In this document: piece by piece, positions 1 through 64,000 of the stretch
How the letters are laid out: every line of letters begins with the position of its first letter
Numbering within the stretch: the first letter of the stretch is position 1
The notes under the pieces: generated by a model
The model's database searches: none
The model's input: only the letters and a program-made list of their open reading frames with translations
Told to the model about the DNA's origin: nothing
Translations under genes and position numbers: made by a program
Assembly (NCBI GenBank): GCA_002368155.1
Contig: AP018180.1
Span: forward strand, 7,620,561 to 7,684,560
Reading direction: 5' to 3'
From: Nostoc carneum NIES-2107
GTDB lineage: Bacteria; Cyanobacteriota; Cyanobacteriia; Cyanobacteriales; Nostocaceae
Length of the DNA: 64,000 nt

Positions 1-703
1 ATGGATCGCTTCCACCCAATTCTAGGACTGTTTTTTTAATTTGCTTGCCCGCCGCAGCTGCTAAGGATGCACCAGCAGGTTCACTTCCGGTTAAGGTAGC
101 AGCTTTGACTCGTTCATCAGCCATTAAGTCAGCAACTCTGGCTGCACCGATTAATAATGTTTGAAAAGCACCTTGGGGAAACCCAGCACGGCGAATAATA
201 TCTTCAATTGCTAAGGCGCATTGCGGTACATTAGATGCGTGTTTAAGTAAACCAACATTACCCGCCATCAGTGCTGGCGCAGCAAAGCGAAATACTTGCC
301 AGAAAGGGAAATTCCACGGCATCACTGCAAGAATTACACCTAATGGCTGGTAACGTACAAAACTCTGACTAGCATCGGTTTTTACAGAAACATCAGCCAA
401 GAAATCAGCTGCATTTTCTGCATAGTAGCGACAGACAGCCGCACATTTTTCAGTTTCTGCGATCGCAGCTTTTAAAGGCTTACCCATTTCCAGGGTCATC
501 AACTTAGCAAATTCTGCCTTTTCTTGTTCTAATATCTCAGCAGCTTTGATCAGCCATTGCGATCGCTCCCTAAAACTAGTTTTGCGGTAATGCTCAAAAG
601 CCTGACCCGCTAAATCTAGCTTCGCAGCAATTCCTGTATCATTCAGCGCCTCAAAAGTCTTGAGTGTCTCCCCAGTGGCAGGATTAATGGTGGCGATAGC
701 CAT
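1..703 (-). CDS. NAD(P)-dependent aldehyde dehydrogenase, succinate-semialdehyde dehydrogenase-like (partial, cut by left edge)
   Basis: About 234 N-terminal residues of an aldehyde dehydrogenase are present; the gene runs off the left edge, so the catalytic cysteine lies outside the window. Visible family marks are the N-terminal [12 protein letters not shown], the cofactor-binding segment VMPWNFPFWQ, the TGSEPAG loop and the LELGGSDP motif containing the general-base glutamate. The EKC..CRYYAENA stretch and the short N-terminus resemble the GabD/succinate-semialdehyde dehydrogenase group, which oxidises succinic semialdehyde to succinate and in cyanobacteria can help bypass 2-oxoglutarate dehydrogenase; the substrate is inferred by resemblance only. 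The ATG at 701-703 is preceded by a clear GGAGG ribosome binding site. A second, ALDH2-like aldehyde dehydrogenase is encoded at 29981-31450. Confidence 0.9.
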   Translation of the reverse strand, partial: MAIATINPATGETLKTFEALNDTGIAAKLDLAGQAFEHYRKTSFRERSQWLIKAAEILEQEKAEFAKLMTLEMGKPLKAAIAETEKCAAVCRYYAENAADFLADVSVKTDASQSFVRYQPLGVILAVMPWNFPFWQVFRFAAPALMAGNVGLLKHASNVPQCALAIEDIIRRAGFPQGAFQTLLIGAARVADLMADERVKAATLTGSEPAGASLAAAAGKQIKKTVLELGGSDP

Positions 704-902
704 TGCCTGACCTCCGTTTAAAATTAGCTTGAAGTAGCTCCTTAGTGTTACACATATCTTTTGAGGAAGCTACCATCTAAATTGTAGACTTTTAGCCAAT
801 ATTTACTTTTGTAATATTAAAGTTTTGCAACTTAAATTGTCACTAAATATACAGTTATCTTTAGTATTTATACTTATTTAAAAATTAAATTTCACTCCAC
901 CA

Positions 903-951
903 TCATCCCAATCCCCAGTCCCCAATCCCCAATCCCCAGTCCCTAGTCTTG
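903..951. repeat. STRR array, heptads CCCCAAT/CCCCAGT
   Basis: Tandem heptamers of the types CCCCAAT and CCCCAGT run up to and over the stop codon of the minus-strand cas6 gene (TAG at 943-945). This is a short tandemly repeated repetitive sequence of the kind common in filamentous cyanobacteria. The same units on the other strand (GGGGACT/GGGGATT) occur at several further places in the window. Confidence 0.85.
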
Positions 952-2085
952 CTTCAACGCCCTTCGCGCCAATTTGACATAAGTTTTCACGGTAGTATAG
1001 GGCATTTCTAAATCTTCCGCTATCACTTGCAAAGATTCTCCCATTTCGCGCCTTGCCAGGATTGTCGCCCAGGTTGCAGCAATTTTATCAGTGCGATCGC
1101 CTCCTGTGCGTTTTCTTTGGGCGGTGAATATCTCTGTTAATTCTGCAATCCGTTCCCCCAGCAAATTTGTCAGCAACTGCGTAGGTGTAGTTGGTTCTGG
1201 TTCCAACCAATCTAAGCGCGTTTGTCCGAGTCCAAAGGTGGTTTTGTGTCCTGTACCGCAATAAGGCGAAAGTCGGACTAAGGCATAAAACAAGCGGGTA
1301 AATTCTGTATTAGCTAAAGCAGCTTTACTCAAACCACAGGAAATCGCCCCTGTAAAGCCAGTCACAGAACCGCGTTTACCAGCCGCCACTTTTACTGATT
1401 CCAACCGATGCTGATGAATAATCACCCCTTCATCTATCCAATCGAGGAAAGCTTCTGTTTCTATAGGAATTCCCGAAAAGTCATTCCAACGGCGCAAATA
1501 GCTGTGGAAGAGATTTACAGGAACTGGAAGCGGGAAATGATGACCTTTGCGGCGGAAACTGGTAGGGGAAACAAAGCTGAGACTGACGTTAGTTTGTTTC
1601 TCCACAGATGACTGCAACAATTGGGCGTAGGTAGTGGGTGGATGGGCAATACTCACCTGTTTGATTTGCAAGGGTGCATCTCTTAAAGCTAAAGTTTGTG
1701 GCAGTTGGGTTAACCATTGACCCAAAAACTGCGCTACCCTCGGAGATAAGGCATTAACGTGCCAGTGGTAAGTCTGCTTTGCTTCCAGATGTAGTTGTCT
1801 ACCAGTAGGAACGAGCTGACCTTCCAATGCTGAGATATTGAAAGGCTTTTCCGATTCCCCATCATGGAGATAAGCCGAGAGTTCCGGGTTGAATTGTCTT
1901 ACTTGGTCAAGAAACCAAGCATGAAGCCCAATTGTATACTGCGAATATAGGGAAGTCGAACTAATAGCTTCAAGGTCAAACACCAATCCCAACAATTCTG
2001 TATCATCAGCCCACGTAGGAAAAGAGGACGTAGATACAGATTTGGACTTGGCTTTGCGAGTGGTAGATATTGCTGCTCTTGCCAT
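943..2085 (-). CDS. cas6: Cas6-family CRISPR endoribonuclease with C-terminal helix-turn-helix extension
   Basis: This 380-residue protein resembles Cas6, the RAMP-fold endoribonuclease that cuts CRISPR precursor RNA within its repeats. Support comes from the N-terminal LHAWFLDQV segment, where many Cas6 proteins keep the catalytic histidine (His55 here), the central SFVSPTSFRR followed by FPLPVPVNLFHSYLRRWN, and the glycine-rich loop CGTGHKTTFGLG at 276-287. After the Cas6 fold come about 80 extra residues (about 300-380), of which 330-376 look like a sigma-70 region 4/LuxR-like HTH (ESLQVIAEDLEMPYTTVKTY). No CRISPR array and no other cas gene is visible in the window, so it is solitary here. 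The ATG at 2083-2085 was chosen; the Lys/Ser-rich first 20 residues may be a flexible tail. The Cas6 assignment is fairly firm; what the HTH does is unknown. Confidence 0.85.
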   Translation of the reverse strand: MARAAISTTRKAKSKSVSTSSFPTWADDTELLGLVFDLEAISSTSLYSQYTIGLHAWFLDQVRQFNPELSAYLHDGESEKPFNISALEGQLVPTGRQLHLEAKQTYHWHVNALSPRVAQFLGQWLTQLPQTLALRDAPLQIKQVSIAHPPTTYAQLLQSSVEKQTNVSLSFVSPTSFRRKGHHFPLPVPVNLFHSYLRRWNDFSGIPIETEAFLDWIDEGVIIHQHRLESVKVAAGKRGSVTGFTGAISCGLSKAALANTEFTRLFYALVRLSPYCGTGHKTTFGLGQTRLDWLEPEPTTPTQLLTNLLGERIAELTEIFTAQRKRTGGDRTDKIAATWATILARREMGESLQVIAEDLEMPYTTVKTYVKLARRALKQD

Positions 2086-2140
2086 CGCTGCTTGCTATGC
2101 AAATAATGTGGAATTTTTTACTGTGGTTTCATCCCCTGTG

Positions 2141-2194
2141 GGGGACTGGGGAACTCGGGGCCCCCTCTGGGGATAAGGGGTAATGGGGACTGGG
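2141..2194. repeat. 54-bp dispersed repeat, copy 1
   Basis: This 54-bp block beginning GGGGACTGGGGAACTCGGGG is identical to 4419-4472. It combines heptad units with a non-heptad core containing GGGGCCCC, so it is a duplicated block and not a product of simple heptad slippage. Confidence 0.85.
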
Positions 2195-2247
2195 TATTGG
2201 GGATTGGGAAGGAAAACATTTCCTGTCTATGAAGCTGCACATATTTT

Positions 2248-2403
2248 AGATCCCCCTAAATCCCCCTTAAAAAGGGGAGCCACTGCGTTGGGCGGCTTTG
2301 CCGACTTGTTCGCGTAGCGTCTCCCCTTGGGAGAAGCAAGTGGCGTGGACTTTGATGATTTATTCCGGTTTCCCACCTTATTAAGGGGGGCTAGGGGGGA
2401 TCT
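2248..2403. repeat. MITE-like element with about 23-bp terminal inverted repeats
   Basis: The ends AGATCCCCCTAAATCCCCC (from 2248) and GGGGGGCTAGGGGGGATCT (to 2403) are imperfect inverted repeats of about 23 bp around a GC-richer core. The core contains GGGGAGCCACTGCGTTG and AGCAAGTGGCGT, which recur at 25150-25242. There is no coding capacity. This is the form of a small non-autonomous palindromic element. Confidence 0.7.
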
Positions 2404-2931
2404 GATTCTATGCGGCTCCATCAAGAATTGATATGAGTTTAAAATGTTATCTCTTGTGGTATTGATATCTATGTAAATTCCAGGCATTGGACATTGAATT
2501 AAAAATCAATAGAGATCAATTTCAACATAATTCGTAATTAGTTATTAACTCTACAATTGTTGAGTTATGTAAAGCAAAAATTAGGTTTTTACGCAGTCTG
2601 TAATTGCTGAAATTGTTTATTTTCAAGGTAATTAGCAAAATATTACAGATTGTAAAACACTCGCTCAATATTGTGGTGATTATTTTTCTCTTTCAAAGAG
2701 AATTTATTTATGACTTAAAAATAAATTAGTTTTTTTGACTTTTTAGTGTAAGATATATCCTTTCAATTCACGTTAGTTGCAAACTTCGAGCAATAGCATT
2801 GCTGTAGTCTGGTTAGCTGAATTTTTGATGCGAAAAATCATCACCCTTCAGGAAAAGCGATCGCTCTTTTCAAACCTGGGTGTATGGGTGAATAATCTTC
2901 TTAATCTCCCTACTTTTTCATAGGAAGTGCC

Positions 2932-3630
2932 TTACATACCTTCTCCCGCAGCAGTACCAAAGCGGTAGCCTTTACCATAAACAGTGTGAATTAACTGACT
3001 TTCACCAGCTACCTCTATTTTGCGCCGCAATAGCCGAATTAATGCGGCTATCACATTACTACTTGGTTGTTCGTCATCTGGCCAAAGATGTTGCATAATC
3101 TGCCCATGAGTTAGCAATTGGCCGCTGTTTTCCATAAAATACTGCAGCAATTGGCTTTCTTTTTGGGAGAGTTCAATCACTCGTTCTTGACGGTAGGCTA
3201 CTTGATTGTCAACATCGAGTTCTAAATCAGCTACTACCAAGCGTCCTGTAGGGGTGTTGTAAGTCTCCACGCCAGAACGACGTAACAAAGCGCGAACTCG
3301 TGCTAAGAGTTCCCGCAATTCAAAGGGTTTAACCAAATAGTCATCTGCACCCGCATCTAAACCTGCAACACGGTCGTCTAAAGTATCTTTAGCTGTGAGA
3401 AAGAGGACAGGAGTGGTTTTACCTTGACGGCGTAATTCCTGACAAATTTCTAACCCCGTTTTTCCTGGCAGCATCCAATCTAAAATCAGTAAGTCATAAC
3501 TACTTGCTTGTGCTAATTGACTACCGCTTGTTCCTTCATAAGCAGCATCTACACTATAACCCTCACGGGTTAAGAGGCGGCTTAAGGGGTCAGTTAGTTC
3601 TGTTTCGTCATCAACTAATAAAATTCTCAT
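2932..3630 (-). CDS. rppA: OmpR/PhoB-family response regulator, RppA-like
   Basis: A two-domain response regulator of 232 residues from the chosen start. The receiver domain (1-115) shows the acidic pair in LLVDDE, the phosphoacceptor Asp51 in LILDWMLPG, the Thr/Ala switch region LTAKD and Lys101 in VKPF. The winged-helix DNA-binding domain (about 130-228) ends in the typical TVYGKGYRF. Overall it resembles cyanobacterial RppA, which with the kinase RppB responds to redox/nickel signals and controls photosynthesis genes. The reading frame can also start at an ATG 18 bp upstream (3648), but starting at MRILLVDDE matches the family. No partner kinase is adjacent, so pairing and target genes are unknown. 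It is divergent from hisG. Confidence 0.88.
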   Translation of the reverse strand: MRILLVDDETELTDPLSRLLTREGYSVDAAYEGTSGSQLAQASSYDLLILDWMLPGKTGLEICQELRRQGKTTPVLFLTAKDTLDDRVAGLDAGADDYLVKPFELRELLARVRALLRRSGVETYNTPTGRLVVADLELDVDNQVAYRQERVIELSQKESQLLQYFMENSGQLLTHGQIMQHLWPDDEQPSSNVIAALIRLLRRKIEVAGESQLIHTVYGKGYRFGTAAGEGM

Positions 3631-3753
3631 GCTGCTTGTGGTGAGCATATCGAGATATTCTCAATAGTAATAAACTACCAAGACAAGGACACTTGCTGAT
3701 TGGATTTTGCCAAAACTGCAAAGCGTCCATAGCCAAGGATACTAAGGACAATA

Positions 3754-4398
3754 ATGCTGACTGTTGCGTTGCCAAAAGGGGAATTACTTAAAAATAGCAT
3801 CCGCCTGCTGCAATCTGTAGGGTTGGATTTTAGCGCTTTTTTAGATTCAGGAAATCGCCAACTGCAAATCATTGATGCTAGTGGACAAGCGAAAGGATTG
3901 CTAGTTAGGGGCCAGGATGTACCTGTTTATGTGGAATATGGTCAGGCACAAGTGGGTATTATTGGTTATGATGTGCTGCGAGAAAAGCAACCACAAGTTG
4001 CACAATTAGTAGATTTGCATTTTGGACATTGTCGGATGTCTGTAGCAGTCAAAGCATCCAGTCCTTATAAATCGCCTTTAGATTTACCCGCACACGGTCG
4101 GGTGGCTTCTAAGTATGTCAATTGCGCGCGTGAATATTTTCAAAGTTTGGATTTACCAGTAGAAATCGTACCTTTGTATGGTTCCGTGGAGCTAGGGCCA
4201 ATTACTGGAATGTCGGAAGCGATTGTGGATTTGGTTTCAACCGGACGAACTTTGCGAGAAAACGGTTTAGTTGAGATTACAACTTTGTATGAAAGTACAG
4301 CCAGATTAATTGCCCATCCCTTAAGCTATCGCCTGAATACAGGTAATTTACATCAATTGGTAGAAAAACTGCGATCGCACATTCTTAGTACGGTCTAA
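3754..4398 (+). CDS. hisG: ATP phosphoribosyltransferase, short (HisZ-dependent) form
   Basis: HisG catalyses the first step of histidine synthesis, condensing ATP with PRPP. The 214-residue length and lack of a C-terminal regulatory ACT-like domain mark the short form, which in known cases works only as a hetero-octamer with HisZ; no hisZ is present in this window. Visible motifs are the N-terminal [27 protein letters not shown], and the PRPP-binding segment containing [16 protein letters not shown]. The start is ATG at 3754. The stop at 4396-4398 is followed with no gap by a GGGGACT-type STRR array, so any transcription terminator would have to lie in or beyond repeats. Confidence 0.95.
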
Positions 4399-4498
4399 GG
4401 GACTGGGGACTGGGGATTGGGGACTGGGGAACTCGGGGCCCCCTCTGGGGATAAGGGGTAATGGGGACTGGGGACAAGGGGACAAGGGGACAAGGGGA
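4399..4498. repeat. STRR array GGGGACT/GGGGATT/GGGGACA with 54-bp block copy 2 (4419-4472)
   Basis: G-rich heptads begin at the base after the hisG stop codon. Bases 4419-4472 are identical to 2141-2194. The last part changes to GGGGACA units. Confidence 0.85.
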
Positions 4499-4507
4499 AA
4501 ATCACAA

Positions 4508-4617
4508 TTGACTTTTGACTTTTGACTCTTGACTTTTGACTCTTGACTCTTGACTTTTGACTCTTGACTCTTGACTCTTGACTCTTGACTCTTGACTCTT
4601 GACTCTTGACTCTTGAC
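4508..4617. repeat. STRR array TTGACTC/TTGACTT, about 16 heptads
   Basis: About 16 heptamers of TTGACTC and TTGACTT run without interruption up to the start codon of the higA-like gene at 4620. On the minus strand the array is open in more than one frame and encodes a meaningless K-S-Q-E-S-like periodic peptide. Each unit contains TTGAC, close to a sigma-70 -35 hexamer, which is noted as a coincidence worth keeping in mind. Confidence 0.92.
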
Positions 4618-4619
4618 CA

Positions 4620-4928
4620 ATGACAAACAACCGTCTGCCAAATATCCATCCAGGTGAAATCTTACAATTAGAGTTTTTGGAACCGCTAAATATTACACCT
4701 TATAGATTGAGCAAAGATATAGGTGTGACCCAGACATGCATTAGTGAAATTTTATCGGGAAAGCGTAGTATTACAGCAGATACAGCTTTGCGACTATCAC
4801 GCTATTTCGGTAACAGCGCTCAATTTTGGCTAAATTTACAAACTCAATATGATTTACGCCAAGCTTTGGCAGAAAATCCAGAAATTTACAATAAAATCCC
4901 GCAACTTCCCTTAAATGATGTAGCTTAA
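4620..4928 (+). CDS. higA: HigA-family antitoxin / XRE-type transcriptional regulator, apparently orphan
   Basis: This 102-residue protein has the HigA signature near its N-terminus (NIHPGEILQLEFLEPLNI), an XRE-type helix-turn-helix (about 24-60, with LSKDIGVTQTCISEILSGKR) and the family C-terminus (SAQFWLNLQTQYDL). In higBA modules such a protein binds the HigB RNase toxin and represses its own operon. No higB-like frame is found on either side: upstream is the TTGACTC array, downstream more STRR. The ATG is contributed by the array edge (TTGACCAATGACAAAC) and there is no recognisable Shine-Dalgarno sequence. It is either a solitary antitoxin or regulator, or the remnant of a pair whose toxin was lost near the repeat. 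Confidence 0.85.
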   Translation: MTNNRLPNIHPGEILQLEFLEPLNITPYRLSKDIGVTQTCISEILSGKRSITADTALRLSRYFGNSAQFWLNLQTQYDLRQALAENPEIYNKIPQLPLNDVA

Positions 4929-4954
4929 TTGGGGATTTGGTCTTTGTTCCCAAT

Positions 4955-5008
4955 TACCCATTACCCATTACCCATTCCCCAGTCCCTAATCCCCAGTCCC
5001 CGATCCCC
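4955..5008. repeat. STRR array CCCATTA then CCCCAGT/CCCTAAT
   Basis: Heptads CCCATTA followed by CCCCAGT-type units lie between the higA-like gene and the promoter region of the 5131-7662 gene. Confidence 0.75.
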
Positions 5009-5130
5009 CCATAGATGCATCTCGCGGGAGTTACTCAAATAGCAAGATCCATAGGAGACTAGAGAAAGAAAAATACAACGTATATGCGGGTCTTGACGCA
5101 GCAAATGCTGCTAATAGTTAAGGAGGATTT

Positions 5131-7662
5131 ATGCGTGCAGTGCTGATGGCAGGCGGTTCGGGAACGCGGCTTCGTCCGTTAACGTGCGATTTGCCCAAAC
5201 CGATGGTGCCGATTTTAAATCGGCCAATTGCTGAACATATCATCAATCTCCTCAAACGACATCAAGTCACAGAAGTGATTGCAACATTGCATTATCTGCC
5301 TGATGTTCTGCGAGACTACTTTCAAGATGGTAGTGATTTTGGCGTGCAGATGACCTATGCCGTGGAAGAAGACCAACCTCTGGGAACGGCAGGCTGTGTA
5401 AAAAATATTGCCGAACTCCTAGATGAAACTTTTCTCGTAATTAGCGGCGATAGCATCACAGATTTTGATTTAACAGCAGCAATTGAATTTCATAAACAAA
5501 AAAAATCAAAAGCCACTCTGATTTTGACTCGTGTTCCCAACCCCATTGAATTTGGGGTGGTGATTACTGATGAAGATGGCAAGATTAATCGATTTTTAGA
5601 AAAACCTTCTACTAGTGAAATTTTCTCTGATACTGTCAACACTGGTACTTATATTCTGGAACCAGAAGTTTTGGAATATTTACCAGATAATACAGAATCG
5701 GACTTTTCCAAAGATTTATTCCCTTTATTACTAGCAAAAAATGAGCCAATGTATGGCTACATTGCACAAGGTTATTGGTGTGATGTCGGACATTTGGATG
5801 CCTATCGTGAAGCTCAGTATGATGCCTTATATGGCAAGGTAAAACTTGACTTTGCTTATACAGAGATTTCTCCGGGAATCTGGAGGGGTCAAAATACTTA
5901 TATTGATTCTTCTGCTGTGATTGAATCTCCAGCTATCATTGGTGATAATTGCCGAATTGGTTCCAGGGTACAAATTGAGGCGGGAACGGTCATTGGCGAC
6001 AATGTGACTATTGGCGCTGATGCTAATTTGAAGCGCCCGATTGTGTGGAATGGCGCGATTATCGGTGAAGAAGCACAACTTTCAGCTTGTGTAATTTCCC
6101 GTGGCACTCGTGTAGACCGCCGCGCTCATGTATTAGAAGCATCTGTAGTGGGTTCGCTTTCTACGGTAGGTGAAGAAGCGCAAATTAGCCCGGGAGTGAG
6201 AGTTTGGCCTAGCAAGAAAATTGAGTCTGGTGCTATTTTAAACATCAACTTGATTTGGGGAAACACCGCCCAAAGGAATTTATTTGGACAACGCGGCGTA
6301 CAAGGTTTAGCGAATGTTGATATTACTCCAGAATTTGCAGTGAAGTTAGGGGCCGCTTATGGTTCCACATTAAAACCAGGTTCTCGAGTAACAGTTTCCC
6401 GCGATCAGCGAAATGTTTCGCGCATGGTAACGCGATCGCTCATTGCGGGTTTAATGTCAGTGGGGACTGATATTCAAAATCTTGATGCGACAGCTGTGCC
6501 TATAGCCCGGACAGTTATACCCACAATGTCGGTAGTTGGCGGTATTCATGTGCGGGTACATCCGGATCGCCCCGACTATATCCTGATTGAATTCATGGAT
6601 AACAAGGGGATTAATATCTCCAAAGCCCAAGAAAAGAAAATTGAGGGGGCTTTCTTTAAAGAAGATATGCGGCGGGCGCAATTACACGAAATTGGTGATG
6701 TTGCCTATCCTAGCCAAGTCAATGACCTTTACTGCACGGCTTTTGAGAAACTACTGCACGTAGCCACTCTCCGCAACAGTCGCGCCAAAGTAGTAATTGA
6801 CTATGTTTATTCTGTGACTGGGGCAGTTTTACCCCAAATGCTAGATCAATTTGGTGCAGATGCCGTAGTTTTAAACGCTAGTTTGAATAAACACGCTATT
6901 TCCACAACTGAACGTGAAGCTTTGTTAACTCAGCTGGGTCATGTAGTTGAGGCATTAAAGGCTAACTTTGGTGTGCAAGTATCTGCGAATGGCGAACAGA
7001 TGATTTTAGTAGATGAATCTGGGATACCAATTCGCGGGGAAATGTTAACCGCCTTAATGGTGGACATGATTTTAACCTCTAACCCTAGAGGAACGGTAGT
7101 TGTACCAGTTCATGCTTCTAGTGCGGTGGAACAAGTCGCCCGTCGCCATGATGGTAAAGTTATCCGCACCAAAGCTAACCCAACAGCTTTGATGGAAGCT
7201 TCGCAGAAATACCCCAATGTTGTATTAGCTGGGAGTGGGGATACAGGTTTTATCTTCCCACAACTGCACCCGGGATTTGATGCGATGTTCTGTATTGCCA
7301 AGCTAATTGAAATGCTAACAATTCAAGAGCGATCGCTTGCAACTGTCCGCGCTGAATTACCCCGTGTGATTCACAGAAAACATACTGTCCGCTGTCCTTG
7401 GAGTGCTAAAGGCGCACTGATGCGTTATTTAGTCGAAACTCACCCTGCCCAAAACCTAGAATTAATCGATGGTGTAAAAATCGGTCAGCCTCATGATGAC
7501 AGTTGGCTGTTAGTTTTACCCGATGCTAGCGAACCCGTAGTTCACTTGTTTGCTAACAGTAACGAACGCGATTGGGTAGATGAAAACTTAAGAAACTACC
7601 GTACCCGTGTACAAACCTTTGTGGAAAGGCAACAAGAACTACATCCCGCAGAAGTTCAATAA
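5131..7662 (+). CDS. Mannose-1-phosphate guanylyltransferase-like / phosphohexomutase-like fusion
   Basis: An 843-residue three-part protein. Residues 1-235 are a sugar-nucleotide transferase domain ([13 protein letters not shown] and LPKPMVPI for nucleotide and phosphate binding). Residues about 250-370 are a left-handed beta-helix of hexapeptide repeats ([18 protein letters not shown]). The rest aligns in outline with alpha-D-phosphohexomutases. By family it should make GDP- or ADP-type activated sugars for polysaccharide or glycolipid synthesis. The mutase half is degenerate: the usual TASHNP phosphoserine loop is replaced by HVRVHPDRP at about 473-481, and the metal loop DGDADR by a segment around [13 protein letters not shown] (619-631). 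It probably does not act as a mutase and may regulate the transferase. A good AAGGAGGA ribosome binding site precedes the ATG. Confidence 0.9.
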
Positions 7663-7672
7663 GTTCATGCCC

Positions 7673-7718
7673 AAAAGTCCACAGTCAACTATCCCAGCTA
7701 AGTTAACTGTGGACTTTT
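7673..7718 (+). terminator. Probable intrinsic terminator after the guanylyltransferase fusion gene
   Basis: A 13-bp perfect stem (AAAAGTCCACAGT with ACTGTGGACTTTT) with a 20-nt loop lies 10 bp after the stop codon. The U tract is short (TTTT). Confidence 0.7.
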
Positions 7719-8085
7719 ACGTTTCATTTCAATATTGATCAATTAATATACTGGGTTACAATTTAGGGCGATCGCACCAAGTAAGCATATAGGTGGGCAA
7801 AGGGGAAAAGTGAAAGGGGAAAGGGAAAATACCAAACCGTTCCTCCTTGTCCTTACTTGTGCCAGAAGTCTAATGTATTTAATCACCTGTTAACTCTAGG
7901 AATCCGATTTGATTGCTGAAAAATCTCAGTTACGGATGCGTTAGCGATAGCGTAACGCATCCTACGTGAACTGAATATAAATCTCTTACCTATTACTGAA
8001 TATAAATCTCTCTTTTTGAGGAGGAATTAAATATTCTGACAAAATAAGCTTTTTTAAGCACAAATAAGCGCTGAGAATTTTTACT
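7719..8085. other. Intergenic region with REP-like palindrome and short direct repeat
   Basis: No gene is seen. A palindrome at 7934-7962 (GGATGCGTTA pairing with TAACGCATCC around GCGATAGCG) belongs to a repeat type also hinted at near 25320-25385. Two copies of CTGAATATAAATCTCT lie at about 7972 and 7997, just upstream of the P450 gene; whether they bind a regulator is not known. Confidence 0.5.
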
Positions 8086-9429
8086 ATGTCAAAAGATATA
8101 TTTGATTTACCCGCACCACCAATTAACTCTATCGTGGGGCATTTAGTCGAATTGGGACAAGACCCATTAGCATTTCTCACTAGTTGTCGTGATTATGGTG
8201 ACATTGTTCCTTTACGCTTAGGATTAACACCAACTTGTTTATTAACTAATCCTGAATATATTGAAGAGGTTCTCAAAAATCGCGAGAGTTTTATTAAAAG
8301 TCCGGGATTTCGGGTGTTAAAAACCCTGTTAGGTGAAGGTTTATTAACCGCAGAAGGCGAATCTTGGTTATGGCAACGTCGTCTAGCACAACCTGTATTT
8401 CACCAAAAGCGAATTAATAACTATGGCGACATTATGGTGAAGTACACTGACCGAATGTTGCAAACCTGGCAAGATGGCGAAGTTCATGACATCCATGCAG
8501 ATATGATGCGCCTCACCCTGGCGATTGTGATGAAATGTATTTTTAATACTGATGTTGATGCTGGGGAAGCCAAAGTAGTTGCCAATGCTTTAGATGTGAC
8601 AATGCACTGGTTTGAAAGCAAGCGAAAACAGAACTTTTTATCATGGGAATGGTTTCCCAGACCGGAAAATATTCGCTATCGTCAAGCTGTAGCGGCAATG
8701 GATGAGGCTATCTATCAACTAATTCGCGATCGCCGTAATAGTAACGAGAAAAGCAACGATTTACTCTCAATGCTGATGGAAGCGCGAGACGAGGAAACTC
8801 AGCAACAAATGGATGATAAGCTGCTGCGAGACGAAGTAGCCACTTTGATGCTGGCAGGTCATGAAACTACTGCTAATGCTTTATCTTGGACATGGATGCT
8901 CATCTCTCAACATCCCGAAGTACAAGAGAAACTCTCTGCTGAATTAAAAGCAGTCCTGCAAGGAAAATTAGCCACAATCGCAGATCTACCGCGCTTAACC
9001 TACACCCAACAAGTGATTAAAGAATCAATGCGGTTGTATCCTCCGGTAGCGTTAATAGGCAGAGAAGCGGCGGAAGATACGACAATTGGCGAGTACGAAA
9101 TCCCCAAAGGCACAGTCATCATGATTAGTCAGTGGGTATTGCATCGCCATCCCAAATATTTTGATCGTGCTGAAGAGTTTCTACCGGAACGCTGGACAGA
9201 AGAGTTTGAAAAGCAATTAACTAAAGGCGTATATATTCCCTTTGGTGATGGGCCGCGGATTTGTATTGGTAAAGGCTTTGCCATGATGGAAGCAGCTTTA
9301 TTATTAGCTACCATTGCCCAACGCTTCCAAATAGAAATAGAGCCAGGATTCCCGATTGTACCCCAACCTTCAATTACCCTCCGCCCTGAATATGGGATTA
9401 AAGTGCAGGTGAAGGGGATTGGGGATTAG
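8086..9429 (+). CDS. Cytochrome P450, CYP110-like
   Basis: A 447-residue soluble P450 with all core motifs: oxygen-activating I-helix AGHETT (257-262), ExxR in KESMRLYPP (Glu313/Arg316) and the haem loop [14 protein letters not shown] with the thiolate Cys393. The general sequence (for example [31 protein letters not shown]) resembles CYP110 proteins of Nostoc/Anabaena, some of which oxidise fatty acids or terpenes; the substrate cannot be told from sequence. No ferredoxin or terpene synthase gene is next to it. The final codons, for GIGD and the stop, are read from GGGGATT heptads, so the natural C-terminus has been replaced or extended by the repeat. Confidence 0.95.
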
Positions 9430-9530
9430 GGATTGGGGACTGGGGATTAGGGATTGGGGACTGGGGACTGGGGATTGGGGATTGGGGACTGGGGATTAGG
9501 GATTGGGGATTGGGGACTGGGAGATGAGGG
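9418..9530. repeat. STRR array GGGGATT/GGGGACT overlapping the P450 3' end
   Basis: Heptads GGGGATT, AGGGATT and GGGGACT start inside the last codons of the P450 gene and continue for about 110 bp. Confidence 0.88.
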
Positions 9531-9549
9531 GGATGAGGGAGACAATACC

Positions 9550-9592
9550 AAATGACAAATGACAAATGACAAATGACAAATGACAAATGACA
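9550..9592. repeat. STRR array AAATGAC, about 6 heptads
   Basis: Six AAATGAC units end 4 bp before the stop codon end of the minus-strand giant kinase gene. The same unit appears at about 36150 and 45107-45141. Confidence 0.9.
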
Positions 9593-9595
9593 AAA

Positions 9596-12500
9596 TTAAG
9601 AGGCGTTTACAGGCAACTTGATAATAAATTCTGTGCCTTCTCCGAGAACAGAATCTACAGTGATTGTACCTTCGTGTCGTTCTATGACAATTTGGCGGGC
9701 GATCGCTAATCCTAAACCTGTGCCTTTACCAACGGGTTTGGTAGTAAATAGGTGATCAAAGACTTTGGCTTTGACTTCTGGTGTCATTCCTGTACCGTTG
9801 TCTTTGATGCGAATTACAACATGGGGAGTAGAGTTACTATCACTCTGGGGAATATATGCAGTTTTAATGGTGATTTGGTGGGAATGGGGGCGAAATTCAC
9901 CTTGGACGCGTTGCTGGTTAAATTCTTCTAAACTATCAATGGCATTTGCCAAAATGTTCATAAACACTTGGTTGAGTTGTCCAGGGAAACATTCGACTTC
10001 GGGTAAATTGCCGTAATTTGTGATTACTTCAATTGCGGGACGGCTTTCGTTAGCTTTGAGGCGATGTTTAAGAATTAAAATTGTACTGTTGAGACCTTCG
10101 TGAAGATGAAAGGGAATTTTGTAATCTTTATCGGCGCGAGAAAAGTTTCGCAAGCTAATACTAATACTGCGGATGCGATCGACACCAAGTTTCATGGAGT
10201 CAATCAGCTTGGGTAAGTCTTCACGTATATATTCCAAATCAATGGCTTCTATTTCCTCGGTAATGACTGCACCAGGATTGGGAAATTGCTGCTGATACAA
10301 ATCGAGTATTCCTAACACATCGTTAATATAATCTCGCGCAGGTTGCAAGTTACCGACGATAAACCCTACAGGATTATTAATTTCATGAGCAACACCCGCT
10401 ATCAGGTTCCCCAAGGCAGACATTTTCTCACTTTGCACCATTTGTAGTTGGGTTTGTTGCAAATCTTGCAAGGCTGTTTCTAATTCTTGAGCTTTTTGCT
10501 GCGCTTGGGCTTCAGCTAGTTTGCGAGCGCTAATATTAATTGCTGTGCCAATTAATTGATGGATTCTTCCAGTGCGATCGCGCAGGGGATTAAAGGTTGT
10601 CAGCCACCAAGTTAGCTCTTGATCAAAGGTAAGACTCTGTTCAATGGTGATGCTAGTTCCTGCGTTAATGCAACTGATAAATTGTTGTCTCACCGCAGCA
10701 CCTTCTACTTCTCCATGAATCTCTTCGGGAGTTTTGCCGATCACTTCCTCTGGTAATACACCTGCAACCCTGGCGGCGGCTGGGTTCCAACTAGCATAGA
10801 GAACATCTTGCTCTGGTGTGACATTGATGACAAAAATCGGATGATCGACACCATCGTAGATACTGCGGAGAAATTGTTCTTGGGCGCGGATTTTTTCTTC
10901 CGCTAAATGGCGATCGCTAACATCGATCACAATCCCATCCCACATAATTGATCCGTCGGCTTGCTGCTGGGGTTGCGCCACAGATTGAATCCATTTGACA
11001 ATGCCGGAAGGTGTGATAATACGCCATTCATGTTGAAATGACGTTAAATTTTGAGCAGAATGAGTTATTAATTCAGCAACATTTGCTATATCATCAGGAT
11101 GATTAATTTTATACAGGTTTTCTTTACCTGACATCACATCTTCCGCTGACACCTCATAGATTTCGTAGCAGCCAGAACTGACGTAGGGTGTAGATGTAGA
11201 ACCATCAGTAGCTAAATGAAACTGGTAAATCATCCCTGGGATGTTATTTGCAAGGTTCTGGAAGCGGGTATCACTTGCTTTGAGTTCGTCAAGGGATTGC
11301 TCTAACTGCTGGCTGTACAGTTGAGCTTGTTGATAAAGGTGGGCATTTTCTAAGGAAATCGCCGCTTGAGTACAAAGCAAATTTAGAAGTTCCACGCGAT
11401 CGCTAGTAAAGGCTGCTGTGGCTTCTTTATTTTCTAAATACAAAATCCCTAAAAGTTTGCCCTGATACATAATTGGCGTACATAATATGCTCTTGGGCTG
11501 GTAACGGAAAATATAGGGATCGGCTGTTAATAAGGGATGGGTGATGGCATCAATTAATACCGCGGCTGTCAAGGTTCTTTTGACAGTATTAATCAAGCCT
11601 ATGGGTACTTCTTGACTGTTTTCTAGGGGAACTGATTGCAGGACTGCTGATTGTTGTCCCAATGCAATCGTCGCTTCAATAGTTAGCTTGCCCTGTTTTT
11701 GTAGTAATAAAACACATTTATCTGCTCCAGCATTTTCTAAGACTACTTGCAACAAAGTAGAGAGTAATTTGTTCAGATGAATTTCGCTAGCTAACATCTG
11801 AAAAGATTTGAGGACAGTTGCTAAATCCAAGGCAGCAGATACGCTATTGCTACTATAATTTGTATTTTGACTGTCATTGGAATGAGTTACCATTTCTGCT
11901 AATGGAATCGTGACATCAGATGAAAAACTGATGCTATCTGGTTGCAAAATGGGAATCAGAAAATGCGGATAGTTTTGTTCTAGTTGCTTAACTTTGGCAG
12001 TTGCACCCCAACGCGCATAACCATAGTAAGCGCTTAATAAATATTCTTGAACAATATTATTTTTGCCCCATGCTAAATAGAATTTGGCAGCAAGTTCGTT
12101 AGCTAAGGCTTCTTCGTGGGGGTAATTATTAACTTTGGCTGTGGAAATTGCCAAATCATATAATTCAATAGCTGCGGCTTTGTTATGTAAAACGCGCTGG
12201 TGTTCTGCTTCCACTAAATAAAATTTATGCAGATGATTTCCTGGGGCAGAATTAGCCCATTTCTGCACTTTTGCTTGGTTGCTATTAACTCGCTGTTCAA
12301 TGCGTTTTTGTTCGGCTGAAGAAACTTGCGGATAAATTGCCAGATGTGCCAGGGAATCGTAGGTATAAAAGCTAGGAACGATAAATAATCCGGTAGCTGC
12401 ACCCAAGTAATTTTCTGTGGCGATCGCAGCGTTTACGGCTGATGGAAACTCCTCAGATAAATAATACAGAAAAAGTTTTTGGTAATGGAAATAGCACAGG

Positions 12501-15500
12501 GCTGTTTGATCGCCTCCCTGTTCCAGGATTGGTAACATTTGGGCTTCATGAAAAGCATCGCCCTCAAATCGCCAAACCTCAGTATTATCTCCTAATAAAT
12601 TGACAACGGTTTGCTGAAAAATGGCAATTTGATTGACTAGTGCTGCTTGCTGGAGTTGAGTTAACTGGGTACAAAAAGCAGTAGCATCGCGGTTGATATC
12701 GTTCAACTCTTGACCTGCTAGCCAAGAATGCATAATGTAAATAATGCCGCAAATACTAGTCCACACTAAATCGCCAGTTTCTAAGCCACTTTGATAGCCT
12801 GCTTTTAACAATGGTAAGCTGTTGATTACAGGTTCTTGCCAATGTAATGTACCCAGGCAAACTTCTCCATAGGTTCTAGCTGTTTGTTCTTTAATATGAG
12901 AGTTTTCGAGTAACTTCAGTGCTAGTTTGCCAAATTGATAGCCCAAGTCAATATCTCCTTGAACTCCACATAATAACTGTCCATAACAGCCATAACTATA
13001 AGGAGAAAATGGTGTATTCCCGTAGGTAATTGATAAGTTAACTTGTTCTAAAATAATTAACGGAAATAATTGCGGCACTGCAATATAAGTAGAAGAAGAA
13101 ACAGCCGCCATAATTTTGATTGCGGCTAATTTTTCTGGTTCTGTCATTTGGGGCAGATTGACTAAGTCTAATGGTTGTCTCCCTGCTAAATTTTTTTTAG
13201 TTTGATGCAGTGCTTGCGTAATATCTAATTCACTAGGTTGTTCTGGAAAATTGATACCCAAAAGTTGCAGAATTTTCAGAGCAATTTTTACGGCTGCTAA
13301 GGGTTGATTTTGTGCTTGTAGTACTTGAATTTGAATTTCATAGGCTTTTATCTTATCTAATAAACTGTTAGCACTTGCTAAAATCACATCAGCTAAATTG
13401 GTCATTTGCTCTAAGTCACTACTTAGATATGCTGCTTCAGTAGCTGCTGTATACAGTGCTAAAGTTAATTCATACTGGGTTTGCCATTGATTTTTAGGCA
13501 ATAAGTTAATGCCTGTAGTGAAATATTCTAAAGCTACTGTATGGGCAGTGGCAGTTCTCGCTTTTTTGCCAGCTTTTAAGTTAAGTTGAGCTAGTTGGGT
13601 ATAGTGAATATCTTCCCCAATCCAATTTTTACCAATATTAAATTGGTTAACAATCTCAAATAATTTTTCCTCTTGTTCTGCAACAGTAGTTTTATGCAGT
13701 AGTAGTTTACCAATGTGGAAGTGAGTCAGTTGTTTTTGGGGTTCGGGAATTAGAGAATAAGCTGCTTGCTGGACGCGATCGTGCAAAAATTTGTAATGGG
13801 CTAAGGGATTACCACTGATGGGTAATGGACATGATGCGTTTTGGCAATCACAGTTTTGGAAAAATTTATAAACTTCATTAGTAGGTAAAATTAATCCTGC
13901 TTGCAGTGCTTGCCATAAATCTGCGGCTGTTTCTGACTCAGATTTTTCGTAAACAATTGCCAGAGTGGATAAATCAAAATCATTACCAATGCAAGCAGCC
14001 AGTTTTAAAACTGTTTGGGTAGCGGTGGGTAATTTCTGAATCTGCTGTGCCATAAATTCAACAACATCATCAGTCAAGGCTGATTCTCTAATTTCGGCGA
14101 TATTACCTTGCCAGCAACCAGTATTGATATTAAAGTTAATCAATTTATCTACATATAATGCCTTGAGAAATTGTTTAACAAAAAAAGGATTTCCTTTGGT
14201 TTTTTGGTAAACTAACTCCGCTAGAGGTTTAGCAATTCCATCTGGACAACTGAGGGTATCAGCAAGCAAATGATTTAAATCACATAATTGCAAGGGTGAC
14301 AAGGTAATGGTGTTAACAATTGCTGGAGAGTTGTGAATTTCATCTAATACCAACATTAGGGGATGAGCAGTTGATACTTCGTTATTGCGGTAAGCACCAA
14401 TTAATAGCAGATAACCTGTTTCTGCTTCGCCTATTAACAATCGCATCAGTCTGAGCGATGCTGAGTCTGCCCATTGCAAATCATCTAAGAAAATGACTAA
14501 GGGATGGTTGGGAGTAGTAAAAACTCTAATAAACTTTTGAAACAGCAAATTGAAGCGAACTTGGGCTGCATCGAAAGCAAGTTCTATAGGTGAAGTTTGC
14601 TTGCCAATAATTCTTTCTAGTTCTGGGATCACCTCAATAATTATCTGTGCATTATCTCCCAATGCTGCCAGAATTTTCGTTTGCCATTGCTCTAGTTGGC
14701 TATCTGTTTCTGTCAGTAATTGTGCCATTAAATTACGTAATGCTTGCACAAATCCCGAAAAGGGAATATTTCGCTGGAACTGATCAAATTTACCTTTAAT
14801 GAAATAACCCCGTTGTCTGACAATTGGCTTATGGACTTCATTGACGATCGCAGTTTTGCCAATACCCGACAAACCTGCAACTAACATCAGTTCGCTTCTA
14901 GCGTTGGTTTTGTGGGCTACCCGCTCAAATGCATCTAGCAGCTGTTGAATTTCCGCTTCCCTACCATAGAGTTTTTCCGGAATGAGAAAGCGATCGCACA
15001 CATCCCGGTTACCAATGGTAAAGTCTACAATCTTACCCGTTGTTTGCAGTTGTTCTAAGCAATTTTGTAAATCAAATTTTAATCCTAAAGCACTCTGATA
15101 GCGGTCTTCGGGGTTTTTCGCCATCAGCTTACTCACAATATCGTAAAGTACCTGCGGTCTTCCTTCCCTTTCCCTGTTCCCCGTTCCCCGTTCCCCGTTC
15201 CCCAATACCGCAGGTATTTTCGCAATATGACAGTGAATTAACTCCATTGGGTCATCAGACTGAAACGGAAGTTTACCTGTCAGCAGTTCAAACAAAGTAA
15301 TTCCCAAAGAATAGAAATCACTGCGATAGTCAATCCCTCGATTCATCCGTCCAGTTTGCTCTGGAGAAATATAATTGAGGGTTCCTTCTAAAACATTGGG
15401 ATTTTTAATTTCCTGAGTTTCTCTTGGGAGCAAAGAGGCAATACTAAAATCAATCAGCTTGACTTCTTGAGTTTGAGGATTGATCAAAATATTGTCAGGT

Positions 15501-15910
15501 TTGAGGTCTTTATGAATAACTCGATGCTGATGTAAATTATGTAAAATCTCCACGATTTGCAGTGCGATCGCTAAAAATTCACTTAATTCTAGTGGCTCTT
15601 GTTTGGTATAATCCTGTAGCGGAATGCCACCAAAATCTTCCATTACTAATATATAGCTATTGCGATATGCTTCCAGGGTGTAGTGGCGTACTACACCCTG
15701 GAAGTCAAGATTTTTGGCGATTGTATATTGGTTGCGAAACTGCAACAGTTCGTGAAAACTTGGATAATCAGATTTGAGGTATTTGATGATTACAGGCTGC
15801 TGATTGCTAACTCGAATACCGCGATAAACAATTGTCCTGGAACTAAAGTGCAGTTGTTCTACCACCCGATATCCTAAAATTCTGCATTCTAAATCCAGCC
15901 CTGCAATCAT
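9596..15910 (-). CDS. Giant hybrid serine/threonine kinase - AAA ATPase - GAF/PAS - histidine kinase (HstK-type)
   Basis: A 2104-residue signalling protein with two kinase activities. Residues about 12-290 are a Ser/Thr kinase (HKDLKPDN catalytic loop, IDFSIAS in place of DFG, SPEQTGRMNR activation segment). About 315-640 is an AAA-type predicted ATPase (Walker A GLSGIGKT), followed by roughly 650 residues of helical TPR-like sequence. Then come a GAF domain (about 1350-1510), two PAS/PAC units and a HisKA/HATPase pair (H-box [14 protein letters not shown]-box [18 protein letters not shown]). This order is that of HstK-like proteins of Anabaena. The ligand and targets are unknown. A heptad repeat has been inserted in frame within the Ser/Thr kinase domain (15168-15210) and a perfect 15-bp hairpin lies at 15670-15704. 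It is divergent from the WD40 STAND gene. Confidence 0.93.
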   Translation of the reverse strand: MIAGLDLECRILGYRVVEQLHFSSRTIVYRGIRVSNQQPVIIKYLKSDYPSFHELLQFRNQYTIAKNLDFQGVVRHYTLEAYRNSYILVMEDFGGIPLQDYTKQEPLELSEFLAIALQIVEILHNLHQHRVIHKDLKPDNILINPQTQEVKLIDFSIASLLPRETQEIKNPNVLEGTLNYISPEQTGRMNRGIDYRSDFYSLGITLFELLTGKLPFQSDDPMELIHCHIAKIPAVLGNGERGTGNREREGRPQVLYDIVSKLMAKNPEDRYQSALGLKFDLQNCLEQLQTTGKIVDFTIGNRDVCDRFLIPEKLYGREAEIQQLLDAFERVAHKTNARSELMLVAGLSGIGKTAIVNEVHKPIVRQRGYFIKGKFDQFQRNIPFSGFVQALRNLMAQLLTETDSQLEQWQTKILAALGDNAQIIIEVIPELERIIGKQTSPIELAFDAAQVRFNLLFQKFIRVFTTPNHPLVIFLDDLQWADSASLRLMRLLIGEAETGYLLLIGAYRNNEVSTAHPLMLVLDEIHNSPAIVNTITLSPLQLCDLNHLLADTLSCPDGIAKPLAELVYQKTKGNPFFVKQFLKALYVDKLINFNINTGCWQGNIAEIRESALTDDVVEFMAQQIQKLPTATQTVLKLAACIGNDFDLSTLAIVYEKSESETAADLWQALQAGLILPTNEVYKFFQNCDCQNASCPLPISGNPLAHYKFLHDRVQQAAYSLIPEPQKQLTHFHIGKLLLHKTTVAEQEEKLFEIVNQFNIGKNWIGEDIHYTQLAQLNLKAGKKARTATAHTVALEYFTTGINLLPKNQWQTQYELTLALYTAATEAAYLSSDLEQMTNLADVILASANSLLDKIKAYEIQIQVLQAQNQPLAAVKIALKILQLLGINFPEQPSELDITQALHQTKKNLAGRQPLDLVNLPQMTEPEKLAAIKIMAAVSSSTYIAVPQLFPLIILEQVNLSITYGNTPFSPYSYGCYGQLLCGVQGDIDLGYQFGKLALKLLENSHIKEQTARTYGEVCLGTLHWQEPVINSLPLLKAGYQSGLETGDLVWTSICGIIYIMHSWLAGQELNDINRDATAFCTQLTQLQQAALVNQIAIFQQTVVNLLGDNTEVWRFEGDAFHEAQMLPILEQGGDQTALCYFHYQKLFLYYLSEEFPSAVNAAIATENYLGAATGLFIVPSFYTYDSLAHLAIYPQVSSAEQKRIEQRVNSNQAKVQKWANSAPGNHLHKFYLVEAEHQRVLHNKAAAIELYDLAISTAKVNNYPHEEALANELAAKFYLAWGKNNIVQEYLLSAYYGYARWGATAKVKQLEQNYPHFLIPILQPDSISFSSDVTIPLAEMVTHSNDSQNTNYSSNSVSAALDLATVLKSFQMLASEIHLNKLLSTLLQVVLENAGADKCVLLLQKQGKLTIEATIALGQQSAVLQSVPLENSQEVPIGLINTVKRTLTAAVLIDAITHPLLTADPYIFRYQPKSILCTPIMYQGKLLGILYLENKEATAAFTSDRVELLNLLCTQAAISLENAHLYQQAQLYSQQLEQSLDELKASDTRFQNLANNIPGMIYQFHLATDGSTSTPYVSSGCYEIYEVSAEDVMSGKENLYKINHPDDIANVAELITHSAQNLTSFQHEWRIITPSGIVKWIQSVAQPQQQADGSIMWDGIVIDVSDRHLAEEKIRAQEQFLRSIYDGVDHPIFVINVTPEQDVLYASWNPAAARVAGVLPEEVIGKTPEEIHGEVEGAAVRQQFISCINAGTSITIEQSLTFDQELTWWLTTFNPLRDRTGRIHQLIGTAINISARKLAEAQAQQKAQELETALQDLQQTQLQMVQSEKMSALGNLIAGVAHEINNPVGFIVGNLQPARDYINDVLGILDLYQQQFPNPGAVITEEIEAIDLEYIREDLPKLIDSMKLGVDRIRSISISLRNFSRADKDYKIPFHLHEGLNSTILILKHRLKANESRPAIEVITNYGNLPEVECFPGQLNQVFMNILANAIDSLEEFNQQRVQGEFRPHSHQITIKTAYIPQSDSNSTPHVVIRIKDNGTGMTPEVKAKVFDHLFTTKPVGKGTGLGLAIARQIVIERHEGTITVDSVLGEGTEFIIKLPVNAS
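15168..15210. repeat. STRR units (GTTCCCC) inside the coding sequence of the giant kinase
   Basis: Three to four GTTCCCC/CTTTCCC heptads lie in frame in the Ser/Thr kinase C-lobe and encode the low-complexity segment GNGERGTGNREREG between CHIAKIPAV and PQVLYDIVSKLMAKN. Confidence 0.8.
15670..15704. repeat. Perfect 15-bp inverted repeat within coding sequence
   Basis: CTTCCAGGGTGTAGT and ACTACACCCTGGAAG flank a 5-nt GGCGT loop. It encodes part of the kinase N-lobe (about residues 70-81, DFQGVVRHYTLE), whose length looks normal for the family, so the hairpin does not appear to be an insertion. Confidence 0.85.
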
Positions 15911-16400
15911 GTGTATTTACCTCATCTGCAAAGTTGTAATTTTTGATAGCTTTGATAATCCCAGTATTCCCATGAGCTAGCTTTTTCTAACTAGCATGAA
16001 CCGCGTAAACTCATCATGCATAAAAATGACAATACAGGGTAGGGGGTAATACCACTAAATGAAATTCAAAAGTATTGAATTCCAAGCTTTTACACTGTTG
16101 TAAATTGTAGTTTTATTTTTTCCCCTATGTAGTGATCTGTATACTTAATTTGTATGATTTGGTTGAAATGGCCTCTCAGCCATAATTCCTAGTCAGCATA
16201 TTTTTTTGGGATGAGCGATATCTGGTATTTGGCTCAAACCGTGATGATTAAGAGTACTCACCCTTCCCTACTGCTACCCCCTAGCTTTTATACCCTTTTT
16301 CCCAGATCTTATACCTAAAGTCGGAAAAAATCATAAAAAATCAGGTAAATCCCAATAAAGGCAGTGAAAAAAGTAAATAGCCTTAAAATCAGCTTTATAA
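15911..16400. other. Divergent promoter region between the giant kinase and STAND genes
   Basis: 490 bp without a gene. It must hold the promoters of both divergent genes; AT-rich stretches near 16130-16160 and 16320-16345 are candidates but no confident -10/-35 pair is called. Confidence 0.45.
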
Positions 16401-19400
16401 ATGAAATCCCCTCGGTCAATAACTGGGGTTATCTATTTCTTACAGCCTTTGGGAGCCATAGATTTGACTTTTGAACAAGCAATGCTAGTTTTAGATCTAG
16501 TGTTACAGCACAAGCATTTAAGTGACATTCAAGAGTTAGTCCTCCGCCAGTCTTGGGAAGGTTACACTTATGCAGAGATAGCTCAAAGCTCAGGTTATGA
16601 TGATGATTACATCCGAGATGTGGGCTTTAGGTTGTGGCAGACTCTCTCTAAAGCTTTGGGAGAGAATGTCAATAAAAGTAATATCAAATCTGTCTTGAGA
16701 CGGCGTTATACTACGCTTCCTCAAAGCGAATTACAAGTATCTTCCGTAGCTATGGAACAAACACTTCAAACAGGCCCGCAACAAGATTGGGGCGAAGCTA
16801 TTGATGTTTCCATCTTCTATGGACGCATACTAGAGCAAGCTCAGCTACAGCAATGGATTGTGCAAGAAAAATGCCGTTTAGTAGCTTTGCTAGGTATGGG
16901 AGGAGTGGGTAAAACAGCTTTATCTGTAAAATTAGCCCAACAGCTACAAAATGATTTTGATTACGTGCTTTGGCGCAGTTTGCGAAATGCGCCACCGATA
17001 GTGTCTCTGCTGAAAAATATCATTTTATTTCTTTCTCAACAGCAAGAAGTTAATATCCCGGAAACTGTAGAGGGGCATATTTCTTGTTTGATGAAATATT
17101 TCCGTTCTCAACGTTGCTTGATAGTCTTAGATAATGCGGAATCAATTTTAGAAGGTGGCAAAGTTTCTGGTTGCTATCGTTCGGGATATGAGGGATATGG
17201 GCAGCTTTTACGCAGGGTAGGTGATGAACGCCATCAAAGTTGTCTGATATTTACTAGCCGCGAAAAACCCATTGGTTTTACAGCCAGAGAAGGTGCTAAT
17301 TTACCAGTGCGATCGCTGCAATTAACGGGTTTGCCTTTAGCAGAATCCCAGCAAATTCTCAGCATTAAAGGATTAGTCAATGCCACTAATGAACGTGATA
17401 GCTTAATTCAGCGCTATACAGGTAATCCCCTAGCTTTAAAAATCGTTGCCACAACAATTCAGTATTTATTTGATGGCAATATTTTACAGTTTCTGCAGCA
17501 AGCTCCAGTGGTTTTTGGTGATATTAGGGAAATATTAGAGCAACAGTTCAATCGCTTGTCGCCTAACGAAAAGCAAGTGATGTACTGGCTAGCAGTGAAA
17601 CGAGAATGGGTAACCATCACAGACTTACAAGAAGATATTGTCCCGAGAATCTCGAAGCGGGAATTGCTAGAAGTATTGTTATCTTTGCAAGGGCGATCGC
17701 TAATTGAAAAGCAGTCAGGTAGCTATACTCAACAACCTGTAGTCATGGAGTATGTCACAGACCAACTCATTAAAGATGTATGTAGTGAAATTAACTCAGG
17801 AGAAATCGAATTATTTAATTCCTACACTTTGATGGCAGCGACAGCTAAAGATTATGTCAGAGAAAGTCAAAGGTGGGTAATTGTTGAACCAATATTGAAT
17901 CGGTTAAAAACTCGTTTTACAACTCCCTCAGCAATTGAAACAAGACTCAAAGAAATTATTGTCATCTTACAAGAAAATTTTTCTACAACGCCTGGATATG
18001 CTGCAGGTAATATTATCAATCTACTGCGTCAGCTAAACGTTGATTTTACAGGGTGGAATTTTTCTGGTTTAACTATTTGGCAAGCTTACTTCAAAGATGT
18101 AAATTTGCATCAAGTTAACTTGCAAAATACCAATTTAAAAAAATCAGCTTTTAATGAGGCTCTGGTAAAAATTGTCGTCGTCAAATTCAGTCCTCTCGGT
18201 CAGATTTTAGCATCTGGTGATGTTCATGGCAGAGTACACCTGTGGAATCTAGAAGATGGTCAACAACTGCGGAGTTTAGAAGGACATACTGCCTGGGTTT
18301 GGCAAATTAACTTCACCTCAGATGGTAAAACTATAGCAAGCTGCTGCGATCGCGGCATTATTCAACTTTGGGATGTAGAAACAGGGCAATGCCTGCATAC
18401 TGTACAACAAGAGGAAATACGCGGTTGGTTAGCCAGCTTTAATCCCGATTGCACCCTACTAGCTTGTAGTAGAACAGAACAAACAATCAAAATTTGGGAT
18501 ATTAGTACTGGTGAGTGCCTAAAAACCCTGGAACAACAGGAAAGCAAAATTGGTGGGGTGGCTTTTAGTTCCAATGGGCAAATTCTTGCTAGTGGAAGTG
18601 AAAATGGAACAGTGAAACTCTGGGATTTAATTACTGGTGACTGTCTTCATACCTTAAAGGGACACACTCAAGCAGTTTGGTCAGTTAGCTTCAGCCCTAA
18701 CGGCAAAATTTTGGCCAGTGGAAGCCAGGACAAAACTGTAAAACTTTGGGATGTCAATAAGGGTAGATGCAAGAAAACTTTACAAGGGCCGCATATAGAT
18801 ATCGTATGGTCAATAGCTTTTAGTCCAGATGGGCAAACTTTGGCGATCGCAGGTGAAGCCCCTGTAATTAGTTTATGGGATGTCAACACAGGACAGTGTA
18901 TTAAAACTTTATTAGGTCATACAACTCGTGTTTGGTCAGTTGCCTTTAGCCCTGATGGTCAAATCCTTGCCAGTGGTTCTGAAGACCAAAGTATTAGATT
19001 ATGGGAAGTATCTACAGGACGATGCATCAAAACTTTACAAGGATATCCTAGTTTAATCGGCTCAGTAGTTTTCCATCCCGATGGTCAATCTTTGGTTAGT
19101 AATACAGGCAATACAATTAGATTTTGGGATTTTCCAGATGGGAATTGCTTAAAAAGTTTGTACGATCATTCTCGCGACGTTATGGCTTTAGCTTACAGTA
19201 GCGATGGGCAAACATTGGCAAGTAGTAGCGTAGATAGCACAATTCGGATTTGGCATGTCCAAACAGGAGAATGTCTCAAAATTTTAGAAGAACATACTAG
19301 TTTTATCTTTGCAGTTTCTTATAGCCATGACGATCAAACTCTGGCTAGCGCAGGCGCAGACAAGATGATCAAAATATGGGATATAAACACAGGACAATGT

Positions 19401-20012
19401 CTCACAACTTTAGAGGGGCATAACGGCTGGATATTTTCAGTTACCTGGAGTTCTGATGGTAAATTTCTAGCTAGTTTGAGTGAAGATAGCATTCATTTAT
19501 GGGATGCAAATACAAAGGAACTGATTCAAGTATTAGCAGGAAAATATGGTTTTATTGGGTCAATTGCCTTCAGTCCCAATAGTCAAATTTTAGTTACTGG
19601 AGATAGAGAATACAAAATTAAGTTTTGGGATCTTAGTACAGGAAACAGTTGGCAAACATCCCAGGGACATGAAGCTAACATTACCGATGTTAAGTTTAGT
19701 CCCAACGGCGAGATGATTGCCAGTGTCAGCCACGATCAAACTGTCAAGCTTTGGGATACCCAGACAGGCGAATGTGTAAAAACACTGCGAGGACATAGTA
19801 ATTGGATTTGGGCGATCGCATTTCATCCTCATAGACCAATTTTAGCCAGTGGTTCCCAAGATGAGACAATTCGCCTATGGGATATCACTACTGGGGAATG
19901 CTTGCAAATTTTGCGATCGCCTCGTCCTTATGAAGGAATGAACATTCAAGGTGTCACAGGTTTAAGCGCTAACCAAAAAGCAACTTTAAAAATTCTCGGC
20001 GCAATTGAGTAG
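16401..20012 (+). CDS. STAND NTPase: vWA-MoxR-associated-type HTH - NB-ARC - 14 WD40 repeats
   Basis: A 1203-residue protein. Residues 1-105 look like the HTH domain found at the N-terminus of vWA-MoxR-associated (ternary system) proteins (HLSDIQELVLRQSWEGYTYAEIA). Residues about 130-430 are an NB-ARC/AAA-like NTPase (Walker A LLGMGGVGKTALS, Walker B CLIVLDNAESIL). A short pentapeptide-like linker (about 545-580, VNLHQVNLQNTNLKKS) leads to 14 WD40 units, counted from their terminal IxLWD-type motifs, enough for two seven-bladed propellers. Such APAF1/plant-NLR-like STAND proteins oligomerise on ligand sensing by the repeat domain; roles proposed for bacterial relatives include phage defence and cell death. 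There is no separate catalytic effector domain, so the HTH or a partner would have to be the output. The ligand is unknown. Confidence 0.92.
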   Translation: MKSPRSITGVIYFLQPLGAIDLTFEQAMLVLDLVLQHKHLSDIQELVLRQSWEGYTYAEIAQSSGYDDDYIRDVGFRLWQTLSKALGENVNKSNIKSVLRRRYTTLPQSELQVSSVAMEQTLQTGPQQDWGEAIDVSIFYGRILEQAQLQQWIVQEKCRLVALLGMGGVGKTALSVKLAQQLQNDFDYVLWRSLRNAPPIVSLLKNIILFLSQQQEVNIPETVEGHISCLMKYFRSQRCLIVLDNAESILEGGKVSGCYRSGYEGYGQLLRRVGDERHQSCLIFTSREKPIGFTAREGANLPVRSLQLTGLPLAESQQILSIKGLVNATNERDSLIQRYTGNPLALKIVATTIQYLFDGNILQFLQQAPVVFGDIREILEQQFNRLSPNEKQVMYWLAVKREWVTITDLQEDIVPRISKRELLEVLLSLQGRSLIEKQSGSYTQQPVVMEYVTDQLIKDVCSEINSGEIELFNSYTLMAATAKDYVRESQRWVIVEPILNRLKTRFTTPSAIETRLKEIIVILQENFSTTPGYAAGNIINLLRQLNVDFTGWNFSGLTIWQAYFKDVNLHQVNLQNTNLKKSAFNEALVKIVVVKFSPLGQILASGDVHGRVHLWNLEDGQQLRSLEGHTAWVWQINFTSDGKTIASCCDRGIIQLWDVETGQCLHTVQQEEIRGWLASFNPDCTLLACSRTEQTIKIWDISTGECLKTLEQQESKIGGVAFSSNGQILASGSENGTVKLWDLITGDCLHTLKGHTQAVWSVSFSPNGKILASGSQDKTVKLWDVNKGRCKKTLQGPHIDIVWSIAFSPDGQTLAIAGEAPVISLWDVNTGQCIKTLLGHTTRVWSVAFSPDGQILASGSEDQSIRLWEVSTGRCIKTLQGYPSLIGSVVFHPDGQSLVSNTGNTIRFWDFPDGNCLKSLYDHSRDVMALAYSSDGQTLASSSVDSTIRIWHVQTGECLKILEEHTSFIFAVSYSHDDQTLASAGADKMIKIWDINTGQCLTTLEGHNGWIFSVTWSSDGKFLASLSEDSIHLWDANTKELIQVLAGKYGFIGSIAFSPNSQILVTGDREYKIKFWDLSTGNSWQTSQGHEANITDVKFSPNGEMIASVSHDQTVKLWDTQTGECVKTLRGHSNWIWAIAFHPHRPILASGSQDETIRLWDITTGECLQILRSPRPYEGMNIQGVTGLSANQKATLKILGAIE

Positions 20013-20037
20013 TTAGAAAACATGGATATTTAACCGC

Positions 20038-20070
20038 AGATAAACGCCGATCAATAATCAGCGTTTATCT
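20038..20070 (+). terminator. Hairpin after the STAND gene, directly abutting IS copy A
   Basis: A 10-bp stem, AGATAAACGC (20038-20047) with GCGTTTATCT (20061-20070). Its last four bases ATCT are the left target-site duplication of the IS5-type element, so the element inserted at the foot of this hairpin. Confidence 0.6.
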
Positions 20071-21048
20071 AGGGTCTGCTGAAAAAGTTATAAAAAAGCA
20101 ATCTTAAGGGTTGACTAGTTATCTAAGCAAAGTGAAATATAATTTTTTATTGCCTATAGCTAGGAAAATCATAAATTTAAATTATGCCATTGGCTAAAAA
20201 AGGTCTATTTTGGAAAAATAGACCTAAAAAGGCATAAAAAACCCGTGACAGGTGAGTAGAAAGATTCATGACTAAAAAAGTAATAGCAATTGCTGTTTGA
20301 GAAGTATGAGACAGTTTTGCCATCACTTTACCCAGGCTAAACCTTCTTTTACCTTGTCCAAACTTTCCCTCAATAGAATTACGAATCCTTTCGTCCTCTT
20401 GAGCTTGCTTCTTTTATTAATCTTCCCCGATTTTTTGGTTCACTTACCTCTTTTTCTTCTAATTCGGTTTTTTTTTAGCCTCTTGAGAAGATGTTGTCTC
20501 TAGCATCTTCTTCACCATTTCTTGATTCACTTTGTTCACTAGGTTAGCACTAATTCTTGAGCGAAAATGTACTAACATTGATGCGTCAAATGGAGATTCA
20601 TTACTATAAGATGACATCCCTATAAAGTACTGTAGATAAGGATTTTCTTTAATTTGTTCTACTGTCTCTCTATCGCTTATCCCTAGCTTTTCTTTGATTA
20701 TTAATGCGCCTAGCGCCATCCGAAATGATTTTGCTGGCGCTCCCATCTCTGCGGAGAAAGATGAAGAATATTCCTTTTCAAATTCTGTCCAGGGTATTAA
20801 ATCAGCCATGATTACCCAACGATTTTCTGATGACAACTTTCCCTCAAATGGAAGCAAGAAGTTTGACGGTGCAATTGGAGTTGATTCTTCTTTTCGGTAC
20901 ATGGTTACTTCCGATACACAGTGGTGGGACTGACCACTGTGATGCAAGGATTTTGGGCTATTTTACTTTCTTTTGTTGCACCTGAATATACTTCTAGGGT
21001 CTGATAATCCAGAGACTGTCACTTTTTCTTGATTTTTCAGCAAGCCCT
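20071..21048 (-). mobile_element. IS5-family deletion derivative, copy A (978 bp)
   Basis: Terminal inverted repeats of 16 bp with one mismatch (AGGGTCTGCTGAAAAA and AGGGCTTGCTGAAAAA) bound a 978-bp element flanked by a perfect 4-bp target duplication ATCT (20067-20070 and 21049-21052). It is the same element as 24167-25144 in inverted orientation, with one base difference noticed near the end (20089). The transposase gene is reduced to its two ends, so the element is non-autonomous. Confidence 0.93.
20177..20902 (-). pseudogene. IS5-family transposase remnant, copy A
   Basis: Reading from the ATG at 20902 (MYRKEES) there are about 147 codons of transposase N-terminus (MGAPAKSFRMALGALIIKEK, NPYLQYFIGM), ending in a run of nine A. 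A -1 shift there restores about 30 further residues (EVSEPKNRGRLI), after which an internal deletion joins directly to the family C-terminus in another frame (DERIRNSIEGKFGQGKRRF, ending at 20177). The DDE catalytic region normally between these segments is gone. It cannot encode an active transposase. Confidence 0.88.
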
Positions 21049-21058
21049 ATCTATACCT

Positions 21059-21153
21059 TATAGCGTTTCTCAATCTAGTGAGGTACGTTTTTGAAGCTGA
21101 TTGTTTTGATATAAAAGGTTCGTGTGTACTTCAGTTGCCTGGGAAACGCTATA
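21059..21153. repeat. 95-bp MITE-like palindromic repeat beside IS copy A
   Basis: An 11-bp perfect terminal inverted repeat TATAGCGTTTC / GAAACGCTATA bounds a 95-bp sequence whose arms are partly complementary further in. It begins only 6 bp beyond the IS target duplication. Confidence 0.65.
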
Positions 21154-21179
21154 TCAACGGTTAAAATAATTTGTATTTA

Positions 21180-21206
21180 AATTACGAATTACGAATTACG
21201 AATTAG
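21180..21206. repeat. 8-bp tandem repeat ATTACGAA
   Basis: Three units of ATTACGAA. Its reverse complement, TTCGTAAT, is repeated at 29709-29740. The period is eight, unlike the heptads elsewhere. Confidence 0.75.
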
Positions 21207-21212
21207 TAATTA

Positions 21213-22709
21213 TTAGCGTTTCACCGGATTCATCCATGCTTCTAAACGACTAAATGCTTGGGAAGAAAGCAGCGTTAAGCATAGATAAACAATAGCAACA
21301 GCTGTATAAATTTCAAAGGCGCGATAGTTATTTGCAACAATCAACTGTCCTTTGCGGAATAATTCTTCAAAACCAATAACTGTAACTAAACTAGTATCTT
21401 TTAATAAACTAATAAATTCATTACCCAAAGGTGGAATCATCCGCCGCAAAGCTTGAGGAAAAATTACATAGCGCATGGTTTGTACCGCACTCAATCCGAG
21501 AGATTGTGCGGCTTCAGCTTGTCCTGGTTCAATTGATTGAATCCCTGCGCGGACAATTTCTGCAATATAGGCGGCGCTATTTAATGTTAATGCAACTACT
21601 CCAGCAACCAAGCGATCAAATGAGAAAGTAATACCCAATTCTTGTGTTAGCGCAGGTATGCCAAAATAAATCATAAAAATCTGCACGAGTAAGGGAGTTC
21701 CGCGAAAGAAGTCCACATAGGCCCTTGCTAGCCAACGCACAGGTTTAATCCGGGAAAGGCGGACAATACCAATAAGGGAACCACCTACTAAACCCAGCAC
21801 AACAGAAAGTATTGTCAGTTCTAGTGTTACCAAGACTCCTTGTAAAAGAGTGGGCAAAGCCTGCAAAATCACATTAAATGAGGCAAATATTCCTGATGTT
21901 GCCTTATTTTGGTTTTCAAAGTTTGTCGTAGCTGGTAAGGTTGGCGGGTCAGCTTTAAACCACTTGCGGTAAATTTGGGCATAAGTGCCATTTTTCAGGA
22001 TTTTATCAATCCCATCGTTGATTAATGCCAGGTTGGATGAGTTCTTTGGTGTAGCAATGCCGTAATATTCTTCTGTGAGCAATTGCTCTACTACTTTCAG
22101 CCCCTTAAGATTGCCTGTATTAATGGCATATAAAGTAACTGGGGCATCGTTAATTACTGCATCAACGTTACCATTAGCTAATTCTTGCAGGGCAAGAGGT
22201 GCAGAATCAAAACTGCGAATTTTAGCACCGGGAATATCCTCAGCTTTTTTTGCGCCTGTAGTGCCTATTTGTACAGCAATTCTTTTATCTTTGAGAGTAT
22301 CAAAGTTAGTAATATCTTGATTGTCGGTGCGAATAGCGATCGCTAACCCAGCTTTAAAATAAGGACGAGAAAAGGAAACAGTTTTTGCTCTTTCCTCAGT
22401 AATCGTAATTGAACTAATCGCCGCATCTACCGTCTTGGCTTGCAACGCGGGGATAATGCCATCAAAAGGTATACTCTGATAATTAATTTTAAAATTAGCC
22501 GCAGTGGCGATCGCATTCATCAAATCAATCGAAAAACCTTGCGATTTACCGCCAGTTCCCAGAAACTCAAAAGGTGGAAATGCTGGTTCATTAGCTATCC
22601 GCAGGGTTTTTCCTACAGTAGGATTAACACTACAGCCTACAAGTAACAATAAACTTAAAGTTATAGCCACAAACGAATTTAACCAACGCCACCAAGCAAA
22701 TCCAGCCAT
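21213..22709 (-). CDS. bgtB: Amino-acid ABC transporter, fused substrate-binding protein and permease (BgtB-like)
   Basis: A 498-residue fusion. An N-terminal lipoprotein-type signal (LLLLVGCS, lipidation Cys about residue 26) leads to a polar-amino-acid binding domain (about 33-265; IANEPAFPPFEF, GFSIDLMNAIA). Then comes a His/Glu/Gln/Arg/opine-family permease (about 285-495) with several membrane segments and the EAA loop around EAAQSLGLSAVQTMRYVIFPQALR. It resembles cyanobacterial BgtB, which with the ATPase BgtA takes up glutamine and basic amino acids at the inner membrane. A start-proximal AAGGAA suits the ATG at 22707-22709. The ATPase gene is divergent (22788-23549), not co-directional. 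The pair lies between two inverted IS derivatives. Confidence 0.93.
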   Translation of the reverse strand: MAGFAWWRWLNSFVAITLSLLLLVGCSVNPTVGKTLRIANEPAFPPFEFLGTGGKSQGFSIDLMNAIATAANFKINYQSIPFDGIIPALQAKTVDAAISSITITEERAKTVSFSRPYFKAGLAIAIRTDNQDITNFDTLKDKRIAVQIGTTGAKKAEDIPGAKIRSFDSAPLALQELANGNVDAVINDAPVTLYAINTGNLKGLKVVEQLLTEEYYGIATPKNSSNLALINDGIDKILKNGTYAQIYRKWFKADPPTLPATTNFENQNKATSGIFASFNVILQALPTLLQGVLVTLELTILSVVLGLVGGSLIGIVRLSRIKPVRWLARAYVDFFRGTPLLVQIFMIYFGIPALTQELGITFSFDRLVAGVVALTLNSAAYIAEIVRAGIQSIEPGQAEAAQSLGLSAVQTMRYVIFPQALRRMIPPLGNEFISLLKDTSLVTVIGFEELFRKGQLIVANNYRAFEIYTAVAIVYLCLTLLSSQAFSRLEAWMNPVKR

Positions 22710-22735
22710 ATTTATGTTCCTTGACTTTTGATGAC

Positions 22736-22755
22736 AGACGCGATTAATCGCGTCT
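22736..22755. repeat. Perfect 20-bp palindrome AGACGCGATTAATCGCGTCT, copy 1
   Basis: This palindrome lies in the 78-bp gap between the divergent bgtB-like and bgtA-like genes. The same core, extended to 28 bp, occurs at 51230-51257. It may be a dispersed repeat; its position would also suit an operator, but the second copy argues for a repeat. Confidence 0.8.
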
Positions 22756-22787
22756 CTACAATTTTTGACTCTTTATCTTTAACTTTT

Positions 22788-23549
22788 ATGAATAGTTTCA
22801 CACCTGCAATTATTTTTGAAAATATCGAAAAAAGCTTTGGTTCACTAAAAGTTCTCAAAGGAATCTCCGGCGAAATTAACCGGGGAGAAGTGGTTGCGGT
22901 GATTGGTTCTTCTGGCTGTGGTAAAAGCACTTTACTACGATGTTTCAATCGTTTAGAAAGTATCAATCATGGGCGTTTAGTCGTTAATGGTATCGACTTA
23001 TCCCACCCGGAAATCAACTACAGTCAATTGCGGGAACTCAGAACCCAAGTAGGGATGGTTTTTCAGCAATTTAATCTCTTTCCTCATCTCAGTGTACTGG
23101 AGAATTTGACACTCTCCCCCCGCAAAGTTTTAGGGAAAACACCAAAAGAAAGCGCCCAATTAGCAGGATTGTATCTGGAAAAAGTCGGTCTTTTTGATAA
23201 AGCATCTGCTTATCCTGAGCAACTATCTGGGGGACAAAAACAACGAGTAGCAATCGCCCGCAGTTTATGTATGAATCCTCAGATTATGCTATTTGATGAA
23301 CCTACCAGTGCTTTAGATCCAGAATTGGTAGGTGAAGTTTTGCAAGTCATGCAACAATTAGCCGCAGAAGGCATGACAATGGTGGTTGTTACCCATGAAA
23401 TGCAATTTGCTAAAGAAGTAGCCCATCGGGTGATATTTCTCGATCAAGGGCTGGTGGTAGAACAAGGTATAGCCCATGAAGTTTTGACTCATCCCCAAAG
23501 CGATCGCCTGCGTACTTTCCTCAGCCGTCTTAATGCAGGTAAGCTGTAA
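22788..23549 (+). CDS. bgtA: Amino-acid ABC transporter ATPase (BgtA-like)
   Basis: A polar-amino-acid-type ABC ATPase of 253 residues from the chosen ATG at 22788 ([18 protein letters not shown]); a longer frame from 22728 has no family support at its N-terminus and crosses the palindromic repeat. Motifs in order are Walker [11 protein letters not shown]-loop [10 protein letters not shown], signature LSGGQKQR, Walker [13 protein letters not shown] and the H-loop VVTHEM. It should drive the BgtB-like permease encoded divergently next to it. In many bacteria such genes are co-transcribed, so the divergent arrangement with a 78-bp shared regulatory region is notable. Confidence 0.93.
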
Positions 23550-23735
23550 ATTACTGATAAGTTAGCCTGCACCTAAAAATAAATCGTAAAGAAATGCTGG
23601 CATTTTTTGATTTTATTTATCATTACTAAACACTCTATTAAGAATTAAAATAACTAGTACTGTATTGCCGCGATCGCACATCGTAAAAATAAATTTTGGT
23701 TTGATTTTTATTAATTACTCAAAACTCAGTAATAC

Positions 23736-23936
23736 TTAAAGATATTCACGTAGAAAGTCAAAAGGATCGTCTCCCCAACAAGGTTCAGGTATCATGAACA
23801 GCAAGCTTTTCATGATATCCGCTTCAATTTCCTCACTATCTTCCCTGTCAAACAATTCTGTCATTGCTTTCCAGTCCCGTTCTTCCAAAGAAGCAATCGC
23901 TGGGGCATATATATGTACAGTTCCTGGATAATTCAC
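23736..23936 (-). CDS. Small acidic protein of unknown function
   Basis: A 66-codon frame with a GTG start (23934-23936) and an acidic, compositionally normal product (SLEERDWKAMTELFDRED, EPCWGDDPFDFLREYL). No family is recognised. It lies alone between the bgtA-like gene and IS copy B in otherwise AT-rich DNA, has no clear Shine-Dalgarno sequence, and could be chance. It is kept because the amino-acid composition looks like a real protein and no other gene overlaps it. Confidence 0.35.
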   Translation of the reverse strand: MNYPGTVHIYAPAIASLEERDWKAMTELFDREDSEEIEADIMKSLLFMIPEPCWGDDPFDFLREYL

Positions 23937-24166
23937 ACGCTAAATTTAGAGTAGAATAAAGCGAAAAGATTAGTATATTTTGTTGATAAACAATCATATT
24001 CTAACTTGGACATTGAGCCTTAGACGGAAATCATAGCAATCCTCATATCGTCATCCTCCATTATTCTTGAAAAATTAATAATTCTCTAGCAATACCCACT
24101 AAAACACATATATGTGAATATTGCCCAGGTGGGGATGAGAGACCATTTATAAAGTAAATCTTAAGT

Positions 24167-25144
24167 AGGGCTTGCTGAAAAATCAAGAAAAAGTGACAGT
24201 CTCTGGATTATCAGACCCTAGAAGTATATTCAGGTGCAACAAAAGAAAGTAAAATAGCCCAAAATCCTTGCATCACAGTGGTCAGTCCCACCACTGTGTA
24301 TCGGAAGTAACCATGTACCGAAAAGAAGAATCAACTCCAATTGCACCGTCAAACTTCTTGCTTCCATTTGAGGGAAAGTTGTCATCAGAAAATCGTTGGG
24401 TAATCATGGCTGATTTAATACCCTGGACAGAATTTGAAAAGGAATATTCTTCATCTTTCTCCGCAGAGATGGGAGCGCCAGCAAAATCATTTCGGATGGC
24501 GCTAGGCGCATTAATAATCAAAGAAAAGCTAGGGATAAGCGATAGAGAGACAGTAGAACAAATTAAAGAAAATCCTTATCTACAGTACTTTATAGGGATG
24601 TCATCTTATAGTAATGAATCTCCATTTGACGCATCAATGTTAGTACATTTTCGCTCAAGAATTAGTGCTAACCTAGTGAACAAAGTGAATCAAGAAATGG
24701 TGAAGAAGATGCTAGAGACAACATCTTCTCAAGAGGCTAAAAAAAAACCGAATTAGAAGAAAAAGAGGTAAGTGAACCAAAAAATCGGGGAAGATTAATA
24801 AAAGAAGCAAGCTCAAGAGGACGAAAGGATTCGTAATTCTATTGAGGGAAAGTTTGGACAAGGTAAAAGAAGGTTTAGCCTGGGTAAAGTGATGGCAAAA
24901 CTGTCTCATACTTCTCAAACAGCAATTGCTATTACTTTTTTAGTCATGAATCTTTCTACTCACCTGTCACGGGTTTTTTATGCCTTTTTAGGTCTATTTT
25001 TCCAAAATAGACCTTTTTTAGCCAATGGCATAATTTAAATTTATGATTTTCCTAGCTATAGGCAATAAAAAATTATATTTCACTTTGCTTAGATAACTAG
25101 TCAACCCTTAAGATTGCTTTTTTATGACTTTTTCAGCAGACCCT
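24167..25144 (+). mobile_element. IS5-family deletion derivative, copy B (978 bp)
   Basis: The same 978-bp element as copy A in the opposite orientation, with the same 16-bp imperfect inverted repeats, flanked by its own perfect 4-bp target duplication AAGT (24163-24166 and 25145-25148). The internal deletion and the run of nine A are at the same places as in copy A. Confidence 0.93.
24313..25038 (+). pseudogene. IS5-family transposase remnant, copy B
   Basis: From the ATG at 24313 the frame runs to TAG after the nine-A run at 24739-24747. A -1 shift there gives ELEEKEVSEPKNRGRLI; the deletion junction follows at about 24793-24800, and the C-terminal transposase segment KQAQEDERIRNSIEGKFG then runs in another frame to TAA at 25036-25038. 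The reading frames match copy A exactly. The hairpin at about 24988-25020 (AGGTCTATTTT / AAAATAGACCT) near the gene end could be the IS terminator. Confidence 0.88.
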
Positions 25145-25148
25145 AAGT

Positions 25149-25465
25149 AGGGGAGCCACTGCGTTGCGGAGACAGTGCTGTGGGCGGGTTCCCCGACTTG
25201 AGGCAACTGTCGTCGGGTTTCCCGCGTTGTAGCAAGTGGCGTTGTGTTACGGCTATGAAAGGATTTGGGACACAGAGACAATGGAATTTAGCCGCAGGGC
25301 ACCGCCGCGTGGATGATGCGTTAGGCGCTAGGATAGTTCTTTGGTGACAAATCATCTTGGAAACCAGCGCCTAACACATCCTACGATCATTTTATTTTTA
25401 CTTTATAAATAACCTCTGAGGGGGATGAGGGAGATGAGGTAGAGAAATAACAGCCCAATTAGCAA
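25149..25465. other. Intergenic region with palindromic repeat fragments
   Basis: No gene. It contains GGGGAGCCACTGCGTTG and AGCAAGTGGCGTTG, shared with the core of the 2248-2403 element, and an inverted repeat between about 25313 and 25385 (GATGCGTTAGGCGCTAGG against CCAGCGCCTAACACATC). Short frames across it are repeat products. Confidence 0.55.
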
Positions 25466-26146
25466 TTACCGATTACCCATTACCAAACCCCAACTGTCTA
25501 CAGACTCAACTAATTCCACTGCAAAAACTTCTGCAAAGGACTTTGCTATCTGGGGACGTACTTGTTCACAGGTAATACCAGGAATCCAAGCGGCTAAACT
25601 GGCTACAGGTTTATCGGCTATACCGCAGGGGACAATTTGACTAAAGCCTGTCATATCAGGACAGACGTTAAAAGCAAAGCCGTGCATTGTAATCCAACGG
25701 CTGACTTTAATACCAATCGCTGCAATTTTACGTCCTTCTACCCAAACACCTGTAAAACCTGGAATTCGTTCGCCTGGCAAATTGTAAATGGCTAATACCC
25801 GAATTAAAACTTCTTCTAATTGGCGCAAGTACCAATGCAAGTCTTTTTGATGGCGTTGCAGATTTAAAATTGGATACCCTACGAGTTGACCGGGACAATG
25901 GTAAGTAACTTCGCCACCACGTTCGATTCTATGAACTTCAAATTTAGTTCGCTCAGGGTCAAATTTGAGAAAATCTAATTTAGCTCCTTGTCCCAAAGTA
26001 TAGACCGGGGGATGCTCTAGCAAAATTAGTGCGTCATCGAGCTGGGGATTTTGGATGCGATCGCTCATCAGCGAACGTTGCCATTCTAGCGCCTCAATAT
26101 AAGGCAGCAATCCCTGGTTATATAACAAACAGCGATGATGATGCAT
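25466..26146 (-). CDS. lipB: Octanoyltransferase (lipoate biosynthesis)
   Basis: LipB moves the octanoyl chain from acyl carrier protein to lipoyl domains such as that of pyruvate dehydrogenase E2. From the chosen ATG at 26146 the protein has 226 residues; a TTG 57 bp upstream also opens the frame but adds a weak N-terminus. Motifs include [14 protein letters not shown], the catalytic-site segment [40 protein letters not shown] (lysine and general region of the active site) and the acyl-thioester cysteine in IVPCGI. The last residues, MGNR and the stop, are read from GGTAATG-type heptad repeats, so the C-terminus has been altered by an STRR. lipA is not in the window. Confidence 0.95.
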
Positions 26147-26220
26147 TTGCTTACTACGGATTAGAGCAAAAATCAACTGGTTTTGGGACGAAATATATTT
26201 CAAGTAGACTGGTTTGAGTC

Positions 26221-26782
26221 AACAATTGTCAAGCTATGCAAAGGATTTTAAAGGAACATCAAGGGAATTGGCTTTAGAAAATACAAAGTGCTAGTTTGAA
26301 TATATAACCTCAAATGGTTCTAGGAGGAATCTTCTGCAATAAGCATCACGCCAACACAAGAGGAAGAAATGCACTGGCTGATGACGTCTAAATAAATTGT
26401 TTGCATCGACAACACAAATATTCTCTATCCCACGTGAGCAAACCACCTGTAATATTAGCGGAACAACTACTTCTATTTATGTAAAGATTGTTCCAAAACT
26501 GTCGACAGGTAAGAGATCAGCTGCTCAGACTACCTCAATACAGGTATCTCGCTTTGGTTAACTAATTGCCTGACAACCAGTTATCAACCGATGCAGAGAT
26601 AGAGAAAATTATCAAAGGAACGCGCGCGCAGTCACAAAGAAAGATACAACAATGATGATGGTAGGCGTACCGGTAGTACATAAAATGCTTCAAATATTGT
26701 TTTGGCGGCAGTGATAGACCTTACCGCAATTTCGTTACAAAACCAAACCAATTCATATTAAATATTGAGCGGGAGAGTTTAC
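26221..26782. other. Long upstream region of lrtA (probable 5' leader)
   Basis: About 560 bp without a gene separates lipB from lrtA, which read in opposite directions. In other cyanobacteria the lrtA transcript has a long leader involved in light/dark stability (known for the family); this region is the natural place for one. No specific promoter or structure is claimed. Confidence 0.4.
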
Positions 26783-27445
26783 ATGAAGCTTGTCATCCAC
26801 GGCAAAAATATTGAAATCACCGATGCGATTCGGGAATATGTGCATCAAAAAATCGAAAAAGCAGTTAGTCACTTTCAGAACATCACCAATGAAGTGGATG
26901 TGCATTTAAGCGTAGCTCGCAATCCCCGAATTAACCCCAGACAGGCGGCTGAAGTAACTATTTATGCCAATGGTAACGTCATCCGTGCCGAGGAAAGCAG
27001 CGAAAATCTATATGCCAGTATTGACTTAGTAGCAGATAAAATTGCTCGTCAACTGCGTAAGTATAAAGAAAGACGACATGATAAGAAAACTCAGAGTCAA
27101 CCTACTAATGAGGTAGTAGTTCCCCAACCTGTAGTTGCAGATTTAATTGGCGATCGCACTCCAGAATTACCCAATGAGATTGTCCGCACCAAGTACTTCT
27201 CAATGCCGCCAATGACTGTTACAGAAGCGTTGGAACAACTCCAACTAGTAGGACATGACTTTTATATGTTCCTCAATTCTGAAACAGGTGAGATTAACGT
27301 CATTTATGAACGTAATCACGGCGGTTATGGTGTAATTCAACCACGTCATAATAACGGCCATACCAACGGTCATAGTAATGGTAAAAATGGCAAGACAGCT
27401 AATGCTAATTTTGTCATTTCCGAAAAACCGTTTTTGGCTAAATGA
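26783..27445 (+). CDS. lrtA: Ribosome hibernation promoting factor, long form (light-repressed protein LrtA)
   Basis: A 220-residue long-form HPF. The N-terminal HPF/YfiA domain (about 1-105: [38 protein letters not shown]) binds the 30S subunit. The C-terminal domain (about 135-185: [46 protein letters not shown]) promotes 100S dimerisation. An Asn/Gly/His-rich tail follows ([15 protein letters not shown]). The ATG at 26783 with an upstream GGGAGAG was preferred to a start 18 bp earlier. By family it is induced in the dark and in stationary phase and protects idle ribosomes. A strong hairpin at 27519-27550 probably ends the transcript. Confidence 0.95.
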
Positions 27446-27518
27446 GCAACCAGGGATAGGTTACTAAGAAATATAACAGCAACGTCAGGCACGGAGGATA
27501 ACAAGACAAGCAATATAA

Positions 27519-27557
27519 GAAGGACAAGGGAGTGTTTCCCCTTGTCCTTCTCTCTTT
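27519..27557 (+). terminator. Probable intrinsic terminator of lrtA
   Basis: A 12-bp perfect stem GAAGGACAAGGG / CCCTTGTCCTTC with an 8-nt loop, followed by TCTCTTT. Confidence 0.75.
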
Positions 27558-27639
27558 GTAGATTCAATAGACTTGTTGCAGAAGTCGGGAAAAGGTTAAG
27601 GGGCAAGGGGGAAAGGTTTCAATACTACAAGGGATAGCA

Positions 27640-27722
27640 TTTTGAACTCAAAATTGGTTTTGGGGAAAAGGTTAAAGGTTTTTTCTTTCCCTTTTCCCCT
27701 TCCCCTTTTCCCATTCCCCTTT
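27640..27722. repeat. Dispersed polypurine repeat, copy 1
   Basis: The sequence around GGTTTTGGGGAAAAGG and TTAAAGGTTTTTTCTT, then CCCTTTTCCCC-type units, is closely similar to 56760-56860. It forms a partial hairpin between its GGGGAAAAGG and CCCTTTTCCCC parts. Confidence 0.65.
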
Positions 27723-27732
27723 GTCCAATTAC

Positions 27733-28194
27733 TTAGACAGCTTGCAATTGTTGTAGCTTTTTCAAAGCCTCGTCAACATGACCTTGAAAGTTAAACATTG
27801 AATCAAAAACATATTGCACAACTCCCTGTTGGTCAATTACATAGGTGACTCGTCCAGGTAATAAACCAAAGGCGGCTGTTGCTCCGTATTCCTTACGAAA
27901 TTTGTCGCCTTTATCACTCAGTAGAATAAAAGGTAAATTGTACTTGGCAGCAAATTGCTGATGCGATTGATTAGAATCCCCACTTACGCCAATCACCTCA
28001 GCGCCAGCATTTTTAAACACTTCATAGCGATCGCGAAAAGCACAAGATTCAGCCGTACATCCCGGTGTATCATCCTTGGGATAAAAATACAGGACAACAG
28101 CACTTTTACCGCGAAAATCTCTCAGGTTAACGGTTTCACCATTTTGAGCAGGCAAGCTGAAATCAGGAGCAGTATCTCCAACTTTAACTGGCAT
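27733..28194 (-). CDS. prxQ: Peroxiredoxin, PrxQ/BCP type
   Basis: A 153-residue thiol peroxidase that reduces hydrogen and alkyl peroxides using thioredoxin-type donors. It carries the peroxidatic cysteine in [11 protein letters not shown] (Cys46) and the resolving cysteine five residues on (Cys51), the atypical 2-Cys arrangement of PrxQ. Other family marks are [20 protein letters not shown] and the late [13 protein letters not shown]. Length is normal for the family. No signal peptide is visible, so it should be cytoplasmic. It is convergent with lrtA. No oxidative-stress operator was recognised upstream. Confidence 0.95.
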
Positions 28195-28576
28195 AGTCTT
28201 AAAAAAAATTAATACTCAATTTGCAAACACTATTAGGGATTCTAATTGATTGCAGAGAAATTTGTTTAGTTTTGTAACTTGAGTACTGCTAGATATTTCA
28301 TTCAAAGCCTTATGGGAGCTAGCCTCTAGCAAACATACTATGATGTTGGCTTGACACTCAATGTTTGCCTGAGAGTGTCTTGGTTGAGTGAAAAATGTGA
28401 TGCGATCGCAACTGTTACCTGGATGACAAAATCAGGTTGACTGTATCTGTGCAAAAATCGCGGCATAGCGAAATTTGAGTTTAAAAAATTTTAACTTCTG
28501 TGTTTGTCTGAATATTTTCCTTGCTCGTCAGCACTAGCAGGAGTAATGTTAGATCTCTAAAGACAAATTTCTCTTT
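28195..28576. other. Divergent intergenic region, prxQ / DUF5009 gene
   Basis: 382 bp with no gene and no clear repeat apart from a HIP1 site. It presumably contains both divergent promoters. Confidence 0.4.
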
Positions 28577-29704
28577 ATGCGCCTGACCTCACTAGATGTT
28601 TTTCGTGGCATTACTATCGCCGGAATGATTCTCGTCAATATGGCGGGAGTTGCTGATGATAAATATCCTCCCTTAGACCATGCCGCATGGAATGGCTGCA
28701 CACCAACGGATTTAGTTTTTCCCTTCTTCTTATTCATTATTGGTGTGGCGATGACTTTCTCGCTGTCAAAGTACACCGAAGGAGACAAACCACAATCGGC
28801 TGTTTACTGGCGAATTTTGCGCCGCGCGGCAATTCTCTTCGCTTTGGGTTTGCTGCTCAACGGCTTTTGGAATAAGGGGATTTGGACTTTTGATTTCAGC
28901 AGCATCCGGTTGATGGGAGTGTTACAACGCATCGGTCTGGCTTATCTATTTGCTTCCTTAATAGTCCTGAAGTTACCGCGTAAAGCTCAATGGATATTAG
29001 CCGCAGCCATACTCATCGGTTATTGGCTGGCGATGATGTATGTACCCGTACCTGCTTATGGTGCTGGTGTTCTCACCAGGGACGGTAATCTTGGCGCATA
29101 TATTGACCGCTTAATTATACCGAAAGCACATCTGTACAAAGGTGATGGCTTCAACTTCATGGGCGACCCAGAGGGAATTTTCAGCACCATTCCCGCAATT
29201 GTTAGTGTCCTAGCTGGCTACTTTGCAGGTAATTGGATACGCTCTCAAACAGTACAATCACGTATAAGTATTGGTTTAGCTTTATTTGGAATTGGTTGCT
29301 TAATTGTTGGTTGGGCGTGGGGGTGGACATTTCCCATCAACAAAAAAATCTGGACGAGTTCCTATGTTGTCTTTACTAGCGGTTGGGCGTTACTTTTATT
29401 AGCCGCTTGTTATGAACTCATTGAAGTAAGGCAAATACGTCGCTGGAGTAAACCATTTGAAATTATGGGACTAAATGCGATCGCACTTTTTGTTGCTTCA
29501 GTCTTACTAATTAAAATCTTTGTGAGAACTAACATCGGTACTGGTGATAATGCTCCCACCACCTACGATTGGATTTACCAAAATGTTTTTGCTTCCTGGG
29601 CTGGAACTTTCAACGGTTCACTATTATTCGCTCTTGTCACCGTTTTATTTTGGTGGGTAGTTGCAGCAATTATGTATCGGCAACGCTGGTTTTTGAAAGT
29701 GTAA
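28577..29704 (+). CDS. Integral membrane acyltransferase-like protein (DUF5009 / heparan-alpha-glucosaminide N-acetyltransferase-like)
   Basis: A 375-residue hydrophobic protein with about ten membrane segments. The N-terminal RLTSLDVFRGITIAGMILVNM and the segment DLVFPFFLFIIGVAMTFSL are typical of the COG4299/DUF5009 family, related to the lysosomal HGSNAT enzyme that transfers acetyl groups across a membrane to amino sugars. The catalytic-type His is in PLDHAAWNGCTPTD. In bacteria the acceptor is unknown; modification of cell-wall or surface sugars is plausible. It stands alone between divergent and convergent neighbours, and an ATTCGTAA octamer array begins a few bases after its stop. Confidence 0.82.
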   Translation: MRLTSLDVFRGITIAGMILVNMAGVADDKYPPLDHAAWNGCTPTDLVFPFFLFIIGVAMTFSLSKYTEGDKPQSAVYWRILRRAAILFALGLLLNGFWNKGIWTFDFSSIRLMGVLQRIGLAYLFASLIVLKLPRKAQWILAAAILIGYWLAMMYVPVPAYGAGVLTRDGNLGAYIDRLIIPKAHLYKGDGFNFMGDPEGIFSTIPAIVSVLAGYFAGNWIRSQTVQSRISIGLALFGIGCLIVGWAWGWTFPINKKIWTSSYVVFTSGWALLLLAACYELIEVRQIRRWSKPFEIMGLNAIALFVASVLLIKIFVRTNIGTGDNAPTTYDWIYQNVFASWAGTFNGSLLFALVTVLFWWVVAAIMYRQRWFLKV

Positions 29705-29707
29705 AAC

Positions 29708-29740
29708 TAATTCGTAATTCGTAATTCGTAATTCGTAATT
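29708..29740. repeat. 8-bp tandem repeat ATTCGTAA, four units
   Basis: Period-8 units immediately downstream of the DUF5009-like gene; the reverse complement of the array at 21180-21206. Confidence 0.85.
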
Positions 29741-29826
29741 TTGAAGCACCAAAAACTTTTGGAGAGGTGATTTACGCTAATATACCCTTGTGCATTTCAT
29801 ACCAAGTTCCAATCAAATGTAGTATC

Positions 29827-29866
29827 TGTCATTGCGACCGGAACGCAGTGAAGGGAAGCAATCTCA
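29827..29866. repeat. Dispersed REP-like repeat GTCATTGCGA...GAAGCAATCTC
   Basis: The sequence GTCATTGCGACCGGAACGCA and GAAGGGAAGCAATCTC is a partial palindrome of a kind commonly dispersed in bacterial intergenic regions. Only this copy was noticed in the window. Confidence 0.6.
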
Positions 29867-29919
29867 TTGATTTCAAGCTACTACAACAGACCACAATTTA
29901 GTATCAACCATCAAATAAC

Positions 29920-29951
29920 ACAAAAACAAAGCCTGCGATCGCAGGCTTTGT
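29920..29951 (-). terminator. Intrinsic terminator of the aldehyde dehydrogenase gene
   Basis: A 26-bp perfect palindrome around the HIP1 core (stem ACAAAGCCTGCGA, 29926-29951). On the minus strand it is followed by a T-rich tail (TTTGTTTTTG), 30 bp after the gene's stop. Confidence 0.85.
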
Positions 29952-29980
29952 TCGTTTAACTTCACGCTAAAAGTTTCAGT

Positions 29981-31450
29981 TTACAGTTTGATGGTCACCG
30001 TTTTAACTTCGGTGTATTGTTGCAAGCCGTACTCGCCTAATTCTCGACCAATACCTGACTGCTTAAAGCCACCAAAAGGTGCAGCTGCGTCAAATACGTC
30101 GTAGCAGTTTACCCACACAGTACCAGCACGAACATTATTTGCGATCGCATGGGCTTTGCTAATATCCTGAGTCCACACAGCGGCGGCGAGTCCATATATG
30201 GTGTTATTTGCCCGTTGAATCACCTCATCAATATCCTTAAATTTGATAATGCTCATCACCGGGCCAAAGATTTCTTCTTGAGCAATCTTCATATCATCGC
30301 GGACATCCGCAAAGACTGTCGGTGCAATAAAGAAACCGCGATCGCCTACTTGAGTCCCACCACAAAGCATTTGAGCGCCTTCGCGCATCCCCGACTCAAT
30401 GTAACCCATCACCTTGTCGAATTGCTCTTTATCTACCTGTGGCCCTTGTTCTGTGTTCGCATCAAAAGGATTACCCACAGTCCGCCGTTTAGCTCTAGCT
30501 ACAGCCTTAGCCACAAACTCCTCGTAGCATTTTTCTTCCACAAACAGCCGCGAACCAGCACAGCAGCATTGACCTTGATTAAAGAATATGGCTTGGTGGA
30601 CACCTTCAATTGCTAAATCCATATCAGCATCAGCAAAAACGATGTTAGGACTCTTACCACCTAATTCCAAAGTTACCCGCTTCAAGTTACTCTTGGCAGC
30701 AGCTTCCATAATCAAATGTCCAACTTCAGTGGAGCCAGTAAACGCTACTTTGTCCACATCCATGTGACGAGAAATTGCTGCCCCAGCCGTCGGGCCGTAT
30801 CCTGAGAGAATATTCACCACCCCAGGCGGAAAACCAGCTTCAATAATTAACTCACCTACCCGCAATGCTGATAAAGGTGTTTGTTCAGCAGTCTTCATCA
30901 CCACAGTGTTACCCGTAGCCAAAGCAGGTGCTAGCTTCCAAGCTTGCATTAATAACGGGAAATTCCAGGGAATAATTTGGCCTACCACACCCACAGGCTC
31001 ATGGCGTGTGTAGCAAAAATAAGGGCCATTAATCGGAATTGTTTTACCCTGAACCTTATCCGCCCAACCTGCATAGTAGCGGTAACAACCAATAACTAAC
31101 CCTAAATCACCCAAAGAATCATGTACAGGCTTACCATTATCTAGAGTTTCCAGCCGTGCTAACTCATCAATATTCTGTTCAATTAAGTCAGCTAGCTTGT
31201 AAAGCAACTCACCGCGTTTAGTGGCAGACATCTTAGTCCAGTCTCCACCCTTAAAAGCCGTGCGTGCTGCTTGTACAGCCTTATCCACATCTGGCGCATC
31301 TGCTTCTGCTACTGTACAAATAGTTTCACCTGTAGCCGGATTAATCGTTTCAAATCGGCGACCGCTGACACTTTCCACCCACGCATTATTGATCAGCAGT
31401 TGGGTTGGGCCGATTTTGACCTGTTGTGCTGGTACCGTTGTTGTAACCAT
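29981..31450 (-). CDS. NAD-dependent aldehyde dehydrogenase, ALDH1/2-like
   Basis: A complete 489-residue aldehyde dehydrogenase that oxidises aldehydes to acids. Key features are [14 protein letters not shown] (cofactor and catalytic Asn), the AFTGSTEVG loop, Glu262 in LELGGKSPN and the catalytic cysteine in GQCCCAGSR (middle Cys, 296). The CCC motif and [10 protein letters not shown] are those of the ALDH1/ALDH2 class rather than the succinate-semialdehyde type at the left edge. An AGGAGG ribosome binding site lies 7 bp before the ATG. It is a single-gene unit with its own terminator. The physiological aldehyde is unknown; fatty or apocarotenoid aldehydes are possible. Confidence 0.95.
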
Positions 31451-31863
31451 CAGGCCTCCTGAAGCGAAGATAAAATTTGCTTAAATCTATTAATTATGTT
31501 TTCTCGGATACAGCTAATTTGTAATTTTCTTTATAAGTTCTTCACTTTTGCTTAACACAGGATTTACATACAGCCATCTTTTCAATTTATGACAACTTCC
31601 TAGGGTAAAAATTGGTCATCAGTAAAAATTCTGTTACCAAAACTGTTACGAGAGCGTTGTGAGCGATCGCCTACTTTATGATTATCTGTAGTTAAGCTCC
31701 TCACACTACACTTACAGCCGTGGAACTTTATGTTTCACGGTCTTTTCCTTTAAGTGACAAATTCTTGTCGTTGTTATTTCACCAAGAGACACATAGAACA
31801 GGCTTAAATCACTAATAAGCTAAAATAATCAACAAAATAAACCTTTTTGTTGAAGTTAGAGTC
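31451..31863. other. Intergenic region upstream of the aldehyde dehydrogenase and DUF433 remnant
   Basis: 413 bp, no gene recognised. AT-rich near the divergent starts; a HIP1-type site at about 31663. A possible weak hairpin around 31723-31747 (CGTGGAAC...GTTTCACG). Confidence 0.4.
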
Positions 31864-32109
31864 ATGCAATTAGAAGATTATTTTGACTTTCTCTCATCTG
31901 ATGATATTCGCCTCAAAGGACACCGCGTTGGTATCGACAATGTAATTGATTACTATTTAGAAGGATATACACCTGAAGAAATAGCTGCGAACTTACCTGA
32001 TATCAGCTTAAAGCAGATTTACGCGACTATTACTTAGTATTTACATAATCGTGCTGAAATTGATACCTATCAGGACTTACGCAACTGGTACACACATCTT
32101 CTTGTGTAA
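31864..32109 (+). pseudogene. DUF433 (antitoxin-like) gene with in-frame amber codon
   Basis: From ATG 31864 the frame encodes a DUF433 protein (MQLEDYFDFLSSDDIRLKGH, YTPEEIAANLPDISLKQIYATIT), a family often paired with DUF5615 PIN-like toxins. A TAG at 32035-32037 interrupts it exactly where relatives continue with Y-Y-L-H-N; after it the same frame goes on as YLHNRAEIDTY and ends at 32107-32109. The last codons (QDLRNWYTHLLV) are read from AGGACTTACGCAACTG, which looks like a dispersed repeat and not family sequence. A truncated 57-residue protein could still be made. No toxin gene follows. Confidence 0.8.
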
Positions 32110-32141
32110 GAGTCAAGAGTCAAGAGTCAAGGGTCAAAAAT

Positions 32142-32285
32142 TCAGCTTTTTTTAATATCCTTAAAGTCTCCTCCTGCTTCTTCCATACCAATAAACCAAT
32201 AATTTCCTTGATAATTACCATATCCATAAAATGTCTCAATTATTTTTTCTAAAAGCTCATCATCAAAAAAAGGTAAATTATTCAT
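32142..32285 (-). pseudogene. 47-codon fragment of an unidentified protein
   Basis: A short frame with ATG at 32285 gives MNNLPFFDDELLEKIIETFY followed by GYGNYQGNYWFIGMEEAGGD and a stop at 32142-32144. The composition and the YWFIGMEE(A/G)GG-type segment look like the N-terminus of a larger conserved protein, perhaps of the uracil-DNA-glycosylase-like superfamily, cut off where a TTGACTC-type repeat begins. Function is not assigned. Confidence 0.5.
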
Positions 32286-32423
32286 ATATAAGTTATTTAA
32301 ATATTGAATATATTTGGCAATTTAAAACTACTTTCCTAATGACATAATGTCAAATTTAACAGGCAAAAATCATCAGGATTTATACCAAGATTTAGTTTTA
32401 ACCTTCTGACTATATTTCTCAAC

Positions 32424-32463
32424 TAAAAAACTTGCCTCAGAAGCATTACACTTCCAAGGCAAG
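32424..32463 (-). terminator. Intrinsic terminator of the pnt operon
   Basis: On the minus strand, CTTGCCT pairs with AGGCAAG and an inner GGAAG/CTTCT extends the stem; TTTTTT follows (32425-32430). It lies about 55 bp after the pntB stop. Confidence 0.82.
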
Positions 32464-32516
32464 CCAACTGTCTAATTCTTTATTTACTTCGCGCCCTTTG
32501 CGCCTTCGCGGTTCGT

Positions 32517-33920
32517 TTACAGTTGCTTCACTTCTGAAACCAACTTCGACACCATATCCTTCGCGCTACCAAAAAGCATTGTAGTTTTATCCTTGTAGAA
32601 CAACTCATTATCTACACCGGCAAAACCTGTACTCATCCCGCGCTTAATTACAATTGTCTGCTTTGCCCGATCTACTTCCAAAATTGGCATTCCGTAAATT
32701 GGGCTATTCACATCAGTACGCGCCGCCGGATTGACTACATCATTAGCCCCAATTACTAAAGCGACATCTGCTTGTTCAAATTGGGGATTAATATCATCCA
32801 TGTCATACAACTGGGTGTAAGCCACATTCGCTTCCGCCAGCAATACGTTCATGTGTCCTGGCATTCTTCCCGCTACAGGGTGAATGGCATACTTAACATC
32901 GACACCCATGCGTTCTAGTTGATCTGCCAACTCACGAACGCTATGTTGTGCTTGAGCCACCGCCATCCCATAACCAGGCACAATTACTACAGAACGGGCA
33001 TAACCCAACATCATTGCGCCTTCTTCGGGATCAATGCTGCGAACAGTTTGATCAATTGCAGCACCACCAGCAGCGCCACCAGCAGCACCGCCTGTACCAA
33101 AAGCGCTGAACAGCACGCTGAAGAGAGAACGGTTCATCGCTTTACACATAATCTCGGTAAGGATGATCCCAGATGCTCCCACCAATGCACCAGCGATGAT
33201 TAACATATTGTTCATCACCACGAAACCTGCTGCTGCGGCTGCTATCCCTGATAAAGAGTTCAACAGCGAAATTACCACAGGCATATCACCGCCACCAATG
33301 GGGATGACGAACATAACACCGAGTATTAGAGAAACCGCAACTACTGCTAAGAATATAGGTAGGCTATCTGGTGTGACGATTAAGTAAGCACTACCTGCTA
33401 TATAAGCACCCAGCAGTAAGAGGTTAAATGGTTGCTGGAAAGGAAATGTAATCGGGGAACCGCTAATTAAACCTTGCAATTTGGCAAAGGCGAGAAAACT
33501 ACCTGTAAAGGTAACACCACCGATTAACACATCCAGCAGCATGGAAATGTTGACATCCAGAGGTATGGGTGCGCCTGAATCTAATAAGCGCCAGAATTCA
33601 GCAACAGCAACTAATGCAGAAGCTGCACCACCCAAACCGTTGAGTAAACCCACCATTTGGGGCATTTCCGTCATTTGAACTTTGTAAGCTGCGATCGCAC
33701 CTAAACCCGATCCAATCGCTAAACCTAACAAAATCATCTCGTAGTTCAGCACGTGTTGATCCAACATTGTGGCGACAATCGCCAACAACATCCCCACGGC
33801 TGCGACAACATTACCGTTCCTAGCTGTTGCAGGTGAACCTAGCTTTTTTAAACCGAGAATAAATAAGGATGCAGCGACTAAGTACGTTAACTGAATCCCA
33901 GTTGGTAGAAAATCGCTCAC
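32517..33920 (-). CDS. pntB: NAD(P) transhydrogenase beta subunit
   Basis: PntB carries the NADP(H)-binding domain III and nine membrane helices of the proton-translocating transhydrogenase, which uses the proton gradient to reduce NADP with NADH. The first 270 residues are hydrophobic helices. Domain III shows VVIVPGYGMAVAQAQH, PVAGRMPGHMNVLLAEA, DVALVIGANDVVNPAA and IEVDRAKQ-like ILEVDRAKQTIVIKRGMSTG. The 467-residue length is usual. The start is GTG (33918-33920), overlapping the TGA of pntA2 as GTGA, which implies translational coupling. A Gly/Ala-rich GGAAGGAAGGAAI stretch marks the linker. Confidence 0.97.
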   Translation of the reverse strand: MSDFLPTGIQLTYLVAASLFILGLKKLGSPATARNGNVVAAVGMLLAIVATMLDQHVLNYEMILLGLAIGSGLGAIAAYKVQMTEMPQMVGLLNGLGGAASALVAVAEFWRLLDSGAPIPLDVNISMLLDVLIGGVTFTGSFLAFAKLQGLISGSPITFPFQQPFNLLLLGAYIAGSAYLIVTPDSLPIFLAVVAVSLILGVMFVIPIGGGDMPVVISLLNSLSGIAAAAAGFVVMNNMLIIAGALVGASGIILTEIMCKAMNRSLFSVLFSAFGTGGAAGGAAGGAAIDQTVRSIDPEEGAMMLGYARSVVIVPGYGMAVAQAQHSVRELADQLERMGVDVKYAIHPVAGRMPGHMNVLLAEANVAYTQLYDMDDINPQFEQADVALVIGANDVVNPAARTDVNSPIYGMPILEVDRAKQTIVIKRGMSTGFAGVDNELFYKDKTTMLFGSAKDMVSKLVSEVKQL

Positions 33921-34210
33921 GCCTTAATCTCCTTTTTCTTAAACATTTGCAACATTCTGTCTGTCACTAGGAAGCCACCCACAACGTTGACTGTCGCTAG
34001 TATTACAGCAATTAAACCGAGAATCACTGACACACTTGTTTCTCTAGCACCAGAAGCCACAATAGCCCCCAGTACTGCAATTCCAGAAATCGCATTCGAT
34101 CCCGACATCAAGGGAGTGTGTAAAGTAGGTGGCACTTTATTGATGACTTCAAACCCAATAAAAGATGCCAACACAAATACAAACAAAGCAGCAAGTAATG
34201 CCTCTGACAT
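33917..34210 (-). CDS. pntA2: NAD(P) transhydrogenase alpha subunit 2 (membrane part)
   Basis: A 97-residue membrane protein corresponding to the C-terminal transmembrane part of the E. coli alpha subunit (FVLASFIGFEVINKVPPTLH, TPLMSGSNAISGI, VNVVGGFLVTDRML). In cyanobacteria the alpha subunit is split into two polypeptides, as here. It forms the proton channel with PntB. A GGAG lies 12 bp upstream of the ATG. The gene follows pntA1 by 127 bp, filled with heptad repeats, and overlaps pntB by 4 bp. Confidence 0.95.
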   Translation of the reverse strand: MSEALLAALFVFVLASFIGFEVINKVPPTLHTPLMSGSNAISGIAVLGAIVASGARETSVSVILGLIAVILATVNVVGGFLVTDRMLQMFKKKEIKA

Positions 34211-34284
34211 GAAATAAAAACTCCTTGTTTAAATGGGCATAGGGCATGGAGCATAGGGTAATTGGTAATTGGGATTTTTTATTT

Positions 34285-34340
34285 CTCCCCAGTCCCCAAT
34301 CCCTAGTCCCCAGTCCCCAGTCCCCAATCCCCAGTCCCTA
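34285..34340. repeat. STRR array CCCCAGT/CCCCAAT between pntA1 and pntA2
   Basis: Heptads fill the gap between the two alpha-subunit genes and include the pntA1 stop codon (34338-34340). They are thus inside a transcribed operon. Confidence 0.88.
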
Positions 34341-35501
34341 ACCTCTAACTTTCAACGCTGCTAATTCTTCACTTACTCGTTGATTGCGAATCTCGCCTGC
34401 ATGGGTTACGCAAGCTGCGTCAACGATGTCATCGGCAAAGTCCACTTGCAAAGCTTTTTCTTTGCTAATCAGCAGTTGCATCAACGATGTCAAGTTTTTG
34501 GCATACAGTTGGCTGGCGTGAACGGGCATTGATGATGGTAAATTGATCGGCCCGATGATGGTGATCCCGTTCCACACGATGTCTTTACCGGGATCGGTGC
34601 AGGCGCAGTTACCACCTTGTTCGGCGGCTAAGTCTACAATTACTGAACCTGGCTTCATCTGTCTCACCATTTCTTCGGTGACTAACAGCGGGGCTTTTTT
34701 CCCTGGAACTTGGGCTGTGGTAATCACCACATCGGCATTTTTAACGTGTTCGGTAACAACTTCTTGAGTGCGTTGTTTGCTAGCTTCGGAGATTTCTTTG
34801 GCATAGCCACCAGCTGCCACAGTGTCTTCTTCGAGTTGCACTTCGACGAATTTTGCCCCTAAGCTTTGTACTTCTTCCTTAACAGCGGGACGGATATCAA
34901 AAGCTTCTACCACTGCTCCCAAGCGTCTAGCGGTGGCGATCGCTTGCAATCCAGCGACACCTGCCCCCATGATAAATATTTTCGCAGGGGCGATCGTGCC
35001 TGCGGCTGTGGTGAGCATGGGGAAGTATTTCGGTAATGCAGCAGCAGCTATTAACACAGATTTGTAGCCAGCTAGGGATGCTTGCGAGGACAATGCATCC
35101 ATGCTTTGCGCCCTAGTAGTACGGGGGATCAATTCCATACTCAAGGCTGTTACTTGGCGATTTGCTAGTTTTTCTACTATCGCCGGATTTCCTAAGGGAT
35201 TAAGGAAGCTAATTAATACAGAGCCTGCTTTTAAAAAGTCAATTTCTGATCGTCCATCTTCTCTTTCTTGTGGGGGACTAACCTTCAATAAAATATCTGC
35301 TTCGCCCCATAATGTAGCGGGATCGCTAACAATTTTTGCTCCTGCTGCTTCATAGGCAGAATCACTAAAAAATGAGCGCTCTCCCGCGCCTGTTTCTACC
35401 CAAACTTCTAAACCTTGTTTTACCAATTTGGCAACAACATCCGGAATTAAAGCTACACGACGCTCACCAACTTCTATTTCTTTAGCTACTGCTATTCTCA
35501 T
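34338..35501 (-). CDS. pntA1: NAD(P) transhydrogenase alpha subunit 1 (NAD-binding)
   Basis: The soluble domain I of transhydrogenase (387 residues), related to alanine dehydrogenase. Features are the N-terminal MRIAVAKEIEVGERRVALIP, the NAD-binding Rossmann segment FIMGAGVAGLQAIATARRLGA, the mobile loop around ITTAQVPGKKAPLLV and VDLAAEQGGNC. A good AGGAGA precedes the ATG. It is the first gene of the pntA1-pntA2-pntB operon on the minus strand. Its stop codon is provided by a heptad repeat. Confidence 0.96.
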   Translation of the reverse strand: MRIAVAKEIEVGERRVALIPDVVAKLVKQGLEVWVETGAGERSFFSDSAYEAAGAKIVSDPATLWGEADILLKVSPPQEREDGRSEIDFLKAGSVLISFLNPLGNPAIVEKLANRQVTALSMELIPRTTRAQSMDALSSQASLAGYKSVLIAAAALPKYFPMLTTAAGTIAPAKIFIMGAGVAGLQAIATARRLGAVVEAFDIRPAVKEEVQSLGAKFVEVQLEEDTVAAGGYAKEISEASKQRTQEVVTEHVKNADVVITTAQVPGKKAPLLVTEEMVRQMKPGSVIVDLAAEQGGNCACTDPGKDIVWNGITIIGPINLPSSMPVHASQLYAKNLTSLMQLLISKEKALQVDFADDIVDAACVTHAGEIRNQRVSEELAALKVRG

Positions 35502-36019
35502 GAAATCTCCTGGAGATAAATACCTAATATCTGCAAAATTTGTAATTTTTGGATGAATGATTCCCCGCTCTCATAGCCTATAGGCTGGTCATTTCAGCCA
35601 TTGTGTTGCTATAAAAAAGCAGCTTGACCCTTTGTTGTTTTACTTATCGCTTCCTAGGTCAAGGCTCAGCTTGCTATTCACACGATGTCAGCAATTCTAG
35701 ATAATTAATATAGGCTTACATACTGCACATCCTATGTTAATTACCAAATTGTGCATCTGTCTCTTCAGCTTATTTTAGGGATTTAAAAATTTTGTATTCC
35801 TCTATGACATATTGCAATATGCATCCACTTAGAAAAAACTTGATTCTGCCCAAAGTAAATTTTGATGGCAACTGCTTAGATTCACGCGTGTTTTTATCAA
35901 TCTAGCCCAACTTAACAGGCGATCGCTGTTTGTATCTCTCAATTTTTATAACAAGAGCATTACAATTCAGATACATTTATACATAATCAGCAATACAGTT
36001 GTGATCCCCGATGAGGGAT

Positions 36020-36116
36020 TGGGGACTGGGGACTGGGGACTGGGGACTGGGGACTGGGGACTGGGGACTGGGGACTGGGGACTGGGGACTGGGGACTGGG
36101 GATTGGGGACTGGGGA
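36020..36116. repeat. STRR array GGGGACT, about 14 heptads
   Basis: One of the longest and most homogeneous heptad arrays in the window; all but one or two units are exactly GGGGACT. Confidence 0.93.
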
Positions 36117-36176
36117 AAAGGGAAAAGGGGAAAGGGGAATAACAAACAGCAAATGACAAATGACGAATGACAAACC

Positions 36177-36245
36177 CCAATTACCAATTACCAATTACCA
36201 ATTACCAATTACCAATTACCAATTACCAATTACCAATTACCAATT
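36177..36245. repeat. STRR array CCAATTA, about 10 heptads
   Basis: Ten CCAATTA units, almost perfect. The same unit occurs five times at 43374-43410. Confidence 0.93.
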
Positions 36246-36417
36246 CTCAATGCCCCATGCCCAATGCCCCATGCCCAATACCCAAAACCTTGTGACACTT
36301 TTTATTGCCCTTTGACGTCTATTTTTAGAAATTCAGTAGTAAAGTTTAGTTACGAATACTAAATTTTTAGTTATTTAGATAACCAAGCTTACTAGTTGAT
36401 AGTGAGGAGCCTTAATT

Positions 36418-36930
36418 ATGCGACGTTTACTTTCTGCTTTAGCGGTGACTGGCTGCTTGTTGACAGGTTTCCAAACTGTCAGCTGGGCACAGGGTTTACC
36501 AGGATTGACACTATTTAGCGGCATTAAATCTGAAAATCAACTGCCTTATCGTTTAGACTTTGGCGGACAATCTGATGGTTGGGATCGTTATATCTTCAGA
36601 ATTCCTGCCAACAAAATGAAATTGGCAGTGGCCCAATTTGCTATTACTTACCCTGATTATTACAAAGGAACTTTTGATCCTAAACAGGTTGAGGTAAAAG
36701 TCAAAGGCAAAGCTGTTCGCCTGTCTGAAGTGAAGTGGGATAAGGAAGGACGCGTTATCGAAATTTTTCCTGAAGAGCCAGTACCAGCCGGTAGTAGGGT
36801 GGAAGTTGAGTTATCCAACGTGAAAAACCCTACCTTTGGTGGAGTTTACTATTTCAATTGCCAAGTTCTCTCTCCTGGTGATGTACCACTGTTGCGTTAT
36901 TTAGGTTCTTGGGTAGTGAGTATTAATTAA
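36418..36930 (+). CDS. Secreted DUF2808 protein
   Basis: A 170-residue protein with a clear signal peptide (MRRLLSALAVTGCLLTGFQT, cleavage probably after SWA) and a DUF2808 body, a cyanobacteria-rich family of unknown function. Visible parts are the YRLDFGGQSDGWDRYIFRIP segment and an Ig-like beta-rich C-terminus (VEVKVKGKAVRLSEVKWD, GGVYYFNCQVLSPGD). It should be periplasmic or outer-membrane associated. A GAGGAG lies just before the ATG. Upstream are STRR arrays; downstream is a gap to rpmH, with which it is co-directional. Confidence 0.88.
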   Translation: MRRLLSALAVTGCLLTGFQTVSWAQGLPGLTLFSGIKSENQLPYRLDFGGQSDGWDRYIFRIPANKMKLAVAQFAITYPDYYKGTFDPKQVEVKVKGKAVRLSEVKWDKEGRVIEIFPEEPVPAGSRVEVELSNVKNPTFGGVYYFNCQVLSPGDVPLLRYLGSWVVSIN

Positions 36931-37092
36931 GTTGGGGAATGGGTAATGGGTAATCGGAAACGCATGACCGTTGACTCTTGACTTTTGACCATTAACCCTT
37001 AACCATTTACCGGAATCTCTAACTTTTATCTGTAATAGTGATAAAATAAGAGATTGTGATTTTTTATAAGCATCACCTAAGAGGAGAACTGT

Positions 37093-37227
37093 ATGCAGAG
37101 AACGCTGGGCGGTACTAACCGTAAGAGGAAAAGGACTTCTGGGTTTCGCGCTAGGATGCGGACACCAGATGGCAGAAATGTCATTCGCGCTAGAAGAAAA
37201 AAAGGACGTTATCGTCTGAGCGTTTAG
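37093..37227 (+). CDS. rpmH: Ribosomal protein bL34
   Basis: A 44-residue very basic protein: [20 protein letters not shown], then [19 protein letters not shown] and YRLSV, the standard L34 sequence of the large ribosomal subunit. GAGGAG lies 7 bp upstream. It is followed 24 bp later by rnpA, the nearly universal rpmH-rnpA pair. Confidence 0.97.
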
Positions 37228-37251
37228 GGCACATTAGGCGAAAGAGCATCT

Positions 37252-37680
37252 GTGGCTTTGCCCAAGGCGAATCGGCTAAAATCCCGAAAAGATTTCCAGG
37301 CAGTTTTCCGAGAAGGAATTCGGCGACATGGCGCTTATTTCACATTAAGGGCCTTGAAACCGTCGGCTTTCAAAAAGTCTTCTTTGGATACTGCCCCTGA
37401 GACTACACAGCTAACTGATGCTGATGCCACGCATCTAGATAGTACAAAATTTGGTATTTCCATTAGCACCAAAGTCAGCAAGCGTGCAGTAGTCCGCAAC
37501 CGGATTAAGCGGCAAATAACGGGAGCTTTGTATCAGTTGTTGCCCAGATTGTCACCTGGATGGCGGTTAGTGGTAGTTGTGAAACCAACAGCAGCAGAAC
37601 GAGAGTGCGTAAGCCAACAATTTCTGCAAGAATTAGAGCAGTTGTTAGCACAAGCCGAGGTACTCAATGGGCATTCGTGA
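37252..37680 (+). CDS. rnpA: Ribonuclease P protein component
   Basis: A 142-residue basic protein that helps the RNase P RNA mature tRNA 5' ends. It shows the N-terminal LPKANRLKSRKDFQAVF and the RNR-type motif in the segment SKRAVVRNRIKRQI. An insertion-like linker of about 25 residues (KKSSLDTAPETTQLTDADAT) sits between the two, as in other cyanobacterial proteins of this family. The start is GTG (37252). The 3' end overlaps the next gene by 14 bp. The rnpB RNA gene is not in this window. Confidence 0.95.
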   Translation: MALPKANRLKSRKDFQAVFREGIRRHGAYFTLRALKPSAFKKSSLDTAPETTQLTDADATHLDSTKFGISISTKVSKRAVVRNRIKRQITGALYQLLPRLSPGWRLVVVVKPTAAERECVSQQFLQELEQLLAQAEVLNGHS

Positions 37681-38056
37681 AGAAATTTATTATGAAGGTG
37701 GCCCTCACGTTGGAGATTTAATTCTTAACCTGCTGTTTGGGCTAACTGTCATCGGGATTCCATTGACAGTTGGGGCAATTGTCAGAGCTTTGTGGCTACG
37801 CTACCGCATCACCGATCGCCGAGTTACGGTGATTGGGGGTTGGATGGGACGCGATCGCACTGACGTAATTTACGCAGAAATTGTCAAAATCGTCAAAGTT
37901 CCCCGTGCTATTGGCTTGTGGGGAGATATGGTGGTAACCCTCAGAAATGGTAGCCGTCTAGAAATGCGGGCTATTCCTAATTTTCGGGAAGTTTATGAAT
38001 ATATTAACGAAAGAGTTGTTGCTAAAAATCCCGAATATAGCGCGGCTGCTAAGTAG
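37667..38056 (+). CDS. PH-domain (bPH) membrane-associated protein
   Basis: A 129-residue protein with one or two membrane segments near the N-terminus (LILNLLFGLTVIGIPLTVGA) and a bacterial PH fold after it (YRITDRRVTVIGGWMGRDRTDVIYAEI, GDMVVTLRNGSRLEMRAIPN). The function is unknown. It overlaps rnpA by 14 bp and precedes yidC, an order that appears conserved in cyanobacteria and suggests a link with membrane protein insertion or RNase P expression. Confidence 0.85.
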   Translation: MGIREEIYYEGGPHVGDLILNLLFGLTVIGIPLTVGAIVRALWLRYRITDRRVTVIGGWMGRDRTDVIYAEIVKIVKVPRAIGLWGDMVVTLRNGSRLEMRAIPNFREVYEYINERVVAKNPEYSAAAK

Positions 38057-38325
38057 TTAATTAACTCATAGTGCTGAGTATGAATTTCTGGAGTTCAACG
38101 CCTCAAAAAGGCTTGAATCATAGGAATAAAGGATAAAATCAATCACTCAGCTTGTTTAGTCTCAATCATCTTCCCTACTCAGCACTTAAAAAAGCTCGTT
38201 GACTTTAACATTCAATTGTTAATATCATGTGCGGCTATCCGTAGTGAATGATAGTCGCAGACCGATCATGATTTAGATAAATTAGATTCAGTTAGTTTAC
38301 AGTACCTCAGGTTGAATTCAGAATA

Positions 38326-39474
38326 ATGGATTTTGGTATCGGGTTTCTCTCGAACAACGTGATGCTGCCAATCATAGATTTTTTCTATAGCATTGTGCCT
38401 AGCTATGGATTGGCGATCGTTGCTTTAACATTGATAATCCGCTTTGCGCTCTATCCCCTGAGTGCTGGTTCCATCCGGAATATGCGGCGGATGCGGATTG
38501 TTCAGCCTTTGATGCAAAAGCGGATGGCAGAAATCAAGGAACGTTATAAAGACGATCCGCAAAAGCAGCAAGAGGAAATGGTTAACGTTCAGAAAGAATT
38601 TGGTAACCCTCTGGCTGGCTGTTTACCACTGCTGTTGCAAATGCCGGTATTGTTGGCGCTGTTTGCCACTTTGAGGGGTTCGCCCTTTGCTGGAGTCAAC
38701 TACAGCGTTAACTTACAAGTCTTTCCCGCTGAACAAATCGAACGAATTCAACCCCAAGCTTTTGCTACTCCCCCGCAAAACATCTACATTGCTGATGGGG
38801 AACACAGCCGTATTACTGCTATCCTCCCTGGAGGTAATAAATTAGCGGTAGGAGAAAAAACCAAGATTCAATATCAGACCCTTGAAGGCAAACCATTTCA
38901 GGTGCTTTTGGCAGAACACCCAGAAAACAATAAATTGACTCCTGAATGGAAAGTAGTCAAAGGCGAAGACAGAATTAAAATTGACGCTGAAGGTAATATC
39001 GAAGCCTTACAGCCTGGAGATGTCACCATTCAAGGTACCATCCCCGGACTAGCAGCAGATAAAGGATTTCTGTTTATTGATGCTTTAGGTAGAGTCGGTG
39101 CAACCGATCCCGACGGCACAATCCACTGGGATATTGTGGCGATGGTAATCTTCTTTGGTATCAGTCTCTACGTCAGCCAAATTCTCTCTGGGCAAAATTC
39201 TAGCGGTGGGAACCCACAGCAGGATACAGTTAACAAAATCACTCCAGTGATCTTTTCTGGGATGTTTTTGTTCTTCCCCCTGCCGGCTGGGGTTTTGATG
39301 TATATGGTAATTGGGAATATCTTCCAAACTCTGCAAACCTTCATTCTCTCCCGCGAAGCATTGCCAGAAGAATTGCAAAAAATCGTAGCAGCCCAAGAAA
39401 AAGAAGCAGCAGTGGCAGAGCAAAAATCATTGCCATTTGAGCCAAAAAGTTCTAAGAAAAAGGCTACAAATTGA
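38326..39474 (+). CDS. yidC: Membrane protein insertase YidC/Oxa1/Alb3
   Basis: A 382-residue insertase for inner- and thylakoid-membrane proteins. The first helix region ([20 protein letters not shown]) is followed by the cytoplasmic coiled region ([20 protein letters not shown]), the conserved [20 protein letters not shown] helix and, after a periplasmic insertion of about 130 residues, the last helices ([21 protein letters not shown]). The positively charged groove arginine is in [10 protein letters not shown]. The periplasmic insertion looks like the cyanobacterial YidC type. It belongs to the rpmH-rnpA-PH-yidC-khpB series and its stop is 2 bp before the khpB ATG. Confidence 0.95.
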
Positions 39475-39476
39475 TC

Positions 39477-40007
39477 ATGAGCAACAGTCCCATGCAGCGA
39501 GGGCAGCAATGGTTAAAAACATTGCTGCTACTTACTGGGGTATCTGCTGAGGTTGAGGGTAATTTAGAACCTGCTCAACCTCAGGGCGGCGACTCCGAAG
39601 AACCAGATAACTACTGGTTGACAATTGATGAAACGCACCTCAAACCTGAGCAAATCAGAACTTTAATTGGTAGCGATGGTTCAGTGCTGGATGCAATTCA
39701 ATATCTAGCTAATTCAGTATTGAATATCAACCAACCACAAGAAGAGCAAGCTTCTTATACCATTGAGTTGAATGGCTACCGCGTCAAAAGAGAAGCTGAA
39801 ATTCGCGCATTGGCAGAAGCAGCTTCCGAAGAAGTGCGAACCACAGGTAGAGAAGTAGAAATAAAATCCCTAAGTTCGGCAGAAAGGCGGCAAATTCACA
39901 CATTTTTAAAAGAATTTGCGGATTTAGAAACCTTTAGCCGCGGCAAAGAACCACATCGTCATCTTGTAGTTCGTCCTGCCGAGATCGCGCCTGAGGGGAT
40001 TGGGTAA
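39477..40007 (+). CDS. khpB: KH-R3H RNA-binding protein (Jag/KhpB-like)
   Basis: A 176-residue protein. A KH-like part (about 50-110; IRTLIGSDGSVLDAIQYLAN) and an R3H part (about 110-165; EVEIKSLSSAERRQIHTFLK, EPHRHLVVRP) are seen; the Jag-N domain of Firmicutes proteins is absent. By family it binds RNA and affects translation. The ATG at 39477 is 2 bp after the yidC stop; an alternative TTG at 39471 overlaps yidC. The last codons (GIG, stop) come from a GGGATT/GGGTAAT repeat. Confidence 0.88.
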   Translation: MSNSPMQRGQQWLKTLLLLTGVSAEVEGNLEPAQPQGGDSEEPDNYWLTIDETHLKPEQIRTLIGSDGSVLDAIQYLANSVLNINQPQEEQASYTIELNGYRVKREAEIRALAEAASEEVRTTGREVEIKSLSSAERRQIHTFLKEFADLETFSRGKEPHRHLVVRPAEIAPEGIG

Positions 40008-40160
40008 TGGGGATCTGGGATTGGGTACTGGGTACTGGGAAAAACCTTGACCTTTGACCCTTGACCACCCTCGCTAAAAGCTAAAATAAAGATCTAAATC
40101 TCAGCAATTTTGCTGGTAGTTAAACTAAGTTTCGTTTCGTGAGGATATCTCACAAATCCT

Positions 40161-40667
40161 ATGGACGCAATTTTTATTCCGCAGCTCACCAAAGCCCCGG
40201 AGCGGACAGAGGAAATTCAAGTTCAAGATTTTCTACCTGGTTTGGACACTTTGACTCCTGTTCGTGGTGTAATTCGCGTACAGCATCAAGGTAATTACTT
40301 AGAAGTGTCCGGTCAAGCAGAAGCAATTATTACTTGTACTTGTAACCGCTGTTTACAGCAATACAATCAGCGTTTAGTAGTTGATACTCAGGAAGTTATT
40401 TGGTTAGACGTAACAGCTAATCAAATCAACGACTTGCCATTGGAGCGGGAAGTAGCAGTGGAAGATTTGCTGGAAACTCTACCTCCTGATGGCTATTTTT
40501 ATCCTGGTGAATGGTTGTATGAGCAGATGTGTTTAGAATTACCTCAACGCCAGCTATGTGACCTCAATTGCCCTGGTATTTTGAGTACTGCGGCTGAGAG
40601 TTCGCAAAAGTCAGTTGATAGCCGTTGGGCTGGTTTAGAGGCTTTGAAAAAGCAACTTCCGGGATAG
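40161..40667 (+). CDS. DUF177 / YceD-family protein
   Basis: A 168-residue member of the YceD family, linked in bacteria and plastids to 23S rRNA accumulation. It has a CxCxxC-type cluster (CTCNRCLQQY) and a second LCDLNCPGI cluster that may bind a metal, with the family's acidic mid-part (VEDLLETLPPDG). Its position after khpB extends the ribosome/RNA cluster beginning at rpmH. Upstream STRR units (about 40009-40066) separate it from khpB. Confidence 0.85.
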   Translation: MDAIFIPQLTKAPERTEEIQVQDFLPGLDTLTPVRGVIRVQHQGNYLEVSGQAEAIITCTCNRCLQQYNQRLVVDTQEVIWLDVTANQINDLPLEREVAVEDLLETLPPDGYFYPGEWLYEQMCLELPQRQLCDLNCPGILSTAAESSQKSVDSRWAGLEALKKQLPG

Positions 40668-40872
40668 TTGCTGGAATTGATAGTTACTTTTCTTGTTGAT
40701 TTTGAGCGCTTGGGCGCTCACTAAAGATATTTTAACTAGCAAAAATAAGCTATTACGCATTGCAGCAGAAGATTTGCAAAGTTTCTAGCTGTTGTTGTTT
40801 TTAGTTTGTAGTTGTGAGAGACCATACAACCTTTAACAATGGGATAAGAACTAGTAACACTAACAGCTACTT

Positions 40873-42384
40873 ATGAGCTTTCGTGAAGAGTTTAAACTGC
40901 TGCTGCGCGCCCGCTATCCTTTGATTTATATTCCCACTTATGAAGAGGAACGGGTAGAAGCTGCGATTCGAGAAGAAGCAGCCAACCAAGGTAATCGCCC
41001 TGTATATACTTGGGATTTTGTGGATGGCTACCAAGGAAATCCCAATGATGAGGGTTTTGGGCGACGCAATCCACTGCAAGCTTTGGAATTTATCGAAAAG
41101 TTACCAGCTTCAGCACCAGGGGTAATGATTCTGCGGGATTACCATCGCTTTTTAGAAGATGTGGCGATCGCGCGCAAACTTCGTAACCTGGCGAGACTGC
41201 TAAAATCGCAACCGAAAAATATTGTCATATTGTCGCCACGGGTTGCGATTCCGGACGATTTAAGCGAAGTGCTGACAGTTATGGAATTTCCGTTACCAGC
41301 CGCAGCCGAAATTCAAAAAGAGGTAGAACGGTTGCTGCAAGTGACTGGTAACTTACTTCCTAGTAAAGTCATAGATGATTTGGTGCGCTCTTGCCAAGGG
41401 CTATCAATGGAAAGGATTCGCCGGGTTTTGGCAAAAGCGATCGCCACTCACGGAGAATTGCAACCAGAAGATGTGGATTTAGTTTTGGAAGAAAAGCGCC
41501 AAACTATACGCCAAACCCAAATTTTGGACTTTTACCCCGCCACCGAGCAAATTTCTGACATTGGCGGACTAGATAACCTCAAAGATTGGCTGTTGCGGCG
41601 GGGTGGTTCATTTACCGAACGAGCGCGACAGTACGGATTACCACATCCCCGTGGTTTAATGTTGGTGGGAATTCAAGGTACTGGGAAATCTTTAACAGCA
41701 AAAGCGATCGCTCATCATTGGCATTTACCTTTATTACGCTTAGATGTTGGGCGGTTGTTTGGTGGTTTGGTGGGGGAATCAGAATCCCGCACGCGCCAAA
41801 TGATCCAAGTAGCTGAAGCTTTAGCCCCTTGTGTGCTGTGGATTGATGAAATAGATAAAGCCTTCTCCGGACTGGGTAGTAAAGGCGACGCAGGAACCAC
41901 TAGCAGGGTATTTGGAACATTTATTACCTGGTTAGCGGAAAAAACCTCACCTGTATTTGTCGTCTCCACCGCTAACGATATCCAAGCCTTACCACCAGAA
42001 ATGTTGCGGAAAGGGCGATTTGATGAAATTTTCTTTGTCGGGTTACCAACCCAAGAAGAGAGAAAAGCAATTTTTAATGTCCATTTATCCCGACTGCGCC
42101 CCCATAACTTGAAAAGTTATGACATCGATAGGCTAGCATATGAAACACCCGATTTTTCTGGAGCAGAGATTGAGCAAACTTTAATTGAAGCGATGCATAT
42201 TGGATTTAGTCAAAATCGCGACTTCACCAACGACGACATTTTAGAAGCTGCCAGTCAGATCATACCCCTGGCGCGAACCGCTGTAGAGCAAATTCAGCAA
42301 CTACAAGAATGGGCGGCGGCTGGACGAGCGCGATTAGCATCAAAACAAACACCTTTAAGCGATACCTTCGGTAAGCTACGCTAA
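40873..42384 (+). CDS. AAA ATPase, Ycf46-like
   Basis: A 503-residue protein. Residues 1-200 are the Ycf46-type N-terminal part (RARYPLIYIPTYEEERVE, GVMILRDYHRFLED) and 225-400 a AAA module with Walker A GIQGTGKSLTAKAIA (about 266-280), Walker B CVLWIDEIDKAF and the arginine-finger region MLRKGRFDEIFF. Ycf46 proteins are found in cyanobacteria and plastid genomes, and have been linked to photosynthetic carbon uptake control; the substrate is unknown. A C-terminal helical lid follows. It reads in the same direction as the DUF177 gene, 205 bp downstream. Confidence 0.9.
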   Translation: MSFREEFKLLLRARYPLIYIPTYEEERVEAAIREEAANQGNRPVYTWDFVDGYQGNPNDEGFGRRNPLQALEFIEKLPASAPGVMILRDYHRFLEDVAIARKLRNLARLLKSQPKNIVILSPRVAIPDDLSEVLTVMEFPLPAAAEIQKEVERLLQVTGNLLPSKVIDDLVRSCQGLSMERIRRVLAKAIATHGELQPEDVDLVLEEKRQTIRQTQILDFYPATEQISDIGGLDNLKDWLLRRGGSFTERARQYGLPHPRGLMLVGIQGTGKSLTAKAIAHHWHLPLLRLDVGRLFGGLVGESESRTRQMIQVAEALAPCVLWIDEIDKAFSGLGSKGDAGTTSRVFGTFITWLAEKTSPVFVVSTANDIQALPPEMLRKGRFDEIFFVGLPTQEERKAIFNVHLSRLRPHNLKSYDIDRLAYETPDFSGAEIEQTLIEAMHIGFSQNRDFTNDDILEAASQIIPLARTAVEQIQQLQEWAAAGRARLASKQTPLSDTFGKLR

Positions 42385-42500
42385 CGCCAGCTGCAATAAT
42401 AGTTGAGTCCAAAGTCTCCTGTCCAGAGTCTAGATTCTTTACCCTTGACCGTTGACCCTTGACTCTGGACAATTGACGATTGGTAATGAGGTTATAAAAT

Positions 42501-43043
42501 ATGTTTTCTAACTTACTTAAATTTATACTCGGGTTTCTGTTGGCGATCGCTATCTTAATAGGTACTGGTGTTGCTACTGCACTCTATTTCATGAATAGAA
42601 CTGCTATCCCTCCCTCCAAACCGATTTTTGCCAACGATCATCCTTCACAGCGAACCCAATCTCCCAAAGCCACGGAAGCAGCAGCTACCAAAACTGAATC
42701 TCAGCCAAAAGCAACTTCTACTCCAACTCCAACTCCTGCGGATACAGAAACACCCAAAGCGGAAGAATCACCAAAACCATTACCACCTGGAGCTTACCAA
42801 GGAAAAGTTACATGGAACCAAGGCTTGAGTTTGCGAGCCGAACCCAAACAAGATGCTGAACGTGTGGGTGGAGTTGGTTTTAATCAAAAAGTGATAATTT
42901 TAGAGGAAAGTGACGATAAATTGTGGCAAAAAATTCGCCAGGAAGATACCAATCAAGAAGGCTGGGTGAAAGCAGGTAATACTGAAAAATTAGAAGATAA
43001 TGAAGACGTACAACAGCCAGAAAAGCCACAACAAGACCAGTAG
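42501..43043 (+). CDS. Membrane-anchored SH3-domain protein
   Basis: A 180-residue protein with an N-terminal membrane helix (FILGFLLAIAILIGTGVATA), a long Pro/Thr/Lys-rich linker (about 45-95) and a bacterial SH3-like domain (KVTWNQGLSLRAEPKQDAER, VIILEESDDKLWQKIRQED). Such domains often bind cell-wall peptides, so the protein probably sits on the periplasmic face. A perfect-stem terminator follows at 43130. STRR units lie just upstream. Confidence 0.82.
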   Translation: MFSNLLKFILGFLLAIAILIGTGVATALYFMNRTAIPPSKPIFANDHPSQRTQSPKATEAAATKTESQPKATSTPTPTPADTETPKAEESPKPLPPGAYQGKVTWNQGLSLRAEPKQDAERVGGVGFNQKVIILEESDDKLWQKIRQEDTNQEGWVKAGNTEKLEDNEDVQQPEKPQQDQ

Positions 43044-43129
43044 ATACGCAAAGTAGGCTGCTAAATTTTTTTATCGTAACTGAAATTAATTTATCGCAAT
43101 CAAAATTAATAGAGTGATTCCATTGATGA

Positions 43130-43167
43130 ACCTGGCTAAGTTTTTCTTACCAGGTCTCTTTTTTTGA
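43130..43167 (+). terminator. Intrinsic terminator after the SH3-domain gene
   Basis: ACCTGG(C)TAAG pairs with CTTACCAGGT, with one bulge, followed by CTCTTTTTTT. Confidence 0.85.
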
Positions 43168-43462
43168 TGATGTATTAATTTAGTTTCTAGTCTTGGTTAT
43201 CCTATAGTATACTGGTAGCAAAAATTCCTCATGGACTCGGGAAGAGGGGCGCATAGGCTAGGGAATAAGGGCTAGAGAAGAAAAATTTTCATTCTAGGTA
43301 ATCCCCAAACAGAAGTGATGGACTGACTTAAAAAATGGCATTTGGCGTTTGGTATTTGGCATTTGATGTTTCCATTACCAATTACCAATTACCAATTACC
43401 AATTACCAATCCCCAATACCCAGTCCGCAATACCCAATACTAAATACCAAACCCTCGATTTT
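43168..43462. other. Intergenic region with STRR arrays
   Basis: It holds GGCATTT/GGTATTT-type units (about 43335-43368), CCAATTA heptads (43374-43410) and CCCAATA units (about 43410-43445). These run to within about 20 bp of the next start codon. No gene. Confidence 0.6.
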
Positions 43463-45001
43463 ATGGAAGTCATTGGTGATCTACATAGCGCCGCAGTCTA
43501 CGAAGCATCCGCAAGCCTAGAAATTGTTCCTGTCCCAGCTAATTTGAGAATCTGGAATTGGACAAAGCTTTCTAGCACCTTGGCGATGCGTTTTTTATCT
43601 GTAGCATTAACCTTGTCACTTCTCAGTATCGCTGGGCAAACTTTAGCAGTACAGAAAGTAGGAAGTAATGGCGCTGAAGTTACAAACATACAGCAGTGCT
43701 TGCAGAAATTAGGTTTCTTTCGTGGCCCAGTTAGCGGTAAGTTTGGTTCTATCACTCAGCAAGCGGTGATTGCATTCCAGCAGGCGAATAAACTACCTGC
43801 TGATGGAGTTGTAGGTGATAGCACTGCGCGATCGCTCCAACAAGCCTGCCGAGGTAGAATCGCTAGCAATAGTAGCAGTGGTAATCTGCGGCTAGGTAGC
43901 AGAGGCCCAGAAGTTGTGAAGCTACAACAACGTTTGCAACGCCAAGGCTATTTTCAAGGCCCAATAACAGGCTATTTTGGCCCGCAAACTCAACAAGCCT
44001 TAACTCGCTCTCAGCAAGGTGCGCGCAACTCTCCAATACCTCGACAAGCACCCTCAAATATACCCAGCACAGGAGGGGAATATCCTATTTTGTTGGAAGG
44101 TAGCCAAGGCCCAGCAGTAACTAGGTTACAACAGCGGTTGCAACAACTGGGTTATTTTAAAGCTACTCCGACAGGTAAGTTTGGCCCTGTTACCAAAGAT
44201 GCGGTGATTGCATTTCAGCGCTATGCTGGTTTACCTGCTGATGGAATTACAAATCGACAAACCTGGAACAGACTTTTAGCTCCTACTATTAGTCCTTCTA
44301 ATCCAGTCATACCCAACACAACTAGTCTTGCGCCGCAACAAATTCGAGAACTACAAGAAGGTTTACGGCAGTTAGGATACTTGCAAGCTAATCCTACAGG
44401 TAATTTCGGCCCTTTGACTAGAGATGCCCTACTCCGATTCCAGCGAGATTACCAATTAGCTATTGATGGCGTAGCTGATACACAAGCCTTGCAAGCAGTA
44501 CGTGGCGTTGTGCAAAATAGACAAACTTATCAAGCTCCTCAAGCTGCTCCACAAACCAGAAATTATCTCACAGTTGGCGATAGTGGCGATAATGTCAAAG
44601 CCGTGCAACAGCGTTTATTGCAATTAGGATTTTTTAATAATGCAAATCCTGATGGTTATTATGGTGAAAATACCAGGTCTTATGTATACGCATTCCAGCA
44701 ATATTCTGGAATAAATCCTACTGGCAATGTAGATGCACAAACCTGGCAAGCATTAAGTTTGAATCCATCTCCTGTTAATCCTAATGCTAATAACAATCAA
44801 AATCGCTATGTAGTTGTAGTACCAATTCACAATGCCGATACTCTCAACAAAGTTAGACAATATATAGCTAATCCAGTTGTAGAGAAATCTGGTTTAGGAG
44901 ATTATGTGAACGCAGGTAGATTTGGGAATAGAACAGAAGCCGAGAATTTATCTAAATTGTTACGCTCTTATGGTTTAGATGCGAGAGTAGAGTATTTTTA
45001 A
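43463..45001 (+). CDS. Peptidoglycan-binding repeat protein with SPOR-like C-terminus
   Basis: A 512-residue exported protein with five PG_binding_1 repeats. The hydrophobic segment at about 43-65 (MRFLSVALTLSLLSIAGQTL) acts as signal or anchor; the preceding 40 residues are unusual, so a start at an internal ATG (MRFLSV) is possible. Each repeat has the pattern V..LQQ.L..LGYF.GP.TG.FGP.T..A...FQ. The last 70 residues (YVVVVPIHNADTLNKVRQYI, VNAGRFGNRTEAENLSKLLR) resemble a SPOR domain, which binds denuded glycan at division sites. No hydrolase domain is seen, so it is a wall-binding or targeting protein. Confidence 0.85.
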   Translation: MEVIGDLHSAAVYEASASLEIVPVPANLRIWNWTKLSSTLAMRFLSVALTLSLLSIAGQTLAVQKVGSNGAEVTNIQQCLQKLGFFRGPVSGKFGSITQQAVIAFQQANKLPADGVVGDSTARSLQQACRGRIASNSSSGNLRLGSRGPEVVKLQQRLQRQGYFQGPITGYFGPQTQQALTRSQQGARNSPIPRQAPSNIPSTGGEYPILLEGSQGPAVTRLQQRLQQLGYFKATPTGKFGPVTKDAVIAFQRYAGLPADGITNRQTWNRLLAPTISPSNPVIPNTTSLAPQQIRELQEGLRQLGYLQANPTGNFGPLTRDALLRFQRDYQLAIDGVADTQALQAVRGVVQNRQTYQAPQAAPQTRNYLTVGDSGDNVKAVQQRLLQLGFFNNANPDGYYGENTRSYVYAFQQYSGINPTGNVDAQTWQALSLNPSPVNPNANNNQNRYVVVVPIHNADTLNKVRQYIANPVVEKSGLGDYVNAGRFGNRTEAENLSKLLRSYGLDARVEYF

Positions 45002-45002
45002 G

Positions 45003-45079
45003 AGTCAAAAGTCAAAGGTCAAAAGTCAAAGGTCAAAAGTCAAAGGTCAAAGGTCAAAAGTCAAAGGTCAAAAGTCAAC
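45003..45079. repeat. STRR array AAAGTCA/AAGGTCA, about 11 heptads
   Basis: Heptads begin at the base after the stop codon of the peptidoglycan-binding gene. Confidence 0.9.
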
Positions 45080-45106
45080 ATAAAAGTTGGATGAAGTGAA
45101 TAATTC

Positions 45107-45141
45107 AATGACAAATGACAAATGACAAATGACCAATGACA
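45107..45141. repeat. STRR array AAATGAC, about 5 heptads
   Basis: Same unit as at 9550-9592; it ends 8 bp from the end of the GGDEF-EAL gene. Confidence 0.88.
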
Positions 45142-45148
45142 ACTTGAT

Positions 45149-47824
45149 TTAAGCTACTAAAAACGAAGGATTAATACGGCGGGATTTAGATTTTTTGAGT
45201 AATCCCGTGGTGTCTTCTGCTGATAGAGGGCGACTAAAGAGATAGCCTTGCATGAGTTCGCAATCTAGTAGTCGTAATAAGTTGCGTTGTTCTTCTGTTT
45301 CTACACCTTCAGCAACAACTGCAAGCTTTAACCCATGTGCTAAAGCAATAATTGCAGTTGTGATGGCAGCATCATGATTATCATCAGATAAATCTCTGAC
45401 AAAAGACCTATCAATTTTTAAGCAATGGATCGGAAAATTTTTCAGATAACTGAGAGAACAATACCCTGTACCAAAATCGTCCATAGAAATAGAAACACCT
45501 AAAGAGTGTAATTCACTTAAAATTCTTTTAGTGAAATCAACATTTTTCATGGCAATACTTTCGGTAATTTCTAGCTCTAAACATTTATGGTTTAATTGCG
45601 TTTCTGACAATATTTGCTGCACCATGTTTACTAAGTTTGGTTGCTGAAATTGGCGTGCAGAAAGATTCACAGCCACTGAAAGTGAGGGTAAATTAAGTGC
45701 ATCTTGCCAAGCTTTATTTTGAGCGCAAGCAGTTCTTAACACCCATTCTCCAATTGGGAGAATTAACCCAGTTTCTTCAGCCAGGGGAATAAACTTTTGG
45801 GGTGGAATTAAGCCTAATTCTAAGTGTCGCCAACGTAGTAATGCTTCTATTTTGGTAATTTCACCTGTAGTAATATTCACCTGTGGTTGATAGTAAACTT
45901 CAAATTCTTGGCGTTCTAAGGCCGAGTGCAAGCTATTTTCTAAAGTCAACAACTCTGAAGACCCAGAATTGATGGCTGAGTTATAGAACTGATAATGATT
46001 CCGTCCTTGAGACTTAACGCGATATAGCGCTATATCGGCGTGTTTAATCAAAGTTTCCGCATCTTGTCCATGCATGGGATAAAGGGCAATACCAATACTG
46101 ACGCTGATATGTAATTGGTATTTTTCAATTTCAAATACTGGTTTAAAAGCTGCTAAGATGCGTTCTACAATCTGGGTAACTTCTTGATTATCGTTAATTT
46201 CTGGCAAAATTAGGGTAAATTCATCGCCTCCCCACCTTGCTATGGTGTCAATCTCTCGCAAACATTCGATCAGACGTTGAGCCACAATTTGCAATAATTG
46301 ATCGCCAATGGCATGACTTAATGTATCGTTGATGACCTTGAAGCGATCTAAGTCTAAAAAACACACTGCTAGTTTGCTACGATGTTTCTGCGCTTGTGCT
46401 AAAGCTTCTGAAAGTCGCTCATTAAATAGTACGCGGTTAGGTAAATCCGTTAACAGGTCGTGTAAAGCTTGATGACGGATTTTGGCTTCTGCTAATTTAT
46501 GGGCTGTAATGTCGCGAAAACTCCAGACTCTACCGACGATTTTGCCATTAATGCGCTGAGGTTGGGAATAACGCTCTAAGACTCTGCCATCTTTAAAAGC
46601 GATCGCATCATAAAGCTGTGTATCTGGATTAAAGTATAATTCTCTAATCGTAGCAAAATACTGTTTTGGCGCTTCTAGCTGTTTCATCGCCAATTTCAGC
46701 ACTTCTTTGTAATTTCCGGAGGTGATTAATGACTCCGGAATGCGCCACATTTGCAGAAACTTTTGATTAAAGCCTGCAATCTTACCTTGATTATCTACCA
46801 CTAAGATGCCGTCGGCAGTAGATTCTAAGGTCGCCCATTGCAAAGACAGTGATTTCTCTAGTTCTTTTTGTATCCGCTTGCGCTCCGCAATTTCTCTGTG
46901 CAACTCGGCTGTGCGTTCTTGTACTACGTTTTCTAACTGATAAGCAGAATCTTGGGTTTCTAGAATTACTGTTTTGAGGGCATGATCTGCTAGGAAGCGA
47001 TCATGTACTAGGGAAAGTACACCTGCTACCGCTTGCAAAAATGCTGTTTCTTTGGCTTCCCAAATCTGTGCTTCTTTGCAGTTATCAAATCCAATAAATC
47101 CAACAAAATTACCTTGAGCAATGATTGGTAAAATCAATATTGTCAAAACATCCTCTAGACCTAAAGCCTGAGTTTCTGTTTTGCTTAATTCTGTGATTGT
47201 CTCAGCAACGATATCACCACGTGCTAATAACTTTAACCAGCGTGGGCAGAATTTTGTATAAGATAGCTTGTGCCAAGGGTGGTTTTCAATTTTGGATGGG
47301 ATACCTTCAGCGCACCATTCAGCTTGCAGATGCATGATTAAGTCGCCATCATCATCAACATAATTTTCAAATATGTATACACGACTAACCTGACAAGCTT
47401 GTCCCAAAGTTTGCAGAATTTCTGTATAACATCTGAGTCGATTATCGAAATTCAGCAGCAATTGTTCAATGGAAGCAAGTGCTTCTAGATAATAAGTGCC
47501 ACAACTAGAAGCCAATGCTTTTACAGACTGACTCAATTGATTAGCTTCATCACTTTTGGCTGCTGATAATTGGTTTTTTATGAGGAATAAATCAGGATTT
47601 TCCTGCTGATTTAAGGCGATTTCTTGGGTATTTGTTCCTAAAACTTTGACAGAAGAAGTTTTTCCGAGATTTTCAACTTTTAGTGAACGATAATTTGACC
47701 TATATAAGGCAATTATTCTGACTCCTAAGTAGATGCATAAACCAACCATCAAGACAAGCATAGTAGTTTCTGTTATGGTAGATGGCGCATTTTTAGCTTG
47801 TAGTAATACCCTGGGAATTTGCAT
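45149..47824 (-). CDS. Cyclic-di-GMP signalling protein: membrane helix - GAF - PAS - GGDEF - EAL
   Basis: An 891-residue protein from the ATG at 47824 (a TTG two codons upstream is less likely). One membrane helix near the N-terminus ([19 protein letters not shown]) is followed by a GAF domain (about 120-290), a PAS/PAC unit (about 325-450), a GGDEF domain with the intact active site RWGGDEF and an EAL domain with intact [23 protein letters not shown] and [10 protein letters not shown]. Both halves could therefore be active: cyclic-di-GMP synthesis and breakdown in one protein, with net direction set by GAF/PAS signals. The GAF lacks the Cys-His of bilin-binding domains. It is a monocistronic gene. 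Confidence 0.93.
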
Positions 47825-48922
47825 AATCAATAACCTGATTTAATATATAACCAATCAGCATGATTTTTATTTCTAAGTATTTTAATTTATTTTTATGTTG
47901 ATATTTTACGTACTTAGATGTGCTGTAACATTTAGATTTCTGTAATTACCAATATTTTTAGTAAAAGTCATAATTTCTTGACTTTAGAGATATTTAGCTA
48001 AATATCTCTAAAGTTAGGTATATAGATATTAATAACTATGACAAACATCTCCATTAATTATTGGGACATTACTTAACAGAGATACGAGCCTAAATTTCAC
48101 AGATAAAACAACACTTAAAGATTGAGTATCATGTCTAATTTAGATATTTTAGACTCTCCGCGTCATAGCGAATCACATTAAAAAACATACTGTAACCAGT
48201 ATGTATTTGTGAATAATCAAATATTATATGATTCTCCGCAAATTGCATAGTTATACCAGAAATTAACTATTATAGAAATTTACATATAGTGAATCTTTTA
48301 TATTAAATCTCCGTTTTTTTAATCTTATAAACTTAATATTAAATTAATGTTTACTTTTATTAATAAAAGTTTAACAATCATTTAAAAACCCAATTTTTCT
48401 AGCACTCTAAGAGTTTTAATTGAAATTTTAGAGGTTCATCTGAAGATAAAACTCTTGATCAATAGGTTGTTATTGAAATATCTAACAATTAAGGTTTATC
48501 TCAATTGAATATTAGGAGTATAAATAATTAAAGACTACAAATACTCATGAGATAAAATTTTTCTATATAGTATAAAAACAGACAAATCTATAGGACAATT
48601 TAGACATGGCCTCTGTTTAAGAAGGAACAGAGAAGAATTTTATAGTGAGTATCCTTTGGGGCATAGGGCATGGGGCATGGGAAAGACCGATTTTTATGCT
48701 TGGTTGTGAAAATGGGCATGAGGGATGCGCTGTCTTTGCAACGCACTACCTCCCTCATATCCTATTGCTGATGACCAAAAGCGCCGAGCCGTGGGTAGAG
48801 TTTTTCATTGGGATTGCTTCCTTAGCAATGCCTATTTCCCCAACAGTCGTCATGAACTGCGTACACCAGCACCCATGAAAATCTCTCTTTCTAGTCAACC
48901 GTCAACCGTCAACACTATTTAC
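47825..48922. other. Long AT-rich intergenic region
   Basis: About 1.1 kb without a convincing gene. It is strongly AT-rich up to about 48600, has a perfect hairpin at 48185-48204 (ACATACTG / CAGTATGT) and GGGGCAT-type heptads near 48658-48680. Two short frames at 48645-48931 overlap the heptads and are not accepted. Confidence 0.5.
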
Positions 48923-49032
48923 GAGCCGTGAAGCGTAAAGCCCCCGTATTTTTAATCGGGGGATATAAGCGGATGAGCCAAATTTATTTGGCTTTAAAAA
49001 CAGACTTTCTGTTTTTAAGATATAATAGGTGT

Positions 49033-50247
49033 ATGCTAAGTCTAACTTATACCTATCGCCTAAAACTAAATCAGCAGCAATCCCAAACCTACGACACATG
49101 GTGAGAAACATCTCGGAGGGTTTGGAATTTTGCATTAGCAGAGCGGAAAGATTGGTATAATTCTAGGTCATGCAGAATTGACGCTTGCAGCATAAGAAGT
49201 GAGTACATCATTGGGGCTGATGCACCGCGTCCAACATTCGCATTTCAATGTAAGGCTTTAACTCAAGCTAGAAAAACTAACCCTGACCTCAATGCAGCGC
49301 ACTCACAGATGCTGCAACAAGTGTTAAGGCGACTAGAAAAAGCATTTATTGGGATGTGGGAATCTGGGAAAGGTTTCCCTAGATTCAAAAAACAAGGAAG
49401 GATGCGCTCTTTGCTATTTCCACAATTGGGCGTTAATCCAATTCAAGGTAGCAGAGTCAAGCTTCCTGGTCTTGGCTGGGTAAAAATGCAATTATCCCGA
49501 CCTATTCCAGATGGGTTTGTTGCTAAACAAGCTCAAGTGGTGAAGAAGGCTTCAGGTTGGTATGTGATGCTCACTCTGCAAGCGGATATTAATGTTCCAA
49601 GTTTTGCTCCTCACGGTTATCCGGTGGGTATTGACTTGGGGTTAAAGAGTTTCTTAGCTACATCTACTGGCGAGCAAATCGCTAGACCTAGATTTTTTGT
49701 GAATCTCCAACGCAAGATGAGATTGCTGCAACAAAGAGTTAGTCACAAGAAATTAGGGTCAAACAACTGGCGCAAAGCTCAACAGAAAGTATCTCGACTA
49801 CATGAACACATTCACAACACTCGTAAAGATTTTCATTTCAAATTGGCACATCATTTATGTGACCAAGGCGGAATGATATTTGCCGAAGATTTGAACTTTA
49901 AAGCATGGGCTAAGGGAATGTTTTCAAAACACACCTTAGACGCTGGTTTTGGTGAATTTCTTTCTATCTTGGAGTGGGTTTGTTGGAAGCGCGGGGTTTA
50001 TTTTGCAAAAGTCAACCCAGACGGTACAAGCCAAGCCTGCCCCAACTGCAACCACCATACAGGCAAAAAAGACTTATCCGAGCGAGTACATCGTTGTCAT
50101 GAATGCGGATTTGAAACAGACCGCGACGTTGCCGCCGCTATGGTGGTGATGCAGCGCGGACTTGCAGCCGTAGGGCATACGGTCAAGATGCTTGGCGAGG
50201 GGTTAAGCAGTAGCTCCCTTTTGACCCAAGAATCCCCCGTTTTATAA
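49033..50247 (+). pseudogene. tnpB: TnpB (RuvC-like RNA-guided nuclease) with in-frame UGA
   Basis: The natural frame starts at ATG 49033 (MLSLTYTYRLKLNQQQSQTY) and meets TGA at 49102-49104 (codon 24), where relatives read W-L-E or similar before a conserved RVWNFALAERKDWY. After it the same frame is open to 50247, including the 312 codons from ATG 49309. RuvC residues are kept: Asp in GIDLGLKSF, Glu in FAEDLNFKAW, Asp in ETDRDVAAA, with a zinc finger CPNC...CHEC. Only a truncated protein lacking the N-terminal RNA/DNA-recognition region can be made unless UGA is read through. The guide (omega) RNA would overlap the 3' end and the right hairpin. Confidence 0.88.
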
Positions 50248-50258
50248 ACGGGGGAGTA
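50160..50258 (+). ncRNA. Candidate omega (right-end) RNA scaffold of the TnpB element
   Basis: In TnpB systems the guide RNA is transcribed from the 3' end of tnpB through the right end of the element. Here that interval includes GGGGTTAAGCAGTAGCTCCC and the perfect right-end hairpin. The call rests on position and family knowledge, not on a model match. Confidence 0.35.
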
Positions 50259-50271
50259 TCAAAACTCAGAT

Positions 50272-51090
50272 TTATCTACCCAATTCGGCAAGTAAGCGGC
50301 GAATCGCTCCGGAGTCCTCAGCATCAGGAACTTTTTCCAGATAAGTTTGCAAATCGTCAGCAGCTTGGGGATAGTAACCGAGTTGATAGTAAATTAAACC
50401 GCGATCGCGTAATTCTAAACTCACGCCTGGAAACAATAGTAAAATACGCTCAACTGCCGCCAGGCTTTTTTCTAAGTCTTGCTGTTTGAGGTAAATAAAT
50501 TTGAGATTTGTCAGTATCCTGGCCAATAATTGCCGATGACTAACTGTTGCTAAATACTCCGGCTTGAGTTCTACAGGTTGCTGGAACATCTGAGATAGCC
50601 GTTCCTGGCAATCTTGGGCAAATAAGATTTCCCCATCATTGAATGCATCGACAAAAACCTCCATCTCTGCAATATTGGGACGGATGAGGAAATGTCCAGG
50701 CATTCCTACACCCACCATAGGGAAATCAATTCGGCGGGATACTTCCATGTAAACCAATGCCAAGGTGATAGGTATCCCTAGCCGTCGCTCAATCACATCA
50801 TTTAAAAAGCTATTGCGCGGATCATAGTAGTCTGCTTTATTGCCCCCAAATCCTAAATCATTGTAGAGATATTGATTAATACTTTGAATAATCCGCAGGG
50901 GATATGGTGAATCGGGTAGGCGTTCTTGCAGATCCAATGCCATTGTCTCAAAGGCATTGAGGTATTCTTCTAAGTCAAGCTGAGGATATTCTTCCTGGGC
51001 AATATATAAAGCTGCCTTTACCAGGTCGATATGCTCGTCAGGCTGCTGAATCTCCTGGTAAAAATATTGTCGCGCTGACGAGAAATTCAT
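50272..51090 (-). CDS. SirB1/transglutaminase-like family protein with TPR tail
   Basis: A 272-residue protein from the ATG at 51090. The N-terminal three-quarters is the SirB1-type transglutaminase-like fold (NDLGFGGNKADYYDPRNSFL, RRLGIPITLALVYMEVSRRI, GVGMPGHFLIRP); the usual catalytic Cys is not in the NSFL position, as is common in this family, so enzyme activity is doubtful, though the His of GHFLIR is kept. The C-terminus (about 190-270) has two TPR-like helical pairs. The function is unknown. It is convergent with the TnpB element and its start is 350 bp from atpD, divergent. Confidence 0.85.
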   Translation of the reverse strand: MNFSSARQYFYQEIQQPDEHIDLVKAALYIAQEEYPQLDLEEYLNAFETMALDLQERLPDSPYPLRIIQSINQYLYNDLGFGGNKADYYDPRNSFLNDVIERRLGIPITLALVYMEVSRRIDFPMVGVGMPGHFLIRPNIAEMEVFVDAFNDGEILFAQDCQERLSQMFQQPVELKPEYLATVSHRQLLARILTNLKFIYLKQQDLEKSLAAVERILLLFPGVSLELRDRGLIYYQLGYYPQAADDLQTYLEKVPDAEDSGAIRRLLAELGR

Positions 51091-52891
<1,801 letters not shown>

Positions 52892-52893
<2 letters not shown>

Positions 52894-52921
52894 TCATTGG
52901 TCATTGGTCATTAGTCATTAG
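52892..52921. repeat. STRR GTCATTG/GTCATTA, four heptads, between atpD and atpC
   Basis: Heptads start at the atpD stop codon and occupy the first part of the atpD-atpC gap. Confidence 0.85.
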
Positions 52922-52981
52922 CATCAGTCCTAGTGACTAATGGCAAATTACGCAAGACAACAGACAAAGGACAACAGACAA

Positions 52982-53395
52982 ATGACATTAACCGTTCGTG
53001 TAATTTCCCCAGATAAAACTGTGTGGGATGCCGAAGCTGAAGAAGTAATTCTACCCAGCACCACTGGTCAGCTAGGTATCTTGAGTGGACACGCACCGCT
53101 TTTGACCGCCTTGGATACAGGCGTAATGCGTGTACGTGCTAACAAAAATCAAGATTGGCAAGCGATCGCCCTTTTGGGTGGCTTTGCCGAAATTGAAGAA
53201 AATGAAGTCACCATTCTGGTAAATGGTGCTGAACGTGGCAACGCTATTGACCTAGAAGAAGCCCGGACTGCTTATAATCAAGCACAAACAAAGCTGAATC
53301 AGGTAACAGCAGGCGATCGCCAAGCTCAAATTCAAGCAACCCAAGCCTTTAAACGCGCCCGCGCTCGGTTTCAAGCGGCTGGCGGCTTGGTCTAA
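52982..53395 (+). CDS. atpC: F1 ATP synthase epsilon subunit
   Basis: A 137-residue epsilon subunit, which connects F1 to the c ring and restrains ATP hydrolysis. The N-terminal beta-sandwich ([40 protein letters not shown]) and C-terminal helical hairpin ([18 protein letters not shown]) are intact. The ATG at 52982 gives the normal length; a longer frame from 52940 would read repeat-like CAAACAGACAAAGG sequence. Co-directional with atpD. Confidence 0.97.
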
Positions 53396-53421
53396 AATTT
53401 TACTCAGCAATTTAGCAACAA

Positions 53422-53450
53422 TTAAGGGTGGGCTATTAGTCCACCCTTAA
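53422..53450 (+). terminator. Hairpin after atpC, probable terminator
   Basis: A 10-bp perfect stem TTAAGGGTGG / CCACCCTTAA with a 9-nt loop. The following sequence lacks a strong U run. Confidence 0.65.
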
Positions 53451-53694
53451 CTGTATCTTCACTTCTGGTAGTATTCGCCATGAGGCTAGGTTCGTTACTA
53501 CACAAGAGATAATCAAAATTTGAGCCACTGATAAATAGTGTTTACATAACAAATATTTCTGAGTTTAGTGCTAAAAACAAACTCATCAAATGTATATTTA
53601 TTTTGCTAAAAAAATTACACCAAGTTTAAGAAATTTCGCCCCGCCTTAGTGAAGTGATACTTTAGATAATTAGTTGCCCAGAAGGGCAAATATT

Positions 53695-55818
53695 ATGAAC
53701 AGCTTTCAATCTTCCTTTGGTAAGCGGAAACAAAATAAATTAGCTCGTTTTGCTGGATCTGTTGTCGCATCGTTAGCGATCGCTGGCAGTGTGAATTATG
53801 CCAATATTGCTAAGGCAACACCCACAAAAACATTTACAACCAACGATATCGCCTCAGTTTCAGTCAAACCTACACAGCAACAACCTAACGTTGCCCAGTT
53901 ACCGAGTAGCAATACTCAATACCAGGCAATGCAAATGCTACCTGGGGGACTCATCCCAATTATTGTTTTGGGAGGTGTGATTGTATTTGTCCCCTTGTTC
54001 TTTGGTGGCTTGGTAGTGATTGGTGAACGGGAAGTTGGCATTGTCGTCAGAAAGTTTACCTTATCTGGACGTGGACTACCCGCAGGGCGGTTAATTGCCC
54101 TCAATGGTGAAGCTGGCTTGCAAGCAGATACCCTAGCTCCTGGTTGGCATTGGGGTTATTGGCCTTGGCAATATTCTGTGCGGAAAGAATCGGTGGTAGT
54201 TGTACCTCAAGGTGAAATCGCCTTGATTGTAGCGGCAGATGGTGCATCTAACCCCCCAGAACGTATATTAGGGAAAATTGTCGATTGCGATAATTTCCAA
54301 GATGCGCGGAAATTCCTCACCCACGGTGGTGAAAAAGGTCGTCAAATGGGATTTTTGACGGCAGGTACTTACCGCATCAACACCGCTTTGTTTAAAGTGA
54401 TCATGGCCTCGAACGCTTCTGCTCATGGCATGAATCCAGAACATTTGCGGGTGTACAGTGTGTCATCTGATAAAGTTGGCATTGTCACTACTCTAGATGG
54501 TTTACCAATTGCTGGTGGAGAAATAGCAGGGCCAACAATTGCGGGACACGACAACTTCCAAAACGGACAGAAATTCATTGATGCAGGTGGACGCAGAGGC
54601 TTACAAGAACAAATTCTGCTTTCTGGTTCGTGGAACTTAAATCCTTGGTTTGTGCAAGTTGAACAAGTGCCAATGACGGAAATTCCTATCGGCTATGTAG
54701 GTGTGGTAATTTCTTTTGTAGGTCAAGCTCAAGAAGACGTGAGTGGTGCAGCCTTCACCCACGGTAATTTAGTCAATCAGGGACATAAAGGTGTGTGGGT
54801 TGAACCGCTTTATCCTGGTAAGCACCCCCTCAATTCCCGGATCATGAAGATTGAATTGGTGCCCACGACCAACATTGTTTTAAACTGGTCAGGTCGCACT
54901 GAACGTCATAGCTATGATGCGAAACTAGCTTCGCTGACAGTGCGATCGCGTGATGGGTTCGCCTTCGATTTGGAAGTAGCGCAAATTATCCACGTTGGTG
55001 CTTTGGATGCGCCTAAGGTAATTTCTCGTGTTGGTTCCATGCAAAACCTTGTAGACCATGTACTAGAACCAACCATCGGTAACTATTTCCGTAACTCTGC
55101 CCAAAACTGTACTGTTCTAGACTTTCTGACTGCGAGAAGTGAACGTCAAGCCGAAGCTGCTGAATATATTAAAGTAGCGATTCGCGCTTATGACGTGCAG
55201 GCAATAGACACCTTAATTGGTGATATTCAGCCGCCAGCAACTCTCATGCAAACTCAGACAGACCGGAAAATTGCTGAAGAACAGCGCAAGACTTACGAAG
55301 TGCAGCAAGCAGCGCAAACCCAAAGACAACAACTTGTCCGGGAAACAGCACTGGCTGATATTCAACAAGAAATGGTGAAATCAGAGCAAAGTGTCCACAT
55401 TGCTGACTTGAAAGCTCAAGCCCAAATTAAGCAGGCGACTGGTGAAGCCGAAGGTACAAAACTCCGCGCAATGGCGGAAGCTGAAGGTATCCGCGCTACA
55501 GGTAATGCGAAAGCCGAAACATACCGTTCTGGTGTGGAAGCATTAGGGCCACAAGGTTATACAGCTATGCAGCTGATGCAAATTATTGGCGATCGCAATG
55601 TTCGCCTGATTCCAGATATCCTGGTTGGTGGTAGTAATGGCAGCACCAACGGTTTAGTTGATGGTTTACTCTCACTGATTTTGTGGAATCAAACCGCCAA
55701 GCCAGGTGAAGCTTTACCCACCCCATTGCATCCACAACCAATAGTCAAACCCCAAGCAACCGCCAACGGACAAAGTAATATTCCACCCATAGTGGTTGAT
55801 TTTACTGGCGATAAGTAG
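53695..55818 (+). CDS. SPFH/band-7 (flotillin-like) membrane protein
   Basis: A 707-residue protein from the ATG at 53695 (AGAAGGG upstream); a TTG 21 bp earlier is less likely. An N-terminal segment with a hydrophobic stretch (FAGSVVASLAIAGSVNYANI) and a stronger membrane helix at about 85-110 (IPIIVLGGVIVFVPLFFGGL) lead into a long SPFH-type region (VVIGEREVGIVVRKFTL, FDLEVAQIIHVGALDAP). A coiled-coil, Ala/Glu-rich part (about 530-610; ATGEAEGTKLRAMAEAEGIR) and a Pro-rich tail follow. Flotillin-like proteins scaffold membrane microdomains; this one is longer than usual flotillins. It stands alone, with a terminator hairpin behind it. Confidence 0.9.
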   Translation: MNSFQSSFGKRKQNKLARFAGSVVASLAIAGSVNYANIAKATPTKTFTTNDIASVSVKPTQQQPNVAQLPSSNTQYQAMQMLPGGLIPIIVLGGVIVFVPLFFGGLVVIGEREVGIVVRKFTLSGRGLPAGRLIALNGEAGLQADTLAPGWHWGYWPWQYSVRKESVVVVPQGEIALIVAADGASNPPERILGKIVDCDNFQDARKFLTHGGEKGRQMGFLTAGTYRINTALFKVIMASNASAHGMNPEHLRVYSVSSDKVGIVTTLDGLPIAGGEIAGPTIAGHDNFQNGQKFIDAGGRRGLQEQILLSGSWNLNPWFVQVEQVPMTEIPIGYVGVVISFVGQAQEDVSGAAFTHGNLVNQGHKGVWVEPLYPGKHPLNSRIMKIELVPTTNIVLNWSGRTERHSYDAKLASLTVRSRDGFAFDLEVAQIIHVGALDAPKVISRVGSMQNLVDHVLEPTIGNYFRNSAQNCTVLDFLTARSERQAEAAEYIKVAIRAYDVQAIDTLIGDIQPPATLMQTQTDRKIAEEQRKTYEVQQAAQTQRQQLVRETALADIQQEMVKSEQSVHIADLKAQAQIKQATGEAEGTKLRAMAEAEGIRATGNAKAETYRSGVEALGPQGYTAMQLMQIIGDRNVRLIPDILVGGSNGSTNGLVDGLLSLILWNQTAKPGEALPTPLHPQPIVKPQATANGQSNIPPIVVDFTGDK

Positions 55819-55853
55819 GAGGTTCGCCAAGGTAACTTAGCAAGATAAAAGTT

Positions 55854-55892
55854 AAAGGGTAAGGGGAAAGGTTTTTATCCCTTACCCTTTTA
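55854..55892 (+). terminator. Terminator-like hairpin after the flotillin-like gene
   Basis: A 12-bp perfect stem AAAGGGTAAGGG / CCCTTACCCTTT with a 13-nt loop, followed by a T-poor ACCTTTCCCC. Confidence 0.65.
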
Positions 55893-56353
55893 CCTTTCCC
55901 CAGACTTCACCCAATATTTTTAGGTTGGGAGACAACTCAAAAAGCTCTAATACCTACGATAGATATATATCCTTGAAGTAACCTTCTTTTGATAGAGTAA
56001 ATCATCCTAGTCTTTGCCACATAATAATTTTGTGTGTAATACATCATCTTAGGGCTTGAGGTCACTCCAAACACTCCTTGGGGTGGCATTTTTATGTAAG
56101 TAATTTTTAGTAAAAAATAGCATTTTATACTAATACCAATTTGAAAAAAGAATGCGAAAGATTGTAGGGGCAAGGCAATGCCTTGCCCTCTAGAGTATTA
56201 TTAATGTGCCGCCAACATTATTTGATTTGCTATAACAATCTTGTACCCTGATCAAGTATTTATCTATTGTGAACTGGCTGCAAATGAGTATGACGAAAAA
56301 CTCCACCTACAAGGAGATGGAGTTTCCATCGCTAATAAAAAATACTCAAAAGC
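55893..56353. other. Intergenic region with REP-like palindrome
   Basis: No gene accepted. A palindromic repeat at about 56166-56190 (AGGGGCAAGGCAATGCCTTG then CCCT) resembles dispersed cyanobacterial repeats. A possible hairpin (CACTCCAA / TTGGGGTG) followed by TTTTT lies near 56064-56095. Confidence 0.5.
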
Positions 56354-56548
56354 TCATTTATTCTTCTTAGAGTGAGCAAGGCAATTGTGTATGATACTCA
56401 GCATCATCAAGATATAACTGCCTACAATGGCTATAGTTAAAGTTGTAAATGTAGGTATCTTAAGTGATTTAACTATAGCGTCGAGAAGAATCGCTGCTCC
56501 AATACTAAAAATCAAACTAGCTATAAAAGCTATTAAGTTTTTATTCAA
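56354..56548 (-). CDS. Small two-helix membrane protein
   Basis: A 64-residue frame with two hydrophobic segments (LIAFIASLIFSIGAAILLDA and LTIAIVGSYILMMLSIIHN) and a basic C-terminus (AHSKKNK), the topology of a real small membrane protein. The start is TTG (56546-56548) with an AGGA 9 bp upstream. No family is recognised. It is co-directional with the hydrolase gene that follows upstream of it on the minus strand, with about 370 bp of other DNA between. Confidence 0.45.
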   Translation of the reverse strand: MNKNLIAFIASLIFSIGAAILLDAIVKSLKIPTFTTLTIAIVGSYILMMLSIIHNCLAHSKKNK

Positions 56549-56917
56549 AGGATTTTCCTAATCGCTTTAAATGCCGACTTAATTTACTAATATGCGATTT
56601 AGCTTGATAAAGACTGTAAATGTCGTTACCTATCAAAGTAGAAATAGAGCTTATTTCAGGTAAATCAGGTATGTGGGTAAGGGCATGACACTGCCATGCC
56701 CTAAAATCAACGATAATGTTTTTGCAAAGCTAGATACAGTTTCAATACTGCTCGGTTAAGGATTTTCAACTCGGAATTTGGTTTGGGGAAAAGGTGAAAG
56801 GGTAAGGGTTAAAGGTTTTTTCTTGGCCCTTTTGCCATTCCCCTTTTACCCTTAACCGACAAGTATTGGATACAGTTTTATCCTTGCTTTCCTGTTCCCT
56901 GACTTTGTTGGCTTGAC
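56549..56917. other. Intergenic region with polypurine repeat copy 2
   Basis: It contains a palindrome GGGCATG...CATGCCC (about 56689-56702) and the polypurine repeat at about 56760-56860 (GGTTTGGGGAAAAGG, TTAAAGGTTTTTTCTT), related to 27640-27722. No gene. Confidence 0.55.
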
Positions 56918-57847
56918 TTAAATTGCTGCTTGAATAACTTCGCTAACAGTTTTACCAACTAATGGATTATCCCAGTAGCTTCCATGAGCTTCACCACCCC
57001 AAATGAGTGGGATTAATCTTTGGCTAAAAGGAAGGTTGAAAATATTACCCTTGTCTGTAATTACATCCTGAGTATTCACATAATCAGTGCTACCGTCTAA
57101 AAGCATTGACATCACACCTTCTAATGGGTAAGCAATGGGATCGCCAGGATGAGCAAAATTACGCCAGGTTAGCGGCTTTTTCCGCAAATTATAGAGATTT
57201 TGCAAAAATGTTCGCAGATCAGGTGTTAAATCGTGGGTGCTGACTCCGTTGATATTACCGCTAATATTCAACAGACTGAACAGTGCTAGTGGGGAACCCA
57301 TCGTATGAATACTAGCTAGAGGGATTCCAGATTGAGGATTGGGAGCTAAACCAAACAGGACATTACGCAAATCCTTAACCAGTTTGATTGTCTCATCTTC
57401 CAGGTCGTGAGATTCCCAGCGACGAGCAAAGAGGATGTCAAATAAAATCACTGTACCCCAACTATGAGTGATTACATGGAGGCGATCGCTAGTATTGGCA
57501 CCTTGTAGTACACTGAAAGCCTCTGACTTGAATCTTTGTACTACCTGTGTACCAACATGGCGGCTTAAGTAAAGAGCAGCATCACCTACAAACTCAAGAA
57601 TTTGTTCTGTACGAAAATCTCTAAACCAAAAGTCGTTCCATTTGGGAGAATCTTTTAACTTGGTGACTAATTCCCTTTGTGCATCCAAATTCAGATCTCC
57701 CCAGAAAAAATAAATCGGCTTCACAACTCTAGATTTATCGCTGATGGAACTTTGAATGCGATTCAGCAAGATATTGCATAATTTATCAAATGCTGGTCTT
57801 TCATGAGTTTTGACACCGTGGACAAAGAGAATATAATCGGTAGGCAT
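56918..57847 (-). CDS. Alpha/beta-hydrolase-like protein
   Basis: From ATG 57847 this is 309 residues; a TTG 99 bp upstream adds an unconvincing N-terminus. The first strand DYILFVHGVKTHE has the oxyanion-hole HG of alpha/beta hydrolases, and the nucleophile elbow is likely HVITHSWGTVILFDIL (Ser in GHSWG-like THSWG). A later ASIHTMGSPLALFSLL and the C-terminal GEAHGSYWDN, with a candidate catalytic His, complete the set. The substrate is unknown; esterase or lipase activity is plausible. No export signal is visible. Confidence 0.78.
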   Translation of the reverse strand: MPTDYILFVHGVKTHERPAFDKLCNILLNRIQSSISDKSRVVKPIYFFWGDLNLDAQRELVTKLKDSPKWNDFWFRDFRTEQILEFVGDAALYLSRHVGTQVVQRFKSEAFSVLQGANTSDRLHVITHSWGTVILFDILFARRWESHDLEDETIKLVKDLRNVLFGLAPNPQSGIPLASIHTMGSPLALFSLLNISGNINGVSTHDLTPDLRTFLQNLYNLRKKPLTWRNFAHPGDPIAYPLEGVMSMLLDGSTDYVNTQDVITDKGNIFNLPFSQRLIPLIWGGEAHGSYWDNPLVGKTVSEVIQAAI

Positions 57848-58463
57848 CTTTAGTGGCCTCTCAATGACTTCATATCTAGAATCCAAAGTGTAAGCGCAAT
57901 AATTCGGAAGCGATCGCAAACGATCACAAAACTTGAAAAGACGCAATCCACAGGCTGGAAAATAGAGGCGTTTAAGGTAGGGGATAGAGAACAGAGATTT
58001 TATTGTGATGAGCTAGCTGGAAATACTGGAAATATCCCTTTAAAAACAACAACACCCAAGCTCCTAATCACTGAATACTTTCCTCTAATTATGTAACATA
58101 GCCAGGGATGTACTACGATTTCACCACTTTACTGAAAAAGTAATGAGAACCAGTGACAGCGCCCCCTGAATTTAAATATTTGAGGAAATATCAGGTTTTT
58201 TGTTGGGTGTTGATGTTTTGTTGACGAGACAGATGTAAGTTAAACAGCGTTTTTACCTCTTAATTTAACTTCAAATGCAGCTGTTATATCTGCCAGGGAA
58301 GCTTAGTAGCTTCATTTATTAAATTAGCACCTGAAAAATACTAGATAATTTTTGGTCATTAAAGTTTACTTCGACTAGCCATAGATATTGACGAAATATT
58401 AAGCATTTTTGGAAAAGCGCTAATAGTTAAAGTCTTGATTGTTTTAGCTGAATGAGTAATAAC
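57848..58463. other. Intergenic region between hydrolase and phytochrome-like kinase
   Basis: About 615 bp (517 bp if the upstream TTG start of the hydrolase is used), AT-rich, no gene and no strong repeat seen. It must contain the hydrolase promoter and the end of the kinase transcript. Confidence 0.4.
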
Positions 58464-61265
58464 TCATGAATTGTTTAAGTTATAAAAAACAGGTTTAATT
58501 TCCCATCTTTCACAGTTGAGTTTTATAGAATTGGCGCTATGATTGTTAACTTTGCATAGGGGATTAAGAGGTAACTCTATCCACAACTCTGTACCTTTAC
58601 CTGCTTCTGAGACACACTCTATGATGCCACCATGCTTTTCTACAATAATTTGGTAGCTGATAGCGAGTCCTAAACCTGTACCTTTGCCCACAGGCTTAGT
58701 TGTGAAAAATGGGTCAAAAATACGCTTTTTCACTTCTTCTGTCATGCCTGTACCATTATCGGCAATCCGAATCAAGATAAAGGATTTATCTGCAGAAACT
58801 CTCGTGGAAATACAAATTGAGGGTATGAGAGATTGATCGCGTTTAATTTGTGTTTCTAAAGCATCAATAGCATTAGTGACAAGATTCATGAATACCTGAT
58901 TCATTTGTCCGGCATAACATTTCACTAATGGTAAATCGCCATAGTCTTTCATCAACTTCACGCCAGGAAAATTGGTATTAGATTTAAGGCGATGTTGCAA
59001 AATTAATAAAGTGTTGTCAATTCCTTCGTGTAAGTCAACAGGCTTAAATTCCGCTTCATCTAAACGAGAGAAATTGCGTAAAGACAGCACTATTGAGTAG
59101 ATTCTTTCCGCCCCTACTTGCATAGAGGAGATAATTTTGGGCAAATCCTCTGCCACAAACCCAACATCAATAGTTTTTTCTGCTAAACGAATTTCACTAT
59201 CTGGTTCGGGATAATGCGATTGATAGAGTTGTAAAAGCTGTAGTAATTGTTGGGTGTAGTCATTGGCGTAAGTCAGGTTACCGTAAATAAAATTAACAGG
59301 GTTGTTAATTTCATGGGCTACCCCTGCAACTAACTGTCCCAAACTGGACATTTTTTCGGTTTGAATCAATTGTGTTTGTGTATGTTGCAGTTCTTGTAGA
59401 GTCCGCTCTAACTGTTCTGCTTTAGCTTTAGCCTGATTTTCAGCAGCATGGCTTTGTTCGTAGAGTTGTGCTTGCTGAATTGCGATCGCGGCCTGATCTG
59501 CTAGTTGTAGGATTAACTGAATTTCTGCATCTTGCCAATTTCGGGGTGCATTACATTGATGAGCAATGAGTAAACCCCATAGTTGTGTACCCATTTTGAT
59601 GGGAATAATTAAGTTGGCTTGTACTTGCAGATTCTCCAAGAACTCGCGATGACAATCACTCAAGCCAGCAGTGGAAACATCATTAATTGCCCGTACTCTT
59701 CCCTGATTGTAAAGACGAGCATACTCATCAGGAAAACATTCTTGAGGGGCTGTGGTTCCCAAAGCTGATGGATAGTTACCATGAATCTCTTCTACAATCA
59801 CATAACCATCAGACTCACTGAATATTTTGTAAATTAACGCCCGATCGGAATTGAGTAGCGATCGCACTTCCCTGACAATGGTTTGGAGGGTGATATTTAA
59901 ATCTAATGAACTGCGTATTTGCTCGGTGATTTGCTTGATGATTTTGGTAAAATGCAGGGATTTCTTGATTTCAGCAGTTTGTTCTTTTACCCGCTGCTCT
60001 AAGTTACTATTGAGGCCTTGCACTTCTTGATACATTTGCTGCTGGTGAATAGCCATCGAGAAGTGATAAGACAAGGCTTGTCCGAGACAGATATCTTCTG
60101 GTTTCCATTCTGGCGCTTGTCCTTTCCTTTCTTCTCGCCAAACCTCAAAGGACAGTTGGGGTAGTTGCTGTCGCTGATTTTGCTCGCAGCGTCCCGCCCA
60201 CAAGATTTCGGTATCAAATTCTGGGCGAAAAATGGTTAACACACCAATAAAATTTTGGCGGTAATGTAGAGGAATTACCAATAATCCGCGAATTGGAGTT
60301 GCTTTGAAGGCTAAGGCTAAAACTCGGAAATTGGGTTCTTTATAAAGGTCGGAAATTGCCCAAACCTGGCTGGGTTTGGATTGAGCTATCCAGTTTTGCC
60401 ATACGGGATGCTGCTCAATAACACTATTTTCTAACTCGTAAGGTAATTTTGGTTGTTCGCCCCAAGTGTAAAGTTCTCCACTCTGTTCGATGTAAATCCT
60501 ACCACCGATACCAGCAAAAGCATTAATAGTTGCCTTGAGAGCCTGTGGCAATTGAATTGTCGGTAGTTGATGCAACAGGATACTGATTTGGTTAATAATG
60601 CCTTCTTGTTGTTGCTGAAAACGGGTTTCACTGAGTAGATTGCTTTGAGCGATCGCAATTTCTACTTGATCGGTAACCTGTTGTATGACTTTCAGTTCCG
60701 ACTCGGAAACAGTTCGGGGTTGGCTGTGGTGCGATACCAACAATCCCCACAGTTCTGGCTTTGCTGATTTCTCTGTGAGATTGCGATGTAATATTGGCAC
60801 TACCAGCGAAGCCTGTACGCCCATAGCAGTTAAGTACTGAATATGGCATGGGTCTACCTGTCGATAGTAGATATCCTCGGTTTGTTGGTATGGGTCGCTA
60901 GTTGATAAATATAGGGGCGATAAGCCGACTTGTCCTGTAGATACATCCACAATAGCCCGTTGCCGCAAGGCTATAAACATCTCTCTGGCGTACCGTGGGA
61001 TATCATTGGCAGGGAAGTGTAGTCCTAAAAGAGATGGTAAACGCTGTTCGTGGATAGTTTCAGCAATCACTTCGCCACTTTCATCCGCATCAAACCGATA
61101 GACCATTACCCGGTCTGTACCTAAAAATGACCGCACCTCGGCAACGGTAGCTGTTAATATGTCTGGAAGTTCAAGCGATCGCCTAATTTGATTAGTCATT
61201 CGGTGCAGTAAACTTTCTGGGTCAAAGGTTTGCTGCAACCCACCAGTTTTTTTAGTAAATACCAT
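58464..61265 (-). CDS. Phytochrome/cyanobacteriochrome-like sensor histidine kinase: GAF - PHY-like - GAF - HisKA - HATPase
   Basis: A 933-residue kinase. The first GAF (about 15-210) is phytochrome-like: FPANDIP (85-90) in place of PASDIP, and DPCHIQYL with Cys140-His141 at the bilin attachment site. No PAS or knot domain precedes it, as in Cph2-type proteins. Residues 217-410 look like a PHY domain: ILWAG and LSFEVWREE stand for the tongue WGG and PRxSF motifs. The second GAF (about 440-600) resembles cyanobacteriochromes: [10 protein letters not shown] with Cys538-His539, and QECF (Cys510) where the DXCF second cysteine would be. A coiled coil, H-box [10 protein letters not shown] (His651) and an intact ATPase ([15 protein letters not shown]) follow. 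Photosensing is inferred and bilin binding is unproven. No response regulator is adjacent. Confidence 0.9.
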
Positions 61266-61758
61266 TAGTTATATACACTCAAAGAATTGTATAAAACTCT
61301 TAAACCCTGATATTAATTAAATTTGGTTAGCGGAAGGTGATTGGCACTTTTATGGAATTGCTTCCATAACAAAGAAGAAATTTTTAGACCAGATTTGAGA
61401 CGGCTTAACACTCTTGTGAGAAGCAGGGAAAGCAGCATCAAAAAAGTCTAGCTAACTCACGCTTACTTTGATTTCTCTGGAGAAATCTGAAGTCTCGAGG
61501 GTGAAAGATTAAGAAAAAGTTAATTATTAAGTAATTTATTTTATCTCTTTGCTCTTATAGATGCATACGGTAATACTATGCAAATTAGAAAATATTAAGT
61601 TTTTATCTATATGGCGTATAAAAAAATACAGATATTAAAATTACTTTTGCTATAAACAAGAATTTCTTATCACTAAAAATATTCGTTTCAAGAGAATTTA
61701 AGGGGAATGTACTGATTTCCCCTTAAATTCTTTTTTTCGTATTTATTGGTAATTAATA
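61266..61758. other. Intergenic region with an orphan plus-strand terminator
   Basis: No protein gene. AT-rich, with a strong intrinsic terminator at 61694-61737 reading on the plus strand although both flanking genes are on the minus strand. A TATAAA at about 61651-61656 could be a -10 element for a short RNA. Confidence 0.45.
61694..61737 (+). terminator. Strong intrinsic terminator, no assigned plus-strand gene
   Basis: A 14-bp perfect stem GAATTTAAGGGGAA / TTCCCCTTAAATTC, 9-nt loop, then seven T. On the minus strand there is no T tract after the stem, although as a plain hairpin it could still stabilise the 3' end of the NADAR transcript. Confidence 0.85.
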
Positions 61759-62238
61759 TTACAGGTATTTTTCGGTAAGTGCGGTCATAGAGACTAACTT
61801 GCGGATTTCTTCACGTACGCTCATGAGAACTTTACCAAGTTGGTTTTCACCAGTTTTATTTTTCCCACAACCCCAAAAGTAATCGTTAGGTGAATCCTCT
61901 ACTATGATTTCATTCCCCGTGTTTAACAGTATGTCTCGAATCTCAGTATGAGTAAGAAACTTTTTCAATACAGCTTCTCGCATTACCTGAGTTTTCACAA
62001 TATCCCAATCACAACGGAGTTGGCGACTACTACATCGCCCTAAAGCAGCAGCTTCTTCTGGGGTTGGGGCATTATGGATCGCGGGTATAATTACCGCATC
62101 AATACTGCCAACAAACTTTTGTGCTTGATAATAATGCTCAACAGTTGCCCAGTAAGTACCCTGGATTTGAATTCCATGCGGAGAAAAGTTAGAAAAACAG
62201 CCATAAGGCTGCCAAACCTTGTAAAAGTAAATAGTCAT
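61759..62238 (-). CDS. NADAR-domain protein (YbiA-like)
   Basis: A 159-residue NADAR protein from the ATG at 62238; a TTG 24 bp upstream is weaker. Motifs are FYKVWQPYGCFSNFSPHGI, WATVEHYYQAQKF and the C-terminal PNDYFWGCGKNKTGENQLGK, the standard family segments. NADAR proteins cleave N-glycosidic bonds, for example in riboflavin intermediates or ADP-ribosylated molecules, and some are found beside anti-phage or NAD-related genes. No such neighbour is seen here. Confidence 0.93.
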   Translation of the reverse strand: MTIYFYKVWQPYGCFSNFSPHGIQIQGTYWATVEHYYQAQKFVGSIDAVIIPAIHNAPTPEEAAALGRCSSRQLRCDWDIVKTQVMREAVLKKFLTHTEIRDILLNTGNEIIVEDSPNDYFWGCGKNKTGENQLGKVLMSVREEIRKLVSMTALTEKYL

Positions 62239-62419
62239 TTGAAAATTGCTCTTGAATATCAATTTATATCATGCCTGGAGATGGTAATTAGAGTCTGCAA
62301 AAACTCCCTAACAGGAAATTTTCTACTTTCAAATCAACGCTAGCATTTGCCTCTAGATAGAAGATATTCCTGTGGTGAAAGTTCTAAGGTAGTAAAAATG
62401 CTAATCTACGAGGTTGAGC

Positions 62420-62902
62420 ATGGAGGCGAATAGTGAGAAACTCAAGCAACCGACACCGCTAATTGCTGCTGGTATTTTCCTGGGTTTAGGTTTAGGTGGA
62501 TTTGTGGATGGCATCGTACTGCATCAAATCCTCCAATGGCATCATATGTTAAGTAATGTGAGACCGCTAACTAATGACTCAAATATAGATTTGAACATGG
62601 TCTGGGATGGATTATTTCATGCCTTGGACTGGTTACTCACAGTAATTGGAGTAGCTTTGTTATGGCGTGCAGGCGGGCGTGAAGATGTTCCTTGGTCATC
62701 CCAAACTTTTCTGGGATCTATCCTTTTTGGTTTTGGATTATTTAATGTAGTGGAAGGGCTAATTGACCATCAAATTCTCGGCATTCATCATGTGAAACCA
62801 GGGCCAAATCAGTTAGCTTGGGATATAGGATTTTTAATATTTGGAGCGCTACTTATTGTTGTTGGGTGGTTGATGATTAAAATTAGAAAAGTAGCAGAAT
62901 AA
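62420..62902 (+). CDS. DUF2243 integral membrane protein
   Basis: A 160-residue protein with four membrane segments (LIAAGIFLGLGLGGFVDGIV, WLLTVIGVALLWRAGG, FLGSILFGFGLFNVVEG, IGFLIFGALLIVVGWLMI). Histidines are conserved between and near the helices (LHQILQWHHM, DHQILGIHHVKPG), typical of DUF2243, whose function is unknown; the His pattern suggests metal or haem binding. The ATG at 62420 has GAGGTTGAG upstream; a TTG 6 bp earlier also opens the frame. Confidence 0.88.
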   Translation: MEANSEKLKQPTPLIAAGIFLGLGLGGFVDGIVLHQILQWHHMLSNVRPLTNDSNIDLNMVWDGLFHALDWLLTVIGVALLWRAGGREDVPWSSQTFLGSILFGFGLFNVVEGLIDHQILGIHHVKPGPNQLAWDIGFLIFGALLIVVGWLMIKIRKVAE

Positions 62903-62915
62903 TCAACAGTTATAA

Positions 62916-64000
62916 CTAAGCCCCAAAAATCTTTTTATCGTGACCTACCCATTCTTTTTCGCGTAAAAGATATTTTTGAATTTTGCCAGTACTAGTTTTT
63001 GGTAGGGAAGTAAATTCAATCGCACTAGGACATTTAAAAGCCGCAATTTGACTGCGACAAAATTGCATTAATTCTTGTTCTGTAACTTGCATTCCTTCTT
63101 TGAGGGTAACAAATGCTTTAGGAACTTCACCGCGTTTAGGATGAGGGATGGAAATTACAGCACATTCTAATACTGCTTCATGACGGTAAAGGCATTGTTC
63201 AACTTCAATACTAGAGACATTTTCACCACTAGTAATTATGATATCTTTCATGCGATCGCGCACTTCAATATAACCATCTGGATGCATTACCGCTAAATCA
63301 CCACTGTGAAACCATCCCCCATGAAATGCACGTTCTGTGGCTTTGGGGTCGTTATAATAACCCGTCATCACCATATTTCCTTCCATCACCACTTCACCCA
63401 TTGTTCGTCCATCCGCAGGGACATCATGCATATTTTTATCTACAACTCGCAAACCATCTGCACCTATATAAGGTACGCCTTGACGCGCCATGAGTTTGGC
63501 TTTTTCTGCTATATCTAAATCTTCCCAATTTGATTGATATTCGCAAACTGTATAAGGGCCATATACTTCCGTCAAACCATAAACGTGAATAATTTTCGCG
63601 CCTATTTCGCTCATTTTGGCAATCAAAGTTGGAGAAGGTGGTGCGCCTGCTGTTGTGATTGTGAGTGGTGCTGCTAAAACTTGCGGACAGTTAGGATGAT
63701 TTAGGAGTGAAATGAGAACTACAGGCGCAGCATTAAAGTGTGTGACTTTTTCCTGTGCAATTAAATTCCAGACAGTACCAGGGTGGAATTTACGCAAACA
63801 AATATGAGTACCACCTATAGCTGTTACCGCCCAAGTAAAACACCAACCATTGCAGTGAAACATGGGCAAAGTCCAGAGATAAACTGAGTTAGGCGTTAAT
63901 GTAGTTTCAATAATTTCACCTAAAGAATTCAGATATGCGCCTCGGTGGGAGTACATTACACCTTTGGGTTTGCCAGAAGTGCCACTTGTATAATTAATAG
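62916..64000 (-). CDS. AMP-dependent acyl-CoA synthetase (partial, cut by right edge)
   Basis: The C-terminal 361 residues of an ANL-superfamily ligase are present; the frame is open through the right edge, beginning NYTSGTSGKPKGVMYSHRGA, the P-loop-like motif A3. Further motifs are LPMFHCNGWCFTW, VYGLTEVYGPYTVCE, GWFHSGDLAVMHPDGYIEV with RDRMKDIIITSGENVSS, and the C-terminal lysine in TSTGKIQKYLLR. The HCNGW signature and general sequence resemble medium/long-chain fatty-acyl-CoA ligases of the AlkK-like group. An ATG at 63956 is internal and not the start. Convergent with the DUF2243 gene. Confidence 0.93.
   Translation of the reverse strand, partial: INYTSGTSGKPKGVMYSHRGAYLNSLGEIIETTLTPNSVYLWTLPMFHCNGWCFTWAVTAIGGTHICLRKFHPGTVWNLIAQEKVTHFNAAPVVLISLLNHPNCPQVLAAPLTITTAGAPPSPTLIAKMSEIGAKIIHVYGLTEVYGPYTVCEYQSNWEDLDIAEKAKLMARQGVPYIGADGLRVVDKNMHDVPADGRTMGEVVMEGNMVMTGYYNDPKATERAFHGGWFHSGDLAVMHPDGYIEVRDRMKDIIITSGENVSSIEVEQCLYRHEAVLECAVISIPHPKRGEVPKAFVTLKEGMQVTEQELMQFCRSQIAAFKCPSAIEFTSLPKTSTGKIQKYLLREKEWVGHDKKIFGA

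Follow-up and report, generated by a model that had tools for sequence, protein, structure and literature searches.

A predicted two-photosensor histidine kinase of Nostoc carneum NIES-2107 and its ATPase-less paralogue

Introduction

Within the 64,000-nucleotide stretch of Nostoc carneum NIES-2107 DNA analysed here (the window), a minus-strand open reading frame with an ATG start (58464..61265) codes for a protein of 933 residues. An earlier note on this DNA saw in it two separate bilin-type GAF domains joined to a histidine kinase and proposed that a single kinase could combine red/far-red with blue/green-type inputs. The layout itself is already known: All2699 from Nostoc sp. PCC 7120 is described in PMC6696110 as a PAS-less GAF1-GAF2(PHY-like)-GAF3-histidine kinase, the same GAF-PHY-GAF-histidine kinase chain as the window kinase, in which g1 (638/685 nm) and g3 (645/595 nm) each bind phycocyanobilin (PCB). 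Likewise, Cph2 from Synechocystis holds a red/far-red module and a blue/green sensor within one protein (PMC5812497). These accounts rule out the novelty both of the architecture and of the two-input combination. The difference lies in GAF3.

Domain organization

Pfam recognizes three GAF stretches in the protein, a PHY domain (E = 8.1e-9, residues 291–409, matching the second half of the model) and a HATPase_c domain (E = 4.4e-23, residues 787–901), with no PAS family up to E = 1. HisKA, at residues 642–669, scores 22.9 bits and so stays under its cut-off of 26.9, yet the H-box AHEINNP, which includes His651, can be recognized. With this histidine and the N, G1 and G2 boxes, all of the histidine kinase hallmarks are present, in agreement with the kinase output proposed earlier. 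On the minus strand, the complete GAF1-PHY-GAF3-HisKA-HATPase order assigned from the reading frame and Pfam ends in a dimerization and phosphoacceptor region (residues 636–750, 59016..59360, with His651 at 59313–59315; placed by the sub-cut-off HisKA match and the boxes) and the ATPase domain with its three boxes (58563..58907).

A family alignment was built from 93 distinct sequences out of 109, counting in the window protein and a paralogue from the same genome (L002). The kinase boxes are kept in 91 of the 93, the exceptions being L002, which is a short paralogue, and L076, which is cut by a contig end. Cys140 is present in 90 sequences, Cys538 in 91 and Cys510 in 85, a conservation that makes these cysteines more than chance occurrences. 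Eight sequences lack Cys510; seven of these carry another type of GAF3 and one (L062) is a single exception. The remaining comparisons use the 86 of the 93 sequences with a GAF3 of the window type, again including the window and L002. Taken together, the sequence matches and the predicted folds show a chain composed of a PAS-less GAF-PHY module of the SyB-Cph1, All2699 and Cph2 kind, a cyanobacteriochrome (CBCR)-type GAF, a helical region with the predicted phosphoacceptor histidine and an ATPase domain.

The phytochrome module

GAF1 (residues 17–211, 60633..61217, from Pfam, phmmer and a residue check) is of the phytochrome type and has no preceding PAS domain. Residues 17–432 align end to end with the solved GAF-PHY fragment of SyB-Cph1 (PDB code 8w26; phmmer, E = 1.4e-81), and the PHY domain (residues 225–420, 60006..60593) is supported by Pfam, by this alignment and by the predicted fold. 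An AlphaFold2 model of GAF-PHY, computed from an alignment of the window with 34 of 78 loci, has a mean pLDDT of 79.6. Its best match in the PDB is again 8w26 (TM score of 0.77 by query and 0.86 by target length), with the likeness to SyB-Cph1 applying to the GAF-PHY fragment only. The second-best match is Cph2 (PDB code 4bwi; 0.65 and 0.73, chain B), another protein with a PAS-less GAF-PHY and a CBCR in one chain (PMC5812497). The PAS-less GAF-PHY module proposed earlier is thus borne out. The PANDIP motif with Asp88 and the Cys140–His141 pair (60843..60848) were also found where they had been placed, so that PAS-less GAF-PHY, Cys-His and DIP (D88-I-P), three marks of the knotless Group II phytochromes, are there. 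By alignment, Cys140 is the expected site of bilin attachment and is conserved in 84 of the 86 window-type sequences.

The PHY tongue (residues 354–379, 60129..60206) was located by alignment, running from ILWAG (354–358), with Trp356, to LSFEVWREE (371–379); model confidence is low over residues 354–371 (pLDDT below 50). The P-x-x-SF frame is retained, but PRxSF reads PQLSF. Glutamine is the commonest residue at the arginine position (57 of the 86, against 20 with Arg and five with Lys). SyB-Cph1 (PLISF) likewise lacks the arginine, and its authors consider that the loss may loosen the tongue (PMC11264168). In All2699 this arginine bridges to the Asp of DIP (PMC6696110), and the All2699-type sequences, unlike the window kinase, keep it (7/7). 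GAF1 would bind PCB at Cys140 and switch between red- and far-red-absorbing states, with the tongue and the long helices relaying its state towards the kinase.

The second photosensory GAF domain

GAF3 (residues 431–606, 59448..59975) was assigned to the CBCR type from Pfam, sequence matches, Foldseek and the tree. That it is a second, separate CBCR-type GAF, as the earlier note held, is upheld by its best sequence matches, which are solved CBCR chains, and by the tree; Cys538–His539 (59649..59654) aligns with the canonical cysteine and is the expected bilin attachment site. The closest solved relatives by sequence are RcaE, a dual-sensor kinase and TePixJ. The green/red RcaE comes ahead of the blue/green TePixJ, and sequence does not reveal a spectrum; the earlier 'blue/green' label is not supported.

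Structural comparison is less discriminating. The GAF3 model has a mean pLDDT of 85.2, with lower values in the loop carrying Cys510 (blocks of 72 and 62). In a Foldseek search the first rank went to the dual-sensor histidine kinase (PDB codes 6ob8/6oap). The phytochrome SyB-Cph1 came seventh, its query TM score (0.79) being the highest among the rows near the top; RcaE was tenth, and TePixJ took ranks 11 and 12. RcaE and TePixJ are therefore among the matches, but, with both kinds ranked near the top, fold alone fails to separate a CBCR from a phytochrome GAF.

The QECF motif (residues 508–511, 59733..59744) was placed by alignment at the DXCF second-cysteine position, as had been proposed. 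This is half right. Cys510 aligns without gaps with the second cysteine of TePixJ, 28 residues ahead of the canonical one; it is present in 85 of the 86 window-type GAF3s, and the TePixJ spacing recurs in 85 of 85. The aspartate of DXCF, however, is missing from all 86, with Gln at this position in the window protein where TePixJ has Asp. Elsewhere in the motif Phe511 is found in 81 sequences and Glu509 in 56. Among 17 more distant members Cys510 occurs in 16, Cys538 in all 17 and the aspartate in three. For comparison, 36 other CBCR-like GAFs of the same genome were examined, from 33 chosen loci out of 61 matches; 25 have a cysteine in the 510 column, and 23 of these 25 have the aspartate. 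In GAF3, the cysteine has thus been retained while the aspartate has been lost.

What Cys510 does can be read in two ways. A two-cysteine photocycle is plausible from the alignment: Cys510 could bind the bilin reversibly as a second attachment point, which would create a short-wavelength state in GAF3 and allow the kinase to compare red/far-red with a second colour, a reading to which we give slightly less than an even chance. Alternatively, GAF3 may be a one-cysteine sensor in which Cys510 shapes the pocket or aids bilin isomerization, with green/red, red/orange or green/teal colours; this too falls a little short of evenly balanced. The absence of the aspartate in 86 of 86 sequences favours the one-cysteine sensor, as does the best solved match, since RcaE is a one-cysteine green/red sensor reading QEVFPQEY where GAF3 reads QECFPDEY. 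Glu509 falls on a glutamate of RcaE, the Glu of its protochromic Glu-Leu-Lys triad. Against it, the RcaE residues Val, Leu and Lys are replaced by Cys510, His539 and Asn551, so that the other two positions of the triad differ; Cys510 is retained at fixed spacing in 85 of 86 sequences and in 16 of 17 distant members; and RcaE is not the sister of GAF3 in the larger of the two trees described below. AM1_6305g1 provides a precedent for the one-cysteine reading, as it isomerizes PCB to phycoviolobilin with its second cysteine dispensable (PMC11284453).

A further alternative, that one of the bilin sites is dead and the second GAF merely structural in a single-input sensor, seems improbable. Cysteines have indeed been lost in single sequences (both Cys510 and Cys538 in L062, Cys538 in L040), but Cys140 and Cys538 are each present in 84 of 86, and both g1 and g3 of All2699 bind PCB (PMC6696110). 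Three bilin reductases and four haem oxygenases above cut-offs in the N. carneum genome could supply the bilin, and were counted in favour of its binding. The RcaE-like sequence of another GAF in this genome (L190, G000:C1:1735117–1735695) is a separate matter: over 144 columns it shares 99% identity with the sequence of the RcaE structure, and two neighbouring bilin reductase genes (1727351–1728851) lie 7 kb away, which suggests a role in chromatic acclimation.

Phylogeny of GAF3 and relationship to All2699

Two trees of GAF domains were calculated. The first (65 rows, rooted on two phytochrome GAFs, with three weak GAF stretches of the same genome left out) placed GAF3 as the earliest CBCR branch, the remaining CBCRs grouping at 96/63. 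This gave rise to the notion that GAF3 is an early, basal lineage born beside the phytochrome GAF within the same chain. In the second tree (91 rows), which has 15 outgroup GAFs and 17 of the 28 distant loci, and omits the three weak stretches, four close clade rows and seven GAF1 rows, that placement disappears: the base becomes an unresolved fan and GAF3 joins a DTCF GAF of its own genome at 83/94, its deeper placement being weakly resolved. A basal origin is accordingly very improbable. A sister relationship to RcaE was not recovered either. Structure 6bhn corresponds to NpR6012g4.

The window GAF3 type forms one group in the 91-row tree (27 rows, 100/97; 28 rows with L241, 91/95), apart from the extended red/green (XRG) GAFs, RcaE and TePixJ. 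In keeping with this, it lacks the XRG motif WXDXXL as defined in PMC11284453. The GAF3s of All2699 type, on the other hand, fall inside the XRG clade (100/99). All2699 was placed through its residues: all 13 of those to which PMC6696110 gives numbers are matched by L087, against seven in the next best sequence and four in the best window-type sequence. L087 carries the XRG motif (WNDTYL), and the GAF3s of its group have no cysteine in the 510 column, where the window type has Cys510. Proteins of the L087 group are 48–49% identical to the window protein, and another locus of the N. carneum genome (L004) also carries All2699-type GAFs. By this residue fit, All2699 is most likely a member of a paralogous group that shares the layout but has another colour sensor, and the tree and motifs set the window GAF3 apart as a separate lineage, unlike the XRG-type GAF3 of that group.

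Distribution and gene neighbourhood

Matches at E ≤ 1e-150 occur in 43 of 60 family genomes, own included, with window-type and All2699-type proteins pooled. Of 244 genomes sampled across the phylum, own included, 28 gave a GAF3 match at E ≤ 1e-52, with scoring confined to the 13 best candidates of each genome. In 27 of the 28 distant loci that were read, GAF1, PHY, GAF3 and the kinase are present, with one extra GAF in L229; L241 has the GAFs and the kinase, with no PHY detected.

A NADAR gene (61759–62262, minus strand) lies upstream and ends 493 bases before the kinase start; of 73 sources, made up of the window and 72 loci, 61 have it clustered with the kinase. In 50 of the 73, but not in the window, an unnamed protein comes next. 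No dedicated response regulator was recognized next to the kinase by eye in the 18 largest neighbour clusters of the 73 sources, the domain search covering the window. Elsewhere in the window are a 2104-residue protein in which protein kinase, AAA, GAF, PAS and HATPase domains are combined (9596–15910, minus strand) and a GAF-PAS-GGDEF-EAL protein (45149–47830, minus strand).

The protein is thus probably, with good though not high confidence, an orphan two-photosensor histidine kinase of the All2699 layout in which GAF1 and GAF3 both switch. GAF3 would bind a bilin at Cys538 and switch independently and, because it directly precedes the kinase, may gate or override the phytochrome signal.

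An ATPase-less paralogue

The second copy in the same genome, L002 (G000:C1, 1501–3753, minus strand), codes for 750 residues, in which Pfam finds GAF and PHY and neither HisKA nor HATPase. Its helical region can still be aligned and has Gln at the position of His651. When 217 family genomes were searched with a threshold of E ≤ 1e-300, which could miss weaker copies, 11 proved to carry short paralogues (frames of 752–780 residues); the other 13 matches have frames above 900 residues. The short forms (L002, L133 and L163–L172) come from the window's own genus g1 (eight), g29 (two) and g3 (one); the list of genomes lacking a match is incomplete, so that full coverage of g1 is not implied. All 11 retain alignable dimerization helices and the equivalents of Cys140, Cys510 and Cys538, eight have Gln and three His at the 651 position, and an intact long kinase co-occurs in each of the 11 genomes.

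In a 51-row tree the short paralogues form one clade (100/99), whose sister (100/99) is L183 of genome G005, a full-length frame that keeps the histidine and has broken N, G1 and G2 boxes. L183 is an apparent intermediate towards ATPase loss. No second window-type kinase was found in G005 at E ≤ 1e-100; this speaks against an obligate pair, with the reservation that the genome is 95% complete. The dN/dS ratios of the short paralogue, obtained by a simple counting method, range from 0.030 to 0.157 over 27 comparisons (nine pairs, three regions, the helical region included), with uncertain values in the several comparisons where dS exceeds 1. Such purifying selection rejects a plain pseudogene, and from these sequences we infer a functional light-sensing pseudokinase, possibly a partner of the intact kinase.

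A fuller scenario, rather unlikely as a whole, is that of a light-tuned pair: a duplicate with both sensors, all three cysteines and the helices lost its ATP motifs, as seen in L183, then the ATPase domain, and in most cases exchanged His for Gln. Through its helices it would pair with the intact kinase and, depending on two colours, silence it or be phosphorylated by it, the kinase:pseudokinase ratio setting the colour response; in parallel, GAF3 would represent a two-cysteine sensor lineage devoid of the Asp. No description of an ATPase-less paralogue of this kind was recognized in the open-licence literature, as judged by titles and the beginnings of abstracts.

Conclusions

What is new here is the sensor combination, a non-XRG GAF3 on a known chain, together with the ATPase-less paralogue; the architecture itself is known. 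If this interpretation is correct, evolution has mounted two different colour sensors on a single red/far-red kinase chassis: an XRG domain in proteins of the All2699 type and a domain of the Asp-less lineage in those of the window type. Such a natural swap would reveal at which joints an exchange is tolerated. That Cys510 is conserved in the absence of the aspartate raises the question of the role of Asp in two-cysteine chemistry. On the same interpretation, the ATPase-less paralogue would be a naturally occurring photoreceptor pseudokinase in bacteria.
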